Shown here: positions 1-64,000 of the stretch, piece after piece
Layout: every line of letters starts with the position of its first letter
Numbering within the stretch: the stretch's first letter is position 1
Assembly (NCBI RefSeq): GCF_900079725.1
Contig: NZ_LT599032.1
Span: forward strand, 1,420,871 to 1,484,870
Direction of reading: 5' to 3'
DNA from: an uncultured Dysgonomonas sp.
GTDB taxonomy: Bacteria > Bacteroidota > Bacteroidia > Bacteroidales > Dysgonomonadaceae
Length of the DNA: 64,000 nt
Made by a program: the position numbers and the translations under genes
The notes under the pieces: generated by a model
The model's database searches: none
What the model was told of the DNA's origin: nothing
The model's input: only the letters and a program-made list of their open reading frames with translations

Positions 1-247
1 ATATGCGATACTGTAATATTGTATCTCTACCAATTTCGCGATGCAGAGTAGTTTTCAGTAAGTCGACAAACTTATCTTCCAAATACTCATAAAAGAATTG
101 GCTTGGTACCTGTATCGTAAATACCTTATTTTCATAAGATAAGGGAACAATAGGTAAGAACCATGTTTTGAAAGCCGCCTCAGGTATATTATCCTGAATG
201 ACCGTTAAACAATTAGCCCATAATTTTTGAGTTGAAGAAGAATCCAT
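1..247 (-). CDS. dnaA: Chromosomal replication initiator DnaA, N-terminal part (cut by window edge)
   Basis: Start of the replication initiator that binds DnaA boxes and opens the origin. Only about 82 residues are visible because the gene runs off the left edge. Translating the minus strand from the ATG at 245-247 gives MDSSSTQKLWANCLTVIQDN, then FKTWFLPIVPL and QVPSQFFYEYLE. These are the hallmark blocks of DnaA domain I, the helicase-loading and oligomerisation domain, in its Bacteroidetes form. The AAA+ and DNA-binding domains lie outside the window. The upstream gap to 568 shows no obvious cluster of DnaA boxes, so the origin cannot be placed here. Confidence 0.93.
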   Translation of the reverse strand, partial: MDSSSTQKLWANCLTVIQDNIPEAAFKTWFLPIVPLSYENKVFTIQVPSQFFYEYLEDKFVDLLKTTLHREIGRDTILQYRI

Positions 248-568
248 TTATTAGTTTAGTTATTTTGTCTATATTACTCTCTCGATTTCGTAATGTAAAT
301 TTCATCATTTATTTCATAAAAAAAAAGTGCCTCCAAATTTGGTTTTCTAGTTTTAGAAACATCTATTTTAATTTCAATGACTTATGACGTTATTACAAAA
401 TCACCCCTTTTGGTACAAATAACCAACTAATTATCAGTCGATTGTGTTTTTAATAGCATTTTAATTACGTTTTAACAATTTCGTAATACTGCCCGAAAAG
501 TATAAGGGTGACACTATTAAGCAAAAAAATTATTTTTACTTATTTAGACCAATTCTAAATAGAACAAT
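248..568. other. Intergenic region upstream of dnaA
   Basis: This 321-base AT-rich gap lies between the dnaA start and the end of the MCE gene; both genes are on the minus strand. It should hold the dnaA promoter, but no clean TAnnTTTG/TTTG pair is visible on the minus strand. No TTATCCACA-like cluster, strong hairpin or small gene was seen. Confidence 0.5.
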
Positions 569-1456
569 TTAGAAGACTTTTACATTAATATAACGGGATG
601 GATTTTGCCTTACATCCTTAAGTAACAACGAAGCATTACTAATTGTTCCGTTAATACTATCATATAATTGACGATCATTCAATAATAATCCCAAAGAATT
701 ATCTTTAGATGTGATTTTCGTAGAAAGATATTCTATATTTTTCATAGTAGAATCTACAGACTTGAATGTAGAAGCCAAATCCATCTGATTGATCTTACCC
801 GATACACTACTTAGGTCGTTAGACATTTTCCCCAGATTACCGGTTATGGTAGGAAGATCCTTATTTAATGTAGTCATCATCGAATTTAGCTGCTTGGTCG
901 ATTTAGCCAAATCGCCCGTAATCTGATTGATATCTGTCAACGACTGGTTCAACGCCGGATTGTTTACCAATGTTTGGAGACCGATAAGTATTGAATCAAT
1001 CTTGGGTATGAGCTGTTCTACCTGAGGTAACATAGTACCTGCAGCATCTAGCATACCTTTTACCCGGATACCTTTTATAGTATCGGTCGAGGACAGATTT
1101 TCTTTTGTATAAGGATTAGTCTCAAGCATGATTGTAGCCGACCCCAAAACAGAGACATCCAATGACATCTTGCTACCCTTGGGTATCTGCATACCTTTGT
1201 CCATGTTCAGATATACAATCACACGTTCTTGATTTTTCGGGTCTAGTTCCATGGAAGATACCAGACCTACCTGAAACCCATTCAGCGTAACAGGTGTCGA
1301 CTGGGTTAGACCTGACACATCGTCAAAGACGACAATATATGAATTTGATGGTTTAAAAAGATTTACACCTTTCAGAAAACTGATACCGTAATACAAAAGG
1401 AAAATTGCGATTACAAAGGCTATACCTATCTTTACTTCTTTCGATATTTTACTCAT
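569..1456 (-). CDS. MCE/MlaD family protein (lipid-transport substrate-binding component)
   Basis: A 295-residue membrane-anchored MCE-domain protein. Family knowledge: MlaD-like proteins form periplasmic hexamers that move phospholipids between inner and outer membranes with an MlaE permease and MlaF ATPase. Visible features: a single N-terminal membrane segment at about residues 8-28 (IGIAFVIAIFLLYYGISFL), the MCE beta domain at about 35-115 (VSGLTQSTPVTLNGFQVG), then a long helical, Asn/Leu-rich tail. The chosen start is the ATG giving MSKISKEVKIG; an in-frame start ten codons upstream is less likely. It lies 133 bases downstream of the amidase gene on the same strand and is probably cotranscribed with it. 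No permease or ATPase partner is in view. Confidence 0.85.
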   Translation of the reverse strand: MSKISKEVKIGIAFVIAIFLLYYGISFLKGVNLFKPSNSYIVVFDDVSGLTQSTPVTLNGFQVGLVSSMELDPKNQERVIVYLNMDKGMQIPKGSKMSLDVSVLGSATIMLETNPYTKENLSSTDTIKGIRVKGMLDAAGTMLPQVEQLIPKIDSILIGLQTLVNNPALNQSLTDINQITGDLAKSTKQLNSMMTTLNKDLPTITGNLGKMSNDLSSVSGKINQMDLASTFKSVDSTMKNIEYLSTKITSKDNSLGLLLNDRQLYDSINGTISNASLLLKDVRQNPSRYINVKVF

Positions 1457-1589
1457 AACTATTAAATTATGTAATTGTAAGGTCACAGACCTATTTATTA
1501 TTTTGTTAAGTTTAAATACTACAAATAGCTTTATTGAAATAATATACTATCAAATACCATCTTCTATCCACATAGTGGTTTGTCATTAT

Positions 1590-2861
1590 CTATTTAATAC
1601 GTTCCCCGTTTCTAAATTTAACGACAAACGCATCTTTAAACTTAGCCCTTACTTGACGTTGTATTTTAATTATCTCATTATAATCAGTGGTTGAACCACA
1701 TGTATATTTATAGCTATTACCATCTTTATAGAACATTATAGGCGAAAGACCTTTAAATTCTTTCGAAGTATCCGGGAGTTTCTTTGGTGATACCAAGAAC
1801 TGCACCCGGTACTCCACCTTGTTACTAACATTTTTCGTAACCGTACTATTTTCCTTCGTCGAGGTTTCAGCTATATTTCTAGTGGTTTCACCGATTTTTT
1901 TAGGAGTTTGTTCTCTTTTCTTTGGGGCCGCTACCATGTTTTTCACTCTGGCTGATTCTTTCACAACCGGAGTATCGGTGTCCTCAACAATATAAGTATC
2001 TTCAACAGCTACTTTCTCTTTTACTATAGCTTCGTCGATTGCAATATCATCAAGCAACTCACTTTTATCCGGCGCAGCAACATAACGGCCTTGCTTTTTA
2101 TCAAATTCTCGTTTATATTTTTTGAACCCGGAGTATATCGCAGTCGCCATTGCCCTTTGTCCCAACCTGGAGGATAAATATTTAGCCTCAGCCTGATTGT
2201 TTATAAAACCCAACTCGATAAGCACACTAGGCATACTTGTCTTTCTCAACACGAGAAATCCCGCCTGACGCACACCTCTGTCTGTACGCTTTGCTATACT
2301 TTTAAAATCTTTCTGTATGTAATCCGCAAACTGCAGGCTTTGTTCCATATACTTATTCGACATAAACTCGAATATGATATACGACTCCGTCGAATTAGGA
2401 TCGAAACCCTCATATTTTGATGTATAGTTATCTTCCAATAGAATTACAGAGTTCTCTCTTTTTGCCACTTCCAGGTTTTCAGCACTACGGGCTAGCCCCA
2501 ATATATAGGTATCAGCTCCGGAGGCGTTTGTAGTCTTTGCAGCAGTTGAGTTGGTATGAATGGATATAAACAGATTGGCTTTTGCCCGATTAGCAATTTG
2601 TGTCCGCTTGTCCAAATCTACAAAAACGTCAGTCTTACGGGTATAAACTACTTTGACATCATTAAAGTTTGCTTCTATCAGTTCTCCTAAAGTTTTAGCC
2701 ACTCCCAGGTTTATATCTTTCTCCTTATATATACCTCTCACAGCTCCGCCATCCTTACCTCCATGCCCTGCATCGATAACAACAACGAACTTAGAATCAG
2801 CCGCAACGATGATCCCAAGAAATGCGAATATATAAACAAAAAGAATAAAGAACCGTTTCAT
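1590..2861 (-). CDS. N-acetylmuramoyl-L-alanine amidase (AmiC type, Amidase_3) with SPOR-like C-terminus
   Basis: A 423-residue exported zinc amidase that cuts the amide bond between muramic acid and the stem peptide during septal peptidoglycan splitting. A hydrophobic signal segment (1-20) precedes an Amidase_3 domain (about 24-250). Expected zinc ligands and catalytic residues are present: H33 in DAGHGG, E47, H102 in SIHTN and E216 in LIELGF. A Lys/Glu/Thr-rich linker (about 260-345) leads to a C-terminal SPOR-like domain (about 348-423, starting YRVQFLVS), which in this phylum targets amidases to denuded septal glycan. It starts 30 bases downstream of the lactate dehydrogenase gene and probably shares its promoter. 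Confidence 0.92.
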   Translation of the reverse strand: MKRFFILFVYIFAFLGIIVAADSKFVVVIDAGHGGKDGGAVRGIYKEKDINLGVAKTLGELIEANFNDVKVVYTRKTDVFVDLDKRTQIANRAKANLFISIHTNSTAAKTTNASGADTYILGLARSAENLEVAKRENSVILLEDNYTSKYEGFDPNSTESYIIFEFMSNKYMEQSLQFADYIQKDFKSIAKRTDRGVRQAGFLVLRKTSMPSVLIELGFINNQAEAKYLSSRLGQRAMATAIYSGFKKYKREFDKKQGRYVAAPDKSELLDDIAIDEAIVKEKVAVEDTYIVEDTDTPVVKESARVKNMVAAPKKREQTPKKIGETTRNIAETSTKENSTVTKNVSNKVEYRVQFLVSPKKLPDTSKEFKGLSPIMFYKDGNSYKYTCGSTTDYNEIIKIQRQVRAKFKDAFVVKFRNGERIK

Positions 2862-2891
2862 ACTTATAATTCTAACTGTATGAAATTTACA

Positions 2892-3902
2892 CTAAGCTTT
2901 ATTATATACAACCTCGTTTTTCAACTCTTTACCGTTGAAGAAATCAAGGATATTATTCATTGTTGTGTGCGCAATATTCGACATTGCCTCCTGAGTAAAA
3001 AAGGCCTGATGAGATGTCACGATCACATTATTGAAAGACAGCAACCGGGCAAGTACATCATCAGTCATCACACTATCAGAATGGTCTTCATAAAAATAAG
3101 CCCCTTCTTCTTCATACACATCTAAACCTGCATAACCGACCTTACCGCTAAGCAACCCTTCTATCAGGTGCCTGGTATGGATCAACTTTCCACGGCCAGT
3201 ATTGATTATCATCACACCTTCTTTCATTTTGGCTATGGATTCATCACAGATAAGATATTCAGTTTCTTTTGTCAGCGGGCAATGTAATGTAATAATATTG
3301 GCATTAGCATATAATTCATCCAGCGACACATATTTAACACCTGTAGCATCAGCCCATTTTGTATCCGGATATAAGTCGTAAGCCAGAACATTCATACCTA
3401 ATCCCTGAAAAAGACCTGTAGCGACCTTCCCTATCTTACCGGTACCTATCACTCCGATAGTCTTGCCATACATATCGAATCCCTGAAATCCTATCAAAGA
3501 AAAGTTACCGTCGCGTGTACGCAAAAATGCCCGATGAACCTTTCTGTTAAGACAAAGCATCAGGGCCAAAGTATGCTCAGCGATAGCATGGGGGGAATAA
3601 TCAGGAACACGTACCACCTTTATGCCTTTTCTGGCGGCAGCAGCTATATCTACATTATTAAAACCGGCACAACGTAATGCTATCAGCTTTACACCATAAG
3701 AATGGAGCTTAGTCACAACCGCCTCATCTACCTTTGCATTTACAAAAATACAAACAGCATCTGTACCACTTGCCAAAAGCACATTATTCTTATCGAGATG
3801 TTCCTTATGATAGACCAGTTCGAAACCATATGCTTCGTTCGCCTTATTGAAAGTAGCCATATCATAAGGCTTTGCGTCAAAAACCGCTATTTTATATGCC
3901 AT
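2892..3902 (-). CDS. ldhA: D-lactate dehydrogenase / 2-hydroxyacid dehydrogenase
   Basis: A 336-residue NAD-dependent D-2-hydroxyacid dehydrogenase, most like fermentative LdhA, reducing pyruvate to D-lactate. Visible features: substrate-binding halves at both ends, a Rossmann motif GTGKIG (153-158), catalytic Arg in NTGRGKL (R237), the acid residue in the DVYEEEG segment (about 265) and the catalytic His in VTSHQAFFT (about 298). The start is the ATG giving MAYKIAVFDAK, 25 codons inside the longest frame; the upstream part overlaps the promoter. The promoter at 3947-3978 reads into it, and the amidase gene follows after 30 bases. Confidence 0.9.
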   Translation of the reverse strand: MAYKIAVFDAKPYDMATFNKANEAYGFELVYHKEHLDKNNVLLASGTDAVCIFVNAKVDEAVVTKLHSYGVKLIALRCAGFNNVDIAAAARKGIKVVRVPDYSPHAIAEHTLALMLCLNRKVHRAFLRTRDGNFSLIGFQGFDMYGKTIGVIGTGKIGKVATGLFQGLGMNVLAYDLYPDTKWADATGVKYVSLDELYANANIITLHCPLTKETEYLICDESIAKMKEGVMIINTGRGKLIHTRHLIEGLLSGKVGYAGLDVYEEEGAYFYEDHSDSVMTDDVLARLLSFNNVIVTSHQAFFTQEAMSNIAHTTMNNILDFFNGKELKNEVVYNKA

Positions 3903-3946
3903 TGCTTTACCTACTATATATATTATTAATCCTTTATACCTGATTG

Positions 3947-3978
3947 CAAAAGTAATTAAAATAACCTTTATCCTCAAA
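3947..3978 (-). promoter_or_regulatory. Promoter of ldhA (Bacteroidetes -33/-7 type)
   Basis: On the minus strand TTTG (3975-3978) is followed after 20 bases by TACTTTTG (3947-3954), matching the phylum consensus TTTG-19-TAnnTTTG. The predicted transcription start is near 3941, about 40 bases before the ldhA ATG. Confidence 0.7.
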
Positions 3979-4069
3979 AACTACATTGATTAGTTCTTTT
4001 TAAGCCTGCTTTTTTCATTTTATTTACATACTGTTTACCTAAAAAGATGACAAAGGTAACACAGAAAAC

Positions 4070-4090
4070 AATTAATAATTAATAATTAAG
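4070..4090. repeat. Three tandem heptamers (AATTAAT)
   Basis: AATTAAT AATTAAT AATTAAG in tandem, within the long ldhA-rny gap. The 7-base period matches that of the larger repeat islands elsewhere in the window. A fragment ACAAAGGTAACA at about 4050 uses another word of the same vocabulary. Confidence 0.75.
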
Positions 4091-4129
4091 AACCAACGGC
4101 CAGCGGAGCTAATTCGCTTTTTACTCTCT

Positions 4130-4318
4130 CTACACCCTCCCTTTGGGTCAGAGCTGTTAAGCTCTAATTTTTCAGACCCTCTGTGTCATGTTGAACAGAG
4201 TGAAACATCTCGTCTCTCAGGGTCGGGATCCTTCGTTCCACTCTGGATGACAGCAGAAAATAGCAACAAAGTAAAGAACTTAACAGCCCTGCCCCGAGGG
4301 GAGGCTGGAGGGGGTTAA
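4130..4318. repeat. Nested inverted-repeat element in the ldhA-rny gap
   Basis: Outer arms: a CCCTCC...GAGCTGTTAAG block (about 4136-4161) and its degenerate reverse complement CTTAACAGCCCTGCCCCGAG (from 4279) running to GGAGGGGG (4307-4314). Inside lies an imperfect palindrome, 4184-4252, beginning TGTCATGTTGAACAG and ending CACTCTGGATGACA. The inner palindrome resembles the widespread intergenic hairpin family with the core GTCATCCTGAGCGAAGCGAAG; that is recall, not a search. No coding potential. It lies directly beside a heptad repeat island. Confidence 0.65.
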
Positions 4319-4432
4319 AGGGTGACACTTATCATTCATTTGCTAATATGCTAATTTACAAATCTGCTAATCCATTTTTTCAAAGAGCTAATAGCTATCA
4401 GCTAAAGGCTAACAGCTATCTACATAGATAAA
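4319..4432 (-). repeat. Heptad repeat island, copy R1 (modules A and B)
   Basis: Read on the minus strand from 4432: an anchor GTTTATCTATGTA, a run of 7-base words (ATAGCTG, TTAGCCT, TTAGCTG, ATAGCTA, TTAGCTC) ending TTTGAAA (module A), then module B with CAGATTTGTAAATTAGCATA through ATGATAAGTG. This matches copy R2 (32863-32985) over more than 100 bases, including a 31-base identical core, but in the opposite orientation. The rest of the gap (4433-4560) shows nothing recognisable. Confidence 0.85.
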
Positions 4433-4570
4433 CTTACCTCCAGTTCTTACATTTTTCTCCCCGACCTCAAAAAACACATTCAGATTGTGACCTTTTAGGG
4501 ATAATAGCGACTTATATAAGACACCTCTGAAAGATCAGAGTTACACACTTCTTTTCTTAAAACAAAAAAA

Positions 4571-4591
4571 CGGAGACAAAGTTTGTCTCCG
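4571..4591 (-). terminator. Intrinsic terminator after rny
   Basis: A perfect palindromic stem CGGAGACAAA / TTTGTCTCCG flanked by A7 on the left and T7 on the right, so it can work in both directions. It lies 28 bases beyond the rny stop codon. Confidence 0.85.
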
Positions 4592-4619
4592 TTTTTTTAT
4601 TGTATAAAATCTGTTTCTC

Positions 4620-6149
4620 TTACTTAGCGTAACTCACAGCACGAGTCTCACGTATAACTGTAATCTTAACCTGTCCCGGATAAGTCATCTCGTCCTGTAT
4701 CTTCTTTGCAATATCGGCCGATAGTTTTTCTGTTTCTACATCATCTATCTTATCCGCACCTACTATTACACGCAGTTCGCGTCCTGCCTGTATGGCATAT
4801 GTCTTCAACACACCGGGATATGAAAGAGCTAGTTGCTCAAGGTCATTCAACCGTTTGATATATGCTTCTACAATTTCACGGCGTGCACCCGGACGTGCAC
4901 CTGATATAGCATCACAAACCTGTACAATTGGAGCCAGAAGACTTGTCATCTCCACCTCATCGTGGTGAGCACCGATAGCATTGCAAATATCCGGTTTTTC
5001 CTTATATTTTTCTGCAAGCTTCATACCAAGTAATGCGTGAGGCAATTCCGGCTCATCATCAGGCACCTTACCTATATCATGCAACAATCCTGCTCTTTTT
5101 GCTTTCTTTACATTCAACCCAAGCTCTGACGCCATAATAGCACACAGGTTTGCTGTTTCGCGGGCGTGCTGCAATAAGTTTTGTCCGTATGATGAACGAT
5201 ATTTCATCTTACCTACAAGACGTATCAACTCTGGATGCAAACCGTGGATACCTAAATCGATAGTAGTACGCTTACCGGTTTCGATAATTTCTTCTTCAAT
5301 CTGTTTCTTCACTTTTGCTACCACTTCCTCGATACGTGCAGGATGGATACGACCATCTGCAACAAGCTGATGAAGTGCCAAACGTGCTATTTCGCGTCTT
5401 ACAGGGTCAAAACCTGAAAGTACAATTGCCTCAGGGGTATCGTCTACTACAATTTCTATACCTGTGGCTGCTTCCAATGCACGTATATTGCGTCCTTCAC
5501 GGCCGATAATACGACCTTTTATTTCGTCTGACTCTATATGGAAAACTGTGATAGCGTTTTCTATAGCCGTCTCTGTAGCTACACGCTGTATAGATTGTAT
5601 CACAATCTTCTTAGCCTCCTTGTTAGCTGTCATCTTAGCCTCTTCCATTATCTCATTGATATATGATTGGGCATGAGATTGCGCCTCGTCTTTCAAGGCC
5701 TCTACAAGCTTTTCCTTCACTTCCTCGGCCGACAATCCGGATAGGGCCTCGAGCCTTTCCACCTCTTGTTTGTGAAGCTTGTCCAAGTCCAGCTTCTTCT
5801 TTTCCACTATCTCAAGTTGACTTTCCAGATTGGCTTTAACCGTATCAGCTTCACTTTTCTTACGTTGGAGTTCCTCCTGTTTTTGATTCAGGCTCAACTC
5901 GCGTTGCTTGATTTTGCTCTCTGCTGCCTGTATTTTAGAGTTCCGTGCATTAGCCTGTTTCTCAAATTCAGATTTCATCTGCAAAGCCTGCTCTTTTACT
6001 TCCAGCAATTTATTTTTCTTGATTACTTCAGCTTCCAGTTCCGCCTCTTTCACCTGACGTTTGAACTTCGAATTCGCCATAGAATTCAAAGCTACCCACG
6101 CCACGGCTGCTCCGGCAAGGAAAGCTATTACATAAAATAATATATCCAT
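4620..6149 (-). CDS. rny: Ribonuclease Y
   Basis: A 509-residue membrane-anchored endoribonuclease that starts mRNA decay. Order of domains: one N-terminal membrane helix (about 3-22), a long charged coiled coil (about 25-190), a KH RNA-binding domain with [15 protein letters not shown] (about 215-235) and an HD phosphohydrolase domain with LLHDIGKV and GAHHDE. The length matches the family. It starts at ATG 6147-6149 after a hairpin that separates it from zapA. Grouping of the coiled-coil gene, zapA and rny is common in Bacteroidetes. Confidence 0.96.
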
Positions 6150-6194
6150 AATTTATTTTTCATTATTTAAAAACTCAATTTATATAAACTAAAA

Positions 6195-6242
6195 AGCACT
6201 AATTTAAGTATGAACAATACCCTCATACTTAAAATTAGTGCT
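6195..6242 (-). terminator. Long hairpin between zapA and rny (terminator or attenuator)
   Basis: Arms AGCACTAATTTAAGTATGA and TCATACTTAAAATTAGTGCT pair over about 19 bases with a 9-base loop. On the minus strand it is followed by TTTTAGTTTATAT. It lies 26 bases past the zapA stop and about 45 bases before the rny ATG, so it may reduce readthrough into rny. Confidence 0.6.
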
Positions 6243-6267
6243 CTAGATTTTCCTCAGTACTATAATT

Positions 6268-6573
6268 TTATTTTACATGACCTCTCAGATAATTTTCCAA
6301 TTCCTGCGTCAATTCTTTCATCCTGAACTCAAATTCATTCGCCCGTAACTGATGCTCAACCTTCTCTGCTACAGCTTGTATTGCTGTCATTGCCATATAA
6401 TCGCTATTCTGCAATGAATGGGATGAATCTCCTGTAAAATAATTTTTATATTGAACTATTTTATAATCTATTTCCTCCGCAGCTTTTCTGAATACTTCTT
6501 CCTCCTGCCTTTTTATCCGGAGAGGATACCTCATATCAGCTACGCGTAGATTAATTATTAAATGCTCGTCCAT
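6268..6573 (-). CDS. zapA: Cell division protein ZapA
   Basis: A 101-residue FtsZ-ring-associated protein that cross-links FtsZ filaments. The N-terminal beta-rich half (INLRVADMRYPLRIKRQEEE) and the C-terminal coiled coil (AVAEKVEHQLRANEFEF...) match the ZapA layout and length. The start is the ATG giving MDEHLIINLRVADM; a longer frame would run back towards the upstream gene without a conserved sequence. The upstream coiled-coil gene ends 17 bases before this start, so the two are cotranscribed. Confidence 0.88.
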   Translation of the reverse strand: MDEHLIINLRVADMRYPLRIKRQEEEVFRKAAEEIDYKIVQYKNYFTGDSSHSLQNSDYMAMTAIQAVAEKVEHQLRANEFEFRMKELTQELENYLRGHVK

Positions 6574-6590
6574 ATCTTTGCCTTTATTCG

Positions 6591-6887
6591 TTAATTTTTC
6601 AGCATGGCGATACACTTATCTACATCTCGCACTAATTTCGACAATCGCTTCTTTGCTTGCAATGTATCATCCTCATTCTCCGAAGAAAAAGATTTTACAA
6701 ACTTCAGATTGTCATATTTTCTTTTCAGCCCTTCTACTTCCGATGTTAAATTCTCAATTGTCACGCTTCTTTGTGTCAATTGCTGCTTCAACAAGGCGTT
6801 TTCTTCCTTCAACGTATCACAGAGGTACATTAATTGCCGCATCCTTATTTCAAATTCGGCCAGAAGTTTTTCATCATTTTCAGTCAT
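6591..6887 (-). CDS. Small coiled-coil protein upstream of zapA (ZapB-like by position)
   Basis: A 98-residue, almost entirely helical, charged protein (DTLKEENALLKQQLTQRSVT then an ENLTSEVEGLKRKYDNL repeat-like stretch). It has no signal or membrane segment. I do not recognise a named family. Position and coiled-coil character suggest a partner of ZapA in the division ring, comparable to ZapB, but this is inference from context only. First gene of the zapA transcript, with a textbook promoter 20 bases upstream. Confidence 0.75.
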   Translation of the reverse strand: MTENDEKLLAEFEIRMRQLMYLCDTLKEENALLKQQLTQRSVTIENLTSEVEGLKRKYDNLKFVKSFSSENEDDTLQAKKRLSKLVRDVDKCIAMLKN

Positions 6888-6907
6888 AAAGTAGCCAAAA
6901 TGCTAGA

Positions 6908-6938
6908 CAAAAATAAATAATACCAACGAATTAACAAA
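6908..6938 (-). promoter_or_regulatory. Promoter of the coiled-coil/zapA transcript
   Basis: Minus-strand TTTG (6935-6938), exactly 19 bases, then TATTTTTG (6908-6915). This is the best match to the Bacteroidetes consensus in the window. The predicted start, near 6902, gives a leader of about 15 bases. Confidence 0.8.
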
Positions 6939-6994
6939 ATTATTACTCTTCTAAATTTATTAAAAAGAAGCCGAACCTAAACAAATAAAAAAAA

Positions 6995-7023
6995 GAGCCG
7001 CTTATGCGAAAGATAAGCGCCTC
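6995..7023 (-). terminator. Intrinsic terminator after the small winged-helix gene
   Basis: Stem GAGCCGCTTAT / ATAAGCGCCTC (one mismatch) with loop GCGAAAG, followed on the minus strand by a T-tract (complement of the A-run 6987-6994). Confidence 0.8.
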
Positions 7024-7051
7024 TTTTATCTGAAAATGTTGTTTCTGCTTT

Positions 7052-7249
7052 TTACAACAAAACGACCTGCAAGTCGTCTTTTAATTCATTGAAAGCTATT
7101 TTGCCTTCTCTTGCTAACCAGCCTAAAGCAGCATACATATCTTTTTCTGTCAATTTGCATGCTTTTTTGATGTCTTTAAGAGGCTTGCTTCCTTCTGCAT
7201 CTAGGTAAGTCCAAATAATACCTGCGTTTGATCCAATTTTTTCTTTCAT
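7052..7249 (-). CDS. Small winged helix-turn-helix protein (DUF2582-like)
   Basis: A 65-residue single-domain protein resembling the PF10771 winged-helix family: IWTYLDAEGSKPLKDIKKA, then KLTEKDMYAALGWLAREGKI and a short beta wing ending VVLL. It consists of the winged-helix domain only, with no effector domain. The family's targets are unknown to me. It is a single-gene unit with its own promoter at 7294-7324 and terminator at 6995-7023. The sigma-factor gene diverges from it 186 bases away. Confidence 0.8.
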   Translation of the reverse strand: MKEKIGSNAGIIWTYLDAEGSKPLKDIKKACKLTEKDMYAALGWLAREGKIAFNELKDDLQVVLL

Positions 7250-7293
7250 AATGGGTGCTTGTTAAAAAATTAAACTCGTTATTATTTCGATGA

Positions 7294-7324
7294 CAAAAGT
7301 ACATAAAATGAACCATCTATACAA
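7294..7324 (-). promoter_or_regulatory. Promoter of the small winged-helix gene
   Basis: Minus-strand TACTTTTG (7294-7301) with a weaker TTG at about -33 (7322-7324), spacing 20. It lies 45 bases before the ATG. Confidence 0.55.
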
Positions 7325-7387
7325 TTTTACACTGTAAATTTTAACATAAATGTAAGATTATGACATTTCCGTTAAGCTTTCAAACTG

Positions 7388-7418
7388 TTTGATTATTAAT
7401 TAAAATCTTGTAGATTTG
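7388..7418 (+). promoter_or_regulatory. Promoter of the sigma-factor gene
   Basis: TTTG (7388-7391), 19 bases, then TAGATTTG (7411-7418): a full consensus match. The predicted start, near 7424, is only about 12 bases before the TTG start at 7436 and about at the out-of-frame ATG at 7426. Confidence 0.75.
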
Positions 7419-7435
7419 TGTAAAAATGAATCCCC

Positions 7436-8014
7436 TTGCAATTCTTTAGCTTACATAAGAAAAAAGAATCGGATAGTGACGAGACACTCTTGTCAAAATT
7501 TAAAGAAACGCGTAAAGCTGAATATTTCCAACAGCTTTACGAACGCTATATTCCCCTTATTTATGGTCTTTGCCTTAAATACCTGCAAAGTCCGGAACAA
7601 TCGCAAGATGCAGTAATAGATATTTACGAGAACCTGTCTCAAAAAATTCTGGATTACGAAATCAAGGTATTCAAAAACTGGCTTTATAGTGTAGTAAAGA
7701 ATCACTGCTTTCATATCCTGAAAGAAAATAAGAAGGAGATTATTGTTAATTTCGATTCCCAGCTTATGGAATCCGACAGCTCTTTTACTCTATTTGATGA
7801 GAGCAGAGATGAAGAAAAGGAAAACGCACTGAATGAGTGCCTGGAGAAATTACCGGAACCCCAACGGATAGCGGTGGAAAAGTTTTTTTACGAGGACAAA
7901 TCGTATGCGGACATCGTGGATGAAACAGGCTTTCATCTCAAAAGCGTAAAGAGTTATATACAAAACGGAAAACGGAATTTGAAAATTTGTATCGAAAAAA
8001 ATCTGAAAGAATGA
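7436..8014 (+). CDS. RNA polymerase sigma-70 family (ECF-like) sigma factor
   Basis: A 192-residue alternative sigma factor. Region 2 spans about residues 25-95 (YFQQLYERYIPLIYGLCLKY and DAVIDIYENLSQKI). Region 4 is a C-terminal helix-turn-helix at about 135-185 (LEKLPEPQRIAVEKFF, then YADIVDETGFHLKSVKSYIQ). The frame opens after a TGA at 7427-7429 and its only plausible early start is TTG at 7436, giving MQFFSLHKKK. An ATG at 7426, in another frame, stops after seven codons. The following gene overlaps it in an ATGA (8011-8014), so the two are translationally coupled, as for a sigma factor and its regulator. Confidence 0.85.
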   Translation: MQFFSLHKKKESDSDETLLSKFKETRKAEYFQQLYERYIPLIYGLCLKYLQSPEQSQDAVIDIYENLSQKILDYEIKVFKNWLYSVVKNHCFHILKENKKEIIVNFDSQLMESDSSFTLFDESRDEEKENALNECLEKLPEPQRIAVEKFFYEDKSYADIVDETGFHLKSVKSYIQNGKRNLKICIEKNLKE

Positions 8015-8850
8015 AATTCTTAGATTACATAAAAGGACAAAAAAAAGGTAAAGATGCCCATCGGATAGAAAAAGATTCGATGAAGGATCCGTTTTTGTAC
8101 GAGGCTATAGACGGTTTCGATAGCATCGACGACAACCACATCGAACGTATCAACAATATACAAAACCGGCTAAAAGCCAGATCGAAGACAAAAAACAAAA
8201 CAAACGGCAGACAGATGTGGCAAACGGCAGCTGCTGCTATTATCATTATAATAGGCATCGGAGGGTATTTTCTGACCGACTATCACAAATCGGGACTATA
8301 TGCTCAGCAAGCTAACGAAAATTCCATCATCGAGATCTATGTGCCTGAAGAATATTATACTGAAAACATAGTAGTGATCGCACAAAAGAATGCTGAACTG
8401 GCAAAGGCTTATAAGCCGGATATTTCCCGCTTCAGAATAGAGAGCGAAGAAAGTGCTTCGATGAGTAAAGCCGAACAGGAAATCTTGTCGGAAGACACCA
8501 AGCGTATGAATGAAGTACCGATAGAAATATATGTACCCGACGATTTCGAGAGCAGGACATCTACTCAGGAAGAAACAAATAGCAGTAAACCTGAACCCAT
8601 AGGCGGCTACGAAAAATACAATGAATATCTGAAAAAATCGCTCCGTCGACCAACAGACGATATCTGCAAAGACCGTAAGGGCAAAGTAGCTGTGGAGTTC
8701 TCGGTCAATTCATTGGGTCGTCCATTCCTTTTCGAGGTAAAATATAGCCTATGTGGCACATCCGATAATGAAGCCATACGTCTGATTCAGTCGGGTCCGC
8801 GCTGGACTACCGGGAGCAAAGAACGGGTGACAGTAAAGGTCGAATTCTAA
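8011..8850 (+). CDS. Single-pass membrane protein with TonB-like C-terminal domain, likely partner of the sigma factor
   Basis: A 279-residue protein. The cytoplasmic N-terminus (about 1-68) carries the DPFLYEAIDGFDSI motif often seen at the start of Bacteroidetes sigma partners. One membrane helix follows (about 71-90, MWQTAAAAIIIIIGIGGYF). A periplasmic region contains EIYVPEEYY and, later, EIYVPDDFE. The last 80 residues resemble a TonB C-terminal domain (YNEYLKKSLRRP, GKVAVEFSVNSLGRPF). The start ATG overlaps the sigma stop; an in-frame start eight codons earlier is less likely. It may sequester the sigma factor and sense envelope or TonB-dependent signals, but this is inference from topology and coupling; no classical FecR domain is visible. 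Confidence 0.75.
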   Translation: MKFLDYIKGQKKGKDAHRIEKDSMKDPFLYEAIDGFDSIDDNHIERINNIQNRLKARSKTKNKTNGRQMWQTAAAAIIIIIGIGGYFLTDYHKSGLYAQQANENSIIEIYVPEEYYTENIVVIAQKNAELAKAYKPDISRFRIESEESASMSKAEQEILSEDTKRMNEVPIEIYVPDDFESRTSTQEETNSSKPEPIGGYEKYNEYLKKSLRRPTDDICKDRKGKVAVEFSVNSLGRPFLFEVKYSLCGTSDNEAIRLIQSGPRWTTGSKERVTVKVEF

Positions 8851-8868
8851 GCATCTACTATTAAAGAT

Positions 8869-9552
8869 TTATTCTTCACTTTTTAACAAGTCGGGACGTA
8901 GCCTTTCGGTGCGCTCCATTGCTTGTTGTAGCTTCCACTCATCTATCTTAGCCTGATGACCCGACAATAGTATATCAGGCACCCGCCATCCTTTATATTC
9001 TGCCGGGCGAGTATAAACGGGCGGCGCAAGTAAATTGTCCTGAAAAGAGTCAGACAAAGCCGACTGCTCATCTCCTATTGCACCCGGAATAAGCCGCACA
9101 ATGGCATCTGCCATCACTGCAGCGGCAAGTTCCCCTCCTGTAAGAACATAATCCCCTATCGAAATTTCACGTGTAATCAGATGTTCCCTAACACGATAAT
9201 CGATTCCTTTATAGTGCCCGCATAATATAATGATATTTTCATACGCTGACATCTGATTGGCAATCTTCTGATTGAAAACTTCGCCATCGGGCGAAGTATA
9301 TATTACTTCATCATATGTCCGTTGTTGTTTTAAAGATGTAATAGCATTATCAATCGGCTCTATCTGCATCACCATTCCGGCTTCTCCGCCGAAAGGGTAA
9401 TCATCCACATTACGATGCTTATTGGTAGAATAATCTCTCAGGTTATGAAGTACAATTTCCGCAAGCCCTTTATCTTGCGCCCTTTTAAGAATGGAGCAAT
9501 CTATCAGACCACTAAACATCTGAGGCAGAACACTTATGATATCTATACGCAT
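8869..9552 (-). CDS. trmD: tRNA (guanine-N1-)-methyltransferase TrmD
   Basis: A 227-residue SAM-dependent enzyme that makes m1G37 in tRNAs and prevents +1 frameshifting. The SPOUT knot motifs are visible: [31 protein letters not shown] and [14 protein letters not shown]. The C-terminal part contains [20 protein letters not shown]. The start is the ATG giving [13 protein letters not shown], the conserved TrmD N-terminus, seven codons inside the longest frame. It is convergent with the sigma-partner gene and transcribed from a promoter embedded in the preceding terminator (9573-9612). Confidence 0.97.
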
Positions 9553-9572
9553 ATTCAAATTATTATAACGCA

Positions 9573-9603
9573 CAAAGGTAAAAAAAAGAGTGTGCCCGAC
9601 AAA
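9573..9603 (-). promoter_or_regulatory. trmD promoter overlapping the upstream terminator
   Basis: Minus-strand TACCTTTG (9573-9580) is preceded, with 19-base spacing, by TTTG (9600-9603). That TTTG lies in the loop of the hairpin that ends the SDR transcript. The predicted start is about 15 bases before the trmD ATG. Confidence 0.65.
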
Positions 9604-9612
9604 GGCACACTC
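9588..9612 (-). terminator. Intrinsic terminator after the SDR gene
   Basis: Perfect 9-bp stem GAGTGTGCC / GGCACACTC with loop CGACAAA, then a 7-base T-tract on the minus strand. It separates the SDR gene from trmD. Confidence 0.88.
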
Positions 9613-9634
9613 TCTTATCCTGATTTATTTTATA

Positions 9635-10402
9635 TTACTTCTTCTCTTCTTTATGGAACATATTGCCATTGGCTTGTGCTGTCGGCATCACCAACATATC
9701 CTGTATATCTACATGTGGTGGCTGGGACACTGCATAAAAAACAGCATCGGCAATATTTTCAGCTGTCAGTGCATCGTATCCGTCATATACCAAATCGGCT
9801 CTATCCTGATTCCCTTTGAAACGGACAAGAGAGAATTCGGTATTCACTGCACCCGGACACACCTGTGTAACACGTATCCCATATGGCAACATATCCATAC
9901 GCATACCCTGGCTCAATGCATCCACTGCATGCTTGGTAGCACAATATACTGCTCCGTTAGGATAAACTCCTTTTCCTGCAATAGAGCCAAGATTGACGAT
10001 ATGTCCCGATTTTCGTGCGACCATTCCCGGAGACACCGCACGGGTCACATATAACAAACCTTTGATATTAGTATCAATCATGCGCTCCCAATCATCAACA
10101 ACCCCCTGCTGTATAGGATCCAACCCCACGGCAAGCCCCGCATTATTGACAAGGATATCGATTGCCTTCCATTCTTCGGGCAGATTAGCTATGGCTTCCT
10201 CTACTTCACTGTACACACGTACATCAAAGCAAAGCGAATATACCTTCGATTCGTATTTTATTTCAATCTCCCGTTCCAGTTCTTCCAGTCTATCCTTGCG
10301 GCGTCCGGTTATGATTACATCATATCCTTCCTTTGCCAATCGCAAAGCTATCGCTTTACCTAAGCCGGAGGTAGCCCCGGTAATTAAAGCTATTTTTCTC
10401 AT
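9635..10402 (-). CDS. Short-chain dehydrogenase/reductase (YdfG-like)
   Basis: A 255-residue NAD(P)-dependent classical SDR. Cofactor motif TGATSGLG at residues 8-15, NNAG at about 88, catalytic Ser in LGSIAGKG and catalytic YxxxK in YCATKHAVDAL. The ITGRRKDR segment after strand 2 favours NADP(H). The sequence most resembles the YdfG group (3-hydroxy acid/serine dehydrogenases), but the substrate cannot be told. It starts 20 bases after the DUF4468 gene and is probably cotranscribed with it. Confidence 0.88.
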   Translation of the reverse strand: MRKIALITGATSGLGKAIALRLAKEGYDVIITGRRKDRLEELEREIEIKYESKVYSLCFDVRVYSEVEEAIANLPEEWKAIDILVNNAGLAVGLDPIQQGVVDDWERMIDTNIKGLLYVTRAVSPGMVARKSGHIVNLGSIAGKGVYPNGAVYCATKHAVDALSQGMRMDMLPYGIRVTQVCPGAVNTEFSLVRFKGNQDRADLVYDGYDALTAENIADAVFYAVSQPPHVDIQDMLVMPTAQANGNMFHKEEKK

Positions 10403-10422
10403 GAGCTTCTATTATTCTGTGA

Positions 10423-11562
10423 TTATTTTATCCAAACGTTCAATATTTCACCCAAATATGTTTTATCCGATGCAGCCTTTGGATCGGAAGACGGCATTAC
10501 CCCTGCTTTTTTGCATTCGATAACCATCCATGCTTCTGAAAAGACAGGCGTACCTGAAGGTGCAATAACCGGCGTAAGCCCGGAAGCCTTTATTTTGTCA
10601 TTAATATTTCCTTTCGTATTTTCAAATTCTTTCAATGCATCACCATACACCTCGGTATAAAAAGATATCGTATAGGTTCCGGCTCCATCCGGCACTCCTG
10701 CATATTGTGCAGTATTGACATTACTTAATGCTACCGGTTTTTCCATTAATGAAGTGACACCTCCCCACGATGCTGGAACAATAGAAGGACTACTCAACGA
10801 TCCAGAAACAATCAAGGCCTTACTTCCTTGCAAACTGGCGGGTATTTTGCCAGTATCAACTTTTTTGAACCCTGTAAAGGAAGCTTCAGCAAGAGCATCT
10901 TTTCCTGCCAACACCGGAGCAATAACCTCATGCGTATCGGCAATACCCACTGACACAGCCGCGGGAACTGCCGAGGATACAACACCTGTTGTAACTGTGC
11001 TATTCAGATATTTATCGATAGAATTAAATATACTGTTGATACTGTCAACTGTCTGTCTGCGGAATTTATCATAATACCGATTCAGTTTATCTCCTTTTTT
11101 ACTCAATGCAAATTCATCTGTTATCATTTGTTCGGCAGGCAAAGGTGTTTTACTGTCCGAATATTCATACTTAATATAACGTACAGTAGCATTACATTTA
11201 CCTCCTTCTATATCCAGAATTAGCTGATAAACCATTTTAGCCTGATCTAACACGAAAGCACTCTTCTTAAACACGAGATATTTTTCGCCCAGACATGCTA
11301 TATCTTTTTCTTCGGGATTAGACAACAAAACCCTGTTATCCAAATCTTCTTGAATATTAGTCCCATAATTGTCATTTGCCCATTTATCCATAATATTAAA
11401 TAGATCGGCATCAGATATAGAGTTCTTCACTGGTATCGATTTGGAAAAAATGACTTTACCGTCAACCTCAGGCACAGCACCTGCTAAATACTTTGCATCC
11501 TCCTGGGCATATGCCAGAACCGAGATAATTGCACATAATGAGATTAAAAGGAATTTATTCAT
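10423..11562 (-). CDS. Exported DUF4468-type protein
   Basis: A 379-residue exported protein with a signal peptide (1-20, ending AYAQ). The first half (about 35-180) resembles the DUF4468/TBP-like fold of Bacteroidetes envelope proteins: KVIFSKSIPVKNSISDADLF, then YQLILDIEGGKCNATVRYIK. The second half is a less conserved region with a repeated beta-rich pattern (SGSLSSPSIVPASWGG, ...). Function is unknown. Head of a two-gene unit with the SDR gene. No TAnnTTTG element was found in the 160 bases upstream. Confidence 0.7.
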   Translation of the reverse strand: MNKFLLISLCAIISVLAYAQEDAKYLAGAVPEVDGKVIFSKSIPVKNSISDADLFNIMDKWANDNYGTNIQEDLDNRVLLSNPEEKDIACLGEKYLVFKKSAFVLDQAKMVYQLILDIEGGKCNATVRYIKYEYSDSKTPLPAEQMITDEFALSKKGDKLNRYYDKFRRQTVDSINSIFNSIDKYLNSTVTTGVVSSAVPAAVSVGIADTHEVIAPVLAGKDALAEASFTGFKKVDTGKIPASLQGSKALIVSGSLSSPSIVPASWGGVTSLMEKPVALSNVNTAQYAGVPDGAGTYTISFYTEVYGDALKEFENTKGNINDKIKASGLTPVIAPSGTPVFSEAWMVIECKKAGVMPSSDPKAASDKTYLGEILNVWIK

Positions 11563-11674
11563 ATTCGCCGGATTAAATTTGTTTATTGTATAAAATTAGC
11601 ATAAAATCAGAAACCGACAAACAAAGTCCCGGCCTTTTATCATTTATTAAAGCTGGATTCTATTCAAAAAAAAT

Positions 11675-11697
11675 GGCATCAGCAAAATGCTGATACC
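11675..11697 (-). terminator. Intrinsic terminator after the DUF3078 gene
   Basis: Stem GGCATCAGCA / TGCTGATACC (one mismatch) with an AAA loop and a minus-strand T-tract from the A-run at 11666-11673, 27 bases past the stop codon. Confidence 0.8.
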
Positions 11698-11723
11698 ACT
11701 TATATTGAGAATTATTTAATAAA

Positions 11724-12605
11724 TTAAAAGTTATAAGCAATCCCTACTCCTATCATTTCTTTAAACTGAACTTTCGGACCGCCGGTAGTACCGTCTTCAT
11801 TCACGATTTTCACATCGTCATCATATTTCAATGTAGTATTTACACTAGCTGACAGAAACTTATTAACTTTCATACTAATCAGTAAGTCCCAGTTCACATC
11901 CACATTACCAAAAGACTTGTCATATGCTGTAAAGAAATCGAGCGTCGATATAGCTTTTACGTTTTCCATCAATGTTTTTTCGGCACGGGCCTTGAAGTAA
12001 GCTCCCAATTCGGCTTTGAACTTATCTCCGGGATCTACTCCGAATGCACCGATACTGGAAAGATAATCATCTTCTACAAACGTCAATTTTCCGGCAAGTG
12101 GTGATAAGTAAAGGGAATAGCTTGTATTGGGTCTGTACTCGAAACCTATTGAGATGTTGGAATAAGCCGGCGCGAAAAATTTCGATATATAATTCGTCTT
12201 ATCCGGATAATTATATCCTTTGTAGAACTGTGATTTAAAATCACCCATTATAGTATAGTACCATTTATTATTGGTAGAGTACCCTAGTTGAGTGGTAAAA
12301 TCTATTTTATCGCTTGTTTTTTGTGTGCCCAACGATTTGGTATTTGTCAACCCATACTCTAAAGCAAGTGCATTTGAAAAAAGCCAGTTTCCACTTTTAC
12401 GAACGAGAGACCCATTCAGATACGCTGTTCCAGCCATTGCATTTTCACCCCCGGCCGACCAGTTACTTACCGCTGTTTGCGAAGCATTGAGTCCTGTAAC
12501 CCCTTTCAAATACCATTTTCCATCTTCGAGTTTATCCTTATCATCCTGCGCATAAACACTCATTGCCAATATAAAAAAGGCGACTGTAAAAAATAATTGT
12601 TTCAT
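11724..12605 (-). CDS. DUF3078 outer-membrane-like protein
   Basis: A 293-residue exported protein with a signal peptide (1-19, ending VYAQ), followed by alternating aromatic beta strands typical of an outer-membrane barrel (WYLKGVTGLNASQTAVSNW, ISIGFEYRPNTSYSLYLSPL) and a terminal aromatic residue (GIAYNF). It matches the DUF3078 pattern common in Bacteroidetes; function unknown. It lies 34 bases downstream of the glucosaminidase gene on the same strand and ends at a terminator, so the two probably form a unit concerned with the envelope. Confidence 0.8.
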   Translation of the reverse strand: MKQLFFTVAFFILAMSVYAQDDKDKLEDGKWYLKGVTGLNASQTAVSNWSAGGENAMAGTAYLNGSLVRKSGNWLFSNALALEYGLTNTKSLGTQKTSDKIDFTTQLGYSTNNKWYYTIMGDFKSQFYKGYNYPDKTNYISKFFAPAYSNISIGFEYRPNTSYSLYLSPLAGKLTFVEDDYLSSIGAFGVDPGDKFKAELGAYFKARAEKTLMENVKAISTLDFFTAYDKSFGNVDVNWDLLISMKVNKFLSASVNTTLKYDDDVKIVNEDGTTGGPKVQFKEMIGVGIAYNF

Positions 12606-12639
12606 TTTTAATAAAAATTCAAGTTTTGTGTTTTAATTT

Positions 12640-13575
12640 TCATCTTAACTTTAAAACATCTCCTTCTTCAGGAACATATTCAAAGTCCTTTTTGTTCATT
12701 TTGTAAAGATTCTTGACTTTTATACCATATAATTGCGAGATACTATGCATCGATTCCCCAACCTGCACCACATGGTCGTAATAAGGTTTATCTGCTTTCG
12801 ATTTCTTCTTCTCAAAGTAGACTAGATCCCCTTGCTTAAGCGGGAAGCCTTGCGGCACTTCGTTGTATTTATATAGATCTTTGGGTTTAAATCCAAATTC
12901 GGCAGCTATGGCTTCGTATGTATCTCCATCTTCTGCTCTCACATAGATCAGATTATGCGTTTTGTAAGGAGTATGCTTGTATTCTCTTATTACTATTTGC
13001 TCTTCCTTGTCTTTATCCTTGTCCTTTCCTCCGCCTTTTTTGTCATGTTGATAAAGTTCATAGTCTTCAATAATCTTTATCAGCTTGTTTGCATATGCTT
13101 TGTCTGTAGCATATCCGCATTGCTGCAAACCTTTAGCCCATCCCCGGTAATCAGTTATTTTTAGAGAAAAAAGGGATTTATAGCGTGGCTTCTCTGCCAA
13201 AAAACGGGAATGGTCTTCATAGGATTCTTCCGCTTTTTTATACTTCCTGAAACAGTCATTCGGGGTATCGTCTGCTTTGTATACCCGCCCGCCTTTCCAG
13301 TCATTATGGCATTTAATACCAAAGTGATTATTAGAACTCTGCGTCAAAGAGCTTTTGCCGGCACCCGACTCCAACAAACCCTGAGCGAGCGTAATACTTG
13401 CAGGAATTTTATATTTCTTCATATGATCTATCGCAATACCCTTGTAGGTATCGATATAATCGTCATAAATTTTATATCGCTTGGCCTGAGAAAAGGCAGA
13501 TAGAGAAGGGAATAAGATAAGCAGAGATAATATAATAAATTGGGATAAAGTCTTCAGACAATAAGCTTTTTTCAT
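12640..13575 (-). CDS. Exported glucosaminidase with LysM domains
   Basis: A 311-residue peptidoglycan hydrolase. Signal peptide (about 1-30, ending AFSQ). Glucosaminidase (GH73) domain at about 38-180 with the catalytic-Glu motif TLAQGLLESGAGKSSLTQSS and the downstream YEDHSRFL segment. After a Lys/Asp/Glu linker come two LysM-type repeats: VRAEDGDTYEAIAAEFGFKP (about 215-258) and HVVQVGESMHSISQLYGIKV (about 270-311). It cuts GlcNAc-MurNAc bonds in the wall. First gene of the unit with DUF3078. Confidence 0.9.
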   Translation of the reverse strand: MKKAYCLKTLSQFIILSLLILFPSLSAFSQAKRYKIYDDYIDTYKGIAIDHMKKYKIPASITLAQGLLESGAGKSSLTQSSNNHFGIKCHNDWKGGRVYKADDTPNDCFRKYKKAEESYEDHSRFLAEKPRYKSLFSLKITDYRGWAKGLQQCGYATDKAYANKLIKIIEDYELYQHDKKGGGKDKDKDKEEQIVIREYKHTPYKTHNLIYVRAEDGDTYEAIAAEFGFKPKDLYKYNEVPQGFPLKQGDLVYFEKKKSKADKPYYDHVVQVGESMHSISQLYGIKVKNLYKMNKKDFEYVPEEGDVLKLR

Positions 13576-13614
13576 ATATCTATAATGTTTAATTAAGGTC
13601 TCGAACCTTTTTAT

Positions 13615-13622
13615 TACATTTG
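13615..13622 (+). promoter_or_regulatory. Candidate -7 element of cdd
   Basis: TACATTTG, a full -7 match, 79 bases before the cdd ATG. No convincing TTTG at the expected distance upstream. Confidence 0.4.
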
Positions 13623-13701
13623 TAAGTAAAACAACGATAGAAGGTTACATCCTGCAAACGAATCGTCAAATGTTTACTTCTACTAATTAACAACATTCAC
13701 T

Positions 13702-14184
13702 ATGGAAAGTTTAAGTTTAACTACAAAGATACTTGTTTATACCTTTGATGAAGGCACTGAAAATATAAAAAAGCTTATAAACGAAGCTAAATTAGCTACA
13801 AAAAATGCATATGCGCCCTATTCCGGCTTTCATGTCGGCGCAGCTGTGCTTCTATCGGGTGGTGAAATTATAACAGGGAATAATCAGGAAAACGCCGCAT
13901 ATCCATCCGGATTATGTGCTGAACGGGTAGCAATATTCGCCTCCAATTCTCAAAAACCGGATACTTCTATAGAAGCGATTGCCATCGCCGGATTTCACGA
14001 TGGGGATTTTACGGATTTACCCTGCTGTCCTTGCGGAAGTTGCAGACAGGTCATGATAGAAGTGGAAAATAGGTTTGAAAAACCTGTAAGAGTAATTATG
14101 TACGGAAAAAGTAAAATTTATGAAGTAGAGTCGGCAAAAGACCTACTGCCTCTTAGCTTTGGAAAAGAATCGTTGTCTGAGTAG
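13702..14184 (+). CDS. cdd: Cytidine deaminase
   Basis: A 160-residue homotetramer-type zinc enzyme deaminating cytidine and deoxycytidine for pyrimidine salvage. Substrate loop YAPYSGFHVGAAVLLSGG, catalytic and zinc motif CAERVAIF (C-A-E), second zinc motif PCCPCGSCRQVM. The first 20 residues extend a little beyond the usual start. It stands alone on the plus strand among minus-strand genes. Confidence 0.94.
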   Translation: MESLSLTTKILVYTFDEGTENIKKLINEAKLATKNAYAPYSGFHVGAAVLLSGGEIITGNNQENAAYPSGLCAERVAIFASNSQKPDTSIEAIAIAGFHDGDFTDLPCCPCGSCRQVMIEVENRFEKPVRVIMYGKSKIYEVESAKDLLPLSFGKESLSE

Positions 14185-14271
14185 TTTATTATTTGATTAA
14201 CAATGGCGAAGGTAACTAAAAATAGGTTATTGATATTTTCGTTCACTTGTTTACTCACAACTAAATTCTAT

Positions 14272-14970
14272 TTACCAACCAGTATGGAAAGATTTCAGTT
14301 CTTTCGTCAGTTCTTTGGCTTTTCCATCGGAGACTTTATCCAACAATAGCCAGAAACCCTCTCCGTGATTCATTTCTTTGGTATGGCAAAGTTCATGGAG
14401 TATAACAAAATCAACGAGGTGTTCGGGCAATAACATACAATGATAAGACAGGTTTATCCCCTTCTTCGAAGAACAGCTGCCCCAACGGGTACGACTCTGA
14501 TTGATTTTTACACTCGAAAAAGTAAAACCATGACGATGCGCCAATACTTCTACCTTCTGAGGAAAAAGACGTTTAGCCTCATAGCGTAATGCTTTCTCTA
14601 TTAAACCCCTTATTGTGGTTTGCACAGCAGAGCTGTCATAATCCGTATCCGGCGGGCAAGATATAGATAAAATCCCGTCTTTCAGTTTCAGGTAATAGTT
14701 ACTCGTCGAAGCACTTTCGAATATCTTCAGAGTAAAGCTAAATGTTTTGAATTCTGTCTCCGGAGTGAATAAAGATTCTGTCTTCTTCTTTTCCAAAAGT
14801 TTAAACAAACGGGGCTTCATTTCCTCTATTGTTTTTTCTATATAGGACATACTTACCCCCGGAGGGTATGTCAATTGCAGATAATCATCTTTGCGACGGA
14901 CAATAATCCTCCGGGCCTGTGCATTCTTCACAAGCCTTATATCACCCAGGTCTTTATCTTTAATCACCAT
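14272..14970 (-). CDS. YgjP-type metallopeptidase (M48-like, DUF45)
   Basis: A 232-residue cytoplasmic protein with the zinc motif HELCHTKEMNHGEGFW (about 190-205): HExxH plus a third ligand. Before it are the family blocks RTRWGSCSSKKGINLSYHCM. Family members are predicted zinc peptidases; substrates are poorly known. It is a single gene, whose start lies between its ATG and the hemD terminator at 14983-15010. Confidence 0.88.
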   Translation of the reverse strand: MVIKDKDLGDIRLVKNAQARRIIVRRKDDYLQLTYPPGVSMSYIEKTIEEMKPRLFKLLEKKKTESLFTPETEFKTFSFTLKIFESASTSNYYLKLKDGILSISCPPDTDYDSSAVQTTIRGLIEKALRYEAKRLFPQKVEVLAHRHGFTFSSVKINQSRTRWGSCSSKKGINLSYHCMLLPEHLVDFVILHELCHTKEMNHGEGFWLLLDKVSDGKAKELTKELKSFHTGW

Positions 14971-14982
14971 ACTTTATACAAA

Positions 14983-15010
14983 AAAAGCTTAACTGTCCGG
15001 TTAAGCTTTT
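14983..15010 (-). terminator. Intrinsic terminator after hemD
   Basis: Stem AAAAGCTTAAC / GTTAAGCTTTT with loop TGTCCG, 22 bases beyond the hemD stop; the U-tract is formed by the A-run at the left edge. The stem is largely symmetrical and could also act on plus-strand transcripts. Confidence 0.75.
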
Positions 15011-15031
15011 CTTTTCATATATCTTAATAAC

Positions 15032-15790
15032 TTATTTTGCCTTATGATTCTCTTTTATGAAGCTTTCCAGAGCAGCAGTCATTGATGGCACACCCGGAAG
15101 CGGTGCTTCACAGTCGAGCCTCAAACCTGCATCGCGAACAGCCTTTGCTGTAGATGCTCCAAAACAGCCAATCGCTCTTTCGTCCTGTTTGAAGTGGGGA
15201 GCATTCTTAAACAGGGATACAATCCCTAAAGGGCTGAAAAATACCAGCATATCGTATGACAGGATTTCCTCTTCGGTAATATTGTTACTTACTGTCCTGT
15301 ACATGATGGCTTTTGTATAGTTTATCTTCTTTTCATCAAGCACAGCGGTCAAATCTTCTGTATGTACATCAGACACAGGAACGATAAATTTCTCCTTATT
15401 ATGCTTAGTCAAAGCAGTTGATAAACCATCCATTTTACCTGTAGTACTGAAAAATATTTTACGTTTTCTGTAAACAATATATTTTTGCAAATATAAAGCA
15501 ACTGCTTCCGAAATGCAAAAATACTTCATTGTCTCAGGCATTGCAATTCTAAACTCTTCGCACAAAGCAAAGAAATGGTCAATTGCGGTTTTTGCAGTGA
15601 ATACAACAGCCGTGTAATCCTGTATATTTATACGTTGTTGTCTAAATTCTTTAGCGTCTAATCCCTCTACTCTTATAAACGGTCGGAAGTCCAGTTGCAT
15701 ATGATATTTTTCGGCAATATCATAATATGGAGATTTCTCCGTTGTGGGCGCAGGCTGCGAGATCAAAACCTTTTTTACTTTTAAAGCCAT
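15032..15790 (-). CDS. hemD: Uroporphyrinogen-III synthase (HemD)
   Basis: A 252-residue enzyme that closes hydroxymethylbilane into uroporphyrinogen III, the branch point of haem and cobalamin synthesis. HemD family conservation is low, but the N-terminus KVKKVLISQPAPTTEKSPY, the segment VVFTAKTAIDHFF (about 58-72), FFSPLGIVSLF (about 180) and the final GCFGASTAKAVRDAGLRLD form the usual pattern of the Bacteroidetes form. It overlaps the end of the DUF4271 gene by 10 bases, a conserved pairing in the phylum. Confidence 0.85.
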   Translation of the reverse strand: MALKVKKVLISQPAPTTEKSPYYDIAEKYHMQLDFRPFIRVEGLDAKEFRQQRINIQDYTAVVFTAKTAIDHFFALCEEFRIAMPETMKYFCISEAVALYLQKYIVYRKRKIFFSTTGKMDGLSTALTKHNKEKFIVPVSDVHTEDLTAVLDEKKINYTKAIMYRTVSNNITEEEILSYDMLVFFSPLGIVSLFKNAPHFKQDERAIGCFGASTAKAVRDAGLRLDCEAPLPGVPSMTAALESFIKENHKAK

Positions 15791-16665
15791 AGTGTGTTAA
15801 ATACGTCAATTCTATATAAATAAACCAAGCCTATCATTAAAAATATATATGGTAATATTTCAAAGGTGCAAAGGTACGCAATCAGATACAAAAAGTTAAA
15901 TTTTTCCCTAATAAAAAAGATTATTATTTGGTAAAAAAGTATTAATTGAACTATTAGAAATAAAATAAACATGAAAACAATAATCTGCAAATGGTAGTAA
16001 TTGGAATAGATAAGCAGTAGCGTAGGTATAAAATAAAGCATACCCAGAATTTCTATACCAATAATATACGTCCGCCTCCATACCCCCATCCGTTTCTGTT
16101 CATCGAAAATATATCCCAGCATAAGATACAGGACATCTTTTATTCCCAGAAACAAACCAATCAGCACTATATAAGATAAAATGGAAATGAATGGCCGCTG
16201 AACAGCTTCCGACCGCGCATCAAACTCAATAAAAATATTATATATACAGATAGAGATTAGAACTATTGTCTGAAAAATAAGAAAATAACTATACAAATAT
16301 TCCCTTACAGTTGTCTGGCGATGTATTTTTTGGCCTTTCTCCGAAGAGAATAGCAGAGATACGTTTTCTTTGAGGAAAGCAATTCCTCCGTTGTATATAT
16401 GCGCAAAGAATAGAAAGCACACTAGTAGCAATCCGAATACACCATCAGCCTGCTCGATATGAAATGGAATATGAATACCATCATGCCCGGCTTTCTCCTT
16501 TGTGGTACTTTTCTCTGTATACAGATTATAATTGGTATTTTCATCAGCCACATCAAATACTTCCCCCTGAACCGACCGGAGTCCGAAGTAGTCCTGACGG
16601 GTAGAATCGATTAAAGCGACACTATCCCTTGCAAGAGTGATATGAGGTATGGAATCTTTTACCAA
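15781..16665 (-). CDS. DUF4271 membrane protein
   Basis: A 294-residue protein. The soluble N-terminus (about 1-70) is followed by six or seven membrane segments, for example FGLLLVCFLFFAHIY (about 76) and ISILSYIVLIGLFLGI (about 163). It matches the Bacteroidetes DUF4271 family, usually next to hemD; function unknown. No ATG is available: the frame after TAA (16675-16677) offers ATT at 16668 or TTG at 16665, and TTG is taken here. No promoter is visible in the 76 bases to metK, so readthrough from metK is likely. Confidence 0.8.
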   Translation of the reverse strand: MVKDSIPHITLARDSVALIDSTRQDYFGLRSVQGEVFDVADENTNYNLYTEKSTTKEKAGHDGIHIPFHIEQADGVFGLLLVCFLFFAHIYNGGIAFLKENVSLLFSSEKGQKIHRQTTVREYLYSYFLIFQTIVLISICIYNIFIEFDARSEAVQRPFISILSYIVLIGLFLGIKDVLYLMLGYIFDEQKRMGVWRRTYIIGIEILGMLYFIPTLLLIYSNYYHLQIIVFMFILFLIVQLILFYQIIIFFIREKFNFLYLIAYLCTFEILPYIFLMIGLVYLYRIDVFNTLWL

Positions 16666-16741
16666 AATAGTCCGTTATTACATATTACTACAAAGGCGCA
16701 GACTCTGTATGTACGGAATCTGCACCTTCTGATTATTCTTA

Positions 16742-18010
16742 TTATAAACCAAATTCTTTTTTCACGATATCTACATAATCCAGTTTTTCCCAAGTAAACA
16801 GTTCTACTTCACGAGATACTCCTTCCGGATTGTAGCGCGACTTAAACAATTTAGTGACCACTTGCGGCTCACGTCCCATATGACCATAAGCAGCAGTTTC
16901 GGCATATATAGGATTACGCAATTTCAATCTCTGCTCGATAGCTTTAGGACGCATATCAAAGAGCTTTTCCACCGTCTTGGCTATCTCTCCATCTGTAAGA
17001 TTCAAATTGCTCTTACCGTATGTATTTACGTAAATATTCATCGGTTTGGCTACACCTATGGCATATGATACCTGAACCAATATTTCGGAAGATACACCTG
17101 CTGCCACCAGATTCTTCGCAATATGGCGGGATGCATAAGCTGCCGAACGGTCTACTTTAGACGGGTCTTTTCCCGAAAAAGCTCCTCCACCGTGGGCACC
17201 TTTTCCTCCATATGTATCAACTATAATTTTACGACCGGTAAGGCCGGTATCCCCATGAGGTCCCCCGATAACAAAACGTCCGGTAGGATTTACGTGATAG
17301 ATAATATTATCATTGAATAATTTCGAAATATCCTCTCTGAACTTATATTTTTCTTTTACACGAGGTATCAGAATATTGATAACATCGCTCTTTATTCGAG
17401 ACTGCATGGCTGCGTCGTCCCCAAATTCATCGTGCTGTGTAGAGATTACAATGGTATCTATGCGTAACGGTGTTCCGTTATCATCATATTCTATCGTCAC
17501 CTGAGATTTCGCATCAGGACGAAGGTAAGGCATTAATTGAAGTTCATTCTTACGGATTGCTGCCAGTTCCAATAAAAGAGCATGAGACAGATCTAGTGCC
17601 AAAGGCATATAATTATCCGTTTCAGAAGTTGCATAACCGAACATCATCCCCTGATCTCCGGCCCCCTGATCCATCGGATCGGATTTACCATCGACACCTC
17701 TGTTTATATCGTCTGATTGCTCATGTATGGCAGATAAAACCCCACAAGATTGTGCCTCAAACTGATATTCACTTTTCGTATAACCGATACGCTCAATCAC
17801 CCTACGGGCAGTCTCGGGTATATCAATATATGCTTTTGATTTAACTTCTCCGGCTAATACGACCTGTCCGGTAGTAACCAGTGTTTCACAAGCTACTTTG
17901 GAATTTGCATCATATGCAAGAAACTCATCTAACAGAGAGTCTGAAATCTGGTCTGCAATTTTATCCGGATGTCCTTCCGAAACAGATTCAGATGTAAATA
18001 AATAACTCAT
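16742..18010 (-). CDS. metK: S-adenosylmethionine synthetase
   Basis: A 422-residue enzyme making SAM from methionine and ATP. Signature motifs: [14 protein letters not shown] (9-22), the hexapeptide-like [12 protein letters not shown] (about 116-127), the P-loop-like [19 protein letters not shown] (about 272-290) and the metal/potassium residues near them. The length is slightly above the E. coli enzyme, as usual in Bacteroidetes. Its leader carries a candidate SAM-II riboswitch beginning next to the predicted transcription start, which would give feedback control by the product. Confidence 0.98.
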
Positions 18011-18073
18011 TTGTATATAAGAATTTTACTGTTAAAAAAACAGGAAGGATATGTATAATGCAGTGCAGAAAAT

Positions 18074-18122
18074 GGTTTAGCATTTTTTCATGTGGTTGCA
18101 ATCAATACAAATCTATCCACTT
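18074..18122 (-). promoter_or_regulatory. Candidate SAM-II riboswitch in the metK leader
   Basis: On the minus strand: P1 arm GTGG (18117-18120), a loop with GATTTG and TTGCAA, closing arm CCAC (18092-18095), an A-rich linker, then GCTAAACC (18074-18081). The order GTGG-GATTTG-TTGCA-CCAC-GCTAAA mirrors the compact SAM-II (metA) pseudoknot aptamer, known from alphaproteobacteria and some Bacteroidetes. The gene is metK, and the aptamer starts a few bases after the predicted transcript start. Weak point: I cannot find a clear P2 pairing between the loop and the bases after GCTAAA. Confidence 0.55.
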
Positions 18123-18131
18123 AATTAGCTG

Positions 18132-18139
18132 CAAAGATA
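18132..18139 (-). promoter_or_regulatory. -7 element of metK
   Basis: Minus-strand TATCTTTG, a full -7 match. Predicted start near 18126, giving a leader of about 115 bases that begins just before the riboswitch candidate. No clear -33 TTTG. Confidence 0.6.
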
Positions 18140-18176
18140 CAGTTTTTTCTCTATTTAATCATTTTTTTTACAAAAA

Positions 18177-18206
18177 ATAACCCGGACTTAATCAAGCCCG
18201 GGTTAT
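18177..18206 (-). terminator. Intrinsic terminator of the exbB-to-TPR operon
   Basis: Stem ATAACCCGGACTT / AAGCCCGGGTTAT (one internal mismatch) with loop AATC and a minus-strand T-tract, 20 bases after the TPR gene stop. Confidence 0.88.
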
Positions 18207-18226
18207 CTCAAGTATATTCGTATGAA

Positions 18227-19882
18227 TTATTTACCGCTTGCAAATTCGAATAAAGCTTTACCATTTGCATTTTCAGGATCTAATTCCAGAACCTTTTCTG
18301 CATATAATTTCACATTAGCTTTATCTTCTGCTTTTTTAGTTTTATCAAACTGTAAATAATAGAAGTAGCTTAGGTAGCTGTATGCTTCTATCAATATTCT
18401 GGTGTTCTCACCATCGTTTTTAGCAAGAATAACTTCAATAGTCTTCTCATAATGAGGTCTTGCTAAACCAAGTTCACTATCCGGGTCCAATTCAAAGTTT
18501 GTACGTGCTCTCTGATAAAAGCCAAGATAGCTATCAGGCATTCTTTCACTAACAGTAGCAAAGGCTCCGTCTGCTAATTTATAGAATTCTACAGATTTTG
18601 CTTTAGCTTGCTCTGCACTCACATTGATAGTATCAGCTTTTGCTGCTCTACCTGCATTAGTATAATATAAACCTAACTGATAGTAATCCTGAGCGTCGAT
18701 CTTTTCGCCGCCAAGTTCTGTATATTTTTTGTAGAACTCTGCTGCTTCCGGATACATTTTCTCATTTGCACAAATAGTTGCAATCTCTTTGTATATGTCT
18801 ACATTAGAAGGATCCAGTTCTATCAGTTTCTTATATTGCTCAATTGCTTTCGCTTTATCTCCGGTTTCACTCAAAGAGTTTGCATAAGCCAGATAATCTT
18901 GTTTCAGATATTTGATTGTATCATTCGCTTTCGGAAGGCTAAAGAATTTGTCTCCGGCTGACACTGCTGCAGCATAATCCTTCAGATCTGCGCTGGTATA
19001 CATCGACAGACGATTTAATACAAAGTTATTTGGTTCTTTGCTTAAGCCTTCGCTAATTAGTGTTTTTGCTTCATTATACTGTTGAGTAAAATATTCCGCT
19101 GCTGCATAACGGGTAATATCTTCGATTGTATAATCACCACCTTTGAAATATTCCTTATAGGCGGCAATAGCATCCGGATAGAAACCATCACGATACGATA
19201 CGTCAGCCAAAGCTTTGTAAGCAATACTATAGTTCGGATTTATTTCAATTACTTTCTTCAACATATCTGTAGCTGTTTTACGATTGATAAACTCGTAAAC
19301 TCTGGCTCCTTTCATATAGGCAAGGACACAGTTAGCATCGAAGTTGATAGCCTGGTCGTATTGCATAGCAGCATCACCCGGTTTATTTTCCTTAGCTAAC
19401 ATATCACCTTCAAATATATATATATATGGAGATTTTTTATCCGCTTTGCGGGCATCCTGCAATTTCTCCAAAGCTTTTTCTTTCATGCCATTATCAAGAT
19501 ATGCCTGAGCAATAGCAAGAAGTACCGTCACATCTTTCTTATTTTTCTTCTGAATTTCCTTCAGTTGATCTTCTGCACCTTTCGGATCCGATTTTAATTG
19601 TAATTTAGCTAAACCAATAGCACCTAATGCAGACTCTGGATTACCTGCTATAGCTTGTTCGTAATAAGACTTAGCTTCAGCAGTTTTACCTTCCTGGAAT
19701 GCAATTTCACCAAGATAGTAATTAGCTTCTGCCGGAGACTGTCTTAATACTTTTTGAAAATATTCTTTCGCTAACTTCAATTCTCCGAGACTCAAGTAAT
19801 CCGCCCCTGGGCTATTTTGCGCTAAGGCCGAAATGCTGATCATAAGGCTCAGAAAAGAGCCTAAAAAATACTTCATTTTCAT
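18227..19882 (-). CDS. Exported tetratricopeptide-repeat protein
   Basis: A 551-residue protein with a signal peptide (1-21, ending ALAQ) and about ten TPR-type helical hairpins through the whole length (for example KEYFQKVLRQSPAEANYYLG, AKSYYEQAIAGNPESALGAI, AIEQYKKLIELDPSNVDIYK). TPRs mediate protein contacts; no catalytic domain is seen. Last gene of the exbB operon, 61 bases after the PstS-like gene. Its place suggests a periplasmic scaffold for the ExbBD-TonB or PstS-like proteins; this is inference. Confidence 0.87.
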   Translation of the reverse strand: MKMKYFLGSFLSLMISISALAQNSPGADYLSLGELKLAKEYFQKVLRQSPAEANYYLGEIAFQEGKTAEAKSYYEQAIAGNPESALGAIGLAKLQLKSDPKGAEDQLKEIQKKNKKDVTVLLAIAQAYLDNGMKEKALEKLQDARKADKKSPYIYIFEGDMLAKENKPGDAAMQYDQAINFDANCVLAYMKGARVYEFINRKTATDMLKKVIEINPNYSIAYKALADVSYRDGFYPDAIAAYKEYFKGGDYTIEDITRYAAAEYFTQQYNEAKTLISEGLSKEPNNFVLNRLSMYTSADLKDYAAAVSAGDKFFSLPKANDTIKYLKQDYLAYANSLSETGDKAKAIEQYKKLIELDPSNVDIYKEIATICANEKMYPEAAEFYKKYTELGGEKIDAQDYYQLGLYYTNAGRAAKADTINVSAEQAKAKSVEFYKLADGAFATVSERMPDSYLGFYQRARTNFELDPDSELGLARPHYEKTIEVILAKNDGENTRILIEAYSYLSYFYYLQFDKTKKAEDKANVKLYAEKVLELDPENANGKALFEFASGK

Positions 19883-19943
19883 CTTTCTAAGTAATATTTT
19901 TGTGATTAATGATTTCTATTTTATATTAGTTGCCATATTATAT

Positions 19944-20921
19944 CTACAGAGAAGGCCTTACACTCACTACTCTGGTTAAACCATATGCGGGGTAAAGACC
20001 AGCCTTATATACAATACGTTGTCCCCTTTCGCCAGCTGCAAAGTTAACAAAACCTGATGGTAATCCACCTCTCACATCGGAAATTATTATATACAGACTC
20101 CGGCTTAAAGGGTATTTTTCTAGTCCTATATAAGCCGCAAAAGGCTGATAACTATTTCTATCAGTAGCCTCTTCGGCCCTACTGACAGCCATCACATTGA
20201 TTTTATTAATAAAACTTAAATTGGTTGTATCGGATGGATTACTAATCCAGTTCACTCCGATAATACCTAAAGCATTGGGTGTGGATGCAACATAATCTAT
20301 CACCTGTTGGTTAGGTGTACGCTCCGACAAATCAATCGTTCTGGTACTATCTGAAGCTCTTGCTTTCAGATTATTCCCCAGTTTACCTCCACAGATAGAA
20401 TCTCTGAGGAATCTGACTGTACTTGAATTGGGGCTATCGAATGTCACGGCGATTTCACCTAACGATGATTTGGGATTAAGCTCTTTCCATGTACGAACCT
20501 CCCCGGTCATTATTCGTTTTATATCTGCTACTGTTATTAATGTATCAGTATTCGCTTTATTCACAATCAAAGCAATTGCATCTGTACCATACTTCTGTGA
20601 ACGAACAACCCGGTTTCTTTCCTTTATTATCAGTCCTTCATTCGGTGTCAGTTCGCGAGCTGCTATAATAACACGCACACTGTCTTTCATGAATAAGTCG
20701 AAAGCTTGATTTTCACCGGTATAAATAGGGATAATAGTAGCATCTCTGTTCAATGCTTCGAACACATCGACTTGTTCCTGGACGATAGGTGCGAAACATT
20801 CATCAGCAACTATTGCTGCCAAGCCACTGGTCGGTGTATCGGTACGTGTAACCTTAGGGCCACTGCACGAATACAGAACCAATGATAAGATGATGAATAA
20901 AATAAAGCTCAACCTTTTCAT
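19944..20921 (-). CDS. PstS-like substrate-binding lipoprotein
   Basis: A 325-residue lipoprotein: lipobox LVLYSCSG with Cys at about 20, then a PBP-like fold of the PstS/phosphate-binding superfamily (ECFAPIVQEQVDVFEALNRD, IMTGEVRTWKELNPKSS, DSPNSSTVRFLRDSI). The start is the ATG giving MKRLSFILFI; the longer frame overlaps the upstream gene without a signal peptide. No Pst permease or ATPase is nearby; instead it sits in the exbB-exbD-exbD-tonB unit, an arrangement seen in other Bacteroidales. Role in phosphate uptake is uncertain. Confidence 0.8.
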   Translation of the reverse strand: MKRLSFILFIILSLVLYSCSGPKVTRTDTPTSGLAAIVADECFAPIVQEQVDVFEALNRDATIIPIYTGENQAFDLFMKDSVRVIIAARELTPNEGLIIKERNRVVRSQKYGTDAIALIVNKANTDTLITVADIKRIMTGEVRTWKELNPKSSLGEIAVTFDSPNSSTVRFLRDSICGGKLGNNLKARASDSTRTIDLSERTPNQQVIDYVASTPNALGIIGVNWISNPSDTTNLSFINKINVMAVSRAEEATDRNSYQPFAAYIGLEKYPLSRSLYIIISDVRGGLPSGFVNFAAGERGQRIVYKAGLYPAYGLTRVVSVRPSL

Positions 20922-20944
20922 AAACCTTTTTTTAATTGTCAAAT

Positions 20945-21142
20945 TTATTCTTTCCAAGCTCTGTAAGCTCTGAACAAACCATATACAATAAGTAAAACTC
21001 CTCCGATGGTACGAGGTACTCCAACCGGAATAATATTTTCTAATACTGCTGTAAACGACAATGCACAACCTATTCCAAAATAGAATAGAGACATAAAAAA
21101 TCCATATATTTTTTTTACGGGAGTCTTGTTTTCTTCTTTCAT
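20945..21142 (-). CDS. Small two-helix membrane protein
   Basis: A 65-residue protein with a charged N-terminus (MKEENKTPVKK) and two predicted membrane helices (about 14-34, FFMSLFYFGIGCALSFTAV, and about 41-58, GGVLLIVYGLFRAYR). The start is the ATG at 21140-21142; the longer frame starting 16 codons earlier is not supported. Unknown family. It lies 108 bases after tonB and 23 bases before the PstS-like gene, inside the same operon. Confidence 0.65.
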   Translation of the reverse strand: MKEENKTPVKKIYGFFMSLFYFGIGCALSFTAVLENIIPVGVPRTIGGVLLIVYGLFRAYRAWKE

Positions 21143-21250
21143 ATCTTCTATTATTATTGGAAAAGAAGAGAAGATGACTTTTAATTTCAAACTTCTCTTC
21201 TTTACTTAGTTTTATGTTTGTTATTTAAACAAATACTTAAAAAACATGCA

Positions 21251-22084
21251 TTATTGTTTCAAGCGGAACACAATCGGAAGGGTAAAGTAAACCGGTACAT
21301 TCAAACCGTTTTGCTTACCTGGAATCCATTTAGGCATCGCTTTCACAACCCTTACTGCTTCTTTATCACAAGATGGGTCGATACCACGAATTACCGTTAC
21401 ATCAGAGATTGTACCTGTTTTGGTAACAACGAAACGAATAGTAACACGGCCTTGTATTCCTGACTCCTGAGCTACAACCGGATATTTCAGATTATCATTG
21501 ATAAATCTGTGCATCTCAGTTTCACCTCCGGGGAAGCTAGGCATCTGCTCTACTGTAACGAATGGTTTTTCTTCTACAGGTTTTTCTTCCACAATTTGCT
21601 TGTGCTCTCTCAACTCTGCGATATCTATACCATGTTTGTCGTCAGTACCTTTTACGTCAGCTACCGAAATCTGGATTTTAGTTTCCTGTATCTCGTCCTG
21701 ACCTACCATCTTTTCTTCAGCTACTTCTTCGTCCTTAGCAATTGTTGGCGGAACGAATTTCACTGTTGTTTTCAACGGTGGTGGCGGTGGAGCTGTTTCT
21801 TGTTTAATAATGTTCTCTTCCGGAATTTCTTGTTCTACCGGAATATTAGACATCTCATATGCTTCATCCATTGGTCCGGCCTGGTTCTGCGTAAGCTTTT
21901 TGATTTCACTTACCAATCCTGGTAAAGCAGATACAAAACCCGCAAATACACAAACGACAAGGAATGCTACGATATGTCTCTTCGAAGATGATTGACGTAG
22001 TCTGTAGGCACCATACTGTTTATTTTTCCCTTCAAAAACTACATCACACCATTCTGCGGAATTTAATCTGATATCTTTTGACAT
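21251..22084 (-). CDS. tonB: Energy transducer TonB
   Basis: A 277-residue TonB protein that transmits proton-motive force to outer-membrane receptors. N-terminal cytoplasmic segment (about 1-35), membrane helix (about 36-54, AFLVVCVFAGFVSALPGL), a Pro-rich spacer with PPPPP (about 93), a Glu/Lys-rich stretch and a C-terminal TonB domain (about 190-277, beginning FPGGETEMHRFINDNL and including QGRVTIRFVVTKTGTISDV). It follows the ExbD genes in the order expected for an energising complex. Confidence 0.93.
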   Translation of the reverse strand: MSKDIRLNSAEWCDVVFEGKNKQYGAYRLRQSSSKRHIVAFLVVCVFAGFVSALPGLVSEIKKLTQNQAGPMDEAYEMSNIPVEQEIPEENIIKQETAPPPPPLKTTVKFVPPTIAKDEEVAEEKMVGQDEIQETKIQISVADVKGTDDKHGIDIAELREHKQIVEEKPVEEKPFVTVEQMPSFPGGETEMHRFINDNLKYPVVAQESGIQGRVTIRFVVTKTGTISDVTVIRGIDPSCDKEAVRVVKAMPKWIPGKQNGLNVPVYFTLPIVFRLKQ

Positions 22085-22108
22085 AATTTACTCCTTTTTA
22101 TAATGTGA

Positions 22109-22768
22109 TTACTTTTTTGGTGGTGCTGCCTGTGCCCCATAAGCTCCCTTAGTCTTGAGATTTTCCAGAAGGAATTGATCTCCTTCAGTCATATCCACGA
22201 TAGCATACTTGTCAATACTGCAAATCTGCATTTCATCCAGAGCATCTACAAGATTCGCGTAATTGGCGTCGGCTGTAGGTTTTATTACAACAACCTGTCC
22301 ATCCTTATCGCCTTTTATTTCTTTAGATCTTGCTTGAAACTCTTCATCAGACATTTTCTTATTGGTCACAAATTTTTCATGTTTAAGTTCCTTCATTTTT
22401 GCCACAATGGTTTTGTTTCTGTCCAAAAGTAGCGAACGAAGTCCTTCCGGTGAAAAATCCGTTTCTTTCAAAGTTGTATAGTCTTCATAATTTGGTATAC
22501 CTGTATAGTAATATACCTTATTATTTTCTCCTAATATAAGGGTGATTGCTTTTGATTCTTTCACCTTTACTTCTTCATCTTCGTTCAGTTTCTCATTGGT
22601 AGGCATCGCGATATCCATCACCTGCGGTTTACTCAATGTGGTACAGAACATAAAGAATGTGATCAAAAGCATGTTCATGTCTACCATGGGGGTAAAGTCT
22701 ACCCTTAGGGTTTCTTTTTTTGGTTTTCCTTTTTTTACTTCTCCTCCACCGGTATCTATTGAAGCCAT
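22109..22768 (-). CDS. exbD: ExbD/TolR family biopolymer transporter (second copy)
   Basis: A 219-residue ExbD-type protein. Short cytoplasmic N-terminus, one membrane helix (about 28-47) containing the proton-path Asp in RVDFTPMVDMNMLLITFFMF, then a periplasmic domain. It is longer than classical ExbD (about 140) because of an insertion (about 95-140, including KNKTIVAKMKELKHEKFV-like charged sequence). It starts 34 bases after the first exbD and ends 24 bases before tonB. Confidence 0.9.
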   Translation of the reverse strand: MASIDTGGGEVKKGKPKKETLRVDFTPMVDMNMLLITFFMFCTTLSKPQVMDIAMPTNEKLNEDEEVKVKESKAITLILGENNKVYYYTGIPNYEDYTTLKETDFSPEGLRSLLLDRNKTIVAKMKELKHEKFVTNKKMSDEEFQARSKEIKGDKDGQVVVIKPTADANYANLVDALDEMQICSIDKYAIVDMTEGDQFLLENLKTKGAYGAQAAPPKK

Positions 22769-22802
22769 AATCTTTTCTTTTTAAAATTTTTAAATTTGAT
22801 TA

Positions 22803-23414
22803 TTACAAGCCTTCCGGCATTTTCTTGAGAGTTGTAACGAGGCTATACCTGTTTTCCTTCATCGCCACCAGAATTTTCATCACTTTATCCACTTCGGGAT
22901 ATGGTGTTGTCTGATCTGATTTAATTGCAATCTGGAGATTTTCTCCACCTATTTCACGTGCATGTTTCACCCAACGTGTCAACTGATTGTTAGTACTGTC
23001 GGTTGGAACACCCATTTTTTTGATTTCATCATCCTGCGCACTCAATGACTTGTCTAAGAAAGCAGACATTCTACTCATAGGCACACCAATGTGTGATTGT
23101 TCTACGAAAGATCTTACCTGTTTGTCATTAAACGTAATGCCATAGTCTTGCCCCATCAACTGTAATACCGATTTTTTGGTATTAGCATCGTCCAAATTCA
23201 AAAATACCCTTCCTTCTGTGTCTATCAATATAGTTAATACATTATATTCAGAGACTTTACGTTCGGATACTGATGCCGGTGTCAAAACCTGTACCGGCTC
23301 TTTTGGCAAGAATGTTGCTGTAAGCATGAAGAATGTGAGCAAGAGTACAGTAACATCACTCATCGCGGTCATGTCGATGAATGTGCTCTGTTTTTTTACC
23401 TTAATCTTTCCCAT
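22803..23414 (-). CDS. exbD: ExbD/TolR family biopolymer transporter (first copy)
   Basis: A 203-residue ExbD-type protein with the helix STFIDMTAMSDVTVLLLTFF (about 10-30), carrying the conserved Asp, and a long periplasmic part with DQTTPYPEVDKVMKIL near the end, the conserved C-terminal block of the family. Like the second copy it has an enlarged periplasmic region. The two are diverged rather than a recent duplication; a heterodimer is plausible. Confidence 0.9.
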   Translation of the reverse strand: MGKIKVKKQSTFIDMTAMSDVTVLLLTFFMLTATFLPKEPVQVLTPASVSERKVSEYNVLTILIDTEGRVFLNLDDANTKKSVLQLMGQDYGITFNDKQVRSFVEQSHIGVPMSRMSAFLDKSLSAQDDEIKKMGVPTDSTNNQLTRWVKHAREIGGENLQIAIKSDQTTPYPEVDKVMKILVAMKENRYSLVTTLKKMPEGL

Positions 23415-23481
23415 CTTCTTGTTTTTACTTATTAGAGTAGAATTTCACAGAAATTCCACAAATTATTCCGAAAAATTTTAA

Positions 23482-24303
23482 TTATTTAGCTAAGCCACCG
23501 TGTAAATTAGTGTAAGTCTGGCCAATAGCAAAACCCACTTCGTCTACAGCGTTAGTCATATCTTCAACTTTTCCGGAGAAGTAAGAATAAGAAATGATAG
23601 CACAAGCACCAGTACCGATACCCATTGCAGTATTCATAAGTGCCTCAGAGATACCGAGTGCCAATACTGTAGAGTCCGGAGCTCCTTCTTGCGCCATCGC
23701 ACCAAACGACTTGATCATACCAAGTACCGTTCCGAATAGTCCCATCAACGTACCTAATGTAGAGATAGTAGCGATAACTGACAAGTTTTGTTGTAAATAT
23801 GGAAGTTCCAATGTTGTAGCTTCTTCAATTTCTTTCTGAATGATTGCAGCTTTTTCGTCATTGTGCAGGTCTGTCAATTTCTCAACATCTGCATATCTGA
23901 TCAAACCAGCTTTAAGAATATTAGCAACCGAACCTTTTTGCTCGTCGCAAAGTTTAGATGCACCAGCGATATCACCAGCTTCTAATTTAGCTTTTGCGTT
24001 CATCACAAATTTAGCTGTACTTCCTTTACCGCTTGCTCTGTTCAATGCGAAAAATCTTTCAACAGAAAGAGTAAATACTGTAAGCAACAATGTGATTACG
24101 ATTGGAATTACCCATCCACCTTGATAAAGTGTTCCCAGTATGTTTCCTCCTATCGGATGACCTTTTTCGTCGAAGTTACTGTCTGCACCTGCTACCAGAT
24201 AGAAGAATAGGTGAGCTACGATAGCACATCCAATAACTACTACAAAAGCTGAAACACCTTTTGATCTAGGCTTTTTGTTCGATTGTTGTTTTTTAGTTTC
24301 CAT
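23482..24303 (-). CDS. exbB: MotA/TolQ/ExbB proton channel protein
   Basis: A 273-residue inner-membrane channel. An N-terminal membrane helix (about 18-38) precedes the three usual ones: VIPIVITLLLTVFTLSVERF (about 70-88), then ATISTLGTLMGLFGTVLGMI (about 172-195) and LMNTAMGIGTGACAIISYSY (about 215-240). The last two hold the conserved Thr/Gly-rich proton path. First gene of the seven-gene exbB-exbD-exbD-tonB-small-pstS-TPR transcript. Confidence 0.93.
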   Translation of the reverse strand: METKKQQSNKKPRSKGVSAFVVVIGCAIVAHLFFYLVAGADSNFDEKGHPIGGNILGTLYQGGWVIPIVITLLLTVFTLSVERFFALNRASGKGSTAKFVMNAKAKLEAGDIAGASKLCDEQKGSVANILKAGLIRYADVEKLTDLHNDEKAAIIQKEIEEATTLELPYLQQNLSVIATISTLGTLMGLFGTVLGMIKSFGAMAQEGAPDSTVLALGISEALMNTAMGIGTGACAIISYSYFSGKVEDMTNAVDEVGFAIGQTYTNLHGGLAK

Positions 24304-24412
24304 AATGATAATAAATAATTTAAGTTTAGTGAATCAATTTTTTGTTTTATAATTGTTATACATTCAATATTTCAAACTCAAAAAAAGCCATTCAGGGCGT
24401 CAATTTAGGTTA

Positions 24413-24442
24413 CAAATATACTATTCCGTTTTATCTTTCAAT
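24413..24442 (-). promoter_or_regulatory. Candidate promoter of the exbB operon
   Basis: Minus-strand TATATTTG (24413-24420) with a partial -33 ATTG (24439-24442) at 18 bases. Predicted leader about 105 bases. The rest of the 405-base gap to the aspartokinase gene holds one palindrome (24579-24607) and otherwise nothing recognisable. Confidence 0.5.
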
Positions 24443-24578
24443 GTATTTTGTTCCAAAATTGCACTCCGACTAACGCTTTCAGTTAAATATAACGTAAAAA
24501 ATAGGTTTTTATTTTTCGAAAAAAACAACTCTATAAAAATTATTACTAATAAATTCAAAGGTCTATATATCTGTATAC

Positions 24579-24607
24579 GTGGAGTTTCTACATCTAGATG
24601 TGTCCAC
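24579..24607. repeat. Nested palindrome between exbB and the aspartokinase gene
   Basis: GTGGA (24579-24583) and TCCAC (24603-24607) flank a perfect 12-base palindrome ACATCTAGATGT. It lacks a T-tract, so it is not a typical terminator. It could be an operator or cruciform-prone site; no partner is known. Confidence 0.45.
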
Positions 24608-24708
24608 TAGGTATTAAATCTGCAAAATATTCCATTATTCCAGCTAACAAAAATAGAATTAAAAATGATTCTACACAATTAAAAAATATAAAAAAAGTCT
24701 TATTAAAT

Positions 24709-26094
24709 CTATTTATCTATGCATAATTCATCATTGAGCGCTATTACAGCGTCATTGTAAAATTCTCTTTTTATTACAAACTGCATATTTACCTGGCGTA
24801 ACGACTGCCCGAAACTTTCTACATTAATACCCCTGTCAAACAATGCTTTTGCCGCTCTGTACAAAAATCCCGGCAATGCGATATTAGTACCCATAGCGCA
24901 AACCAAAGCAACCCGCTCTACAACTACCTGATAGAAATTCTGTTCTAGTTCGGCAATCAGTTCGCGCGATTTATAATTATCCCAGACAATGTTAGTTATG
25001 GAGTTAGCGTTAGTCGACTTCAGTATATAACTCACTCCATATTTGGCAAATATCTGCATTATTTTAAGGTCGAATCCTACTTCCCCTACCATCATAGGGT
25101 CATGCACTTCGATAGCCAATACCTTATTTGTACCGGAAACGATCTCTATTTTAGGTACTTCCGAAACATAATCCCTCGTTATCAAAGTACCGGGATGTTC
25201 CGGCTCAAATGTATTCTTTATACGGATATCTATATTAGCCAATTCCAATGGTTTAGCTGCCTTAGGATGAATTGCCTCCATACCAATATCGGCCAACTGG
25301 TCAGCTATAATATAATTCGTTCTTCCTACAGGAACTGTTTTTTCAACCCCCACAATATTAGGATCAGCACTCGAAAGGTGGTATTCTTTATGTATAATAG
25401 CCTCATTTGCATGGACCTCCACTGCTACTTTACTAAAAGTAACTTCGGTGTAACCCCGGTCGAAAGCACGCATAATTCCCTCTGTACCTTTAGTATATCC
25501 GGTAGTTATACATAAGTCTTTACTAAAGTCAATCCCTTTAAATGCTCTGTGAATCCGTTCATCAATAGTCAGTGGCAATGAGTCGTTAAACCCGCACAGA
25601 TCTATAAACCGTGCCGATATACCATTATTATTGAGAATATTAACTGAATTCCACGCAGAATGCGCTTCTCCGAGTGATGCCAGGATTTCACGGGCTGCCA
25701 GACAAATATCATCTGCATTTACATAGCCGGACGCCATTACCTTGCTCAAGCTGTGCAACATGGTCTTGGCCTGCTTGATACGATAAGTGATGAACTCGCG
25801 AGCTTCGAGCTGATCGAGTCCTATTTCTTCAAAACCTTTGTTAATCAACAATAAGCGTTGGCACAGACTATCGAGCCCTATGCTATAATCACTGTTTTCG
25901 AGAAACTGTACATACACCCCAGGCTCACCCGTTTTTTTGTGTTCCAACAGCCAGTTGGTCACATTATTATACGCTGACACCACAAATATACGGTTATATA
26001 ATTCGTCCGGTGTTCTTTTTCCTACAATCACGTTTTCCAGTACATCTTTAAACTGGGACATGGAGGTTCCGCCAATTTTCTCTACTGTAAGCAT
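24709..26094 (-). CDS. Aspartate kinase, ectoine-type (Ask_Ect-like)
   Basis: A 461-residue aspartokinase, phosphorylating aspartate at the head of the Lys/Thr/Met pathway. N-terminus VEKIGGTSMSQFKDVL replaces the usual KFGGTS. The segments RIFVVSAYNNVTNWLLEHKK and TGEPGVYVQF match the Ask_Ect subfamily known from ectoine clusters. Kinase domain to about 300, then tandem ACT domains (from about 315; final block VERVALVCAMGTNIALPGFL). Start ATG 26092-26094. No ectoine or lysine genes are nearby, so its physiological role here is open. Confidence 0.82.
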   Translation of the reverse strand: MLTVEKIGGTSMSQFKDVLENVIVGKRTPDELYNRIFVVSAYNNVTNWLLEHKKTGEPGVYVQFLENSDYSIGLDSLCQRLLLINKGFEEIGLDQLEAREFITYRIKQAKTMLHSLSKVMASGYVNADDICLAAREILASLGEAHSAWNSVNILNNNGISARFIDLCGFNDSLPLTIDERIHRAFKGIDFSKDLCITTGYTKGTEGIMRAFDRGYTEVTFSKVAVEVHANEAIIHKEYHLSSADPNIVGVEKTVPVGRTNYIIADQLADIGMEAIHPKAAKPLELANIDIRIKNTFEPEHPGTLITRDYVSEVPKIEIVSGTNKVLAIEVHDPMMVGEVGFDLKIMQIFAKYGVSYILKSTNANSITNIVWDNYKSRELIAELEQNFYQVVVERVALVCAMGTNIALPGFLYRAAKALFDRGINVESFGQSLRQVNMQFVIKREFYNDAVIALNDELCIDK

Positions 26095-26130
26095 TTTATT
26101 ATTTAAGACTTCAACTTTTTTTAAACTGCG

Positions 26131-26138
26131 CAAAAATA
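26131..26138 (-). promoter_or_regulatory. -7 element of the aspartokinase gene
   Basis: Minus-strand TATTTTTG, full -7 match, 37 bases before the ATG; no clear -33. Confidence 0.45.
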
Positions 26139-26243
26139 ATAAAATTATCCTATTTTCTACTCATTTATAGAATATTGTCATCTTTTTATAACAAAAATTT
26201 AACCTTAAGTGAAAATGAGATGTTCAGATAATAATAATTCTGA

Positions 26244-26251
26244 TATATTTG
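26244..26251 (+). promoter_or_regulatory. -7 element of the DUF5686 gene
   Basis: TATATTTG, full -7 match, 38 bases before the ATG, in the divergent region shared with the aspartokinase gene. The -33 is weak (TGTT near 26221). Confidence 0.5.
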
Positions 26252-26288
26252 TAATCATTTTTAGTGATGTTAATTAACGAATATCCCG

Positions 26289-28742
26289 ATGAAACATCTT
26301 CACGCCCTCATTCTCTTAACCTTATCTTTGGCATACATACCTGTATCTGCACAAAATTTCAAAGGTAAGATCACTGACAAGTCGGGAGAACCACTGTATG
26401 GAAGTTCCATATATATCAAGGAAGTAAATCAAGGACTGGTATGTAACGACAATGGATTTTATCAGACAAATCTCACGACCGGCAGTTACAATGTAGAATA
26501 TAAATGCTTGGGTTTTAGAAGGGTGGAACGAAAAATACAAATAAGAGAAAATGAGACTCTCACTCTCGATATTATACTGGAAGAAAATCCATATACTCTG
26601 AAAGAAGTCACTGTCTCCAACAATGAAGACCCCGCCTACCCTATTATCAGAAAAGCGATAGAAAAGGCTCCTTTATATGCAGGAGCAATAAAAGAATACA
26701 CAGCTGATGTATATATAAAAGGAAACGGGGAGATACTGAAAGTCGGCTCCCTGGTAGACAGATTGTCGAAAAATGCGGAAGGGATTAAATTATCGGAACT
26801 GCAAAACCAGATATTTGTACAGGAATCTTTTAATGAAGTACAATTCACCTCTCCGGATAAGTATAATCAAACTGTAAAAGCATTTTCGAGCAGTATACCC
26901 GACAATCTCGATGCAAAAGATGCGATGGGAGTCATACAATCATCCCTATATATGCCTAAGGCCGGTATGTTTATATCCCCGCTAAATCCTAAAGCCTTTA
27001 CTTACTACAGATTCAGGTATGAAGGTTTCTTCGAAGACGGCGATGCAACCGTAAATAAAATAAAAATAGAGCCGAAAATGAAGGACCCCATACTATATAG
27101 CGGGTATATCTATATTGCAGACAATACATGGCACATTTATTCTGCCGAACTGACCAGTAATGTATATGGCGTAAAAGAAGAGCACACCATCACTTACCAG
27201 GAGCTGAAAGAGAATGCTTTTCTGCCTGTTTCTTATCTGATAAATTCAAACATAGACATTCTGGGGAATAAATTCACATTCAGTTATTATGCTTCACTGA
27301 AATACAAGGATATAGAGATTAATAAAGAAATATCAAAAGAACTTGCTGAAAAGAAAAAAACGAAGAAAAGAGATTTTGAGATAAAAAGAGATTCCCTTTA
27401 TAAAACGGAATCAGACAGCCTTGCTACCAAGCGTGATTCTGTATATTGGGCAAACATACGCGTGATCCCATTGGAAGAGAGGGAAATAGTAAGCTATGTA
27501 AAAAAAGACTCTATACAGCAGCATCTCGATTCGGTACGTAAGGAATACCACAATTCGAAATTCTCTTTCATGGATATTTTCAGCGGAGGAAAAATAGGAG
27601 GAGATTCCACCCGCTTCACATTCAAGTTTGATGGCCTACTGCTCGGTGTACCTGAATATAACTTCGTTGACGGGTTATGGTTGGGACAGAAATTCGATTT
27701 AACAACCAAAATCGGAAAGAACAATAAACTAAGTATATCTCCTTACATATATTACACAACTTCGCGAAAAAGAATAGTTGGAGGTAGCGATATAAATCTG
27801 CTCTACTCGCGTATGAAGATGGGCGAACTGATAATTTCGGGAGGCTCTATGAGTGAAGATTTCAATCCTACAGGCATACACCGGTTTAATAATGCTACCA
27901 GTTCCCTGATCAGAGGAAAGAACTACAACCACTTTTATCAGAATGACTATATATCCGTATCCAACACTATAGAGCTGAGCCATGGGCTGACACTTATTAC
28001 TGGCCTTGAAATAGCAAAACGCTCCGGCTTGTCAAATCATACTGATTATACCTGGGGCAAGAAAAGCTGGATAACTCCGAACATGTTTTCGGGTGACCGT
28101 TTCGACAAAACAGCCTATAATATAGGAATAAATTATATACCATATGTATATTATACAGTAAACGATGGGGTGAAAAGGTATCAAAAAATCACCTCTCCTG
28201 TGTTCTTCTTCAGATATAGCGAGGCTTTTGCTTCGTGGCAGACAAATAATTCGAAATATAGGAAATTAAGAGTCGGAATATATCAGCAACTCAGGTTAAG
28301 CGAATTCTCCCGTTTCAACTACCATATAGAAGGCGGTGGATTCTTAGGAAATAAAGATAAAATGCATTTTGCCGACTTCCAGCAGTTCAATACTTCCGAT
28401 GTCACAGTCAATCTGAGGTCACCGTTTACTTCGTTTATGTTACTCGAAAACTATACTGCATCAACCAACAAACACTGGATAAAAGGGGAATTCAACTATG
28501 ACAGTCACTATCTACTCTTAAAACGCCTACCTTTTCTGCAAGGCAAAATGTTCACAGAAAGCATTCATCTGAAAAATTTATATACCCCGGATATGAGGTT
28601 ATATTCGGAAATAGGCTATTCCATTAATATTACCAGTCTTTTAAATTTCGGAGCATTTGCTTCTTTCAAAAAAGCTAAATATCAGGATTTCGGACTCCGT
28701 ATCCTTTTCGATCTGGAAAGATCAAAGAAATTATTTAAGTAA
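26289..28742 (+). CDS. DUF5686 outer-membrane protein with carboxypeptidase-regulatory-like domain
   Basis: An 817-residue exported protein. Signal peptide (1-21, ending VSAQ), a CarboxypepD_reg-like beta-sandwich (about 22-100: FKGKITDKSGEPLYGSSIYI, YNVEYKCLGFRRVERKIQIR), then the DUF5686 region with many aromatic beta strands to the C-terminus, consistent with an outer-membrane barrel. The N-terminal domain is the same as at the start of SusC-like receptors, but no plug domain follows. Single gene, between divergent aspartokinase and menA. Function unknown. Confidence 0.85.
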   Translation: MKHLHALILLTLSLAYIPVSAQNFKGKITDKSGEPLYGSSIYIKEVNQGLVCNDNGFYQTNLTTGSYNVEYKCLGFRRVERKIQIRENETLTLDIILEENPYTLKEVTVSNNEDPAYPIIRKAIEKAPLYAGAIKEYTADVYIKGNGEILKVGSLVDRLSKNAEGIKLSELQNQIFVQESFNEVQFTSPDKYNQTVKAFSSSIPDNLDAKDAMGVIQSSLYMPKAGMFISPLNPKAFTYYRFRYEGFFEDGDATVNKIKIEPKMKDPILYSGYIYIADNTWHIYSAELTSNVYGVKEEHTITYQELKENAFLPVSYLINSNIDILGNKFTFSYYASLKYKDIEINKEISKELAEKKKTKKRDFEIKRDSLYKTESDSLATKRDSVYWANIRVIPLEEREIVSYVKKDSIQQHLDSVRKEYHNSKFSFMDIFSGGKIGGDSTRFTFKFDGLLLGVPEYNFVDGLWLGQKFDLTTKIGKNNKLSISPYIYYTTSRKRIVGGSDINLLYSRMKMGELIISGGSMSEDFNPTGIHRFNNATSSLIRGKNYNHFYQNDYISVSNTIELSHGLTLITGLEIAKRSGLSNHTDYTWGKKSWITPNMFSGDRFDKTAYNIGINYIPYVYYTVNDGVKRYQKITSPVFFFRYSEAFASWQTNNSKYRKLRVGIYQQLRLSEFSRFNYHIEGGGFLGNKDKMHFADFQQFNTSDVTVNLRSPFTSFMLLENYTASTNKHWIKGEFNYDSHYLLLKRLPFLQGKMFTESIHLKNLYTPDMRLYSEIGYSINITSLLNFGAFASFKKAKYQDFGLRILFDLERSKKLFK

Positions 28743-28857
28743 GAAACAGTTTAAATTTTAGTCAATGAAGCATTTTGAATTTAAACAGATTCTAAAGATT
28801 GAAAGATATAGGGAAATTAAAAATTCATATTTGAAGCCTCCTCTATTTTATTTCTTG

Positions 28858-28865
28858 TAAATTTG
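28858..28865 (+). promoter_or_regulatory. -7 element of menA
   Basis: TAAATTTG, full match, 26 bases before the menA ATG. A TTTG at 28830-28833 is 24 bases upstream, longer than usual. Confidence 0.5.
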
Positions 28866-28891
28866 TACCTCGTAAATTAGATTCTTAAATA

Positions 28892-29800
28892 ATGGCTTCA
28901 TTCAAATCGTGGATATCAGCACTCCGCCCCCGTACTCTGTTTCTGGCTGTGGCAACTGCACTATGTGGCAGTGGTATTGCATACAGTACCGGAAACTTCA
29001 GCTTTTCGGTATGTATACTCACTATGCTGATAGCAACCATCCTTCAGTTATTATCAAATATGGCAAACGATTTAGGTGATTACCAACATGGCACTGATAT
29101 TACAGGTGAACGTGTAGGCCCGCAGCGCACAGTACAAAGCGGAGCTATCACCCCCGGACAAATGAAAAAAGCCATTATGATGGCAATTGGTGCAGCAGCA
29201 ATTATTGGTATACTCCTTATATATATAGCACTCCAATTCATGAACTGGAAATTTATCATTCTATTTTTGATTCTGGGGGCTGCCAGCATTGTAGCAGCGA
29301 TAAAATATACAGCAGGAAAGAATCCGTATGGATATAAAGGATTGGGCGACATATTCTCTTTTACTTTTTTCGGATTGGTATCGGTAGTCGGCACTTACTT
29401 TTTGCATACACATGTAGTTGATTTTATGCCGTGGCTTCCTGCAATTGGGCTGGGGCTGTTAACGATAGCAGTACTTAACCTGAACAATATGCGTGATATG
29501 GAGAATGATAAGAATTCAGGTAAAATAACGATCCCCGTGCGTATTGGCTTCAGAAATGCGAAGTACTACCATGCTTTCCTTACATTAGGTGCGCTTGCCT
29601 GTTTTACAGTATATTCTATTTTATATACAAGCCATTGGTATCAGTATCTCTATCTGCTGTGCTTCCTTATCTTTATCAAACTGCTGATAAACATATTTCA
29701 TATCACTGAAAATCGTCTGCTCGACCCCTACCTCAAATATACATCTATGGGCACATTTGTTTTGTCCGTTTGTTTCATCATCTGTATCAATCTGCAATGA
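28892..29800 (+). CDS. menA: 1,4-dihydroxy-2-naphthoate polyprenyltransferase MenA
   Basis: A 302-residue membrane enzyme attaching the isoprenoid tail in menaquinone synthesis. Eight to nine helices. First Asp-rich site NDLGDYQHGTDITG (about 55-68), second site NNMRDMENDKNSGKITIPVR (about 192-211), both binding the Mg-diphosphate of the substrate. The N-terminal SALRPRTL is also typical of the family. Its stop overlaps the ATG of the phosphoesterase gene (ATGA). The end product fits an organism with a menaquinone-linked fumarate reductase. Confidence 0.94.
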   Translation: MASFKSWISALRPRTLFLAVATALCGSGIAYSTGNFSFSVCILTMLIATILQLLSNMANDLGDYQHGTDITGERVGPQRTVQSGAITPGQMKKAIMMAIGAAAIIGILLIYIALQFMNWKFIILFLILGAASIVAAIKYTAGKNPYGYKGLGDIFSFTFFGLVSVVGTYFLHTHVVDFMPWLPAIGLGLLTIAVLNLNNMRDMENDKNSGKITIPVRIGFRNAKYYHAFLTLGALACFTVYSILYTSHWYQYLYLLCFLIFIKLLINIFHITENRLLDPYLKYTSMGTFVLSVCFIICINLQ

Positions 29801-30288
29801 AAAAGATCGGTCTCTTATCCGACACCCATGGCTGGTGGGACGACAAATACGAAAAATATTTTGCCGAGTGTGACGAGATATGGCATGCAGGCGATATCGG
29901 CTCCATGGACCTTGCCCTGCGATTCGAAGCCTTTAAACCATTCCGGGCTGTATATGGAAATATCGATGACAGTAAAATACGGGCGGCATATCCCGAATTC
30001 TTGCGCTTCACGCTTGAAGGTGTCGATGTATTGATGACACACATAGGCGGTTATCCGGGAAAGTACGATCCACGGGCCCGCTCCATTCTATCCGCTAATC
30101 CGCCCAAGTTGTTTATCTGCGGGCATTCGCATATACTCAAGGTGATGTTCGACAAAAAGCTGAATTGCCTGCATATAAATCCCGGAGCAGCAGGCAAGTA
30201 TGGTTTTCACAAAGTAAGGACATTGATACGCTTCGTGTTGAATGAAGGTAATATTTCAGATTTGGAAGTAATAGAGTTGAAGGATTGA
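29797..30288 (+). CDS. YfcE/MJ0936-type metallophosphoesterase
   Basis: A 163-residue calcineurin-like phosphodiesterase. Metal-binding motifs in order: LLSDTHGW (about 5-12), HAGDIGSMD (about 36), YGNIDD (about 60), THIGGYPG (about 90) and CGHSHILKV (about 111). The start chosen gives MKKIGLLSDTHG and overlaps the menA stop; the nine-codon-longer frame inside menA is unlikely. Substrate unknown; the family hydrolyses artificial phosphodiesters. Confidence 0.9.
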   Translation: MKKIGLLSDTHGWWDDKYEKYFAECDEIWHAGDIGSMDLALRFEAFKPFRAVYGNIDDSKIRAAYPEFLRFTLEGVDVLMTHIGGYPGKYDPRARSILSANPPKLFICGHSHILKVMFDKKLNCLHINPGAAGKYGFHKVRTLIRFVLNEGNISDLEVIELKD

Positions 30289-30361
30289 TTGATTTGTTCG
30301 AGAAATCTTAAAAATCAATATTCAAATGATTCGTATCATTTTACTCAATAGCTGAACCATG

Positions 30362-30369
30362 TAAATTTG
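30362..30369 (+). promoter_or_regulatory. -7 element of the rhamnosidase-like gene
   Basis: TAAATTTG, full match, 40 bases before the ATG. The -33 is weak (TTTT near 30339-30342). Confidence 0.5.
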
Positions 30370-30408
30370 TATATTTATGCTCTTTATTGAACCTTAAATA
30401 TTAACCTC

Positions 30409-32778
30409 ATGTTTCAACGATTTTATTTACTCTTGGCTATACTGGCCTTTGGATGCACAGTTTATGCACAAGAAATCAATCCCGAATTATTAAAACGCCA
30501 CTGGACGGCAAGCTGGATCACTTGCCCTGATGCTCCCCAAAAAGATTATGGAGTGTTTCATTTCCGTAAACAAATCAATCTGGAGCAGGTTCCCAATAAA
30601 TTTATCATACACATCTCGGCTGATAACCGTTACAGGCTGTTTGTCAACGGACAATCAGTATGCTTCGGCCCTGCCCGCGGCGATTTGGTAAACTGGTATT
30701 TCGAAACTGTCGATATAGCACCTTTTTTACAAAAGGGGAATAACACAATAGCATCTACTGTATGGAATATGGGAACATTGGCCCCTGTTGCACAAATATC
30801 TAATCAGACAGGATTCGTTATTCAGGGCGACAGTGACAAAGAACAGGCCATAAATACCAACAGTACATGGAAAGTGATACAAAATAAATCTTATTCACCA
30901 TGCTCAACTGACAATGGAGAACGACTTCAGGCATATATGGTCATCGGGCCGGGCGACCACATAGATGCTTCAAAATACCCGTGGGGATGGGAACAGGCAG
31001 GATTTAATGACAGTAATTGGATTAATGCGGTTGGAGTGACGTCTCCATCGCCCTATGGCATAGGCACCGACAACCTGTGGCAACTCACCCCCCGCAACAT
31101 TCCACTCATGGAAGAAAGCATGCAGCGCATGCAGAAAATAAGAAAGACAGACGGGGTAACTGTAACTGATAAATTCCTGCAAGGTACCAATCCGCTTAAA
31201 GTGCCTGCAAACACAAAAGTATCTATCCTCATCGATCAGGAAGTGAATACTACGGCATTTCCTATACTCTCGGTTACAGGCGGTAAAGGCTCATCTATAC
31301 AATTAACTTATACGGAAGCATTATTGGACAAAAACTTACAAAAAGGAGACCGCAATAAGATAGAAGGATTATCTGTAATTGGCAACTACGACATCTTCCT
31401 GCCCGATGGAGGAACCAACAGACAGTTCGGTACATTATGGCTGCGCACCTACCGTTATATACAAATAGACATCTCCACAGCAGACGAAGCTTTGACTATC
31501 AATGACCTGTACGCTTACTTTACAGGTTACCCATTCGAACAAAAAGCCCAATTCTCTTCCAATGACAAATCGCTACAAGACATATGGAATGTAGGTTGGA
31601 GAACTGCACGTCTCTGCGCCGGAGAAACTTATTACGATTGTCCGTACTACGAGCAGTTACAATATCCGGGAGACACCCGTATTCAGGCTTTGATTTCACT
31701 TTATGTTACAGGTGACGACCGCCTGATGCGTAAAGCGATACTCGATTTTTACAATTCCAGAGTTCCTGATGGACTTACACAGGGACGTTATCCAAGCAGC
31801 CGACTACAAGTAATACCACCATACTCACTCTATTGGGTATCTATGATTTACGATTACTGGATGTACAGGCAGGACGATGCTTTTGTGGCACAGTTCCTTC
31901 CGGCAATAGATGCAATATTTGGCTGGTATGAAAACAATATGGATAAAGAAAGAGGAATGCTAGGGCCAATGACATGGTGGAACTTTACCGACTACACCGA
32001 CAGATTCCCTAACGGGGTACCTCCGGGTGCAGATGACGGCAACTCTTCCGTCATTACCTTACATCTGGCTTATACCCTCAATCAGGCAGCTCAACTTTAC
32101 AAACATTTTGGTAAAGAATGCGAAGCTGACCAATATACTAATCTGGCTACAGAATTAACAAAGGCAACATACAACCTCTGCTTCGATAAAACCCGGAACG
32201 AGATGGCTGACACCCCTGAGAAAAAGTCATTCAGCCAGCATGCGGGAATAATGGCCGTACTGAGTAATACTATTGCTGATAGTGAGAAACAATCGGTTAT
32301 GAGAAACGTTGTGGATGACACCAGTCTGATACCTGTTACTTTTTATTACAGGTTCTATCTGACTCAGGCATTGAAAGCATCAGGGCTTGGCGATCTGTAT
32401 TATCCGTCTCTTGACTATTGGCGCGACATGATAAAGATAGGATTAACCACCTTTGCCGAGAAGCCCGAGCCTGCACGCTCCGACTGTCATGCATGGAGTG
32501 CCAGCCCGCTTTATGACTATTTCGCTATCATCTGCGGTATCTCATCCGCGTCTCCTAACTATAAAACGGTGAAGATAGAACCTTCTCTTGGCGAACTCAA
32601 AGAAGTTTCAGCCTCTACACCTCATCCACAGGGAGAAATAAAAGTAGACCTGAAAAGACAAGGGCTAAAAGGTATCATGGGAACAGTGGAAATCCCATCC
32701 GGTATTACCGGTATATTTGTTTGGAATGGACAAACCATCCAACTAAATGGTGGGACACAAAAGATTGATTTAAAATAG
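30409..32778 (+). CDS. Exported alpha-L-rhamnosidase-like glycoside hydrolase (GH78-related)
   Basis: A 789-residue secreted enzyme. Signal peptide (1-20, ending VYAQ), N-terminal beta-sandwich domains (about 25-380) that resemble the GH78 pattern (ADNRYRLFVNGQSVCFGPARGD), an (alpha/alpha)6 catalytic barrel (about 390-720), and a C-terminal beta domain. The region normally DCPxRDERxGWxGD reads DCPYYEQLQYPGDTR here, a variant seen in other Bacteroidetes members; which Glu acts as acid is not clear. It is not in a PUL: no SusC/D, sulfatase or other GH nearby. It probably removes terminal rhamnose or a related sugar. Confidence 0.8.
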   Translation: MFQRFYLLLAILAFGCTVYAQEINPELLKRHWTASWITCPDAPQKDYGVFHFRKQINLEQVPNKFIIHISADNRYRLFVNGQSVCFGPARGDLVNWYFETVDIAPFLQKGNNTIASTVWNMGTLAPVAQISNQTGFVIQGDSDKEQAINTNSTWKVIQNKSYSPCSTDNGERLQAYMVIGPGDHIDASKYPWGWEQAGFNDSNWINAVGVTSPSPYGIGTDNLWQLTPRNIPLMEESMQRMQKIRKTDGVTVTDKFLQGTNPLKVPANTKVSILIDQEVNTTAFPILSVTGGKGSSIQLTYTEALLDKNLQKGDRNKIEGLSVIGNYDIFLPDGGTNRQFGTLWLRTYRYIQIDISTADEALTINDLYAYFTGYPFEQKAQFSSNDKSLQDIWNVGWRTARLCAGETYYDCPYYEQLQYPGDTRIQALISLYVTGDDRLMRKAILDFYNSRVPDGLTQGRYPSSRLQVIPPYSLYWVSMIYDYWMYRQDDAFVAQFLPAIDAIFGWYENNMDKERGMLGPMTWWNFTDYTDRFPNGVPPGADDGNSSVITLHLAYTLNQAAQLYKHFGKECEADQYTNLATELTKATYNLCFDKTRNEMADTPEKKSFSQHAGIMAVLSNTIADSEKQSVMRNVVDDTSLIPVTFYYRFYLTQALKASGLGDLYYPSLDYWRDMIKIGLTTFAEKPEPARSDCHAWSASPLYDYFAIICGISSASPNYKTVKIEPSLGELKEVSASTPHPQGEIKVDLKRQGLKGIMGTVEIPSGITGIFVWNGQTIQLNGGTQKIDLK

Positions 32779-32809
32779 ACTCTTTTCTATAGTAAATATT
32801 ATTCAGCTT

Positions 32810-32850
32810 AATGCCTTTGGTCAGGATTTTCCAATCTGGCTAAAGGCATT
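32810..32850 (+). terminator. Intrinsic terminator after the rhamnosidase-like gene
   Basis: Outer stem AATGCCTTT / AAAGGCATT, with a partly paired inner region, then TTTTATAT. 32 bases after the stop. Confidence 0.75.
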
Positions 32851-32862
32851 TTTATATATAAA

Positions 32863-32985
32863 TTTATCTATGTATATAGCTATTGGCTATTAGCTTATAG
32901 TTCTTTGAAAAAAAATAATTAACAGATTTGTAAATTAGCATATTAGCAAATGAGTGATAAGTGTAACCTTTGTTACCTTTTAACA
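32863..32985 (+). repeat. Heptad repeat island, copy R2 (modules A, B and start of C)
   Basis: From the anchor ATTTATCTATGTAT the words ATAGCTA, TTGGCTA, TTAGCTT, ATAGTTC, TTTGAAA follow in strict 7-base steps (one word fewer than the other copies), then module B (CAGATTTGTAAATTAGCATA ...) and GTGTAACCTTTGTTACCTTT. A further fragment with GTGTTACCTTTGTTAC is at 33053-33068. It fills most of the 488-base gap before grpE. The remaining bases (33070-33266) show nothing clear besides the likely grpE promoter region. Confidence 0.85.
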
Positions 32986-33266
32986 TGTCGTAAGTCCTAA
33001 AAAATAAGTACTAGTTGAAGAACTGTATTTCTGTTTATTGTTTACTGTAAATAGTGTTACCTTTGTTACTTTTTTTATTTAACCCGAAAATATAAAGGAA
33101 TCGTATGGAGTTTTTATAACCTCGCGGCATCAGTACATTAATTCTTGCAACTTTGGCAAGCCTTTTGCTGTAAATAAAATATATAATTAGACAACGGCAG
33201 ATCACGCGATAAAGATTTGCCACATATCTTTTTATAATAAACTGTAAATAAAATAGATACTAAAAT

Positions 33267-33821
33267 ATGAAAGAGGAATTTACCGAAAAGGAGTTTGATA
33301 ACGGACAGCCTGTAAAGGCTGATAATATGACAAATAATCAGCCTGAAGCAGCAGCAGAGACAGAGATAGGTGACAATCTGACTGACTGGGAGGCCAAATA
33401 TAATGATTTGAATGATTCATATCTGCGTCTGAATGCAGAATTCGATAACTACCGTAAACGTACTTTGAAGGAAAAGTCTGAATTATTGAAATCAGGCAGT
33501 GAACGTGTCTTAATCGACATAATATCCGTTGTGGATGATTTTGAACGTGCTTTGGAAAATATATCCAAGACTGAAGATATAGAAGCTGTGAAAGAAGGAG
33601 TAGATCTGATTTATAGTAAATTCACCACCTTCCTAACAAGACACGGTGTAAAAGAAATAGAAACAATCGGGCATACTTTCGATACCGACAAACATGAAGC
33701 TATCACCACCGTTCCTGCACAGTCGGAAGAAGATAAAGACAAAATTGTAGACAGTGTTCAGAGAGGATATACGCTGGATGATAAAGTTATCCGTTATCCA
33801 AAAGTAATCGTTGCAAAATAA
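33267..33821 (+). CDS. grpE: Nucleotide exchange factor GrpE
   Basis: A 184-residue GrpE homodimer subunit that releases ADP from DnaK. Acidic disordered N-terminus (1-45), long coiled-coil helix (about 45-110, with [20 protein letters not shown]), then the beta domain with [19 protein letters not shown] and [17 protein letters not shown] at the end. It forms a unit with dnaJ, 16 bases away; dnaK is not in this window. Confidence 0.94.
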
Positions 33822-33837
33822 AAAAGAAGGCACCCCA

Positions 33838-34983
33838 ATGGCAACCACAACAAAAAGAGATTATTACGAAGTACTGGAAGTTACCAAGACCGCAACTTTC
33901 GAAGAGATAAAAAAGGCTTACCGCAAAAAAGCAATTCAGTTCCATCCCGATAAAAATCCGGGCAACAGCGAGGCTGAAGAAAAATTTAAGGAAGCGGCAG
34001 AAGCATATGAAATACTAAGCGACGAGCAAAAACGTGCCAAATATGATAGATTCGGACACGAGGCTCCGGGCGGATTCGGCGGACATTCGGGCGGATTCTC
34101 CATGGACGACATCTTCTCTCAGTTCGGTGACATCTTCGGTGGTCATTTTGGTGGAGGCTTTGGAGGTTTTGGAGGGCAACGAGGCCCAAGGCAAAATCGC
34201 GGTTCGGATTTACGCGTGAAAGTTAAACTTACATTGAAAGACATAGCCCAGGGGGTTGAGAAAAAGATAAAAGTAAATAAATTTGTTGCCTGCTCACATT
34301 GTAGAGGTACAGGCGCGGATGGTGGTACTGCATACGAAACTTGCTCTACTTGTAAGGGTTCGGGAGTAGTAACCCGTGTAATGAATACTATCCTCGGGCA
34401 AATGCAAACACAAACGACTTGCCCTACCTGTAATGGAGAAGGTAAAAGCATCACCAAAAAATGTAACCATTGTGCAGGAGAGGGCATTGTTCGCGAAGAA
34501 GAAGTAATCTCCATCAATATACCTGCCGGGGTTGCCGAAGGAATGCAGCTATCGATGAGCGGCAAAGGAAACGCAGCACGTCACGGAGGTGTAAACGGTG
34601 ACTTACTTATCCTTGTAGAAGAAGAGCAACATCCGGAACTGTTCAGAGACGACAACGATGTTGTTTATAACCTATTACTATCGGTGTCTACTGCGGCACT
34701 GGGGGGCAATGTGGTAGTACCGACAATAGACGGAAAGGTAAAAGTAACGATAGAGCCGGGAACACAGCCGGGCAAAGTACTTCGCCTGAAAAACAAAGGA
34801 TTACCGAGCATCAACAGATATGGCACGGGAGACCTGCTTATAAATATAAGCGTATATATACCTGAAAATCTTACTGATAGCGAGAAATCAACATTAGGAG
34901 GACTCGAAAATTCACCAAATTTTCAGCCTAGCAAATCGGTGAAAGAAAAGATATTCAGTCATTTTAGAAAGATGTTTGATTGA
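33838..34983 (+). CDS. dnaJ: Chaperone DnaJ
   Basis: A 381-residue type I Hsp40. J domain (5-70) with the HPD motif in QFHPDKNPG, Gly/Phe-rich region (about 75-130), four zinc-finger repeats ([32 protein letters not shown], about 150-225), then the two C-terminal substrate-binding beta domains. The chosen start is the ATG giving [13 protein letters not shown]; nine codons of upstream frame overlap the grpE stop and are not conserved. Confidence 0.97.
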
Positions 34984-34992
34984 TAAAAAATC

Positions 34993-35021
34993 TGAAAGCA
35001 GTCTCTTATCGACTGCTTTCA
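34993..35021 (+). terminator. Hairpin after dnaJ
   Basis: Stem TGAAAGCAGTC / GACTGCTTTCA with loop TCTTATC, 9 bases after dnaJ. The following TTCGATAG is a poor U-tract, so termination is likely but not certain. Confidence 0.6.
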
Positions 35022-35161
35022 TTCGATAGAATCGGGTAATATTTAATGGTAGTTTTGAACCGTAATCAGTTTTTGCTGTTATCCTAATTGAAAAAATAAA
35101 GAGGTTTGTGACCTTAATATCCTGTAAAACTATAACTTTGAGGATCTAAATACGGGAGATC

Positions 35162-36256
35162 ATGAAAATAAAGGAAATCTTACATACCATAGAACAACTC
35201 GCCCCGATACCATTGCAAGAAAGCTTTGATAACAGCGGTATCCAAATAGGAGATGTAAATCAGGAAGCTAAAGGCGCCGTAGTATGCATCGATGTAACCG
35301 AGGCAGTGATGGATGAAGCCATTGCTTTAGGATGCAATCTGATTATTTCACACCATCCACTCGCCTTCCGCAGCTTCAAATCTCTGACTGGGAAAAACTA
35401 TGTAGAACGCTGTATGATTAAAGCCTGCAAGCACGATATTGTAGTTTATGCGGCACATACCAATCTGGACAACGCAGCGCAGGGAATCAACCATTATCTG
35501 GCAGAAATGCTCAACCTGCAACATGTGCGCATTCTCGATCCACAGAAGGGTAAATTGCTCAAGTTGGTCACTTTCGTTCCTCACTCGCATGCCGAACTTG
35601 TACGCAACACCTTATTCAACGTAGGGGCGGGGAATATAGGAAATTACGATTCATGTAGTTATAATGTATCAGGAGAAGGGACTTTCAAGGCAGGAGAGAA
35701 CACCAACCCCTTCACCGGAGAGATAGGAGAACTGCATACCGAGCCGGAAGTACGGATTGAGATAATCCTTCCCATATATAAGCAATCGGAAGTAAAACGC
35801 GCACTGATAGCAGTGCACCCGTATGAAGAACCTGCATATGATTTCTATTTATTAGAGAATACATGGTCGCAGGCAGGAAGCGGAATAGTAGGCACATTAC
35901 CCGAAGAGACAGAGGAAGAAGATTTCCTTTACCTACTGAAAGATACATTCCACCTGAAGACAATACAGCATTCTGCTTTAAGGGGTAAGCCTGTAAGAGA
36001 TATAGCCATCTGTAGCGGAAGTGGATCGTTCCTGATACCGAAAGCAATATCATATAGTGCCGATGTATTTATTACAGGTGAGGCTAAGTATAACGATTAT
36101 TATGATGTGGAAGATAAGATTCTGCTGGCAACAGTAGGACATTACGAGTCCGAAATTTTCACAAAGAATATATTTTTCGATATTATTTCAAAAAAATATC
36201 CTACCTTTGCGGTATATATGTCAGGATTTGATGTAAATCCTGTGAACTATTTGTAA
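35162..36256 (+). CDS. Nif3-like dinuclear metal-centre protein
   Basis: A 364-residue NIF3 family protein forming toroidal hexamers with a two-metal site. Metal ligands appear in SHHPLAFRSFKSLTG (about 62-76), AHTNLDNAAQGIN (about 98) and, near the end, VGHYESEIF (about 322). It contains the central YqfO/CutA-like insert (about 130-230, ending AVHPYEEPAYDFYLLEN). Function is still debated; GTP cyclohydrolase and regulatory roles have been proposed. It precedes the zinc-ribbon gene, a common pair in the phylum. Confidence 0.92.
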   Translation: MKIKEILHTIEQLAPIPLQESFDNSGIQIGDVNQEAKGAVVCIDVTEAVMDEAIALGCNLIISHHPLAFRSFKSLTGKNYVERCMIKACKHDIVVYAAHTNLDNAAQGINHYLAEMLNLQHVRILDPQKGKLLKLVTFVPHSHAELVRNTLFNVGAGNIGNYDSCSYNVSGEGTFKAGENTNPFTGEIGELHTEPEVRIEIILPIYKQSEVKRALIAVHPYEEPAYDFYLLENTWSQAGSGIVGTLPEETEEEDFLYLLKDTFHLKTIQHSALRGKPVRDIAICSGSGSFLIPKAISYSADVFITGEAKYNDYYDVEDKILLATVGHYESEIFTKNIFFDIISKKYPTFAVYMSGFDVNPVNYL

Positions 36257-36380
36257 ATAAGCGGTGACATACTCCTGCTATTTACGGATGATGTAGTAAG
36301 AGAATAGCGGGATGCTGTTTGATTACTGCATTTTTTTATGATAATTATCTTCAATTATAACTTATATATTATATAAACTT

Positions 36381-37136
36381 ATGGCTAAAAAGCAAGAAAA
36401 AGAGATCACTGTAGAGGAAAAGCTAAGAACGCTTTATGCCCTACAACAGAAATTATCTGAAATAGATAATATAAAGATTCTTCGCGGAGAACTTCCTCTG
36501 GAAGTAGCAGACCTCGAAGATGAAATCATCGGTCTGGAGACCCGTATCAAGAAATACGAAACTGAGCTGAAAGAAGCAGATACTGCAGTTTCTTTCCAAA
36601 AGCAGAAAGCAAAAGACAGCACACTGAAAATTGAAAAATACAAAGAACAATTGGATAATGTGCGTAATAACCGTGAATTTGACCACTTGAGCAAAGAAAT
36701 CGAATTCGAAACACTGGAAATCGAATTATCAGAAAAACGCATTCGTGAATTTACTCAAGATTCCAAAAATTTGACAGAGCAAGTAGAAAAGAGTAAAACT
36801 TTCTTACAGGAGCGTTCTGCCGATCTGGGACAAAAGAAAGAAGAACTTGACAATATAGTATCCGAGACTAAACAACAGGAAGAACAACTCCGCGAAGAGG
36901 TTAAGGATATAGAGACAGAGGTTGAACCTCGTTTGCTGCAGGCATTCAAGCGTATTCGCAAAAGTGCCCGTAACGGTCTGGCCGTAGTATGTATCGAGCG
37001 CGGAGCTTGCGGAGGCTGTTTCAACAAAATACCACCTCAGAAACAAATGGATATTAAGATAGGCAAGAAAATCATTGTATGTGAATATTGCGGGCGTATC
37101 ATGATTGACCCTGAACTAATTGGAGCTGCAGAATAA
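36381..37136 (+). CDS. Coiled-coil protein with C4 zinc ribbon (DUF164/FlgZ-like)
   Basis: A 251-residue protein. A long antiparallel coiled coil occupies residues about 10-190; the C-terminus is a zinc ribbon with CGGC (about 210) and CEYC (about 236). It is similar in layout to the HP0958-type protein and Bacteroidetes zinc-ribbon regulators. Nucleic-acid or protein binding is likely. It lies 124 bases after the Nif3 gene and ends at a terminator, so the pair may form one transcript. Confidence 0.85.
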   Translation: MAKKQEKEITVEEKLRTLYALQQKLSEIDNIKILRGELPLEVADLEDEIIGLETRIKKYETELKEADTAVSFQKQKAKDSTLKIEKYKEQLDNVRNNREFDHLSKEIEFETLEIELSEKRIREFTQDSKNLTEQVEKSKTFLQERSADLGQKKEELDNIVSETKQQEEQLREEVKDIETEVEPRLLQAFKRIRKSARNGLAVVCIERGACGGCFNKIPPQKQMDIKIGKKIIVCEYCGRIMIDPELIGAAE

Positions 37137-37170
37137 TACAGGCTATTAAAAATAACTTATATAAGCAAAA

Positions 37171-37203
37171 AATCGGAAAGGTTAAATATAACTTTTCCGA
37201 TTT
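37171..37203 (+). terminator. Intrinsic terminator after the zinc-ribbon gene
   Basis: Stem AATCGGAAA(G)GTTA / TAAC(T)TTTCCGATT with an A/T loop, followed by T8. A-run on the other side suggests bidirectional activity. The rest of the 343-base gap to nrdJ holds only AT-rich sequence and the nrdJ promoter. Confidence 0.88.
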
Positions 37204-37377
37204 TTTTTATCTATACATAGTGAACTTTGCTTTTTGTATCGTGTTATATATCTTATAGTTCAAATTTTAAAATGGAAAACTTTTTCTAAAAATAAAAAAA
37301 TTAAACAGCTAGTAAACAGTATATTAAATTTTATTTTGGAAAACTTTTATTTTTGTTCAAAAAATATTGTTACAAAA

Positions 37378-37409
37378 TTTGTTTCATCTTTCTGAATTGA
37401 GTAATATTG
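37378..37409 (+). promoter_or_regulatory. Candidate promoter of nrdJ
   Basis: TTTG (37378-37381), 20 bases, then TAATATTG (37402-37409; one mismatch from TAnnTTTG). Leader about 65 bases. No cobalamin-riboswitch-like fold fits in this length. Confidence 0.45.
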
Positions 37410-37479
37410 TACTGTGAAAAATATCGCAGACTTTTCGTCATAAAACAAAGACTGAAATAATCTAAAAAATATAAGACAA

Positions 37480-40026
37480 ATGGCACAAAAGGTTTATACT
37501 TTTGATGAGGCATATAACGCCGCATTAACTTATTTTAACGGCGATGAACTCGCTGCAAAAGTATGGGTAAATAAGTATGCATTGAAAGATGCTGCAGGTA
37601 ATATCTATGAGCGATCACCTGAAGATATGCACTGGCGTTTGGCTAATGAGATTGGACGCGTAGAGGCTAAATATGAAAAGGGATTGACAAATAAAGAATT
37701 GTATGATCTCTTCGATCATTTCAAATACATCGTGCCTCAAGGGAGCCCTATGACCGGTATCGGGAATGACTTTCAGATAGCTTCTTTATCAAATTGCTTT
37801 GTAATAGGTCTGAACGGGCCTTCAGATTCCTACGGAGCAATCATCCGCATCGATGAAGAACAGGTACAACTAATGAAGCGTCGTGGTGGTGTAGGCCATG
37901 ACTTATCACATATACGCCCAAAAGGTTCTCCTGTCAAAAACTCGGCTTTGACATCTACCGGACTGGTGCCATTTATGGAAAGATATTCAAACTCGACCCG
38001 TGAAGTTGCTCAGGATGGACGCCGTGGTGCCCTTATGCTGAGTGTATCCATTAAGCATCCTGACTCTGAATCGTTCATCGACGCTAAAATGACCGAAGGA
38101 AAAGTTACAGGAGCGAACGTTTCGGTAAGGATAGACGATGCTTTCATGCAGGCTGTTGTAGACGGATCCAAATATACACAACAATATCCTATCGACTCTT
38201 CGAATCCCACTACAGTAAAAGATATTCAGGCTACGGAAGTTTGGAGAAAAATAGTTCATAATGCATGGAAATCAGCCGAGCCGGGAGTTCTTTTCTGGGA
38301 TACTATTATCAAGGAATCTGTCCCTGATTGTTATGCAGACCTCGGGTTCAAGACTATTTCAACCAATCCTTGCGGCGAAATACCTCTTTGCCCCTACGAC
38401 AGCTGCCGCCTGCTAGCGATCAATCTATATTCATATGTGGTAAACCCGTTCAAAGACGATGCCCATTTCGACTTCGAACTATTTTCGAAGCACGTTGGAC
38501 TTGCACAACGTATTATGGATGATATCATTGATCTCGAAACCGAAAAGATTGACAAAATATTACAGAAAATAGATGACGATCCGGAAACAGACGAAGTAAG
38601 ATGGCCTGAAAGACATCTTTGGGAGAAAATCCGCACAAAAACCCTTCAGGGGCGTCGTACCGGAGTGGGGATTACAGCTGAAGGAGATATGATTGCAGCT
38701 ATGGGACTCCGCTATGGAACGGAAGAAGCTACTGCTTTTGCTGAAGAAGTACACCGTGTTCTGGCTATTGCAGCCTATCGTTCATCTGTAGAACTGGCTA
38801 AAGAGCGTGGCGCATTTGAGATATTTGACTTCAAACGTGAAAAGGAAAATCCGTTCATTAACCGTTTGGCTGAAGTTGATCCACAGCTAATCAAAGACAT
38901 GGAGAAATACGGACGCCGTAATATAGCCTGTCTTACAGTTGCACCAACAGGAACCACCAGCTTGATGACACAGTCTACATCAGGTATCGAACCGGTATTT
39001 ATGCCAGTATATAAACGACGTCGTAAAGTAAATCCGAATGATAAGGAAGTTCGTGTTGACTTCGTTGACGAAAATGGCGACTCATGGGAAGAATACATCG
39101 TATTCCACCATAAATTTGTAACATGGATGGAAAGCAAGGGTTATCCTACATCTAAAAAATACACGAATGAAGAGGTGGAGGCTATGGTAGCCGAATCACC
39201 ATATTATAAAGCTACTTCAAACGATGTTGACTGGCTGCAAAAGGTAAAAATGCAAGGCCGTATCCAGAAATGGGTCGATCACTCCATCAGTGTAACGATC
39301 AATCTGCCATCTGATGTATCTGAAGATCTTGTCAATGATTTGTATATTGAAGCTTGGAAAAGCGGCTGTAAGGGTTGTACAGTTTACCGTGACGGTTCGC
39401 GTGCCGGAGTATTGGTTGCTGCCGACAATAAAAAAGAAGCTGAAGAAAATTGTGATGACTGCTACGAACGTCCTGAAATTCTACAGGAGCGCCCTCGTGA
39501 ACTTGCTGCTGATGTTATTAAATTCCAGAACAATAAAGAAAAATGGATTGCGTTCATCGGATTACATAATGGACGCCCATACGAGATATTCACCGGATTG
39601 TCGGATGACGATGAAGGTCTGATGTTACCTAAGAATATCAATCACGGAACTATTATCAAGACATTAAATGATGAAGGAAGCCGTTCCTATGACTTCCAGT
39701 TCAAAAATAAGAGAGGGTACAAAACCACAATCGAGGGATTGAACGGCAAATTCAACCCTGAATTTTGGAACTATGCCAAACTTATCTCCGGTGTACTTCG
39801 CTATGGTATGCCTATCGATCAGGTTGTGAAACTGGTACAAGGCCTGGAGCTGAACAGCGAGACAATCAACACATGGAAAAATGGTGTGGAACGCGCCCTC
39901 AAAAAATACCTTCCGAGCGAAACTGAAGCTAAAGGCCAGAAATGCCCAGTGTGCGGACTGGAAACTTTAGTATATCAGGAAGGATGTATGAAATGTACAA
40001 ACTGTGGAGCATCCAAATGTGGATAA
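37480..40026 (+). CDS. nrdJ: Adenosylcobalamin-dependent (class II) ribonucleotide reductase
   Basis: An 848-residue enzyme reducing ribonucleotides to deoxyribonucleotides with B12, independent of oxygen. Motifs: first redox cysteine in FQIASLSNCFVIG (about 98-110), specificity region RRGGVGHDLSHIRPKGSP (about 132), radical/catalytic Asn-Cys-Glu in NPCGEIPL (about 297), phosphate loop APTGTTSLMTQSTSGIEPVF (about 488), and the C-terminal redox/zinc tail with CPVCG, CMKCTNCG and CG (about 822-848). Length and tail are standard. Needs cobalamin, either made or imported; no cobalamin gene is in view apart from hemD. Confidence 0.96.
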   Translation: MAQKVYTFDEAYNAALTYFNGDELAAKVWVNKYALKDAAGNIYERSPEDMHWRLANEIGRVEAKYEKGLTNKELYDLFDHFKYIVPQGSPMTGIGNDFQIASLSNCFVIGLNGPSDSYGAIIRIDEEQVQLMKRRGGVGHDLSHIRPKGSPVKNSALTSTGLVPFMERYSNSTREVAQDGRRGALMLSVSIKHPDSESFIDAKMTEGKVTGANVSVRIDDAFMQAVVDGSKYTQQYPIDSSNPTTVKDIQATEVWRKIVHNAWKSAEPGVLFWDTIIKESVPDCYADLGFKTISTNPCGEIPLCPYDSCRLLAINLYSYVVNPFKDDAHFDFELFSKHVGLAQRIMDDIIDLETEKIDKILQKIDDDPETDEVRWPERHLWEKIRTKTLQGRRTGVGITAEGDMIAAMGLRYGTEEATAFAEEVHRVLAIAAYRSSVELAKERGAFEIFDFKREKENPFINRLAEVDPQLIKDMEKYGRRNIACLTVAPTGTTSLMTQSTSGIEPVFMPVYKRRRKVNPNDKEVRVDFVDENGDSWEEYIVFHHKFVTWMESKGYPTSKKYTNEEVEAMVAESPYYKATSNDVDWLQKVKMQGRIQKWVDHSISVTINLPSDVSEDLVNDLYIEAWKSGCKGCTVYRDGSRAGVLVAADNKKEAEENCDDCYERPEILQERPRELAADVIKFQNNKEKWIAFIGLHNGRPYEIFTGLSDDDEGLMLPKNINHGTIIKTLNDEGSRSYDFQFKNKRGYKTTIEGLNGKFNPEFWNYAKLISGVLRYGMPIDQVVKLVQGLELNSETINTWKNGVERALKKYLPSETEAKGQKCPVCGLETLVYQEGCMKCTNCGASKCG

Positions 40027-40047
40027 ATAACCCATAAGATAAACAGG

Positions 40048-40076
40048 ATGCCCCGTTTTCTGAGAAAGCGGGGCAT
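40048..40076 (+). terminator. Intrinsic terminator after nrdJ
   Basis: Stem ATGCCCCGTTTTC / GAAAGCGGGGCAT (one mismatch), loop TGA, then TTTTTATT. It lies 22 bases after the stop and before the convergent permease gene. Confidence 0.9.
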
Positions 40077-40113
40077 TTTTATTGACGACTCTCTAATACC
40101 TTTGAAGGATTTA

Positions 40114-41361
40114 CTATTCGAATCTTAGTGATTTAGCCGGATAAATCTTAGCTATCAGATAAGAAGGCCCTATCATGGCTATAATGGAAAGGATCAATGT
40201 CCCGATATTAATCAATAAGATATATAAGATATTGATATCTACCGGCATTTCCGACACGTAATATGTCTCAGGATCGAGCTTTATCAAGCCGAAATTCTTC
40301 TGAATCACTAATATCGCAATAGCGATAACATTCCCCCAGAACATGCCCTTCAGAATGAGGAATGAGGAGACATACAGAAAGGTCTTACGAATACTGAAAT
40401 TACGCGCGCCGAGGGTTTTCAGCATACCTATCATATTAGTCCGCTCAAGGATTATGATCAGTAATCCGGATATCATGGTAAAAACAGATATGACAAACAT
40501 TAGTACAATGATAACCACGACATTCATATCCAATAGTTCGAGCCAGTTAAATATCATTGGATTGAGTTCCTTAATGGAACGGGCAAGGAAAGTATTGTCT
40601 TTATGGTCACGATAGGTCATCATATCCACAAATACACGCTGATGTACTTCGTCCAACCTATCATAATCATTTACAAGCAATTCGATACCACTAACTTCAT
40701 CATCATCCCAATCATTCAGCCTTTTGATAAGACTGACATCCGTTACTACAAACAGTTTATCGTAGTCTTCGAAGTTTGTACTATATATACCTGTTATGTA
40801 AAACTTGCGGAAACGGATATTCTCCCCCACAAAGTAGCAAAGGAAACTGTCTCCGGTCTTCAGATTTAACTTACTTGCGATATTCTTAGACAGAATTGCC
40901 TGATTGGCATGAGTCGTATCATCCGGACTGATTACCGTACCGGCAACCATATTTTGTTTAAAGAAATCCCAATCATAATCTGCGTCGACTCCTTTCAAAA
41001 CCACACCCTGGAAAGCACTATCAGTCTTTATTATACCAGGCTTTGTAGCAAAGACCTCCACATGCTTAACCCCTTCTGTACTTTCAAGCTGGCTTATCAA
41101 CTGTGGGCTAACACATACTGGCTGTGTTTCGTAAGTACTGTTGTTTGCCAGATTGGTGATTTGTATATGGGAACCAAAACCCACAACTTTGTTGCGCACT
41201 TCTTTTTTAAAACCCACAACGATAGATAGAGCCAGTATCATAGCCGCCAAGCCTATTGCCACTCCGGCAACAGCTATTTTAATGGCAGGAGATGAAGCTC
41301 GCTTCTCCCCTTTCTCTCCATTAAAATGGATACGTTTTGCTATAAATAGTTCTAAGCTCAA
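40114..41361 (-). CDS. LolC/LolE-like ABC transporter permease (FtsX family)
   Basis: A 415-residue permease: an N-terminal helix (about 28-48, IAVAGVAIGLAAMILALSIV), a large periplasmic domain (about 55-270) and three C-terminal helices (about 280-400) in the MacB/FtsX fold. Similar proteins extract lipoproteins from the inner membrane; the ATPase LolD is not adjacent. The start is odd: the frame after TAA (41368-41370) contains CTG, ATC and then TTG at 41359-41361, giving (M)SLELFIAKRI, which aligns with the family N-terminus. No ATG exists. A tandem heptamer array (41365-41392) abuts this start. It lies 57 bases after ruvB. Confidence 0.85.
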   Translation of the reverse strand: MSLELFIAKRIHFNGEKGEKRASSPAIKIAVAGVAIGLAAMILALSIVVGFKKEVRNKVVGFGSHIQITNLANNSTYETQPVCVSPQLISQLESTEGVKHVEVFATKPGIIKTDSAFQGVVLKGVDADYDWDFFKQNMVAGTVISPDDTTHANQAILSKNIASKLNLKTGDSFLCYFVGENIRFRKFYITGIYSTNFEDYDKLFVVTDVSLIKRLNDWDDDEVSGIELLVNDYDRLDEVHQRVFVDMMTYRDHKDNTFLARSIKELNPMIFNWLELLDMNVVVIIVLMFVISVFTMISGLLIIILERTNMIGMLKTLGARNFSIRKTFLYVSSFLILKGMFWGNVIAIAILVIQKNFGLIKLDPETYYVSEMPVDINILYILLINIGTLILSIIAMIGPSYLIAKIYPAKSLRFE

Positions 41362-41364
41362 GAT

Positions 41365-41392
41365 CAGTTATCAGTAAACAGTTATCAGTAAA
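41365..41392. repeat. Four tandem heptamers (CAGTTAT/CAGTAAA) at the permease start
   Basis: CAGTTAT CAGTAAA CAGTTAT CAGTAAA in exact 7-base steps, three bases from the presumed TTG start of the permease gene. The words resemble CAGTTAA units of island R3, 1.1 kb away. Confidence 0.9.
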
Positions 41393-41418
41393 AACCACTT
41401 ATAACTCATAGTTCATAA

Positions 41419-42441
41419 TTAAAATAAGAATCCCTGTTCGCTTTCCCGTTTCCGCCCCAAATGCTTGTAGGCTAGCTCGGTGACTTCACGCCCCCGGGGT
41501 GTGCGTTTCATAAATCCTTCTTTGATAAGGAACGGCTCATAAACCTCTTCTATTGTACCTCCGTCTTCGCCTAAAGCCGTTGCAATAGTAGAGATACCGA
41601 CAGGCCCCCCCTTAAATTTATCGATAAGGATCAGGAGAATCTTGTTATCTATCTCGTCCAATCCGTATTTGTCAATATTAAGCGCTTCCAGCGAATAGGC
41701 CGCAATAGCTTTATCTATCTTACCTGAACCTTTTACCTGAGCAAAATCACGTACCCGGCGTAGCAATGCATTTGCAATACGGGGAGTACCCCTGCTGCGC
41801 GAAGCTATCTCTACCGCGGCTTCTTTAGAGGTAGGGACATCAAGTATATTAGCCGAACGCAGGATAATATTCGTAAGTGTCTCTATATCGTAATACTCCA
41901 GATGCATATTGATACCGAAACGGGCACGCAACGGACTTGTAAGCAAACCGCTCCGCGTAGTGGCGCCAATAAGTGTGAACGGATTCAGATCTATTTGTAT
42001 AGAGCGGGCACTAGGGCCTTTATCTATCATAATATCGATACGGTAGTCTTCCATCGCACTATAGAGGTATTCTTCCACAACAGGCGATAAACGGTGTATC
42101 TCGTCTATAAAAAGCACATCGTTTGGCTCAAGAGAAGTCAGAAGCCCGGCCAGATCTCCAGGTTTATCCAATACTGGGCCCGAAGTTATCTTAAACCCCA
42201 CACCCAATTCATTTGCTATGATATTCGACAGTGTGGTTTTACCAAGTCCCGGCGGGCCATGTAAGAGTGTATGATCCAGTGATTCCCCCCGCATTTTAGC
42301 TGCCGTGACAAAAACCTGTAAGTTTTCCACCACCTTGCTTTGTCCACTGAAACTATTAAAAGTAAGTGGGCGCAAGGCATTTTCAAACTCCTTTTCGCTG
42401 TCGTTTATATTTCCTCGATGTATGTCGAATGTTTCTTCCAT
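41419..42441 (-). CDS. ruvB: Holliday junction branch-migration helicase RuvB
   Basis: A 340-residue AAA+ motor that drives branch migration with RuvA. Walker [10 protein letters not shown] (62-70), Walker B with FIDEIHRL (about 112-119), sensor and arginine-finger region [18 protein letters not shown] (about 160-177), and a C-terminal winged helix (about 265-340). Typical length. It is followed by the permease gene on the same strand after the heptamer array. Confidence 0.97.
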
Positions 42442-42491
42442 ATGTTCGGATGCAAATTTACATCAATATATTTAATTTACACACACTTTTC

Positions 42492-42814
42492 AGTTAACAG
42501 TTAACAATCCATAGCTTGTAAAAACTTCGCGCCTTTGCGTCTTTGCGTGAAATAAAACAGAGTATCTTGTAACCCCTAACTGTTAAAAGGTAACAAAGGT
42601 AACAGATATATCAGTTAACAGTTAGCAGTCAACAATATTTCACGCAGAGACGCTAAGGCGCAAAAGGTAACAAAGGTTACAAAGGTTACACTTTTTTACT
42701 TATTACTTTTTACCCTCTCTGTAAGTCCCCATTGGGGGATTGAGGGGGCCATTTCAATATTTCAAAGAGCTAAAAGCTAACAACTAAAAGCTATCAGCCA
42801 TATACATAGATAAA
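42492..42814 (-). repeat. Heptad repeat island, copy R3
   Basis: Read from 42814 on the minus strand: module A (GTTTATC TATGTAT ATGGCTG ATAGCTT TTAGTTG TTAGCTT TTAGCTC TTTGAAA), a GC-rich palindromic module (CCCCCTCAATCCCCCAATGG), AAGTAATAAGTAAAAAAGTG, TAACCTTTG repeats, TTGCGCCTTAGCGTCTCTGC, GACTGCTAACTGTTAACTGA, and more words to about 42492. It is an inverted copy of R4 over about 220 bases. A second, shorter GCGCCTTTGCGTCTTTGCGT (42530-42549) faces CGCAGAGACGCTAAGGCGC (42643-42661), making an internal inverted repeat. It occupies the divergent ruvB-PAP2 gap. Confidence 0.88.
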
Positions 42815-42908
42815 CTTTTACAAAAAAAATAAAAGAGACAAATATTATTATGGGATATAACCATAATATATTTCCTTTGCATTTCCAATTCATTATAAAT
42901 GAACAATT

Positions 42909-43478
42909 ATGTTAGACAAATTACGGTATTGGGACGAAGAACTTTTTCTATTCCTCAATGGAAAACACGTTGACTGGCTCGACCCTATCATGCTCTTTCT
43001 CAGTTCCTATACAAACTGGGCATTAGCCTGTTTGATCATGTCTGCCCTTATCTACTTCAAAGCAGACGTATGGAAGAAAACAGGTGTATTCTTTTTTCTC
43101 CTATCCACCGGAGCCAGCGCGCTGCTTACAAACATAATAAAACTGATTATAGAACGGCCCCGCCCTATACATAACGAATTATGGGAAGGCACGATTCATG
43201 CAATTGAAAAATATAGCAACAGCTTTAGTTTTTTTTCATCGCATTCGGCTACTACTTTCACGATGGCTGTATTTTTCCTACTCTTCTTTCGAAAGAAGAA
43301 ATTCTATGGTTATTTTGCCGTTTTATGGGCTGCGGTGGTTGCCTATAGCCGGATTTATGTGGCCAAACATTACCCCTTCGATGTAATGATAGGGATCATA
43401 TTCGGAATAATGATAGGAATAACGGGCTATATACTCTTCCAAAGATTCAAAAAGAAAAAAGAACTATTAAAGCCCTAA
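42909..43478 (+). CDS. PAP2-superfamily membrane phosphatase
   Basis: A 189-residue membrane protein with five to six helices and the three PAP2 motifs: KLIIERPRP (about 78-86), SFFSSHSAT (about 109-117) and SRIYVAKHYPFD (about 148-159). Likely a lipid phosphatase, for example undecaprenyl-pyrophosphate or lipid-A phosphatase; not decided by sequence. It overlaps the end of the convergent SDR gene by 12 bases. Confidence 0.9.
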   Translation: MLDKLRYWDEELFLFLNGKHVDWLDPIMLFLSSYTNWALACLIMSALIYFKADVWKKTGVFFFLLSTGASALLTNIIKLIIERPRPIHNELWEGTIHAIEKYSNSFSFFSSHSATTFTMAVFFLLFFRKKKFYGYFAVLWAAVVAYSRIYVAKHYPFDVMIGIIFGIMIGITGYILFQRFKKKKELLKP

Positions 43479-44240
43479 CCACTTCCTTACTTTCTTCCTC
43501 TCCAAAAGCGAGTATATTTTCAGGCAAAAAGGAAATGCCCTGCCAATAGGGTACGATAAACGAAATAAGCTAGACGGATAAACATTCTTCTTCCCTTTCT
43601 CAATACCTTTTATATACTTCCTTGCAACTATCTTCGAATCTTGCACAGGAAAAGGAAGAGGTGTATCTTCTTCACCTGTAGCCTTATCAAAAAAGTCTGT
43701 GCGGGTAGCTACGGGATAAACTGCAGTCAATTGGAGATTATTCGCTTTCTCGTACCTGTAAGTCTGTATAAAATGATGTAGTGCCGCCTTTGTGGAGCAA
43801 TAAAGAGAATAGGCAGGTAAGGAAACTAATCCCGCACCTGAAATAGTACAGGCGAAAGCCACCGGTCTACCATTATTGATCGCGACGAGTTTTTCCAATG
43901 AATAAATAGGAGAGAATACATTCAGACTATATATCTCCTCTATATGCTGCCAATCGGAAGTTTGCAGTCTTTCCAGATAGGCAAATCCTGCATTGGCTAT
44001 AAAGATATCGATATTACCAAATATCTGTTGAGCGTATTCAAAAACTCTATCTACACCCTTCGAAGAGCTGACATCGGCAGAAAATGGATACACTACACCC
44101 TCTACCCCCATTATATTATCTGTGTGACGGGCTACTGCAAGAATCTTCACTCCGTTGTATGAAGCAAGTATATCTAGCATCTCTCGGCCTATGCCGGAAG
44201 AAGCTCCGGTGAGTATGATATGTTTGCCTCTGAAGTTCAT
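43467..44240 (-). CDS. Short-chain dehydrogenase/reductase
   Basis: A 257-residue SDR with TGASSGIG (11-18), NAG in FIANAGFAYL (about 86), catalytic YxxxK in YSLYCSTKAALHHF (about 150) and a C-terminal extension in the part of the family that acts on lipid or keto-acyl substrates. Substrate unknown. It starts 4 bases after yitT and is the last gene of the leuS-yitT-SDR run. Confidence 0.87.
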   Translation of the reverse strand: MNFRGKHIILTGASSGIGREMLDILASYNGVKILAVARHTDNIMGVEGVVYPFSADVSSSKGVDRVFEYAQQIFGNIDIFIANAGFAYLERLQTSDWQHIEEIYSLNVFSPIYSLEKLVAINNGRPVAFACTISGAGLVSLPAYSLYCSTKAALHHFIQTYRYEKANNLQLTAVYPVATRTDFFDKATGEEDTPLPFPVQDSKIVARKYIKGIEKGKKNVYPSSLFRLSYPIGRAFPFCLKIYSLLERKKVRKWLGL

Positions 44241-44244
44241 AAGG

Positions 44245-45138
44245 TCAGGTCCTTATCTTATCAAAACCTTCACCGTAAACGCCCCGGACCGTACTTTGAG
44301 ATATAAACGCTTTCTCATCTATACTCTTTATCAGACGGAACATTTCTACAGCCTCAGTCCTTTTAGCCAGTACAATGATCACTTTAGTCGGTTTCTTAGA
44401 ATACCAGCCTGTACCATCCAGAACAGTGCACCCCCTATTCAATTCCTGATTTATAGCGGTAGCTATTATTTCATATTTTTCAGAAAAGATAAGTACCTGT
44501 ACTGACTGTCGGAAACCATTAATAACCATGTCAATGCAATACGTCATCACACCCATCACAATCAGGGCATATACAATTTTCTGATAATCGTAAAAAAGGA
44601 AGTATGAAGAGGAGATAATAATAAAGTCGCAAAGAAGCATACCTCTACCGAAAGCGATATTCTTATATTTATTAATCAATGCCACTACAATGTCTGTCCC
44701 TCCAGTGCTACCGTTGGCACTGAAAACAAGCCCTATACCCGTGCCGCACATCATCCCCCCAATAACGCCCGACAGAAGCGGTTCGTTTTTGACGATAGGT
44801 TCGACTATGTAGGTCTGGCAAATTGTCAGGAAAAATGTAAGTAAGACTACACCATATATGGTTTTAATCATAAATTTGAATCCCAGCAACTTCAAAGCAA
44901 CCAGCAACAATGCACAGTTTGTAAAAAAATATGTATACTGAAGCGGAATGCCCGATGCATATTCTACAAGGAGTGCTATACCGGTAAGGCCTCCTGTTAC
45001 AATCCCTACCGGCTTAATAAAGCCTATAAGCCCTACGGCATAAAGCGCCAATCCAAAGGATATGATAATGTAATCTTTCCAGTAAAATTCTTTCAAATAT
45101 CTTTTTGGCATAGCTTCTATTTTCCTGAAAGCATTCAT
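44245..45138 (-). CDS. YitT family membrane protein (DUF161/DUF2179)
   Basis: A 297-residue protein: five or six membrane helices (about 25-205) and a soluble DUF2179 domain at the C-terminus (about 215-297) with RGCTVLDGTGWYSKKPTKVI. The helical part has the family's repeated GxxxGxG pattern (GVIGGMMCGTGIGLVFSANG). Function is unknown. Six bases separate it from the leuS stop, so it is in the leuS transcript. Confidence 0.9.
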   Translation of the reverse strand: MNAFRKIEAMPKRYLKEFYWKDYIIISFGLALYAVGLIGFIKPVGIVTGGLTGIALLVEYASGIPLQYTYFFTNCALLLVALKLLGFKFMIKTIYGVVLLTFFLTICQTYIVEPIVKNEPLLSGVIGGMMCGTGIGLVFSANGSTGGTDIVVALINKYKNIAFGRGMLLCDFIIISSSYFLFYDYQKIVYALIVMGVMTYCIDMVINGFRQSVQVLIFSEKYEIIATAINQELNRGCTVLDGTGWYSKKPTKVIIVLAKRTEAVEMFRLIKSIDEKAFISQSTVRGVYGEGFDKIRT

Positions 45139-45144
45139 ATGTCT

Positions 45145-47946
45145 TTACAAAACAACATTTATCATTTTCTTGGGTACAAAGATGATCTTTTTAGGCGTTT
45201 TCCCCTCAAGCCACTTTTGAGCAAGTTCGTGCTTCAATACAGTTTCTTCTACATCAGCCTGAACTGCGTCGGCCGGGAATTCTATATCGAAACGTACTTT
45301 TCCATTGAACGCCACTCCATAACGGAACGAATCTTCCGCCAGATATTCTTCTTTAAATACCGGCCATTCGGCATCGAATATAGTAGTTGTATTATCCAAG
45401 GCACGCCAAAGCTCCTCCGCAACAAACGGTGCAAATGGCGCAAGAACGACAAGAAACTCTTGTAAAACTACTCTCTTGCTACATTTAGCGGCAGTCAGTT
45501 CATTTACACAGATCATAAAGGCTGAAACGGATGTATTGAATGAGAATGCTTCAATATCGCCCGAAACTTTCTTTATCAGCTTATGCAATGATTTTAATTC
45601 TTCCTTTGTCGGCAGTTCATCTGTTACTGCAAAATCATCTCCTTTGTAAAACAGATTCCATGTTTTACGCAAAAAGCGATGCACCCCGTCGATACCGTTC
45701 GTATCCCAAGGTTTGGACTGTTCTAACGGCCCCAAGAACATCTCATACATGCGCAATGTATCGGCTCCGTACTTTTCTGCAATATCATCCGGATTAACGA
45801 CATTATGATACGACTTGGACATTTTTTCTACAGCCCAGCCGCAAATATATTTATCATCTTCAAGAATGAATTCCGCTGTTTCATATTCCGGCCTCCATTT
45901 TTTGAATGCTTCCAAATCCAGGATATCATTACTAACAATGTTGACATCGACATGAAGTTCCTGTACCTCATACTGATCTTTCAGATTGTAGGACACAAAT
46001 GTATTTGTCCCGTTTATACGGTAAACGTAATTGCTACGTCCCTGTATCATCCCTTGATTGATCAGTTTCTTGAATGGTTCATCTTCACACGAAACTTCTA
46101 TATCATATAAGAACTTATCCCAGAAACGGCTGTATATAAGGTGACCTGTAGCATGCTCGGTTCCCCCGATATACAAGTCAACGTTGCGCCAGTATTCATC
46201 TTTTTCTTTCGATACCAATTCCTTCGCATTATATGGATCCATATATTGCAGGTAGTAAGCAGACGAACCGGCAAATCCCGGCATGGTATTCAACTCAAGC
46301 GGGAATATAGTCTTATTATCTATTTTCGATGTTTCTACCACCACATTGTTTACTGTATCCCAAGCCCATTTAATAGCGCGTCCCAACGGTGGTTCACCCG
46401 TTTCGGTCGGCAGATATTTATCCACTTCCGGTAATTCCAAAGGCAATTTATCTATTGGAAGCATATATGGCAAGCCGTTTTTATAATAAACAGGGAATGG
46501 TTCGCCCCAATAACGCTGACGCGAGAAAATAGCATCGCGTAAACGATAATTTACTTTTATACGTCCTAGCTTATGTTCTTTGATATATTCACGGGCTTTG
46601 TCGATAGCATCTTTTACAGTCAGGCCATCCAAGAAACCAGAATTCATCATGATACCCTCTTTGGCATCGAAACTTTCTTCCGACACATCACAACCTTCTA
46701 TCAACGGAATAATAGGCAAATTGAAATGCTTCGCAAAAGCATGGTCACGGCTATCGTGTCCGGGTACTGCCATGATTGCGCCTGTTCCGTATCCGGCAAG
46801 CACATAATCCGATATCCAGATAGGAATTTCTTTACCGTTCAACGGATTTATAGCATATGATCCCGTAAATACGCCGGATATCTTTTTATCCATCAGGCGA
46901 TCACGTTCTGTACGGCGTTTAGTCGCTTGTATATAAGCCTCAATTTCCGCTTTTTGTTCCGGTTTGGTTACCTGAGATACATAATCGCACTCAGGAGCAA
47001 GCACCATAAAGGTAACCCCGAAGATAGTATCGGCACGGGTGGTGAAGATATCGAATTTCACATCAGAGTCTTTCACGCTGAATTGCATCTCTGCCCCTTC
47101 GCTTCGCCCGATCCAGTTGCGCTGAGTTTCTTTGATGGATTCACTCCAGTCTATCTTCTCCAAACCGTCAAGCAAACGCTGGGCATAAGCCGATACACGC
47201 AAGCTCCACTGGCGCATCAAACGCTGTTCGACAGGATATCCGCCACGCTCCGACAAGCCATTGATGACCTCATCGTTAGCCAATACCGTACCTAGAGCCT
47301 GACACCAATTTACTTTGGTCTCGCTGCGATATGCGATACGGTAGTTAAGCAATATTTCCTGTTTTTTCTCTTCAGAATATGCTTTCCATTCATCCGCGGT
47401 AAATTGCAACTCTTCGCTGCAAGCTATATTCATGCCGGTCGTACCTACTTGTTCAAAGGCCTCGACCAACTCAGTTATGGGACGAGCCTGATCTTCATCA
47501 TAGCAATAATAGCTGTTGAACATCTGTATAAATGCCCATTGTGTCCATTTATAATATCTGGGATCGCATGTCTGAATTTCACGGCTCCAGTCGAAGCAGA
47601 AGCCTATCTTATCCAGTTGTTCACGGTAACGGTTTATATTCTGCGCTGTGGTAACAGCCGGATGCTGACCTGTCTGTATGGCATATTGCTCAGCAGGAAG
47701 CCCATAAGCATCATAGCCCATCGGATGAAGGACATTGAAGCCTTTCAAACGTTTGTATCGAGAGAAAATATCAGAGGCGATATACCCCAGTGGATGACCG
47801 ACATGTAAGCCTGCTCCTGAAGGATAAGGAAACATATCGAGTACATAATATTTTGGTTTGTTCTTATCTTCCGTTACTTTGTAGGTTTTGTTGTCGATCC
47901 AATACTGATGCCAACGTTTTTCAATCTCTTTAAAATTGTATTCCAT
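45145..47946 (-). CDS. leuS: Leucyl-tRNA synthetase
   Basis: A 933-residue class I synthetase. HIGH-type motif HVGHPLGYI (about 48-56), connective peptide 1 editing domain (about 225-430, with [14 protein letters not shown] and [13 protein letters not shown]), KMSKS motif [15 protein letters not shown] (about 707-721), anticodon-binding and C-terminal domains (about 760-933). It has the Bacteroidetes-type insert with a predicted zinc-free segment around 600-690. -7 element at 47978-47985. First gene of a unit with yitT and SDR. Confidence 0.98.
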
Positions 47947-47977
47947 AACCGGGTTTTTATTGCGATTTTTATTGGCG

Positions 47978-47985
47978 CAAAGATA
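47978..47985 (-). promoter_or_regulatory. -7 element of leuS
   Basis: Minus-strand TATCTTTG, a full -7 match, 32 bases before the leuS ATG. No clear -33. The remaining gap up to the small-RNA candidate (47986-48250) shows nothing else. Confidence 0.55.
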
Positions 47986-48254
47986 GTTATTTCTTTACAT
48001 TAATACGAATTAAGATGTGCGCTTTCTTATACATACCAATTCCTATACTATGCGTAATTCATGGATACATCTTATAAAATACAGACAGTTATTATTTTCG
48101 GAATTCTTTATCTATATATCAAAGGTTCTTTGACATCTAATTCCTGAATTATAAATATTGGGGTAAAGATAACAGATAAAAAAGGGGTAAAAGTGTAAAG
48201 TTTGTCAACTTTTCGACTAAAATCAAGATATATATAGATTTAGGCACTTCTATA

Positions 48255-48325
48255 AAATAAGAAAAGGTTGTCATCCCGACAACCAATCTTCATTGTTAAC
48301 CTTAAATCTAATACCATGAAAAACA
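48255..48325 (-). ncRNA. Candidate small RNA with its own promoter and terminator
   Basis: Minus strand: -7 element TATCTTTG (48331-48338), predicted start near 48325, about 40 bases of leader (with TTTCATGGTATTAGATTTAA), then a perfect stem GGTTGTC / GACAACC (48266-48284) with loop GGGAT, followed by TTTTCTTATTTTA. The predicted RNA is about 70 bases. It ends 320 bases before leuS, so it is not simply a leader. A 25-codon frame starting ATGGTATTAGAT runs through the hairpin, but is probably incidental. I believe similar sequences occur in other Bacteroidales; this is recall and was not searched. Confidence 0.5.
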
Positions 48326-48330
48326 CAGTA

Positions 48331-48338
48331 CAAAGATA
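48331..48338 (-). promoter_or_regulatory. -7 element of the small-RNA candidate
   Basis: Minus-strand TATCTTTG, full consensus. The expected -33 position carries only TTTT-like sequence (about 48357-48360). Confidence 0.5.
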
Positions 48339-48400
48339 ATGGATTTTTATGTTATAAAACATATTTCGATGTTTTTCTTTCGAAAATTAGCAATATTTAA

Positions 48401-49660
48401 CTACACATTACCGTCCGGAAGTTCTTTTTGTGCTTTAACTCCCAATTCTTTAAGCATTTCTGCCTGACGCATCAGATTCCCATTACCTTCTTTTAACTGG
48501 GAGAAAGCTTTATCATACGACTTTTGAGAACGCTCTATATTCTTCCCTACATCCTGGAGGGTATCCACAAAGCCTGCAAATTTATCGTAGAGTGCAGCGC
48601 CACGCTTGGCAATCTCAATGGCATTACGGCTCTGATACTCCCGTTTCCACAAGTCGGAAACAACCTTCAATGATGCAATCAGATTAGTCGGGCTAATCAG
48701 TAAGATACGCTTGCGGTAGGCATAATCCCACAGAGTAGAATCAAGCTGCATTGCTAGTATATATGCAGGTTCGTTAGGGATAAACATCATTACAAAATCG
48801 AGAGACTCTACATAGTCCTGATACGATTTCTGGCTCAGTTCATCTATATGCTGCTTGATGGATATTACATGTTCTTTCTCCGCTATCAGCTTAACATCGT
48901 CAGAGTCCGCCTCCACATACTTGACATAAGCGCTCAGGGACACTTTAGAATCTATAATTATTTTCCGTCCTCCCGGATATACCACGACAACATCGGGTTG
49001 CATATATTTATCCTGCGTATTCCGGATGCGGCTGCCATTCTCGTCCACAATGAATTCCTGAGTGAAATACTCTTCCCCTTTTTTTAGCCCGGACTTTTCA
49101 AGAATAGATTCGAGTATCATCTCACCCCAGTTTCCCTGTATTTTATTATTGCCTTTTAAGGCCTTAGTCAGATTATTGGCATCTTCGCTTATCTGATTGT
49201 TAAGGGCGACAAGTTCTCGTATACGCTCTTCCAGAGAAAAACGCTGCTTGGATTCTTTATCATAGGTTTCCTCTACTTTCACTTTAAATTCTACGAGTTT
49301 TTCATTCAAAGGCTTCAGTATGGCTTCCATATTCGACCTGTTCATATCCGTGAAGCGAAGCGTTTTCTCTTCCAGTATCTGATTGGCCAATATCTGGAAG
49401 TCCTTATTGAGTTGGGCTCGGGTATTGAGAAGTTCTTCCTGTTGAAGGCGCAGCTGCTCATCTTTCGATTGCAACAAAGCCCTTGTTTCGGCTATTTCGC
49501 GAATTTTATCCATTTGCTCTTTTTGTATAGCATCTTTATCTGCCGACAAACGGTTGATTTCATTCTTCAACTCCTGCTCACGCTGCTTATTTCCTTTTTG
49601 CATAAAGAGGACAAGCACAATTGCCAATACTAGTATAATAGAGGCATAAACTAATTCCAT
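48401..49660 (-). CDS. rmuC: RmuC family DNA recombination protein
   Basis: A 419-residue protein: an N-terminal membrane helix (3-18), a long coiled coil (about 20-170) and the RmuC domain (about 175-390) related to restriction-endonuclease folds (NWGEMILESILEKSGLKKGE, PDVVVVYPGGRKIIIDSKVS with the D-x-K catalytic pattern). RmuC limits recombination at inverted repeats, which is notable in a window rich in such repeats. Single gene. Confidence 0.92.
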   Translation of the reverse strand: MELVYASIILVLAIVLVLFMQKGNKQREQELKNEINRLSADKDAIQKEQMDKIREIAETRALLQSKDEQLRLQQEELLNTRAQLNKDFQILANQILEEKTLRFTDMNRSNMEAILKPLNEKLVEFKVKVEETYDKESKQRFSLEERIRELVALNNQISEDANNLTKALKGNNKIQGNWGEMILESILEKSGLKKGEEYFTQEFIVDENGSRIRNTQDKYMQPDVVVVYPGGRKIIIDSKVSLSAYVKYVEADSDDVKLIAEKEHVISIKQHIDELSQKSYQDYVESLDFVMMFIPNEPAYILAMQLDSTLWDYAYRKRILLISPTNLIASLKVVSDLWKREYQSRNAIEIAKRGAALYDKFAGFVDTLQDVGKNIERSQKSYDKAFSQLKEGNGNLMRQAEMLKELGVKAQKELPDGNV

Positions 49661-49729
49661 ACTGATTTGTTTTAAAGAGAGCGAAAGTTATTCAAAATAT
49701 AGCCTTTAACAAAATTTGCCTCAAAAAAC

Positions 49730-49760
49730 TTGTGAACATTTGCTTTCGAAGATATTTTTG
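49730..49760 (+). promoter_or_regulatory. Promoter of the HERIH-motif gene
   Basis: TTG (49730-49732) at -33, 20 bases, TATTTTTG (49753-49760) at -7. Predicted start about 9 bases before the ATG, giving an almost leaderless message. Confidence 0.5.
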
Positions 49761-49775
49761 TTGGACAAAACCAAG

Positions 49776-50111
49776 ATGAAAATAATATATAGTAAACATT
49801 TTCCACCAAAAGACTTCGGCGCAATTAATCTGCTCGGGCTAATTATTGTACGTAAGGACTATGGTGCATTGAGTGAGGCCGAAAAGAATCATGAACGGAT
49901 TCACACCCGGCAAATGCTGGAGATGCTGATCATTTTATTTTATCTATGTTACATACTGGAATGGCTCATACGGCTGATACAATATAAAAACAGATTAAAA
50001 GCATATGAGAACATCTCATTCGAACGGGAAGCTTATTCCCAGATGTATGATCTATCGTATCTGAAAAGAAGAAAGTTATTCGCATTTTATAACTATTACA
50101 GAAAGAAATAA
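49776..50111 (+). CDS. Small membrane protein with HERIHTRQ motif (metallopeptidase-like)
   Basis: A 111-residue protein of no family I can name. It contains NHERIHTRQ (about 50), an HExxH-like zinc motif, followed by one long hydrophobic helix (about 60-82, MLIILFYLCYILEWLIRLI) and FEREAYSQ (about 95-102), where a third metal ligand could lie. The pattern resembles the catalytic core of M56/M48 peptidases in miniature. Start: ATG at 49776, just after the promoter; an in-frame start 20 codons earlier lies upstream of the promoter. The msr gene follows after 5 bases. Confidence 0.7.
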   Translation: MKIIYSKHFPPKDFGAINLLGLIIVRKDYGALSEAEKNHERIHTRQMLEMLIILFYLCYILEWLIRLIQYKNRLKAYENISFEREAYSQMYDLSYLKRRKLFAFYNYYRKK

Positions 50112-50116
50112 TAAAC

Positions 50117-51049
50117 ATGAAACGGTTGATATACTTATTCTGCATAGCTCTGATGGGAATATCATGTATCCGGAGCCAAAACAAAATAAATAATGAACAT
50201 ATGAATTACAATAAACTAACACCCGAGGAAGAACATGTAATTCTCCACAAAGGGACTGAAGCACCATATACAGGTGAATATATAAATAATAAACGAAAAG
50301 GCGTATATGTCTGCAAAAGATGTAATGCTCCGTTATATAATTCATCAGACAAGTTCGATTCGCATTGCGGATGGCCTTCCTTCGATGACGAAATAAAAGG
50401 AGCGGTAAAGCGTGTACCCGATGCTGATGGAATGCGTACCGAGATTGTCTGCAACAATTGCGGGGCACATCTCGGGCATGTGTTCCTCAATGAGGGGTTC
50501 ACAGCCAAAGAAACAAGACATTGTGTTAATTCTATTTCTCTAAAATTTATCCCGGAAGAAAATAAAATGATTAAGAAAGCTTATTTTGCCTCAGGTTGCT
50601 TTTGGGGCACAGAGTATTATTTTATGAAGGCCAAAGGTGTAGCGCATACATCTGTTGGCTTTATGGGCGGGCATGTAGACCACCCGAGTTATGAGCAGGT
50701 TTGCCAGAAGAACACAGGGCATCTAGAGACAACCGAGGTGGAATACGACACGTCTAAGACCACTTACGAAGATTTGGTGAAGTTATTCTTCGAAACGCAT
50801 GACTTTACCCAAACAAATGGCCAAGGGCCCGACATAGGCCCGCAATACCTTTCCTGTATATTCTATACCGATCAAAGCGAAAAAGAAGTAGCAGAAAAGT
50901 ATATAAAAATACTGGAGGGTAAAGGATATAAGGTTGCTACTATGCTAAAACCGTTATCTACATTTTGGAAAGCAGAGGATTATCACCAGCAATATTATGA
51001 GCATAAGGGCACAAAACCTTATTGCCATGTATATAAAAAGATATTCTGA
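50117..51049 (+). CDS. Peptide methionine sulfoxide reductase MsrB-MsrA fusion (lipoprotein)
   Basis: A 310-residue fusion repairing both R- and S-methionine sulfoxide. Lipobox ALMGISC (Cys about 17) indicates a secreted lipoprotein. MsrB domain (about 33-150): zinc cysteines CKRC and CNNC, GWPSF, and catalytic Cys in RHCVNSISL. MsrA domain (about 153-305): catalytic GCFWGTEYYF, then GFMGGHV, GHLETTEVEYD and HQQYY. Domain order is B-A. Repairs oxidised envelope proteins; downstream of the HERIH gene in the same transcript. Confidence 0.95.
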   Translation: MKRLIYLFCIALMGISCIRSQNKINNEHMNYNKLTPEEEHVILHKGTEAPYTGEYINNKRKGVYVCKRCNAPLYNSSDKFDSHCGWPSFDDEIKGAVKRVPDADGMRTEIVCNNCGAHLGHVFLNEGFTAKETRHCVNSISLKFIPEENKMIKKAYFASGCFWGTEYYFMKAKGVAHTSVGFMGGHVDHPSYEQVCQKNTGHLETTEVEYDTSKTTYEDLVKLFFETHDFTQTNGQGPDIGPQYLSCIFYTDQSEKEVAEKYIKILEGKGYKVATMLKPLSTFWKAEDYHQQYYEHKGTKPYCHVYKKIF

Positions 51050-51134
51050 AAGCAAATACTCTGTATTTTAATATCTTAACAAATACTTTGATATTTTTCT
51101 ATATAGTAAATATGGTTATTAGTAGCTTTAGCAT

Positions 51135-51142
51135 TATTTTTG
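51135..51142 (+). promoter_or_regulatory. -7 element of the DUF5606 gene
   Basis: TATTTTTG, full -7 match, 55 bases before the ATG; no clear -33. Confidence 0.45.
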
Positions 51143-51196
51143 TCGCTTGACTGAAAGAATAAAACAATAATAATACTAAAACTAAACTAAATTGTT

Positions 51197-51634
51197 ATGT
51201 TAAAAACAATCTTATCCGTTTCCGGTAAACCGGGGTTGTACAAACTTATTTCGAGTGCTAAGAATATGGTTATCGTAGAGTCATTGGTCGATGGCAAGAA
51301 AATGCCCATCCATGCACGAGACAAAGTTGTATCCCTTGGAGATATATCTATCTATACCGAAACAGATGACGCCCCTTTGAAAGGCATTCTGACATCCATC
51401 AAACAAAAAGAAAACGGAGAGAAAGCTTCTATCAGTACCAGTGCAAAACCTGATGAAATGAAGAAATATTTCCTAGAGATACTTCCTGACTTCGACAGGG
51501 ACCGTGTATATCCGACCGACATTAAGAAGATAATCGGATGGTATAACATTCTTATTAATGCAAATATCGACTTCGAGAAGGAAGAAGAGACTGTTGAAGA
51601 GAAAGCAGCTATTAAAACCGAAAATGCAGAATAA
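51197..51634 (+). CDS. DUF5606 protein
   Basis: A 145-residue soluble protein beginning MLKTILSVSGKPGLYKLISS, which matches the DUF5606 family of Bacteroidetes (SH3-like N-terminal half with VVSLGDISIYTETDDAPLKG, helical second half DIKKIIGWYNILINANIDF). No catalytic motif and no signal peptide; function unknown. Single gene with promoter and terminator. Confidence 0.85.
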   Translation: MLKTILSVSGKPGLYKLISSAKNMVIVESLVDGKKMPIHARDKVVSLGDISIYTETDDAPLKGILTSIKQKENGEKASISTSAKPDEMKKYFLEILPDFDRDRVYPTDIKKIIGWYNILINANIDFEKEEETVEEKAAIKTENAE

Positions 51635-51664
51635 GAAGACGTTATACATTTAGTTATAAAAAAA

Positions 51665-51693
51665 GAGACCCGGCTAACATCTAGTCCGGGTCT
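51665..51693 (+). terminator. Intrinsic terminator after the DUF5606 gene
   Basis: Stem AGACCCGGCTA / TAGTCCGGGTCT, short loop, T-run TATTTTTT; 31 bases after the stop. Confidence 0.88.
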
Positions 51694-51814
51694 TATTTTT
51701 TGCAGATATAGAGGAACATGACTGTCTACATATTAGCGACTAAACTTAGCAGACTCTGTTTCTAAAAGGACATTGCTTCCTTTAATTACTTTATACTGAA
51801 AAAGACATAAAAAA

Positions 51815-51837
51815 AGAGAGTAGGAATCCTACTCTCT
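51815..51837 (-). terminator. Intrinsic terminator after ompA (bidirectional)
   Basis: Stem AGAGAGTAGGA / TCCTACTCTCT around one base; A-run to the left and T-run to the right, so it can act on both strands. 23 bases after the ompA stop. Confidence 0.88.
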
Positions 51838-51859
51838 TTTTCTATATTTCTGACTCAGA

Positions 51860-53011
51860 TTATTGAGCTACGAAAATTGCAACACGGTTCCATGCATTTT
51901 CAGCATATGGTTGTACTGTGTCACCTTTCCATTCTACAGTTACACGGTTGCTATCGATGTTGTATTTCTTGATCAACTCGTTTGCTACATTCTTAGCACG
52001 TTTTTCAGAAAGTTTTTCATTGATAGAAGGAGTACCTGTTTTCTTGTCTGCATAACCTACAACTTTAACTTTAGCGCTAGGATTATCTTGAAGATATTTA
52101 GCTGTGTTAAAGATGCTAACTTCTTGGTTCTTGTCAATATTAGCACTACCTAGACGGAAGAACACTACGTTAGACACGAATGAACCTTTAGTTTCAGGAC
52201 ATTTAGGACAGTCTTTAACAACTTCCTTGATAACTTCTTTTGCCGGTTGGTTACGAAGTCTGTCGTTTTCCTGACGAAGTTTGTTGATCTGACCATTCAA
52301 GTCATCGATAAGACCTTGATCCATCAATAAAGCTTCAGAGAAATCAGTTTTCTTACCTACTTTGAATACTAAGCTGGCAGAAGCAGCCACCAAACCATCA
52401 TAAGAGTTTTCTCCTCCGTGGTTGAAAGCTTCTTTAAGCAACATCGCAGACAAATCGATATCCAAAGCTACTCTTTCAGAAAATTTGAATTTGTTGATGA
52501 TACCACCGTTGATAGTGAAGTTTCTTTGTTTTCCTCCCGGATGTGTTTTGTCATCCAATTTGTAGTCCCAACCGATAGCACCACCGATACCTACATAAGG
52601 GATAAGGCTATAAACACGTTTTTCGTTGTACTTTCCTAAATAGTTAGTAACATCCCACATAACATCAGCTTCTACAGCGAAATATTTGTTATGAATCATG
52701 TCTGTAGCATTGTTTTGGAAATTGTGCAAAGAACCTCCTTGGAATTTCAAACGGCCTCCAATATAAGGGTTGTACCATTTACCAACCTGAATAGTTGGAG
52801 CAACTGTAAGACGATTCAGGAAATCTGCATCTTTGTTGCTATCGCCTTGTACAAAATTAGCTCCAGCACCAAATCCAATAAACCAATTGTCCCAAAAACC
52901 ATTACGCGCAAAAGTTGCTTTACGGCCAGCTTTTGTGCTAAATCCACTCTCCTGAGCAGAAATAGTAATAGCCGCAAAAACTAAAACTAAAAGTAAACTT
53001 ACTTTTTTCAT
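51860..53011 (-). CDS. ompA: OmpA family outer-membrane protein
   Basis: A 383-residue protein: signal peptide (1-20, ending SAQ), an eight-strand beta-barrel-like N-terminal half (about 25-230), a short coiled-coil linker (about 232-258, LNGQINKLRQENDRLRNQ) and a C-terminal peptidoglycan-binding OmpA domain (about 275-383, KVKVVGYADKKTGTPS, LSEKRAKNVANEL). The ATG at 53009-53011 is used; the longer frame begins at TTG. It lies only 35 bases after fcl on the same strand, with no -7 element in the gap, so it appears to be read from the gmd promoter or from a promoter inside fcl. Confidence 0.95.
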   Translation of the reverse strand: MKKVSLLLVLVFAAITISAQESGFSTKAGRKATFARNGFWDNWFIGFGAGANFVQGDSNKDADFLNRLTVAPTIQVGKWYNPYIGGRLKFQGGSLHNFQNNATDMIHNKYFAVEADVMWDVTNYLGKYNEKRVYSLIPYVGIGGAIGWDYKLDDKTHPGGKQRNFTINGGIINKFKFSERVALDIDLSAMLLKEAFNHGGENSYDGLVAASASLVFKVGKKTDFSEALLMDQGLIDDLNGQINKLRQENDRLRNQPAKEVIKEVVKDCPKCPETKGSFVSNVVFFRLGSANIDKNQEVSIFNTAKYLQDNPSAKVKVVGYADKKTGTPSINEKLSEKRAKNVANELIKKYNIDSNRVTVEWKGDTVQPYAENAWNRVAIFVAQ

Positions 53012-53046
53012 AATCAATCTTTTAAATTATAATTAAACACTATTTA

Positions 53047-54147
53047 TTAATCTACTATATATTTATTGTACCACGAATACATCCGGTTTAATCCATCTTC
53101 TATTTCAACCTTATGTTTCCATCCCAATGAATTCAACTTAGAGACATCTGACAATTTTCTCATAGTTCCATCAGGTTTTTCTGTATTAAACCACAGATCT
53201 CCTGAAAAATCCACTACTTTTTTTATAATATTCGCGACATCTTTTATCGATATTTCAACACCTGTCCCCACATTAATATGTGTATTTCGGATTTCTTTAC
53301 CTTCTATAACACTAATTAAGTCTAAAAAGTTTACAGACTCCATTACAAAAACAGTTGCATCAGCCATTTCGTCACTCCAGAGAAATTCCCGCATAGGTTT
53401 TCCTGAACCCCATAACTCAACCTGAACTTTATCTCCAACTTTCTTAACACCATATTTACACATAATATTAAGAATCTCTTCTTCTGAAGACTGTCCTGTT
53501 ATACCTTCTATCGGGCGTAAGTCAAAATCCTTCCTTATTATATCCCACGCACTTACTTCGAGACACTTCCCTAAGTGAATCTTGCGAATCATAGCAGGCA
53601 GGACATGAGAGGTTTCCAAATTAAAGTTATCATTCGGTCCGTACAGATTTGTGGGCATTACAGCTATAAAATTTGTATTATACTGAATGTTATAACTCTC
53701 ACACATTTTCAATCCTGCGATTTTCGCTATAGCATACGGTTCGTTTGTATATTCCAAAGGTCCTGTCAGCAGAACATTTTCAGACATCGGCTGAAATGCT
53801 TCTTTCGGATAAATACAAGAACTGCCCAAAAATACTAATTTTTTCACATTATTTACATATGATTGATGAATAACATTATTCTGAATCATCAAATTTTCAT
53901 ATATAAACTGACCGCGATATGTATTATTAGCCACTATACCCCCAACTTTAGCCGCTGCTAAAAAGACGTATTCTGGTTTTTCTTTTGCAAAAAAATCGGC
54001 TACTTCCGTTTGACTAGTCAGATCTAGTTCTGCATAGGTTTTTAATATAAAATTAGTATATCCTTTATTCTTCAGATTTCTGAGAATTGCAGAGCCAACT
54101 AACCCTCTGTGTCCGGCTATATATATTTTAGCGTCTTTTTCTATCAT
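53047..54147 (-). CDS. fcl: GDP-L-fucose synthase
   Basis: A 366-residue extended-SDR enzyme that epimerises and reduces GDP-4-keto-6-deoxymannose to GDP-L-fucose. Motifs: [10 protein letters not shown] (12-21), SSCIYP (about 107), catalytic YxxxK in [10 protein letters not shown] (about 137), and NLYGPNDNF (about 164). Slightly longer than E. coli WcaG (321) because of an insert at about 210-240, common in Bacteroidetes. Starts 20 bases after gmd. Confidence 0.96.
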
Positions 54148-54167
54148 TTATTATCTACCGTTCCTGC

Positions 54168-55322
54168 TTACTCAAAGTAATTCAAAATCCGATATCCACC
54201 ATTTTTCAAGAACTCCTCTTTCTTCATCAGTTCAATATCATGTACTACCATATCCTGACAAAGAGCCTTAAGGTCATAGGTTGGTTCCCATCCTAACTTA
54301 GTTCTGGCTTTAGTATTATCTCCAATTAATATTTCAACTTCTGTGGGACGAAAATAGGCCGGATCAACACCGACAACAACTTCTCCTACTCTTTTCTTAA
54401 AGGAAGATAAATATTCTTCACCAACGACTTTAGAGAAAATATCGTCATTTATACTAATAATATAACCTTCTTCTTTTTCATTCTCTCCCTTAAACTCTAC
54501 TTCAACACCCAACTCCATAAATGACATTTTTATAAAGTCGCGGATCGTTGTAGTTACTCCTGTAGAAATTACATAATCGTCGGGAGTATCTTGCTGAAGA
54601 ATAAGATACATGGCTTTTATATAGTCTTTAGCATGTCCCCAGTCTCTTTTGCTAGATAAATTCCCCATATATACTTTCTTCTGAAGCCCGAGAGCTATAC
54701 GTGAAACAGCACGGGTAACTTTTCTTGTTACAAAAGTTTCGCCTCTCAATGGAGATTCATGATTGAACAGAATTCCATTACTGGCATGCATACCATATGC
54801 CTCTCTATAGTTTACTGTAATCCAATATGCATACAATTTTGCAACTGCATAGGGACTTCTAGGGTAAAATGGCGTTGTTTCTTTCTGCGGTATCTCCTGC
54901 ACCAATCCATACAATTCGGATGTTGATGCCTGATATATCCTGGTTTTTTCTGTCAGATCTAATAAACGAACTGCTTCTAAAACCCTGAGAGGACCTATTC
55001 CATCGGCATTAGCTGTATATTCAGGAGTATCGAAACTAACCTTCACATGACTCATCGCTGCAAGATTATAAATCTCATCAGGCTGAACATCACCAATAAT
55101 ACGAGTAAGATTCATACTATCCGTCATGTCTCCATAATGAAGTATCATATTTCGGTTCTCATCATGCGGATCTTGATACAAATGATCTATACGGTCTGTA
55201 TTAAACAAAGATGACCTTCTTTTAATACCATGGACTGTATAGCCCTTTTTTATCAAATATTCAGATAGATATGCTCCATCTTGTCCTGTAACGCCTGTGA
55301 TGAGTGCAACTTTTTTGCTCAT
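54168..55322 (-). CDS. gmd: GDP-mannose 4,6-dehydratase
   Basis: A 384-residue enzyme making the GDP-fucose precursor. NADP motif [14 protein letters not shown] (9-22), substrate residues KRRSS, catalytic Thr/Glu in [14 protein letters not shown] (about 132), YxxxK in [13 protein letters not shown] (about 152), and [20 protein letters not shown]. First gene of gmd-fcl-ompA, with a strong promoter about 100 bases upstream. GDP-fucose in this phylum feeds capsule and O-glycosylation of envelope proteins. Confidence 0.97.
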
Positions 55323-55424
55323 ATAAACTACTTAATAAATAACTTATTAAGATTTACTATTTCAATAATTATTCTTTAACTCTATAAATCTAAGTCCAGT
55401 TATCCAAACAGAACATACAAGCCA

Positions 55425-55454
55425 CAAAGATATAGTTTTTTTAACTAATACAAA
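55425..55454 (-). promoter_or_regulatory. Promoter of gmd-fcl(-ompA)
   Basis: Minus-strand TTTG (55451-55454), 18 bases, TATCTTTG (55425-55432). The predicted leader is about 97 bases. Confidence 0.7.
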
Positions 55455-55484
55455 TAAAAATATCTTTATTTTGGTGAAAAAACT

Positions 55485-56681
55485 TCATTTTTCTCCTTTC
55501 AGGCTGGTATTGAAATCAATGTCTGTAACTAAAGCATAGCGTTTTATTACCACCCCATCCTTATCCAACAAAAAGAATGTAGGAGTACTCATTATCCCAT
55601 ATCTGACAAAGTTAATACCGGCAAAGCCTCTATAATCACAGAGCTTGTCCGAATCAGGCCATGGGAAATGCTTTACATCTTCAGCAAACATATCCTTATT
55701 AGTATCCGAAGATATGGAAACTATGCGTACATTTTGCTCCTTTAGTTTTGGATAATCACTTATTAATCGTTCTATTTGGGTATGGCAATTTTCACAATCG
55801 GGTTGATAAAAAACTAATAATGTACGGCTATATCCTGCCTCTATTAATGATGGCGACAGACCCTCCAAAACCGGGGCGAGTGTCCCTTTACGAACTTTAG
55901 CTAATGCAAACGCATCAAATATTCGACCTTGCGGGACAGCTATTCTCCCCGACTCTTCTATATAGGGTACTATAATATCGAATGCATCATCCCATCCGTA
56001 TTGTTCGGTTATGAGAATTAAGTTATTAGCAAGATGTTCAAAAGCCTCTTGCGATTTTATACGCTTCATCAGACGCACCATATCTTCGGCCATCAACTGC
56101 TGATCGGCTGTCAACCGGGTCAATCCGTCTATAATATTATACCATATACCGCTGGTGTAGAGTTTATCCACATCAAGTTGATTTAACGCATACAAACGGG
56201 CATTAGCTTTATCCATAAGGCTTCCGCCCTGAGTAGCCAACCTGTTCAATTGTTGCATATAACGAACCAATTCGATAAAAGATGAAGCATAAAGAGTTGT
56301 GTCCTGAGCCGGTCGGGCGCCTTCTTGTATAACAGAATATAAATATTCATTTTCCGGCGAATTTTTGAATATATATTTCTGGTTTGGATCTTGCCTTACG
56401 CTAAGATCTTCATGATTAACGATTATATTCAATGGTCTGGAATCTTTTACCTGGAGTGATCCCATCCCTGCATATTTTTTTTCTTTTTCCGGTATGTTAA
56501 TTGTCACATCACCGGCAAAAGAAAGCGTCCCTCTTTGAATCGTATCCTGCTTTATACCTTTACTTAGGATAAATACATACTCCTTATTCGACTGTTCGGG
56601 GAGAAATATGCTTATTTTCTGAGCATTTACGGCAAAAGTAATCAGATAGCTTAAACACAATATAAATAGTTTCTTCTTCAT
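55485..56681 (-). CDS. Exported thioredoxin-like protein (TlpA/AhpC-TSA type)
   Basis: A 398-residue exported protein: signal peptide (1-20, ending VNAQ), an N-terminal beta domain with DUF4369-like character (about 22-110), a helical middle (about 115-265) and a C-terminal thioredoxin fold (about 270-398) with redox motif CENC in FYQPDCENCHTQIERL and the cis-Pro region IMSTPTFFLLDKDG. Probably a disulfide reductase in the periplasm. It starts 21 bases after the cardiolipin synthase gene. Confidence 0.85.
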   Translation of the reverse strand: MKKKLFILCLSYLITFAVNAQKISIFLPEQSNKEYVFILSKGIKQDTIQRGTLSFAGDVTINIPEKEKKYAGMGSLQVKDSRPLNIIVNHEDLSVRQDPNQKYIFKNSPENEYLYSVIQEGARPAQDTTLYASSFIELVRYMQQLNRLATQGGSLMDKANARLYALNQLDVDKLYTSGIWYNIIDGLTRLTADQQLMAEDMVRLMKRIKSQEAFEHLANNLILITEQYGWDDAFDIIVPYIEESGRIAVPQGRIFDAFALAKVRKGTLAPVLEGLSPSLIEAGYSRTLLVFYQPDCENCHTQIERLISDYPKLKEQNVRIVSISSDTNKDMFAEDVKHFPWPDSDKLCDYRGFAGINFVRYGIMSTPTFFLLDKDGVVIKRYALVTDIDFNTSLKGEK

Positions 56682-56702
56682 TCTATTTTTATAAGACTTG
56701 AA

Positions 56703-58136
56703 TTATAACAACGGGGAAAATAGCCGCATAACCGATTCTTTAAATTTCTCGAATCTCGACCTTTTATCCCATTCTTCGGCCGATAAAAGAGAGGATTGCT
56801 CCATATCTCTGAAGAATATATCCTTTGCCGCATCACAAGTATTTTCATTATATATAAATGCGTCTATTTCAAAATTATGCTCAAAACTCCGCACATCCAT
56901 ATTTGCCGAACCGGTTATCGTCAGAGAATTATCAATAACCATCAACTTTGAATGCAGGAATCCGGCTTCATAGAAAAACACACTTACTTTTGCATCCAGT
57001 ACATCCTTCAGGTATGACATAGATGCGATATGCACAAATGTAGTATCTGAATGCCGCGGAAGCATCAGCCTTACATCTACTCCGCGCATCGATGCCATCT
57101 GAAGAGCAAGCAATAATGCGTCGGTGGGTACAAAATAAGGAGTTTGAATATAAATGCATTCCTTTGCATTGGATATCGCCTGCAAAATGCCGAGATGAAT
57201 ATCTTTAAACGGGCCTACGGGTCCACTGGTAACAAGTTGCATCAGATTATCGCCCTTACTTTCCAAGACAGGGTAATATGTATCGGAAGCCAGAAATTCT
57301 TTACGGGAAGAGTACCAGTCTATCAGAAAAGATGTCTGTAATCCAGCTACAGCCTTACCTTCTATCTTAATATGACTGTCGCGCCAAGTCCCGAAGCTCA
57401 CCCCGTTAATATATCTGTCGGCAATATTCATTCCTCCTACAAATCCTACTTTACCGTCTATAACTACAATTTTTCTGTGATTACGATAGTTAACCCGGCT
57501 CGTTAAAAACTTAAATGCCACTTTAAGGAATGGCTGAACTTCAATGCCCTGCGCCTGCATTTCCTTAAAGAAACGACGTTTAGCTTTCCATGATCCTACA
57601 TCGTCATATATAAGACGCACTTCTACTCCTTCTGCTGCTTTACGCACAAGAATATCGCGAGTTTTTTGCCCGATCTCATCATCAAGGAAAATATAATACT
57701 GTATGTGGATGTGCTTCCGGGCTATTTCAAGTTCCTCGAAAAGAGCATCAAATTTTGCTATACCACTCGAATAAAAAGTAACATCACTCCCACCATATAA
57801 GGGCGCGCCCTTTAATCTGTTCAGAAGATTTACCAATCCTTTATGTTCGGCGGGCGGATTCAGCGTCTCTAATAATTCTTTGCGGCCTATAGAACGGCGG
57901 TTAAGTTTCTTGTACATCTTATGAGAGATAAGGCGCTGTTTGCGACTATCCTCTCCAAAAAAATAATAGATAATGAGTCCGACCAAAGGTAATAGCAATA
58001 AGATAAGTACCCATGAAATAGTTTTCAAGGGGTTCCTGTTTTCCGAGATGACAACTATCATCGTACCTAATGCTGTAACTACATACAGAATTTGGAAAAT
58101 AAGAATTAGATTATCTGTAGCTTCCATCGATTCCAT
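56703..58136 (-). CDS. cls: Cardiolipin synthase (PLD type)
   Basis: A 477-residue membrane enzyme condensing two phosphatidylglycerols. Two N-terminal helices (about 8-28 and 38-58) are followed by two phospholipase-D motifs: NHRKIVVIDGKVGFVGGMN (about 212) and HSKLMVIDNSLTITGSANMD (about 391), each HxKxxxxD. Full length for ClsA-type enzymes. Two in-frame ATGs (58136 and three codons on) are possible. Confidence 0.95.
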   Translation of the reverse strand: MESMEATDNLILIFQILYVVTALGTMIVVISENRNPLKTISWVLILLLLPLVGLIIYYFFGEDSRKQRLISHKMYKKLNRRSIGRKELLETLNPPAEHKGLVNLLNRLKGAPLYGGSDVTFYSSGIAKFDALFEELEIARKHIHIQYYIFLDDEIGQKTRDILVRKAAEGVEVRLIYDDVGSWKAKRRFFKEMQAQGIEVQPFLKVAFKFLTSRVNYRNHRKIVVIDGKVGFVGGMNIADRYINGVSFGTWRDSHIKIEGKAVAGLQTSFLIDWYSSRKEFLASDTYYPVLESKGDNLMQLVTSGPVGPFKDIHLGILQAISNAKECIYIQTPYFVPTDALLLALQMASMRGVDVRLMLPRHSDTTFVHIASMSYLKDVLDAKVSVFFYEAGFLHSKLMVIDNSLTITGSANMDVRSFEHNFEIDAFIYNENTCDAAKDIFFRDMEQSSLLSAEEWDKRSRFEKFKESVMRLFSPLL

Positions 58137-58160
58137 TGGCTCACAAATAGCTTATTGCAC

Positions 58161-58168
58161 CAAAGTTA
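58161..58168 (-). promoter_or_regulatory. -7 element of cls
   Basis: Minus-strand TAACTTTG, full match, 25 bases before the cls ATG; no clear -33. Confidence 0.45.
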
Positions 58169-58207
58169 TAATAAAATATGAGTTCTAGGCATTCACACCT
58201 TTTAAAT

Positions 58208-58600
58208 TTAATCGTTATTGTCGAGGCGATGAAGAATATCTTCACGTAGGACTACCCTATCCCAAGAGTAGGTCACATCTGTATTCTGCAGATATTCGAT
58301 AACAGCGAGAGCTCTATGCAAATCTGTTTTACTCTTCTCTTCCGACAAGTCATAGCGCATCATTAAGAGTTTCGGATACTGTTCGAGCAAATCCCGGTCA
58401 TTTATCTTTTCAATCAATATATCCGAGTCGTCAGCAATTGATGTATGAAAATTGGTGGAAAAGAAAGTAAAGCATTCATTCAATATATCTTTCTGCTCCG
58501 AATTGCTCAGTTTTTCTCTGTTGTCTGTAAGTTGCTGCAACTTTTTCATGAATTCTTCCAAAAGCCGCATTAAAAAATCTTTCCTCCGTTGTTGTAGCAT
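58208..58600 (-). CDS. Hypothetical helical protein
   Basis: A 130-residue, mainly helical, charged, soluble protein I do not recognise (MRLLEEFMKKLQQLTDNREK near the start, then EQYPKLLMMRYDLSEEKSKT). No signal, membrane or catalytic motif. An internal ATG at residue 11 is an alternative start. It lies 7 bases after the DUF2809 gene and should be cotranscribed with it. Confidence 0.7.
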   Translation of the reverse strand: MLQQRRKDFLMRLLEEFMKKLQQLTDNREKLSNSEQKDILNECFTFFSTNFHTSIADDSDILIEKINDRDLLEQYPKLLMMRYDLSEEKSKTDLHRALAVIEYLQNTDVTYSWDRVVLREDILHRLDNND

Positions 58601-58607
58601 AACCTGA

Positions 58608-58973
58608 TCATTTTTCTCTGTCTATCAAATAGCAAATGACTCCTCCAATCGTATAACAGAGTATATCCATCCAACTGAATGAGGAACCGATAACTACACG
58701 CATTATTTTATTATCCTGCATACCCAGTATTTCCACTAAATGTAAATATTGCCCTGCTTCTACAAGGTAAGCAAATAAAACGACACCTGTAATGATATAA
58801 ACAATTTTCGTTTCAACAAAGGTCTTCACAAAATAATACATAAGAATAACAACCAGAATATCTCCTCCATACGGACGGATAAAGCTGTCATCGACAAATT
58901 TTGCGATAAGTACCTCTATTACAAATATAATAAGAAAAATGATAAAAGACTTTAAGTCGAATCTCCATTTCAT
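58608..58973 (-). CDS. DUF2809 membrane protein
   Basis: A 121-residue protein with four predicted membrane helices (about 7-25, 35-52, 58-75 and 97-115). The sequence FIRPYGGDILVVILMYYFVK followed by AYLVEAGQYLHLVEILGM matches the DUF2809 family of small inner-membrane proteins; function unknown. Starts at the ATG 58971-58973. Confidence 0.85.
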   Translation of the reverse strand: MKWRFDLKSFIIFLIIFVIEVLIAKFVDDSFIRPYGGDILVVILMYYFVKTFVETKIVYIITGVVLFAYLVEAGQYLHLVEILGMQDNKIMRVVIGSSFSWMDILCYTIGGVICYLIDREK

Positions 58974-59133
58974 ATGTGTCAGGTTATTTTGATGGAATAC
59001 AAAGATTATAAGGTCGCGGACCTTTTTATTGCTTTGATAAGTACAACTGCTAAAGGTAGTTATAATTCGAAATATATCATTAAATACTTCCTGTTACTTA
59101 AATTTTTAAAGCCCCATTATTTAATGCGTCAGG

Positions 59134-60060
59134 CTATTTCCTGTACTTCTCGTCAGTTTCCTCTTCCATCATATTGAGGTACGACTTGTAGCGGCTCTCG
59201 CTTATATAATGCTTTTCTACAGCAGCCCTCACCGCACAATCCGGCTCATTAATATGAATACAATTGTGAAAACGGCAGTCTTTCGAAAACTTGAAAATAT
59301 CGGGAAAGAAATGAAAGATCTCGTCCTTCTCCATATCCACCGTACCAAAGCCTTTGATACCGGGAGTATCTATTATAAAACCGCCCTGAGATAGCTCTAT
59401 CATTTCGGAAAAAGTGGTTGTATGCATCCCTTTGCCATGATATCCGGATATCGCTCCGGTCTTCAGGCCTGTATCGGGGATAAGGGTATTAATCAGAGTA
59501 GACTTCCCTACGCCTGAATGTCCGGAAAACAAAGTTATCTTCCCTTCTATCTTTTCTCGCAGAGCTTCTATCCCTTCTTTTTCTAAAGCTGATATTTTGA
59601 GACCCGGATAACCTATATGATTGTATAAACCAATCAGGGCATCCATATACTCGGTTTCATCTTCCGTATAGATATCCGTTTTATTAAATATAAGATTCAC
59701 GGGAACCCGGTAGGCTTCTGCCGCGGCAAGAAACCGGTCGATAAAGACGGTGGATGTCACCGGATGATTGATTGTAACGATAAGAAAGCACAGGTCTATG
59801 TTCGCTGCCAGGATATGGGATTGCTTTGATAAATTGGAAGAACGGCGGATAATATAATTCTTCCGATCTTCTATTTCGGTTATCAGAGCGGTACCCTCAT
59901 TGTTTTCAACAATGCTGACCCTGTCCCCTACTGCGATAGGATTGGTACTGCGTATACCCTTCAGGCGAAAATTTCCTTTCACCTTACATTCGATATTTTT
60001 CCCGTCATCGGTACGAACCAGATACCAACTACCCGTATTTTTTATTACAAGACCATTCAT
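59134..60060 (-). CDS. rsgA: Small ribosomal subunit biogenesis GTPase RsgA
   Basis: A 308-residue circularly permuted GTPase that checks late 30S maturation. OB-fold (1-70), then motifs in permuted order: G4-like NLIFNKTD (about 115), G1 GHSGVGKST (about 178-186), G3 DTPGIKGFG (about 222-230), and a zinc knuckle with [16 protein letters not shown] (about 262-277). Normal length. The long inverted repeat at 60074-60161 lies just before its start. Confidence 0.96.
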
Positions 60061-60073
60061 ATATCAATTAGCA

Positions 60074-60161
60074 AATAAGCAGATTCGGAGATTAGCAAAT
60101 TAGTAAATTTTAAACTCGATTTGCCCATTTCCGAATCTGCTAATCTCCGAATTTGCTTATT
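60074..60161. repeat. Inverted repeat between frr and rsgA
   Basis: Left arm AATAAGCAGATTCGGAGATT followed by AGCAAATT (60074-60101) and right arm beginning CCGAATCTGCTAATCTCCGA and ending TTTGCTTATT (60131-60161) are near-perfect reverse complements (about 28 bases, two mismatches), with a 29-base AT-rich loop. The vocabulary (TTAGCAAAT, CAGATT, TTAGTAAAT) is that of module B in the islands. A stable stem in the rsgA leader is predicted. Confidence 0.85.
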
Positions 60162-60164
60162 ATT

Positions 60165-60728
60165 TTATACTGTCAATATTTCTTTTTCTTTCAGAGCAAA
60201 TACATCGTCGATTTTCTTAATGTATTTATCGTGAAGTTTCTGCATATCATTTTCCGCATCCTTAGCCATATCTTCTGCAACCCCGTCTTTTACCGACTTT
60301 TTGATTGAATCGATAGCATCGCGGCGCGCATTGCGGATACTTACTTTTGCGTCCTCCGCTTCTTGCTTGGCTTGTTTTACCAATTGCTTACGTCGCTCTT
60401 CAGTCAAAGGAGGAATAGATAGGCGGATAATCTCCCCATTATTATCAGGAGTAATGCCCACGTCGGAGTTAAGAATAGCTTTCTCCACCTCTTTCAACAT
60501 TTGTTTTTCCCATGGTTGAATGACAATAGTCCGTGCATCCGGTGTATTAATAGCTGCTACGCCGCTAAGTGGGGTAAGTGAGCCGTAATATTCAAGTTTT
60601 ATCCCATCCAGGATATGGGGATTTGCTTTTCCCGCACGTATACGGGATAGAGTTTCGTCAAGAAACTCTACAGAAGCCTGCATTTTCTCTTCTGCTTTTT
60701 GTCCGATTTGTTTTAGGTCTGCTGCCAT
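60165..60728 (-). CDS. frr: Ribosome recycling factor
   Basis: A 187-residue factor that splits post-termination ribosomes with EF-G. Typical: an N-terminal helix ([20 protein letters not shown]), [21 protein letters not shown]-like block ([20 protein letters not shown]), the domain II segment [20 protein letters not shown] and a C-terminal helical bundle. Full length. Located after pyrH as in most bacteria. Confidence 0.97.
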
Positions 60729-60842
60729 AATTTATATTTGGCTTACGCCGATTTTTAATTCAAGATTTAATAATTTCAAGATTTGCAAAATAAGATAAAA
60801 GGTCATTGCCATCTCTTTAGGAAGACTAGAAATACTTAGTAT

Positions 60843-61553
60843 CTACGCATGCACATAAGTACCTATATTCTCGCCTTTCATCAGCCGTTCCAGATTACCT
60901 GGAGTATCCATATCGAAGACAACGATGGGTAGGTTATTTTCTTTACACATCACGGTTGCTGTCATGTCCATCACTTTCAGCCCGCGAGTGTAAACCTCGT
61001 CATACGATATACGCTCAAATTTAGTCGCAGTCGGGTCTTTCTCCGGGTCTGCAGTATATACGCCGTCGACACGTGTTCCTTTGAGCATAACGTCAGCCTC
61101 TATTTCTATCCCACGCAGAGACGAGCCGGTATCTGTAGTAAAGAATGGATTACCTGTACCGCATGAAAGAATAACAACTTCGCCATTTTCCATGGCTTCA
61201 ATAGCTTTCCATTTACTGTAAATTTCGCCGATAGGTTCCATGCGTATAGCTGTCAGCACTCTGGCTTTTTGACCAATGGCAACTAATGCCGAACTTAAAG
61301 CCAGGCTATTAATAACTGTCGCTAACATACCCATCTGGTCGCCTTTCACCCTGTCGTAACCTTTCGAGGCTCCACTCAATCCTCGGAAAATATTTCCTCC
61401 TCCTATAACAATGCTAATCTGAACGCCCATATCTGCAACAGATTTTATCTGTTCGGCATAAGAGTTCAGCCGGTTAACATCTATACCATATTGCTGTTGA
61501 CCCATCAGGGATTCACCGCTTAACTTCAGGAGTATTCTTCCGTATTTTGCCAT
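60843..61553 (-). CDS. pyrH: UMP kinase
   Basis: A 236-residue hexameric amino-acid-kinase-fold enzyme making UDP. Motifs LLKLSGESLMG (8-18), IVIGGGNIFRG (about 49-59), GTGNPFFTTDTGSSLRGIEI (about 131-150), and LMLKGTRVDGVYTADPEKDP-like block (about 157-175). Typical length. pyrH and frr are co-oriented with 114 bases between them. Confidence 0.97.
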   Translation of the reverse strand: MAKYGRILLKLSGESLMGQQQYGIDVNRLNSYAEQIKSVADMGVQISIVIGGGNIFRGLSGASKGYDRVKGDQMGMLATVINSLALSSALVAIGQKARVLTAIRMEPIGEIYSKWKAIEAMENGEVVILSCGTGNPFFTTDTGSSLRGIEIEADVMLKGTRVDGVYTADPEKDPTATKFERISYDEVYTRGLKVMDMTATVMCKENNLPIVVFDMDTPGNLERLMKGENIGTYVHA

Positions 61554-61572
61554 ATTTCATTTTTTGTATATG

Positions 61573-61580
61573 CAAATCTA
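61573..61580 (-). promoter_or_regulatory. -7 element of pyrH
   Basis: Minus-strand TAGATTTG, full match, 20 bases before the pyrH ATG; TTTG at 61606-61609 is 25 bases upstream, longer than the usual spacing. Confidence 0.5.
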
Positions 61581-61680
61581 GTACAATTTACTAAATTATG
61601 AAAAACAAAAGATGCTATTCGGTTTTTATTCTTTCAAAACATCGGGGCAAACGCATGGGGTTTTATCTTTTGGGGAGAAG

Positions 61681-62105
61681 TTTATCTATGTATATAGCTT
61701 TTAGCCGTTAGCTGATAGCTATTAGCTCTTTGAAAGATTGATAGCCCCCTCAAACCCCGAAGGGGGGGCTTACAATGAAGGTAAAAGTAATAAGTAAAAA
61801 AGTGTAACCTTTGTTACCTTTTGCGCCTTAGCGTCTCTGCGTGAAATATTGTTGACTGCTAACTGTTGACTGTTTGCTAATATATCTGTTACCTTTGTTA
61901 CCTTTTATATAGCACCTTTCGTATAACTATCTGTGTACCTTGCGGTAAAGAGTTTTAGCCACCAAATACACGAAGGAAATCACAAAGGATAAAAAACTGT
62001 TACATGTGTTACCTTTTGAAGAAAGGCACGAGTAAACAAGATACAAGTTGTTAACTGCTAACTGATGACTGTTAACTAATATATCTGTTACTTTTTGCAC
62101 TTTAG
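61681..62105 (+). repeat. Heptad repeat island, copy R4 (longest)
   Basis: Module A (GTTTATC TATGTAT ATAGCTT TTAGCCG TTAGCTG ATAGCTA TTAGCTC TTTGAAA), a palindromic GC module (AGCCCCCTCAAACCCCGAAG), AGTAATAAGTAAAAAAGTGT, TAACCTTTGTTACCTTTT, TTGCGCCTTAGCGTCTCTGC, then words TTGTTGA CTGCTAA CTGTTGA CTGTTTG CTAATAT ATCTGTT (61850-61891) and a second set at 62047-62089 (TTGTTAA CTGCTAA CTGATGA CTGTTAA CTAATAT ATCTGTT). It occupies the 684-base divergent gap between pyrH and the next gene; 62106-62188 and 61581-61680 show no other structure. Confidence 0.9.
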
Positions 62106-62188
62106 CATTTTTGCATGAGAGTATTTTTGATTGATAACCAAGAAACCGTTTGCCTTGTTCAAAAGATACTCATATGATAATATTTAGC

Positions 62189-62196
62189 TATTTTTG
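62189..62196 (+). promoter_or_regulatory. -7 element of the unknown membrane-protein gene
   Basis: TATTTTTG, full match, 42 bases before the ATG at 62238. Confidence 0.45.
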
Positions 62197-62237
62197 TTTC
62201 TAAGAATATCCGGAATAGAAATAAAAAATTATGAATT

Positions 62238-62942
62238 ATGGTTATAAAAGGTTTGATTCTTCTGGTAGTTACTCTTTTGTCTGGATTGTTTATGATAGTG
62301 GCGATATTCTGGGCTATTGTAAAATGGAGTAATAAAAAGAGCCGCGACACGGGTTGCCTGCTGGCAATTCTTTTCTTTATACTCGCCATCTTTTGTGGGA
62401 TCTATCTGGTATATAAAGGAGTAAATACCGTTATTGAAAAAGTACCAGAAATAAAAGAACAGGCTGTAGAATCCATCGCCGATGCATATACTATGTATTA
62501 TGGCGATTCACCTTATATGAACAGCCTGAAAGCAATGCAGCCGACCGACTCCATCATTCCGGAAACATATTTTACGTATGCCGGATTCAGGGACAGCTAC
62601 CGCATTCCGCTGATATATCCTTATTCTATAAATGCCATAGACGATATGGAATATGGTTCTCTGGATGATGAAAGTGGCATAAAAAATATAGTCAAGGAGA
62701 AAAACAAGGCTAAAAATATACTCTCCAACCTCACATTTTTTGCTTTCGATAAAAATATGCTGCTGGCAAAAACTGTATCGCATTCCAAGACCGAAATAAA
62801 ATATGTTATATTCCATTTTGCGACAAAACAGGCGGAAGTATTCGATAATGAAGTGGACATGAGGAAGAAAGCGGAAGAGACAGGCTTTGATATGACAAAA
62901 TCGATGGAAAGGATGAGTACATATTATTATGACTTATTTTAA
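62238..62942 (+). CDS. Hypothetical two-helix membrane protein
   Basis: A 234-residue protein: two N-terminal membrane helices (about 5-29, LILLVVTLLSGLFMIVAIFW, and about 41-61, LLAILFFILAIFCGIYLVY), then a soluble domain of about 170 residues without a recognised motif (TDSIIPETYFTYAGFRDSYR). No family assigned. An ATG at 62231 is in another frame. It precedes the cyclophilin gene by 37 bases, though that gene has its own -7 element. Confidence 0.7.
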   Translation: MVIKGLILLVVTLLSGLFMIVAIFWAIVKWSNKKSRDTGCLLAILFFILAIFCGIYLVYKGVNTVIEKVPEIKEQAVESIADAYTMYYGDSPYMNSLKAMQPTDSIIPETYFTYAGFRDSYRIPLIYPYSINAIDDMEYGSLDDESGIKNIVKEKNKAKNILSNLTFFAFDKNMLLAKTVSHSKTEIKYVIFHFATKQAEVFDNEVDMRKKAEETGFDMTKSMERMSTYYYDLF

Positions 62943-62949
62943 GAATGAG

Positions 62950-62957
62950 TACATTTG
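62950..62957 (+). promoter_or_regulatory. -7 element of the cyclophilin gene
   Basis: TACATTTG, full match, 23 bases before the ATG at 62980; -33 not clear. Confidence 0.5.
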
Positions 62958-62979
62958 TACCTGATTTAAAGAAACCGAT

Positions 62980-63798
62980 ATGAAAAAACTTTGGTTTATA
63001 CCTATAATCCTATTAACAATAACTATGTGCAGTAACAAACCCAAAGAACCTGTCGTGCTATTACAGACCAGCTATGGCAATATAAAAATCAAATTGTATA
63101 ACGAAACGCCCATCCATAGAGACAATTTTCTCAGATTGGCCAAAGAGGGTTTCTATAAAGATCTGACATTTCACAGGGTAATAAAGGATTTTATGATCCA
63201 AGGTGGTGACCCCAAAACCCGCAATATAGCTGACGGAGACTCTATTCCCGAAGATAAAACGATGGGAGATACCATCCCTTCCGAAATAAAATTCCCACTT
63301 CATTATCATAAACGGGGAGCACTGGGCGCAGCCCGCTGGGGTGACGCTGAAAATCCGACAAAGGCTTCTGATGCTTCGCAGTTTTATATCGTTACTGGCG
63401 AGTTGACTTTCGATAATAAATTGAATGAGCTGGAAAAAACACGTTTCGAACGCTTGAAACAAAGCATCTACAACCGATTGCAATCAGCGAATATGGACAC
63501 AATCAAAGCTTTGTATAAAACCGGTGATCGCTCAGCCATAACCGAATTGAAAAATAAGATGCTGTCGGAAGCCGAAGAGCAGGCAAATACACAGAAGCCG
63601 GAAATAACATATAGTGAGGAACAACGTGAATATTATAAGACCAGAGGAGGTGCGCCGCATCTGGACAATGAATATACGGTATTTGGAGAAGTGATGGAAG
63701 GCATGGATGTTGTAGACAAAATACAGAACGTGAAAACAAATGAGAAGGATAAGCCACTGAAAGGTATCCTTATGAATGTTATAGTATTAGAAAAATAA
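62980..63798 (+). CDS. Peptidyl-prolyl isomerase, cyclophilin type (lipoprotein)
   Basis: A 272-residue exported cyclophilin. Lipobox ITMCSNK (Cys about 17). Cyclophilin core with NFLRLAKEGFYKDLTFHRVI and MIQGGDP (about 72), GALGAARWGDAENP (about 112) and SDASQFYIVTG (about 130). A helical insertion of about 75 residues (about 140-215, LEKTRFERLKQSIYNRLQSA) divides the core before EYTVFGEVMEGMDVVDKIQN. This long form is common in Bacteroidetes. It assists folding in the periplasm. Confidence 0.9.
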   Translation: MKKLWFIPIILLTITMCSNKPKEPVVLLQTSYGNIKIKLYNETPIHRDNFLRLAKEGFYKDLTFHRVIKDFMIQGGDPKTRNIADGDSIPEDKTMGDTIPSEIKFPLHYHKRGALGAARWGDAENPTKASDASQFYIVTGELTFDNKLNELEKTRFERLKQSIYNRLQSANMDTIKALYKTGDRSAITELKNKMLSEAEEQANTQKPEITYSEEQREYYKTRGGAPHLDNEYTVFGEVMEGMDVVDKIQNVKTNEKDKPLKGILMNVIVLEK

Positions 63799-63817
63799 TA
63801 TTGGAATTGCTTAAAGT

Positions 63818-64000
63818 ATGAAAGAAAGTAAAGAATTCATTCTACAAAAAGATATAATAACCGAAACTGTCGGAGAGGGTGTTACCAGGCAGATACTGGG
63901 ATATAATGATGAACTGATGCTAGTAAAGGTATCTTTCGAAAAAGGAAGTATCGGCAATATGCACAGTCATCCACATGTGCAATCGTCGTATATAGAGAGC
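63818..64000 (+). CDS. Cupin-domain protein (cut by window edge)
   Basis: Sixty-one visible codons from the ATG at 63818: MKESKEFILQKDI, then VGEGVTRQILGYNDELMLVK and HSHPHVQSSYIES. The His-x-His-x-His metal motif (MHSHPH) in a beta-barrel pattern identifies a small cupin. The rest is beyond the window, so the function is unknown. It starts 19 bases after the cyclophilin stop and is probably cotranscribed with it. Confidence 0.75.
   Translation, partial: MKESKEFILQKDIITETVGEGVTRQILGYNDELMLVKVSFEKGSIGNMHSHPHVQSSYIES

Follow-up and report, generated by a model that had tools for sequence, protein, structure and literature searches.

Heptamer islands in the window

The window, a stretch of 64,000 nucleotides, comes from a genome of the Dysgonomonas group and carries four copies of the anchor TTTATCTATGTA, at 4421-4432 and 42803-42814 on the minus strand and at 32863-32874 and 61681-61692 on the plus strand. 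These copies define the islands R1 to R4, numbered by position, in each of which the anchor is followed by four or five words of the form NNTAGCY, the element CTTTGA and variable text with a variable right end; 9-mer doublets such as TGTTACCTTTGTTACCTTTT lie inside the variable text of R2, R3 and R4. The first-pass annotation had reported four islands with a shared anchor and 7-base words, and all four are confirmed. Below, G000 denotes our own genome, other G-numbers the genomes compared with it and L-numbers individual loci.

R4 occupies 61681-62105 on the plus strand and contains no ORF in G000. Its bipartite box (61662-61692) consists of a first half, TTTATCT (61662-61668), and a second half that is the anchor TTTATCTATGTA itself (61681-61692). 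The leader words TATAGCT, TTTAGCC, GTTAGCT, GATAGCT and ATTAGCT follow at 61693-61727, CTTTGA (61728-61733) closes the array, and doublets lie at 61803-61822, 61887-61906 and 61998-62017. The TTTATCTAT core is retained at the orthologous site of G010, G007 and G005.

R3 lies on the minus strand upstream of ruvB, with its box at 42803-42833 (first half 42827-42833), the words TATGGCT, GATAGCT, TTTAGTT, GTTAGCT and TTTAGCT at 42768-42802 and doublets at 42672-42690 and 42585-42604. R2, on the plus strand upstream of grpE-dnaJ, spans 32863-32902 with its anchor and four words (32875-32902) and has doublets at 32962-32981 and 33055-33074, but no recognisable upstream half-box. In R1 (4386-4432, minus strand) five words at 4386-4420 follow the anchor, the upstream half-box is partial, and the island is directed toward a 2-hydroxyacid dehydrogenase ORF at 2892-3977. 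The counts of NNTAGCY words between anchor and CTTTGA are 5, 4, 5 and 5 in R1 to R4, in keeping with the annotated shortage of one word in R2, and R3 does lack one CTGTTAA-type heptamer relative to R4, as had been described.

A fifth island at 48088-48213 on the plus strand has a box (48088-48118, second half TTTATCTATATA), a CTTTGA element (48128-48133) and a doublet TGTAAAGTTTGTCAACTTTT (48194-48213) without a clear word array. Its 33-base box stretch is identical in G010, where one doublet half differs.

A match to a known Rfam family had been named beforehand as an outcome that would refute the annotation; at the gathering threshold Rfam gives two hits in the whole window, neither covering an island. 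A SAM-II riboswitch lies on the minus strand at 18067-18126, and the fifth island adjoins an FopS sRNA (48256-48326, minus strand). A link of the words to RbpB/FopS was considered and dropped; the accessible part of PMC11697453 gave no motif usable for them.

Periodicity and turnover of the words

The annotation had placed the words in strict 7-base phase and suggested an autocorrelation check for period 7. We counted 4-mer recurrence in the 37 intergenic pieces of the window (8,026 bp) against 30 shuffles and found peaks at lag 7 (133 vs 63.5 +/- 9.4, z 7.4) and lag 14 (z 5.1). Coding DNA has no rise at either lag (4.9 and 4.7 per kb, raw rates without shuffle comparison). The 7-base phase is thus supported. 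Lags 8, 9, 12 and 16 are likewise raised (z 4.3, 4.7, 3.7 and 3.5), so that some words are not heptamers. Off-phase changes are common in G010, a sister species.

In our own genome, 22 anchors are followed by CTTTGA, and for 19 of them the spacing between the two is divisible by 7; it is exactly 35 nt in 15 of all 24 copies, and two further anchors have no CTTTGA within 78 nt. The corresponding count in G010 is 18/35, with three more copies lacking CTTTGA. With the modal 35 nt excluded, multiples of 7 make up 4/7 spacings in our genome (p 0.010) and 9/26 in G010 (p 0.008), p values that treat anchor copies as independent, which copies are not. Whole-word changes are enriched by this measure, which uses exact-anchor copies only, so that variants are hidden.

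Of the 35-nt arrays, 24 in all, we aligned 21 (15/15 from our own genome, 6/9 from G010); they show a well-conserved TAGC core and a third word that starts with TTT in 18 sequences and is exactly TTTAGCT in 13. Copying word by word, as had been proposed, is not supported: words hold their positions, and the equal-length orthologues L008/L096 and L004/L102 differ by substitutions within words. Two of the 24 own-genome anchors (L011 and L015) have no word array. The same heptamers had been thought confined to non-coding DNA by their stop codons, yet in G010 eight heptamers in phase with one another are part of the reading frame of one TerS-like ORF, close to the C-terminal end.

The text behind the anchor differs between species. 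Among the 32 anchors of G005, CTTTGA follows within 78 nt in three, TAGC words in one and AATTATG-like words in many; two of the 32 lie inside ORFs. The 42 nt past the anchor have a mean identity of 0.53 among G000 copies and 0.35 among G005 copies, against 0.27 between the two genomes. At R4, the G000 and G005 orthologues share 0.21 identity, compared with a mean of 0.64 between R4 and the other 23 G000 copies; the values for R2 are 0.33 and 0.49. Since text is more alike within a genome than between orthologues, it appears to be homogenised or spread within the genome.

The exact anchor occurs 24 times in our own genome compared with 2 for the reversed control. Among 101 family genomes it is abundant only in G000, G005 and G010 (24, 32 and 40 copies), with at most 7 in any other, where TAGC-like words follow 2/5 anchors in G007, 0/7 in G012 and 0/1 in G030 (one of 6 inspected). 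A search of 84,980 species for the anchor-plus-words pattern returned eight stretches, all from Dysgonomonas sp. UBA7710, in a collection from which near-window records were possibly excluded. At ruvB, the exact anchor is found only in G000 and G010 among 23 loci inspected; at grpE, G000 has the anchor, G010 a variant, and G005 an exact anchor farther upstream. On the one chromosome of our own genome 20 anchors are forward and 4 reverse, and in G005 16 and 16. At L026-L029 and L037, CTGTTAA-type words form inverted arms within leaders that, by their motifs, resemble cobalamin riboswitches.

A bipartite box shared with phage-derived genes

The annotation had counted the anchor into the word series. 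The anchor TTTATCTATGTA is instead the second half, in variant form, of a bipartite promoter-like box common to TerS-like, portal and TerL genes. Of 50 TerS-like ORFs searched over 400 nt upstream, 47 are preceded, at a distance of 23-273 nt, by the box core or by a form that differs from it in one base; 46 of these 47 have A at -16 and 42 have T at -15, and exact TTATCTATA is present upstream of 45/50. These loci comprise 20/20 from G000, 13/15 from G010, 13/18 from G005, 2/3 from G007 and 2/13 from G017, and those without a box are L235 (a 65-aa fragment), L246 and L208 (at a contig edge). In control sets of ATG ORFs of at least 100 aa, exact TTATCTATA occurs within 300 nt upstream in 1/69, 4/80 and 2/73. 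The TTATCTAT core stands upstream of the portal gene in 25/30 loci and of TerL in 17/28 (2 further loci are cut).

The pattern AT-N15-TTATCTATA-N4-AAA has 33 forward and no reversed matches in our own genome, of which 13 have a TerS-like ORF downstream, 10 are located at TerL or within the portal region (4.97-5.05 Mb) and 10 fall elsewhere. G005, G017 and G010 have 62, 33 and 29 matches, respectively, with 0-1 reversed in each. G006 and G024 have none, and because their portal boxes read TTATCTATT, the pattern undercounts. Across the 25 genus genomes, TerS-like counts correlate with both anchor counts (rho 0.70) and box counts (rho 0.65).

The own-genome islands carry A at -16 in 22/24 and T at -15 in 17/24. 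Their box departs from the gene box in two respects, having G rather than A as base 10 and a spacer rich in T where the gene box has TCAAA, and it could be a look-alike. A TAnnTTTG promoter at -17 was rejected, with the exact motif there in only 2/24 own-genome copies. Before the TerL genes of G016 and G019 (L368 and L372), TAGC words lie immediately ahead of the start, with no box core within 260 nt.

TerS-like genes at island sites

The R4 site is ORF-less in G000, G005 and G007. In G010, the orthologous island contains a 242-aa ORF resembling phage terminase small subunits (TerS), with matches to the TerS family PHROG 309 (E 4.7e-9) and to Pfam HTH_Tnp_1_2 (1.6e-7). A comparison with 50,697 phage records yields just two relatives, both of them entries for Porphyromonas phages (33.7% over 83 residues). 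Foldseek against predicted viral proteins gives five hits at E <= 0.001, the named ones being terminase small subunits, with a best E of 1.1e-6 and low TM-scores (0.34/0.42); the predicted model has a pLDDT of 73.6 and a pTM of 0.33. Fold matches in the PDB to phBC6A51 and Sf6 TerS are weak (E near 1), as are profile matches to Sf6 TerS (E 0.27-0.58). The protein has an N-terminal HTH and is related to TerS by sequence or fold.

Island and gene exchange at three loci in total. At L072 and L080, matched between species only through their orientation and the gene that flanks them downstream, G005 is ORF-less while G000 and G010 (and at one locus also G007) have a TerS-like gene. The ORF-less state at these two loci belongs to G005, the more distant genome by RuvB identity. 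The pairs L093/L250, L103/L192 and L064/L192 were rejected as exchange loci; they have a common flanking gene in different orientation. The exchange suggests that a site of this type can exist either as an island or as a TerS-like gene, be it by loss or by gain of the ORF. The leaders of four TerS-like genes (L189, L219, L224 and L225) contain words of island type.

TerS-like matches number 20 in G000, 18 in G005, 15 in G010 and 13 each in G017 and G023, with 0-6 in the other 20 genus genomes. In G000 they are dispersed, and 18 of the 20 are ORFs of at least 150 aa. Their dN/dS ranges from 0.02 to 0.46 (16 pairs).

Portal and TerL genes

Boxed genes in G010 and our own genome include portal (PHROG 11226, 3e-65) and TerL (PHROG 2, 5e-34). 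A boxed protein of PHROG 24921 (function unknown, 5e-73), which resembles head maturation proteases less strongly (1e-5), is followed by a virion-structural-like protein (PHROG 11320, 7e-60; PHROG 1623, 8e-8). Two boxed tape-measure-like proteins have weak matches (1e-4 and 6e-6) and a third has none, and several further boxed proteins of the two genomes are without any match. In G010, the boxed units are interspersed with sucC-like, TonB-receptor, TPR and metallo-lactamase genes, and units of mixed orientation amid cellular genes are seen in stretches of G010, G007, G006 and G012.

Portal is present in 31/101 family genomes and 22/25 of the genus, as a single match in 19 genus genomes; in G022 there is another copy with 47% identity, in G006 a weak additional match, and in G028 the match falls into two pieces. 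TerL occurs in 34/101 family genomes and 23/25 of the genus, with a single match in 20. Among 393 genomes drawn evenly from the order, seven have portal at 1e-20, and five of the seven belong to this family. Portal, TerL, TerS-like matches, boxes and anchors are all missing from G021 (98% complete); from G020, a genome only 55% complete, all of these but the anchors are recorded as missing. Portal identity tracks RuvB identity with rho 0.86 and TerL identity with rho 0.67 (20 genomes). The phage head and packaging genes are present in few copies and inherited vertically. Purifying selection on both is strong, with dN/dS of 0.010-0.033 for portal (3/5 pairs computable, 2 saturated) and 0.029-0.071 for TerL (3/4 pairs, 1 saturated; dS 3.07 in the pair L361/L363). 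Phage relatives are remote, at about 23% identity to Bacteroides phages for portal and 46.6% at best for TerL, and the best NCBIfam matches are the PBSX portal and PBSX TerL models, both under the curated cut-offs.

Identity that follows kinship, low dN/dS and scattered units, with some 446 kb between portal and TerL in our own genome, would favour domestication. Against domestication may be set the portal-TerL distance of 6-24 kb in six genomes (G006, G012, G014, G022, G024 and G025), two IMG/VR viral contigs that carry portal at 82-85% identity, and the metallo-lactamase/TPR neighbourhood of portal, which is common to only 3/30 loci (L331-L333), so that in other species portal has apparently moved or been rearranged.

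Interpretation

We lean, somewhat beyond even chances, towards the reading that R1-R4 belong, without an ORF of their own, to a scattered family of phage-derived, GTA- or PBSX-like cassettes with a shared box. Other cassettes carry an orphan TerS-like gene behind this box, which is also present before portal, TerL and other phage structural genes inherited vertically by the lineage. The box is probably a promoter and the words would be part of a 5' leader RNA. The words may arise through tandem slippage in this leader, drift by point mutation and gain or lose whole units; homogenisation among the cassettes of one genome would then lead sister species to differ in text behind the same box. Our confidence is reduced because G019, G026 and G028 have portal and TerL without a TerS-like match, and because L072 has no upstream half-box.

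If the cassette reading is right, unexplained intergenic repeats would be the readable trace of a tamed virus, and one box would mark phage-derived genes together with empty sites, so that regulon candidates could be listed from the sequence of related genomes. It would also provide a concrete candidate for gene-transfer particles in Bacteroidetes and an unusual case in which one cell has about 20 dispersed TerS-like paralogues.

It is possible, though we think it doubtful, that the islands are working cis elements, their boxes pulling ruvB and grpE-dnaJ into a phage-derived regulon and their arrays forming a regulatory leader hairpin. Islands do face a gene on the same strand (21/23, 26/30 and 29/35; 45/50 for TerS-like loci) more often than the 0.55-0.65 predicted from gene maps, in counts that leave out three islands inside ORFs and four without a gene. 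G000 and G010 have an identical TTTATCTAT core at R1-R4, which were paired by synteny, as well as at the fifth island, which was located by its exact letters. R1 folds back better than shuffles (z -2.47), and covariation in the 21 aligned arrays is 0.168 vs 0.130 +/- 0.013 in shuffles, a value reached by 4/500. However, the other arrays fold weakly (z -1.52, -1.28 and -0.15). The covariation comes mainly from one column pair (columns 9/23, A-U in 12 sequences and U-A in 6), in which the U-A class may represent one inherited event, and both-sided change is seen in just 2/13 pairs, a number that 469/500 shuffles reach. An RNA structure was rejected on these grounds. Presence of the islands also varies among close species, the ruvB and grpE loci of G007 having no anchor. 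Since a conserved promoter-like sequence is intact between island and gene at both ruvB and grpE, where it comes after R2, an action of the islands on these genes is unsupported. For the same reason, the anchor was rejected as a native leader of ruvB or grpE: this sequence, whose promoter-like nature is inferred from conservation, separates the island from the gene.

Cyanobacterial STRR heptamers are 7-nt tandem words in non-coding DNA. The islands, likewise tandem 7-nt units in intergenic DNA, could be plain repeats of this or the TAACTGA type grown by polymerase slippage at any site that tolerates them, with the anchor merely a preferred start, an explanation that we judge unlikely. The resemblance to other bacterial heptamer repeats that the annotation had drawn is nevertheless supported. 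Consistent with plain repeats, AACTGTTAACTG occurs 16 times in the genome and never reversed, partly away from anchors; lag-7 and lag-14 recurrence is found in intergenic DNA sampled from 80 kb of G010 (z 8.5 and 8.6) and, more weakly, from 60 kb of G007 (z 3.6 and 3.1); and words at the same locus differ between sister species. Unlike STRR, the words here are degenerate around a conserved TAGC core and follow a fixed box. TAACTGA direct repeats are described, in the accessible part of the report, as intergenic heptamers of patchy distribution across species, including some Bacteroidetes, whose forward word stops all three frames and which occasionally occur within ORFs (MacGregor 2015, PMC4679880). 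In contrast to the islands, they consist, as far as that part goes, of one exact heptamer, with no shared promoter-like box or link to TerS. The window contains no exact TAACTGA doublet and seven matches at 1-2 mismatches (0.92 expected), and 1/396 loci fetched has an exact direct repeat. Plain repeats leave unexplained the box before portal, TerL and TerS-like genes, and also why orthologous loci have an island in one species and a TerS-like gene in another.

Within the cassette reading, the gene set would be most like that of a gene transfer agent or PBSX-like particle, and particles and a packaging role may be envisaged. As in GTAs and PBSX, portal and TerL are mostly single copy, diverge in line with host kinship and experience strong purifying selection, and in G010 units of the portal region are interleaved with cellular genes. 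Unlike GTAs and PBSX, the system here has scattered units with their own boxes, about 20 TerS-like paralogues and ORF-less heptamer-leader islands. Lateral transduction is described in Bacteroides, and GTA activity in other groups, in the accessible part of PMC12946183. No gene transfer agent of Bacteroidetes was reported among the matches listed in our literature search, which covered few subscription journals. A working gene transfer agent in Dysgonomonas and allied genera, with cassettes and islands as chromosomal packaging-start sites and the TerS paralogues reading the words, strikes us as improbable. Were it true, the genome would be marked beforehand at dozens of places for packaging. 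Phage pac sites are recognised by TerS, and the islands would be putative counterparts of them.

Three TerS-like pairs are near-identical duplicates, L230/L231 (97.6% over 838 bp), L233/L234 (97.5% over 979 bp) and L252/L253 (95.9% over 754 bp), alike from 20-74 nt upstream of the box to 31-52 nt beyond the stop codon; in G017, the likeness of L192 and L211 starts at the box and ends at the stop codon. With their unrelated flanks, the three pairs would suit REP or miniature mobile elements that depend for their movement on a transposase acting in trans, for instance RAYT, but this account has a slim chance, as no target-site duplications are seen by eye, the ends vary between duplicate pairs, and the R4 box is common to four species, so that the site is old. 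The linked RAYT gene that the annotation had proposed to look for is not supported either: Y1_Tnp has two matches in G005, one in G000 and none in G007 or in G010, the genome richest in anchors, and a RAYT was rejected as a generator that the islands do not need.

A doublet follows within 420 nt of 29/47 TerS-like ORFs. The likeness of L230/L231 reaches the doublet, which is of the R4 type and forms the end of this duplicated unit; the other duplicate pairs end elsewhere. At the 3' ends of TerS-like units the two halves of the doublet tend to change together, reading mostly TGTTACC/TTTGTTACC in G000 and G010 and mostly TGTCAGG/TTTGTCAGG in G005, with exceptions. Elsewhere in our own genome, the 540 bases around 889113 and 1780787 (L031 and L036) are identical, suggesting a duplicated region, presumably transketolase-like by its reading frame.
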